From: Actinomycetota bacterium
GTDB lineage: Bacteria; Actinomycetota; Actinomycetes; Nanopelagicales; Nanopelagicaceae
Direction of reading: 5' to 3'
NCBI GenBank assembly: GCA_009698975.1
Contig: WLPB01000067.1
Coordinates: 1 to 6,209, forward strand
DNA: 6,209 nucleotides
Below, piece after piece: positions 1 to 6,209 of the stretch. Position 1 is the first letter of the stretch. Each line of letters starts with the position of its first letter. The position numbers were made by a program, and so were the translations under genes. Below the pieces are notes generated by a model. It had not been told where the DNA came from and did not search any database. It saw nothing but the letters and a program-made list of their open reading frames with translations.

Positions 1-1028
1 ACGGATTCCGAATCGATGTTGCCCATGCGCTTAAGAAGGATCTCTCAGAGCCGCTGCGTATGCGCGCAACAATGGAATATGACGAGCCACAGCCGCTCGA
101 TGGCAAGGGCATTCTCATGGATCGCAATGAAGTTCTTGAGGTCTATAAGACTTGGCGCACGCTCTTTAACTCATACGATCCGCCACGTGTAGCTGTCGCT
201 GAAGCTAACGTGCATCCAAGTCGCTTGCCGCTCTATGCAAGTGAAGAAACCCTCGGCCAGTCCTTTGATTTCCGTTTTATCGACGCCAGCTTTAGTGCAA
301 CAGATTTCAAGCACTGCGTAACAGATAGCCTTGAGCTTGCATCAAAAAATAAATCTTCAACTACATGGACGCTCGGCAATCACGACCAAATGCGTTATGC
401 GACCAAGCTTGGTCTGCATCCTGTGGTCGATCGCCAAGATTGGCTACTTTCAAATGGCACGACTCACCCAGTTGATTTTGAAATTGGCACTCAATGCTCT
501 GTCGCTGCAAATCTCTTTATCCTCGCACTACCTGGTTGCACCTATATCTATCAAGGTGATGAGCTAGGAATTCACGAAGTAGCAGATATTCCTGAAACTC
601 AGATTCAAGATCCTATTTATCATCGCAACCATAAGCAGGCTAAAGGTCGTGATGGTTGTCGCGTTCCTCTTCCATGGGAGCGAGCAGGAATAAACTTTGG
701 ATTTGGCACAGGAACACCTCACCTGCCTCAGCCAGAATGGTTCGGTAGCTACTCAGTTCAGAGCCAGGAGCTCATCGAAGAATCGCCGCTACAAATATTT
801 AGAAAAGCTCTCGCGCTGCGTCGTCAATTGCAATGCGCTGAAGAGATTACCTGGCATAAGACAACTTCTAAAGATGTCCTGCACTTCTCGCGTCCAAATG
901 GTTGGAATTGCATTACCAACTTCAAAGGTGGAAAGTACACAATGCCTGCCGGTGAGATCCTTATTTCGAGTCAGCCCGTTGTAGCTGGAAAGATTTCAGC
1001 GGGAACAACGGTCTGGTTTAAAGATTAA
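1..1028 (+). CDS. GH13 alpha-glucosidase (maltase-type), 5'-truncated by window edge
   Basis: Hydrolyses terminal alpha-glucosidic bonds of maltose-like sugars, probably in the cytoplasm, feeding glucose into metabolism. The reading frame is open from base 3, upstream of the first ATG at 60, so the true start lies outside the window. The opening residues GFRIDVAHAL are GH13 conserved region II, with the nucleophile Asp at 15-17. The acid/base Glu of region III (VAVAEANV) is at 201-203. The region IV motif GNHD, with the transition-state-stabilising Asp, is at 384-386. All three catalytic carboxylates are therefore present. Downstream come LPGCTYIYQGDELG and GRDGCRVPLPW, typical of actinobacterial alpha-glucosidases, then a short C-terminal beta domain ending in VWFKD. 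About 342 residues are visible; family members are usually 500-600, so roughly the first third is missing. The exact substrate (maltose, isomaltose, sucrose) cannot be read from this part. It converges on the FKBP gene with only 5 bases between stop codons. Confidence 0.93.
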   Translation, partial: GFRIDVAHALKKDLSEPLRMRATMEYDEPQPLDGKGILMDRNEVLEVYKTWRTLFNSYDPPRVAVAEANVHPSRLPLYASEETLGQSFDFRFIDASFSATDFKHCVTDSLELASKNKSSTTWTLGNHDQMRYATKLGLHPVVDRQDWLLSNGTTHPVDFEIGTQCSVAANLFILALPGCTYIYQGDELGIHEVADIPETQIQDPIYHRNHKQAKGRDGCRVPLPWERAGINFGFGTGTPHLPQPEWFGSYSVQSQELIEESPLQIFRKALALRRQLQCAEEITWHKTTSKDVLHFSRPNGWNCITNFKGGKYTMPAGEILISSQPVVAGKISAGTTVWFKD

Positions 1029-1033
1029 AGAAA

Positions 1034-1549
1034 TTAGCTGACACCCAAAATATCTACGGCAAAGATCAGAGTTTCGTTAGGACCAATTGGACCAGAACCT
1101 GCTGCGCCATAACCCATCTCAGGTGGAAGCACTAAGAGGCGACGCCCGCCGACCTTTGCACCAGGTAACCCTTTTTGCCAACCTTCAACAACATTTGCAA
1201 GTGGGAATACTGCTGGCTGGCCGCCCCATGATGATTCAATTATTTTTCCCGTTGACCATGCCATCAATGTGTAATGAACAGTCAAAGTAGATGTTGGAAG
1301 TACTTCAGCGCCAGTACCAACAATCACATCTGCCGTAGTGAGTTCTGACGGTGCAGCACCAGTTGGTGCAGAGATTGTTGGAGCCTCTCCTGCTACTGCA
1401 GAAACTGTAGGAAGACCTGGCGTTGATGCTCCAGAGGCTGATGGTGCTGTCGGCGTTGAATTAGACATTAGCTGAACTCCTAAGATGCTAGCTCCAACCA
1501 TGGCGATGAGGGAGGCGATGGTGATAAGAACGATGTAGCGCGGCTTCAT
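1034..1549 (-). CDS. Membrane-anchored FKBP-type peptidyl-prolyl cis-trans isomerase
   Basis: Catalyses cis-trans isomerisation of Xaa-Pro bonds, assisting folding of exported proteins on the outer face of the membrane. The 171-residue protein has a basic start (MKPR), one hydrophobic helix at about 5-27 and no lipobox Cys, so it reads as an uncleaved anchor or signal peptide. A Ser/Thr/Ala/Pro-rich linker follows (about 29-68). The FKBP domain fills residues 70-171: VHYTL (Tyr93), VVEGWQKGL (Trp124), PPEMGYG (Tyr147) and ETLIFAVDIL (Phe163) match FKBP12 Tyr26, Trp59, Tyr82 and Phe99. The usual FDSS strand is IIESSW here, so the positions of FKBP12 Phe36 and Asp37 are Ile103/Ile104 and Glu105, a conservative change. 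The ATG is preceded by GGTAGG about 9 bases upstream. It is transcribed divergently from the 1644 gene. The family assignment is firm; the substrates are unknown. Confidence 0.92.
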   Translation of the reverse strand: MKPRYIVLITIASLIAMVGASILGVQLMSNSTPTAPSASGASTPGLPTVSAVAGEAPTISAPTGAAPSELTTADVIVGTGAEVLPTSTLTVHYTLMAWSTGKIIESSWGGQPAVFPLANVVEGWQKGLPGAKVGGRRLLVLPPEMGYGAAGSGPIGPNETLIFAVDILGVS

Positions 1550-1643
1550 AGAGCCAGAGCCTACCTTTCCTCTTTCTCGCCCCTTGTATTAGACTCGCGG
1601 TTAATGTGCCTCGTCCTGGGGTAAGAGCAACCGGAGGATTTAA
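1550..1643. promoter_or_regulatory. Divergent intergenic region, likely promoters for FKBP gene and MotA-like gene
   Basis: These 94 bases separate two divergently transcribed genes, so each probably starts transcription here. A TANNNT -10-like hexamer (TAGACT, 1590-1595) faces right, and TAATAC (1591 back to 1586) is a weaker candidate facing left. Neither has a convincing TTGACA-like -35 box. The rightward gene has a strong Shine-Dalgarno GGAGGA at 1633-1638, five bases before its ATG. The presence of promoters is inferred from gene layout; the exact boxes are weak guesses. Confidence 0.35.
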
Positions 1644-2426
1644 ATGGCCGTTCGCAAGCCGCAACCGCTTACTGGGTTAGCAGAAAAAATTCGCGCCTTC
1701 ACCTCTCAGTACAAGGTAGAGAACGATCCTTATCTCAATGGTCTCCTCGAGGCTATCGATAGCAAGAAGAATCTACATGTGTGGGCAGAGCTCGACCCGC
1801 TTGATTACTTGCCGCATCCCGAAGGTAAGAGTGGTTTTGCAAAGGCACGTATGGTGCGAGTCCTAACTGTGATCCGAAATGTTCTCGTCTTTGCACCTGT
1901 CGCACTGACATGGGCGGCAGTGAGCGCAGCTACAACTGGATTCTCCAAGTACATTGCGGAAAACGGTGCAGATGTAGTTAACTTTCTCGATTTTTGGCAG
2001 AACGGATATGAAATCCTTGCTGAAGAGTGGCGAATTGGAAATGTCGCTCGTCTGGACTTTCTGATTGTGATGATTGTTATTGCGCTCACTCTCTATGTAT
2101 CCCAAGCCGGCCATACAGTAGATGCCCTTCGTGAAGCGGAAGAGGACGAAATTGACCGCCAGCGCATCGCTCTGGCTCTCGAGATTCATGCTCAATTACA
2201 CGATAAGAAGAAGATTACTGCGGTCAATTTGAATGCGAGCCTAGCTGGAGCGATTTCTCGTCTAGTCTCGGCAACGCACAACCTAGAAGATGCTTCAAAG
2301 GTGATGGAGAAGGCAAGTCGCAAATTACCTAAAGCGCAGACAAGTTCATCGAGCTCATTTTTAGATAGCTTTACATTTAGCGAGACATTTGACGAACCAA
2401 AACCACGAAGGTCTCGCCGTGCGTAA
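1644..2426 (+). CDS. Two-pass membrane protein with cytoplasmic helical tail, candidate MotA/ExbB/ZorA-like channel subunit
   Basis: I do not recognise a named family with certainty. The 260-residue protein has a soluble N-terminus (1-68), a hydrophobic helix at about 73-96 (with RNVLVFAPVALTW), an intervening region rich in acidic and aromatic residues (100-135) and a second helix at about 137-155 (DFLIVMIVIALTLYV). A charged, strongly helical tail follows (160-228), with coiled-coil-like heptads in ISRLVSATHNLEDASKVMEKA, then a Ser-rich stretch and a basic end (KPRRSRRA). Two helices followed by a long cytoplasmic helix is a pattern shared with ExbB/TolQ, MotA and ZorA, though those have three or four helices. 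The main argument for a channel role is its partner: the next gene overlaps it by 8 bases and encodes a MotB-like membrane helix. A strong GGAGGA at 1633-1638 supports this ATG. Alternatives are a structural scaffold or a sensor. The gene itself is certain; the role is inferred. Confidence 0.85.
   Translation: MAVRKPQPLTGLAEKIRAFTSQYKVENDPYLNGLLEAIDSKKNLHVWAELDPLDYLPHPEGKSGFAKARMVRVLTVIRNVLVFAPVALTWAAVSAATTGFSKYIAENGADVVNFLDFWQNGYEILAEEWRIGNVARLDFLIVMIVIALTLYVSQAGHTVDALREAEEDEIDRQRIALALEIHAQLHDKKKITAVNLNASLAGAISRLVSATHNLEDASKVMEKASRKLPKAQTSSSSSFLDSFTFSETFDEPKPRRSRRA
2407..2411 (+). promoter_or_regulatory. Shine-Dalgarno deciding the GTG start of the MotB-like gene
   Basis: GAAGG lies 7 bases upstream of the GTG at 2419 and inside the 3' end of the preceding gene. 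It favours GTG 2419 over the in-frame TTG at 2389, which lacks comparable spacing to a purine-rich motif. The GTG gives the overlap GTGCGTAA with the upstream stop codon, consistent with translational coupling. Confidence 0.5.
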
Positions 2427-2901
2427 AGTTCGCCGTCGCCGCGCGGAAGAGGATTCGACAAGTCAAGGGGGTTGGCTCTTCGCTGACTCTTTCCTCGCAC
2501 TTATGGTGATCTTCCTTGCAACAATTTCATTTGTGCCCTCTCTTGGTGGAGGTCTTACAGGCACCGGAAATATTGGAAACATTGCAGGCGGAAATTACGT
2601 CAAGGGCCTAAATATCGCCTATGAATCATTTGATGCCGCACGGATTAAGAGTGATATCGAAGGCTTCATCGCCGCCGAGAAGCTCCCTCGCAGCTCAGTA
2701 GTGCTCTTTGCCAAGATAGTCGGTGGTTATAACCCTGCACAAGAGAGCGAAGAAGAAGGTAAGTTCAGGGCGCTTTTATTTAGCGCGCAAATTCAAAAAG
2801 CTGAGATTGCTTACTTTTCAAGTGCGAAGATAGATTTAGGTTCAAGTAAGTTGTTAAAGGCAAATCAAATCGTCTTACGATTAACTCTCTCGCCCCAGTA
2901 A
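2419..2901 (+). CDS. Small single-pass membrane protein with MotB/ZorB-like channel helix
   Basis: The 160-residue protein starts with a short, very basic cytoplasmic segment (RKVRRRR), then a single membrane helix at about 18-40 reading GWLFADSFLALMVIFLAT. This is strikingly like the MotB helix YADFMTAMMAFFLV: Asp23 (bases 2485-2487) sits where MotB keeps its proton-binding Asp32, and similar Asp-bearing helices occur in ExbD, TolR and ZorB. After a Gly/Asn-rich linker (43-58) comes a C-terminal domain of about 100 residues. Its apparent strand-helix-strand order is SSVVLFAKIVGG, then a charged helix (SEEEGKFRALLFSAQIQKAE), then QIVLRLTL. It may be a small or degenerate OmpA-like fold, but no clear peptidoglycan-binding NX2LSX2RAX2V motif is visible. 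The GTG start overlaps the upstream stop by 8 bases; a TTG at 2389 would add 10 residues. Together with the 1644 product it probably forms one membrane complex. The ion-channel role is inferred. Confidence 0.85.
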   Translation: MRKVRRRRAEEDSTSQGGWLFADSFLALMVIFLATISFVPSLGGGLTGTGNIGNIAGGNYVKGLNIAYESFDAARIKSDIEGFIAAEKLPRSSVVLFAKIVGGYNPAQESEEEGKFRALLFSAQIQKAEIAYFSSAKIDLGSSKLLKANQIVLRLTLSPQ

Positions 2902-2919
2902 ATTCCTGCTAACGGCGTA

Positions 2920-3312
2920 TTAAAGGCCTACGATTCCAGCGAGGGTGCCAAAAAATGGAACAACAAACATCATTTTGCCCATAACTGTTTCATCAATATC
3001 TTCTGGGTTGATTTGAGTGCGCACTTCTTTTGCCTCAACTCCGATTCCTGCTGTATCGCTCACGGAGATCACAGCCCCGAGATAGACGCGATCGGTCGAT
3101 GTTGTTTTGCCTTCAGCATCTGATGTTTCAGTAACAATGCGGAAAGCAACTTTATCGCCCACTTTAAAGGAATCTGCGCCGCGATACACAACAAGGCTAG
3201 ATTTCGCAGAGCCAAGAGCGCTCTCAAGCCCACCCTGCGGATGAGAGACTCTAAAGCCGAGCGCGAACAGGACGGCAAAAATCACGGCAACGATGACGAG
3301 TTTGCGCTTCAT
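2920..3312 (-). CDS. Small membrane protein resembling a degenerate signal peptidase I (S26/SipW-like)
   Basis: This 130-residue protein has an N-terminal membrane helix (about 4-20) and a beta-rich outer domain. Several segments line up with SipW/SEC11-type signal peptidases: FKVGDKVAFRI (49-59) with the 'GDvVvf' strand, STDRVYLGAVISV (72-84) with 'iTHRVv.v', and NPEDIDETVMGKMMFVVPFFG (102-122) with the family's C-terminal 'v.GkvvfviPy.Gy' segment. The catalytic features are missing: there is no Ser-Met-X-Pro box after the membrane helix, and the THR-type His is Asp74. If the resemblance is real, it is a non-cleaving relative, perhaps a substrate-binding or assembly partner. It is the last gene of the operon, 20 bases after the previous stop, and its 3' end converges on the MotB-like gene with 18 bases between. 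The Shine-Dalgarno is weak (AGGTTA about 10 bases upstream). The gene is well supported; the family link is tentative. Confidence 0.8.
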   Translation of the reverse strand: MKRKLVIVAVIFAVLFALGFRVSHPQGGLESALGSAKSSLVVYRGADSFKVGDKVAFRIVTETSDAEGKTTSTDRVYLGAVISVSDTAGIGVEAKEVRTQINPEDIDETVMGKMMFVVPFFGTLAGIVGL

Positions 3313-3322
3313 GGGGTGAGTC

Positions 3323-3335
3323 TAACCTAAGGTTA
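3323..3335. repeat. Perfect 13-bp inverted repeat between operon genes
   Basis: TAACCT-A-AGGTTA is a perfect palindrome with 6-base arms centred on 3329. It spans the stop codon of the upstream gene (3335-3333) and the weak ribosome-binding region of the gene starting at 3312. It could be a small operator or a chance palindrome; the loop is too short for a stable hairpin and no T-run follows. Confidence 0.35.
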
Positions 3336-4007
3336 CTTAGAGCGACGAGTGCTTTTTGGCTTTACAGCGCTCTTTTTTACAGGAGTTTTCGACTTTGCGC
3401 GCGTAGGTGTAGCAGTTTTAGCCGGTGTTGAACTCTTTGGTGGCTTTGCACTCTCACGACCGGCCTTAGCGGTAATTGAATTCAGCCATGCTTCGATATC
3501 GGCATCATCTGATACGCGGGAAACTGTTACGCCCGGCGTCACACCTGTGACAACTGGTGTCGCGATCTCAGCTCCCGTAACCATGGTTCTCTTCTTGGAC
3601 TTATTTGTTCTCTTGGCAGAGAGTGATGCAAGAAGAGCTTTGAAAGTGGATGCCCATTTAATGCGGTTGAAGTTGGTGATAAAACGTCGCACAGTAAAAA
3701 TGACGCCAGCAAATCCGGCAGGCTTCGGAGCAGGCTTCGATGCAGGCGCAGATGAGGATCCGCTCTCGCTTGAATTGCTCTCTTCATTAACATTGCCACT
3801 ACCCATGCCGAGCATAAGACGACTTGTGCGGCTATCCGGGCGACCAACTCCGCGCCACGTAGCTACCTCGATGACGCTACCTTGAACCATCTTTCCCACG
3901 ACAATCTTCTGCCCATCGGGAAGATCAATAACAAGTGGTGAGTCAGAGATAGGTAAAGGTAGCTTTGAAACCCTTGGGGAAGAGTTCTGGCTTTCGTTAT
4001 TAGCCAA
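3333..4007 (-). CDS. Unrecognised protein: small conserved-looking N-terminal domain plus histone-H1-like Lys/Pro/Ala tail
   Basis: I do not recognise this protein. From the TTG at 4007 it is 224 residues. Residues 23-67 form a compact, probably beta-rich unit (SPLVIDLPDGQKIVVGKMV, then IEVATWRGVGRPDSRTSRLM) that looks like the conserved part. A Ser/Asn- and Pro-rich linker (70-96) follows, then an amphipathic basic segment (about 97-140, with FTVRRFITNFNRIKWASTF) too polar for a clear membrane span. Next is a Thr/Val-rich stretch with DDADIEAWLNSI, and last a 40-residue tail with 10 Lys, 3 Arg and 6 Pro and almost no acidic residues. Such tails bind nucleic acid in H1-like and mycobacterial HupB proteins, or other polyanions such as wall polymers. 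No signal peptide is seen, so it is probably cytoplasmic. The 4007 start overlaps the collagen-like gene's stop as TTGGCTAA; a TTG at 4055 would give 240 residues. Operon position links it to the surface genes. Confidence 0.78.
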   Translation of the reverse strand: MANNESQNSSPRVSKLPLPISDSPLVIDLPDGQKIVVGKMVQGSVIEVATWRGVGRPDSRTSRLMLGMGSGNVNEESNSSESGSSSAPASKPAPKPAGFAGVIFTVRRFITNFNRIKWASTFKALLASLSAKRTNKSKKRTMVTGAEIATPVVTGVTPGVTVSRVSDDADIEAWLNSITAKAGRESAKPPKSSTPAKTATPTRAKSKTPVKKSAVKPKSTRRSK

Positions 4008-4956
4008 TTGAGAATCCGATTTGATCTGTGTAGTCCGCGGTAGAAATCTCTTCAATAGCTAGCGTGCTGCCAACTGTTGTCTGCACGGCAATGTTGCCAT
4101 TTGTAATCAGGGTCGTAGTAGCAGTTGTGCGTGAAGAAATCTTACAAATTCCTGGAGTAAGTTGATCTGTAAAGGTAAATTGAGGATTAGTGCTCGGCCA
4201 TGGCGCTGATGTGATTACCTTTGAGCAGACGATGAGATCACCTGGTTGGTACATGCGAGTAGTGCTCAATGAAACTGTTGGAGCAATTGTGATGTAGATC
4301 GAGAAGGTGAGGTTATTACACAATGCATCAACATCTCCATCAGTTACCCGTGTATCGCCTACGGTGAATTGAGAGAAGACGAAGTCATATCCGTTGTATT
4401 TGCGCTTCACATCAAAGGCAACAACGCCATCTGTATCGCATGCGCCAACAGAGATGATTCCTTGACCGTATGTCAGAGATCCGCCACCACCGCCACCACC
4501 GTTAATTCCGTTGGTACCGTTTGTGCCATTCGCTCCTGCCGGACCTGGAAGGCCGTTTGCGCCATTACATATATATGTCACCGTGCCAGTAGCATCGGTT
4601 AACTTCGTACCGCCATTGGTGCATGTGCCTTGAACGCCGGTAAATGCAGCTGAGGCAACGCTTATTCCATCTTTGCCATCAACACCATCTTTGCCATCAA
4701 CACCGGCAACGCCTGGGGCGCCATCTAATCCGTCGACTCCGTTAAGTCCGATCAAACCATCTTTTCCAGCAACTCCTGCTGGGCCTGGTGCGCCTTCTGG
4801 GCCAACAAGAAGTGCGAGAACTTGGTTGAGGTTTGCAGCAGCTTGCTTAGTACCAAAGAAATAATCTTGAGAAGTTTCAGGGTTCGTTGTATCCGCGTAT
4901 GCCACACCGATTCTCGTCAACGAGAGGAGCAAGAGGGCGACGACTAACTTCTTCAT
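4000..4956 (-). CDS. Secreted collagen-like (Gly-X-Y repeat) surface protein
   Basis: This is an exported structural protein of 318 residues. The signal peptide covers 1-21 (KK, hydrophobic core, AYA before Asp22). A short helix-prone region (22-51) may trimerise the chain. Residues 52-99 are 16 uninterrupted Gly-X-Y triplets, including the repeat GVDGKDGVDGKDG. An insert (100-131) carries two cysteines, CTNGGTK (Cys112) and TYICNG (Cys130), a type often seen between bacterial collagen blocks. A second block of seven triplets (132-152) runs into a seven-glycine hinge (153-159). A C-terminal domain (160-318), Thr/Val-rich and probably a beta-sandwich, has four more cysteines (173, 213, 244, 271). 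No LPXTG motif or C-terminal anchor is present, so attachment to the cell is unexplained. ATG and upstream TGA overlap as ATGA, and GGAG at 4971-4968 is 11 bases upstream. Bacterial collagen-like proteins form trimeric stalks in adhesion or spore/surface filaments; the role here is unknown. Confidence 0.9.
   Translation of the reverse strand: MKKLVVALLLLSLTRIGVAYADTTNPETSQDYFFGTKQAAANLNQVLALLVGPEGAPGPAGVAGKDGLIGLNGVDGLDGAPGVAGVDGKDGVDGKDGISVASAAFTGVQGTCTNGGTKLTDATGTVTYICNGANGLPGPAGANGTNGTNGINGGGGGGGSLTYGQGIISVGACDTDGVVAFDVKRKYNGYDFVFSQFTVGDTRVTDGDVDALCNNLTFSIYITIAPTVSLSTTRMYQPGDLIVCSKVITSAPWPSTNPQFTFTDQLTPGICKISSRTTATTTLITNGNIAVQTTVGSTLAIEEISTADYTDQIGFSIG
4667..4702. repeat. 18-bp perfect tandem repeat in collagen region
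   Basis: Two identical 18-base units (4667-4684 and 4685-4702) lie inside the first Gly-X-Y block and encode two copies of a six-residue Gly-Val-Asp-Gly-Lys-Asp-type unit. Identity at every base, including third positions, points to recent duplication; the copy number may vary between strains without shifting the frame. Confidence 0.85.
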
Positions 4957-6209
4957 GGCTCTATTATCTCCAGTTTCTCCTCAAAAGAGAACTTTGCTTC
5001 GTTAGATGAGTAGATTGCGCTATAAATCGCGTGCAGAGCCGGTGCAATACCCGCCAATAAGAGCAGCAAGCTGGCTCTCTGGTCGGTTAGTAAGGGTTCA
5101 GAGGAGATCTGGCGGAAAATGATGAAAGTGATGCCAGCGGTGATGGCTGATTCGAGCAGAATATTTCTAGCCAATCGGTCAGCGCGCAGGAATTTAATTG
5201 AACCGAATCGGATGAAGACCAGGAAGTACGGCATGCCAAAAATAAGAGCAACCAATAGCGCCTTAGATGGATTTTCAATCCAGATATAGACAAAGGCGAA
5301 CACTATGGCTGTGACAAGTAGCGCTGTAATTGGCGAAGCAACTCTCGCGATAAAAAATGATTCGTCGCGCACTTCACCCGAGCTCTTTGAATTAAGAACT
5401 ATGCCATCAGCAAAACCACGAACAAGTAAGAGAGCGGCAACGATGAGAATATGCGCCAGCGAAATTTGTCGTGATTGTTGTTCAGTGAAGATCACACTAC
5501 CGACAAGGGCTTGCCCAAGATAGAAAACTGACGCACCTACGAGGCTAGCTCCAATTACACCTACCACTTTAGTGGAATCAGATTCTGAAGAATTCTGAGA
5601 AGAAAAATCTCGTCCAATCACTTCACGCAATATCGAAGCGAAGAGGGATGGTCCTGCCCAAGCAATTCCGACTGCAAGTGCAATCAGGAAATCCTTAAAG
5701 CTAGTGAGATTGCCGGTTAATAGTTGAATCGCCCAGAAACCAAGAGTGGCAGTCAGTCCTGAAAACGAATCAAGAATTGCTATTGCTGCAACGACTATAA
5801 AGATTGTCATCGGAGTAGCTGCAATGCCATTATTTCTACTCACTTCTACTGAAGCGATGACACCGGCAATAGCTCCAACAAGCGGAGCAACACCGTAGGT
5901 TTTTTTAGAGATACGGTGGAGTAGCTCTCCTTCACGAATGAGTAAGAAACGCATCAGCGATTGATTCAGCGAAGTGATTGCGCGAACACGGACCCGATAT
6001 GGGGCTTCTTCAAGTCGCACCCAAAAATTCTTATCACTTTCGATAATTGAATCCGTTAAACGAGGCAGCACTTGCTCGGACTTAAATGGAATATATGAAT
6101 ACTTCCGTGCACGAATTGTTGAGATAATTCCGGTGAGAAATACAAAGATTGCAACGATGAGCGTGAGATCAATCAGACTTGAGCCAGCTGTGCGAGTTTG
6201 TGCCTCAAT
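4953..6209 (-). CDS. Large multi-pass integral membrane protein, N-terminus beyond window edge
   Basis: I do not recognise the family. The frame is open from the stop (TGA, 4955-4953) to the right edge, giving at least 419 residues. The GTG at 6071 is probably internal, because about 46 more codons precede it without a stop and encode a further hydrophobic helix (SLIDLTLIVAIFVFLTG). About ten or eleven membrane segments are visible. Counting from the GTG they lie near 60-78, 85-100, 104-118, 124-147, 168-194, 203-221, 242-264, 270-288, 303-319 and 330-349. Between the first helix and the rest is a roughly 80-residue soluble, charged region (KNFWVRLEEAPYRVRVRAI). There is no obvious ABC, MFS or glycosyltransferase signature. 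Its stop overlaps the collagen-like gene's start as ATGA, so the two are translationally coupled. It could be a transporter, a flippase or the membrane base of the surface structure; I cannot choose. The C-terminus is short and acidic. Confidence 0.82.
   Translation of the reverse strand: MEAQTRTAGSSLIDLTLIVAIFVFLTGIISTIRARKYSYIPFKSEQVLPRLTDSIIESDKNFWVRLEEAPYRVRVRAITSLNQSLMRFLLIREGELLHRISKKTYGVAPLVGAIAGVIASVEVSRNNGIAATPMTIFIVVAAIAILDSFSGLTATLGFWAIQLLTGNLTSFKDFLIALAVGIAWAGPSLFASILREVIGRDFSSQNSSESDSTKVVGVIGASLVGASVFYLGQALVGSVIFTEQQSRQISLAHILIVAALLLVRGFADGIVLNSKSSGEVRDESFFIARVASPITALLVTAIVFAFVYIWIENPSKALLVALIFGMPYFLVFIRFGSIKFLRADRLARNILLESAITAGITFIIFRQISSEPLLTDQRASLLLLLAGIAPALHAIYSAIYSSNEAKFSFEEKLEIIEP

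Follow-up and report, generated by a model that had tools for sequence, protein, structure and literature searches.

The question raised by this locus is what is done, in Nanopelagicales, by two overlapping genes laid out like a minimal MotAB or ZorAB complex. These are abundant freshwater bacteria, in which we know of no flagella. The two genes, called A and B in what follows, lie on the plus strand of the window, that is, the whole stretch of 6,209 nucleotides that was analysed. A sequence-only reading of the same stretch had proposed a two-gene, ion-driven membrane module and, as its function, an unassigned actinobacterial motor. The features of the pair are the following:

1633..1637, plus strand: GGAGG, likely ribosome-binding site of gene A (sequence)
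1644..2426, plus strand: gene A, 260 amino acids (open reading frame, model, conservation)
1851..1943, plus strand: first membrane segment of A, residues ~70-100 (hydropathy and model)
2028..2120, plus strand: second membrane segment of A, residues ~129-159, which opens the long helix 131-186 (hydropathy and model)
2419..2901, plus strand: gene B, 160 amino acids, GTG start at 2419, stop at 2901 (open reading frame)
2470..2538, plus strand: membrane helix of B, GWLFADSFLALMVIFLATISFVP (hydropathy, model and MotB alignment)
2485..2487, plus strand: codon for Asp23, invariant within the B membrane helix (49 of 49 rows; aligned with the MotB Asp)
2602..2892, plus strand: outer domain of B, residues 62-158, predicted beta-alpha-beta-alpha-beta-beta and OmpA-like in the model (AlphaFold2, confident)

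The anatomy proposed by the sequence-only reading holds. The two reading frames overlap by exactly 8 bases (2419-2426), and both genes are conserved, so they are not chance reading frames: at E<=0.001, protein searches find 876 proteins related to A and 995 related to B, with the best 120 listed in each case. Hydropathy and an AlphaFold2 model of A (mean pLDDT 77, pTM 0.51) agree on two membrane helices and a tail. Helices of the model cover residues 65-81, 84-107 and 131-186, followed at low confidence by 193-226, and residues 228-250 mostly have a pLDDT below 50. We infer a membrane sidedness in which both the N-terminus and the helical tail are cytoplasmic. The tail is modest in the window copy and longer in some relatives; A frames in relatives, measured stop to stop, run from 221 to 472 residues. 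Residues R78, P85, V86, T89, W90, A96, F100, N113, W118, G121, W129, A135, D138 and I146 are invariant in 55 of 55 aligned rows, and they lie within the membrane helices and the short loop joining them.

Protein B has one hydrophobic segment, at residues ~15-48 by hydropathy, in which the AlphaFold2 model (mean pLDDT 75, pTM 0.56) places a membrane helix at 18-38 with low confidence. Asp23 falls inside this segment, near the cytoplasmic end, and is kept in all 49 aligned B proteins, as are W19, F32, L33, A34, S37, F38 and P40. For A and B alike, conservation is highest in and beside the membrane parts (55 A rows, 49 B rows). In the outer domain of B, the peptidoglycan-binding residues of OmpA-like type are not strictly conserved (49 rows).

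The pairing is constant: each of the 40 distinct related loci has A directly upstream of B. This number results from merging, by our own comparison, two sets of 29 and 24 loci, several of them shared. The first comes from a scan of genome contigs, which found B down to 32 percent identity, with A directly upstream in 29 of 29 loci at a spacing of -11 to +33 bases, depending on the starts chosen; the second set has both genes in 24 of 24. The sequence-only reading had named, among observations that would speak against it, a B without the Asp and a B without its partner: neither occurs, the first among the 49 aligned B proteins, the second among the 40 distinct loci.

The relatives appear to belong to Nanopelagicales: Candidatus Planktophila, Candidatus Nanopelagicaceae, Candidatus Nanopelagicales and uncultured actinobacteria are among the named matches and loci, and three related loci are labelled Streptomycetaceae. 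A profile of A matches in 23 of 151 genomes of the order and in 2 of 396 genomes of the phylum, namely the centre genome (G002) and G534; the latter match (54 residues, E 0.008) was taken as noise, and nothing convincing is found outside the order among the 396 phylum genomes. The B profile matches in 14 of 101 genomes of the family. By these counts, made on genomes whose completeness is not given, the pair is restricted to its lineage and patchy. Each of fifteen carrier genomes has a single copy of AB; one genome, G144, has two different pairs (contigs C86 and C94, loci L035 and L051). When the most divergent B tried (L044) served as protein query, 76 proteins were found, and the sole organism name attached was freshwater metagenome. 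Searching titles and the beginnings of abstracts, in a corpus that leaves aside bioRxiv preprints and most subscription journals, we found no paper on the pair, or on the fibre locus described below, in Nanopelagicales; a study of the secreted proteome of freshwater genome-reduced bacteria (PMC11039613) has none of the six terms looked up.

Does the pair belong to a known family of ion-driven complexes? For B, a search of Pfam, including MotB_plug (PF13677), returns no family at E up to 10, and NCBIfam gives nothing usable. A profile comparison of the B helix with actinobacterial MotB sets Asp on Asp with E 1.8e-6, a score reached by 2 of 200 permutations. In a structure search with the modelled outer domain, the first Foldseek match is the peptidoglycan-binding domain of SiiA, and OmpA and MotB domains also rank high, with no Foldseek E reaching 0.001 and Z below 8: as modelled, the domain is most like OmpA-like peptidoglycan-binding domains, at a level below firm significance. 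Among PDB profiles, the top match of B is the non-significant 8qyd_F (E 0.22-0.26), which we take to be ZorB.

The results for A are weaker. It has no Pfam match to PF01618 (MotA_ExbB) at E up to 10, and a PF01618 protein is found in 0 of 15 carrier genomes, against 8 of 14 control genomes. An hhalign comparison of 55 A rows with 20 actinobacterial MotA rows gives a probability of 0.7. Foldseek, applied to the A model, includes ExbB/ExbD or Tol complexes as 10 of the 50 matches listed (among them 5zfp, 9ddm, 6ye4, 5sv0, 7ajq, 5sv1 and 8odt), at E 0.5-2 and TM-score <=0.30, behind SH3BP5 and others; this suggests a faint likeness of the modelled A to ExbB/TolQ. VIA-align yields unspecific long-helix proteins, and ExbB, TolQ, MotA, GldL and ZorA are absent among the 50 matches listed, an absence that excludes nothing. 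Other candidates were set aside: the weak Pfam, NCBIfam and PADLOC matches of A are to unrelated families, at E 0.06 and above and all under cut-off, and a PDB profile search finds nothing below E 0.08, with designed helical proteins, plectin and dynein as its only matches.

Judged by sequence, neither A nor B matches a curated family. Since A has no PF01618 match, no MotA profile relation and weak structure matches, it owes its assignment to its partner and its topology rather than to homology. The MotAB/ZorAB-type reading is supported on the side of B, with its Asp helix, its modelled OmpA-like domain and the non-significant 8qyd_F match, and is weak on the side of A, with its low-scoring ExbB/TolQ structure rows. 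According to PMC12505986, B subunits are hard to find by homology and are inferred from their proximity to MotA homologues, and ZorAB and GldLM are remote homologues still awaiting placement.

A protein A without detectable homology to MotA/ExbB would also suit a non-conducting scaffold, that is, a wall-anchored platform for holding or sorting surface proteins, with no ion flow; the exported proteins encoded nearby presumably need wall attachment. However, the Asp of the B membrane helix is invariant (49/49) and aligned with the ion-binding Asp of MotB, and the invariant residues of A are confined to its membrane helices and their short connecting loop. Both observations argue against such a platform, which we regard as quite unlikely.

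The ZorB-like top match raises another conjecture, that AB is a ZorAB-like anti-phage defence module, and the patchy distribution (23 of 151 genomes of the order) agrees with it. PMC11890865 describes ZorAB as a 5:2 complex in which ZorA has an elongated tail and ZorB binds peptidoglycan. AB resembles it in the Asp-bearing helix of B, in the peptidoglycan-binding-like outer domain of B as modelled, and in the cytoplasmic tail of A. But A and B have no match to PADLOC, including its ZorA and ZorB models, at E up to 10; their surroundings are surface and export genes, and reading through these neighbours brought no Zorya effector to notice. We consider a role in defence very improbable.

These surroundings are where the sequence-only reading needs completing. 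A Pfam scan of the eight window ORFs is consistent with its statement that no flagellar, TonB/Tol or Zorya genes are nearby; it overlooked that the right flank of the window, 2920-6209, entirely on the minus strand, is the start of a conserved surface-protein locus:

2920..3312, minus strand: small membrane protein of cluster 3, which opens the surface-protein locus (clustering)
3333..4055, minus strand: cluster 4 protein with motif LPLPISDSPLVIDLPDGQKIVVGKM; its start codon is uncertain (clustering)
4000..4956, minus strand: collagen-like exported protein (cluster 5), 318 amino acids (Pfam Collagen, 2e-9)
4953..6209, minus strand: multi-pass membrane protein of cluster 6, truncated at the end of the window (clustering)

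The cluster 4 protein has a strongly conserved motif (SDSPLVIDLPDGQKLVIGKMSQGSVIEVATWRGTGRPDSRTSRLMLGM in relatives) and a basic tail, and its window copy is without Pfam match. In its C-terminal domain, the collagen-like protein shows a relation to the cluster 0 subunits described below (probability 95.5, E 1.5e-8), and the cluster 6 protein has about nine hydrophobic segments behind a signal sequence, as seen in one relative. A possible signal-peptidase origin of cluster 3 was examined by comparison with cluster 8, in which just 26 C-terminal columns align, with probability 64. On the other side of A, and divergent from it, the window has an FKBP-type peptidyl-prolyl isomerase gene (1034-1549; Pfam FKBP_C, 1.7e-19), and in several close relatives such a gene is directly upstream of A.

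Gene calling and clustering around AB covered 45 entries, of which 41, the window among them, are distinct; clusters are single-linkage, so that repeat-rich proteins may be joined loosely. By our tally, a surface-type locus (fibre-locus genes, collagen-like or giant repeat proteins) is near AB in 36 of 41 loci. Of the 41 distinct entries, 30 contain one or more of clusters 0 and 3-8, with L042 and L049 counted through a collagen-like match alone. Among the remaining eleven, L028, L041, L043, L044, L047 and L050 have other surface-type genes near AB, described below. On longer contigs (L001, L002, L004, L007, L011, L016, L021 and others) the row extends to a signal peptidase, cluster 8, and contains one to four small exported proteins of cluster 0 and, in several cases, cluster 7; the cluster 8 protein of L011 matches TIGR02228 above cut-off (2e-17) and the SipW model below it (3e-7). 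In L022, L024, L027 and L029 the surface-protein row is on the other side of A. Entries L006, L018 and L051 are cut by contig ends, and L019, with one gene left upstream of A, and L026 have no surface-type genes near AB.

The gene set of this fibre locus comprises a SipW/archaeal-type signal peptidase, small exported subunits, a collagen-like protein and a multi-pass membrane protein (L001, L002, L004, L007, L011, L016, L021, L022, L024, L027 and L029). Its exported cluster 0 subunits carry a signature like AANI-SLNSG-EFGQG-ACD, and four of them, compared with Pfam and NCBIfam, match no family above cut-off. TasA/SipW, the matrix-fibre operon of Bacillus, likewise encodes such a signal peptidase beside several small exported subunits; the differences are that matches to TasA or SipW-cognate families are absent in the four subunits tested, and that the AB locus has a multi-pass membrane protein and a motor-like pair besides. 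The signal peptidase, subunit and collagen-like locus looks like an undescribed fibre or surface-layer system.

Other relatives have different surface proteins next to the pair. Proteins of 877-3273 amino acids, some of them cut, adjoin A or B in L011, L020, L022, L028, L029, L041 and L044; the one adjoining B in L028 is a giant protein of cluster 14, and two scanned members of that cluster have PA14, He_PIG, fn3 or lectin-type domains. A cluster 41 protein adjoins B in L041 (2232 amino acids), L044 (2336) and L047 (329 up to the contig end), always in the order A - B - cluster 41. The giant proteins directly downstream of B in L041 (3-6698) and L044 (8994-16001) carry DUF285, whose family name comes from Mycoplasma, together with Ig-like repeats of bacterial type (Big_3_5). 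A co-directional row, collagen-like - cluster 27 - A - B, is found in L042, L043, L049 and L050; the collagen-like protein is two genes upstream of A in L043 and L050, and Pfam Collagen matches in this row in 4 of 4 cases, at 5.2e-11 in L043 and at 3.8e-17 to 4.9e-38 in the other three. In the window, no giant protein was seen beside AB, where the neighbour is the 318-residue collagen-like protein. The giant neighbours may serve in adhesion.

Proximity was complemented by a scan of the same 151 genomes of the order for A and for cluster 6, a cluster 6 match being counted as strong when its E was below 1e-50, a threshold set with the list already in view. Strong cluster 6 matches occur in 17 genomes and A in 23: both in 12, A only in 11, cluster 6 only in 5 and neither in 123 (Fisher p 3e-8). 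At E<=0.001, where many cluster 6 matches span just a short stretch of the profile, 36 genomes have cluster 6, and the counts become 13, 10, 23 and 105, in the same order (p 2e-4). In 9 of the 12 genomes with both, A and the strong cluster 6 match are on one contig within 10 kb, and in 3 they are on different contigs. The co-occurrence of AB and the fibre locus is thus significant, but not obligatory: in L123, L125, L126 and L127 the fibre locus is without AB and A is not found elsewhere in the genome, and in a fifth genome, L124, the contig is short. At the edge of the fibre locus, L123, L125, L126 and L127 have response-regulator-like (cluster 15) or sensor-like (cluster 12) genes.

These exceptions lend themselves to a reading in which AB is a 5:2-type ion-driven complex serving the envelope at large, in division, wall remodelling or a Tol-like role, with the surface genes adjacent for other reasons. 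That AB stands beside several different surface loci, and beside none in L019 and L026, fits such a role, as do the four fibre loci without AB. The genome-wide co-occurrence of A and cluster 6 does not, and neither does the recurrence of adjacency in varied arrangements, with collagen-like - cluster 27 - A - B in four loci and A - B - cluster 41 in three; we hold a general envelope role to be rather unlikely. The "unassigned motor" of the sequence-only reading can be narrowed to a pair associated with surface-protein genes, on the strength of the neighbourhood table (36/41) and the co-occurrence.

Among known systems, the classic pairs MotA/MotB, ExbB/ExbD and TolQ/TolR share with AB the adjacency of the two genes, and the B helix is aligned with that of MotB; AB differs from them in having neither PF01618 nor PF13677, and in an A with just two membrane segments and no MotA-like profile match. 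GldL, of the GldL/GldM pair of gliding and type IX secretion, resembles A in its two membrane helices and cytoplasmic tail, long in GldL. According to PMC9389320, GldLM has no obvious homology to MotAB, and drives the movement of a large surface adhesin, SprB; GldM has a long periplasmic shaft of four domains, whereas B has one short domain. Another actinobacterial genome (L116) has a further motor-like pair: a 451-residue MotA_ExbB-type protein (2174-3529) followed by a 403-residue protein (3536-4747) with an ExbD-like start and repeats.

The hosts of SiiAB have two membranes; Nanopelagicales are taken as single-membrane actinobacteria. SiiA and SiiB, from the SPI-4 locus of Salmonella, form a proton channel of the Mot/Exb/Tol family that governs retention of the giant adhesin SiiE, and SiiA carries a peptidoglycan-binding domain, as stated in PMC6272769 and PMC12607715. 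Like SiiA, B has a single membrane helix followed by a linker and an outer domain, for which Foldseek lists the SiiA domain first; in some relatives, AB adjoins giant proteins with Ig-like or similar repeats. The differences are that AB has a signal peptidase and exported subunits as neighbours, with no type I secretion genes noticed on reading the neighbour clusters, and that it shares no detected sequence family with SiiAB. In sum, AB shares the plan of B with SiiA and ZorB and its surface-protein company with SiiAB, and sequence comparison places it in none of these families.

We lean towards the reading that AB is a lineage-restricted, 5:2-type ion-driven complex of Nanopelagicales, forming its own distant family, whose output acts on the long surface proteins encoded next to it. 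The gene pairing, the invariant Asp, the match of the B helix to MotB, the OmpA-like modelled domain and the association with surface loci all point to it. In such a complex, two B helices would sit inside a ring of A subunits; a proton or sodium gradient would drive ions past Asp23 of B, so that the ring is turned or strained; the OmpA-like outer domain of B would dock to the cell wall; and the cytoplasmic helices of A would form a stalk that couples to the ring or anchors it. The output may be the assembly, retention or pulling of the long surface proteins, as SiiAB does for SiiE and GldLM for SprB. Stoichiometry, ion flow, wall binding, the membership of A in the motor class and a mechanical or regulatory action on the fibres are what we infer here from the evidence above.

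A bolder version is that AB is a new ion-driven motor of Nanopelagicales acting on collagen-like fibres and giant adhesins, which it would move, extrude or tension at the surface of a single-membrane cell. We consider it doubtful; if true, actinobacteria would have a machine for gliding or fibre handling of a type so far undescribed among them. The complex that we favour would extend adhesin-linked motors such as SiiAB and GldLM, which belong to double-membrane bacteria, to a presumed single-membrane lineage, with an A subunit without recognisable relation to MotA. For these freshwater bacteria, AB is a concrete candidate for energised handling of the cell surface, which may serve attachment, the avoidance of grazers or phages, or movement.
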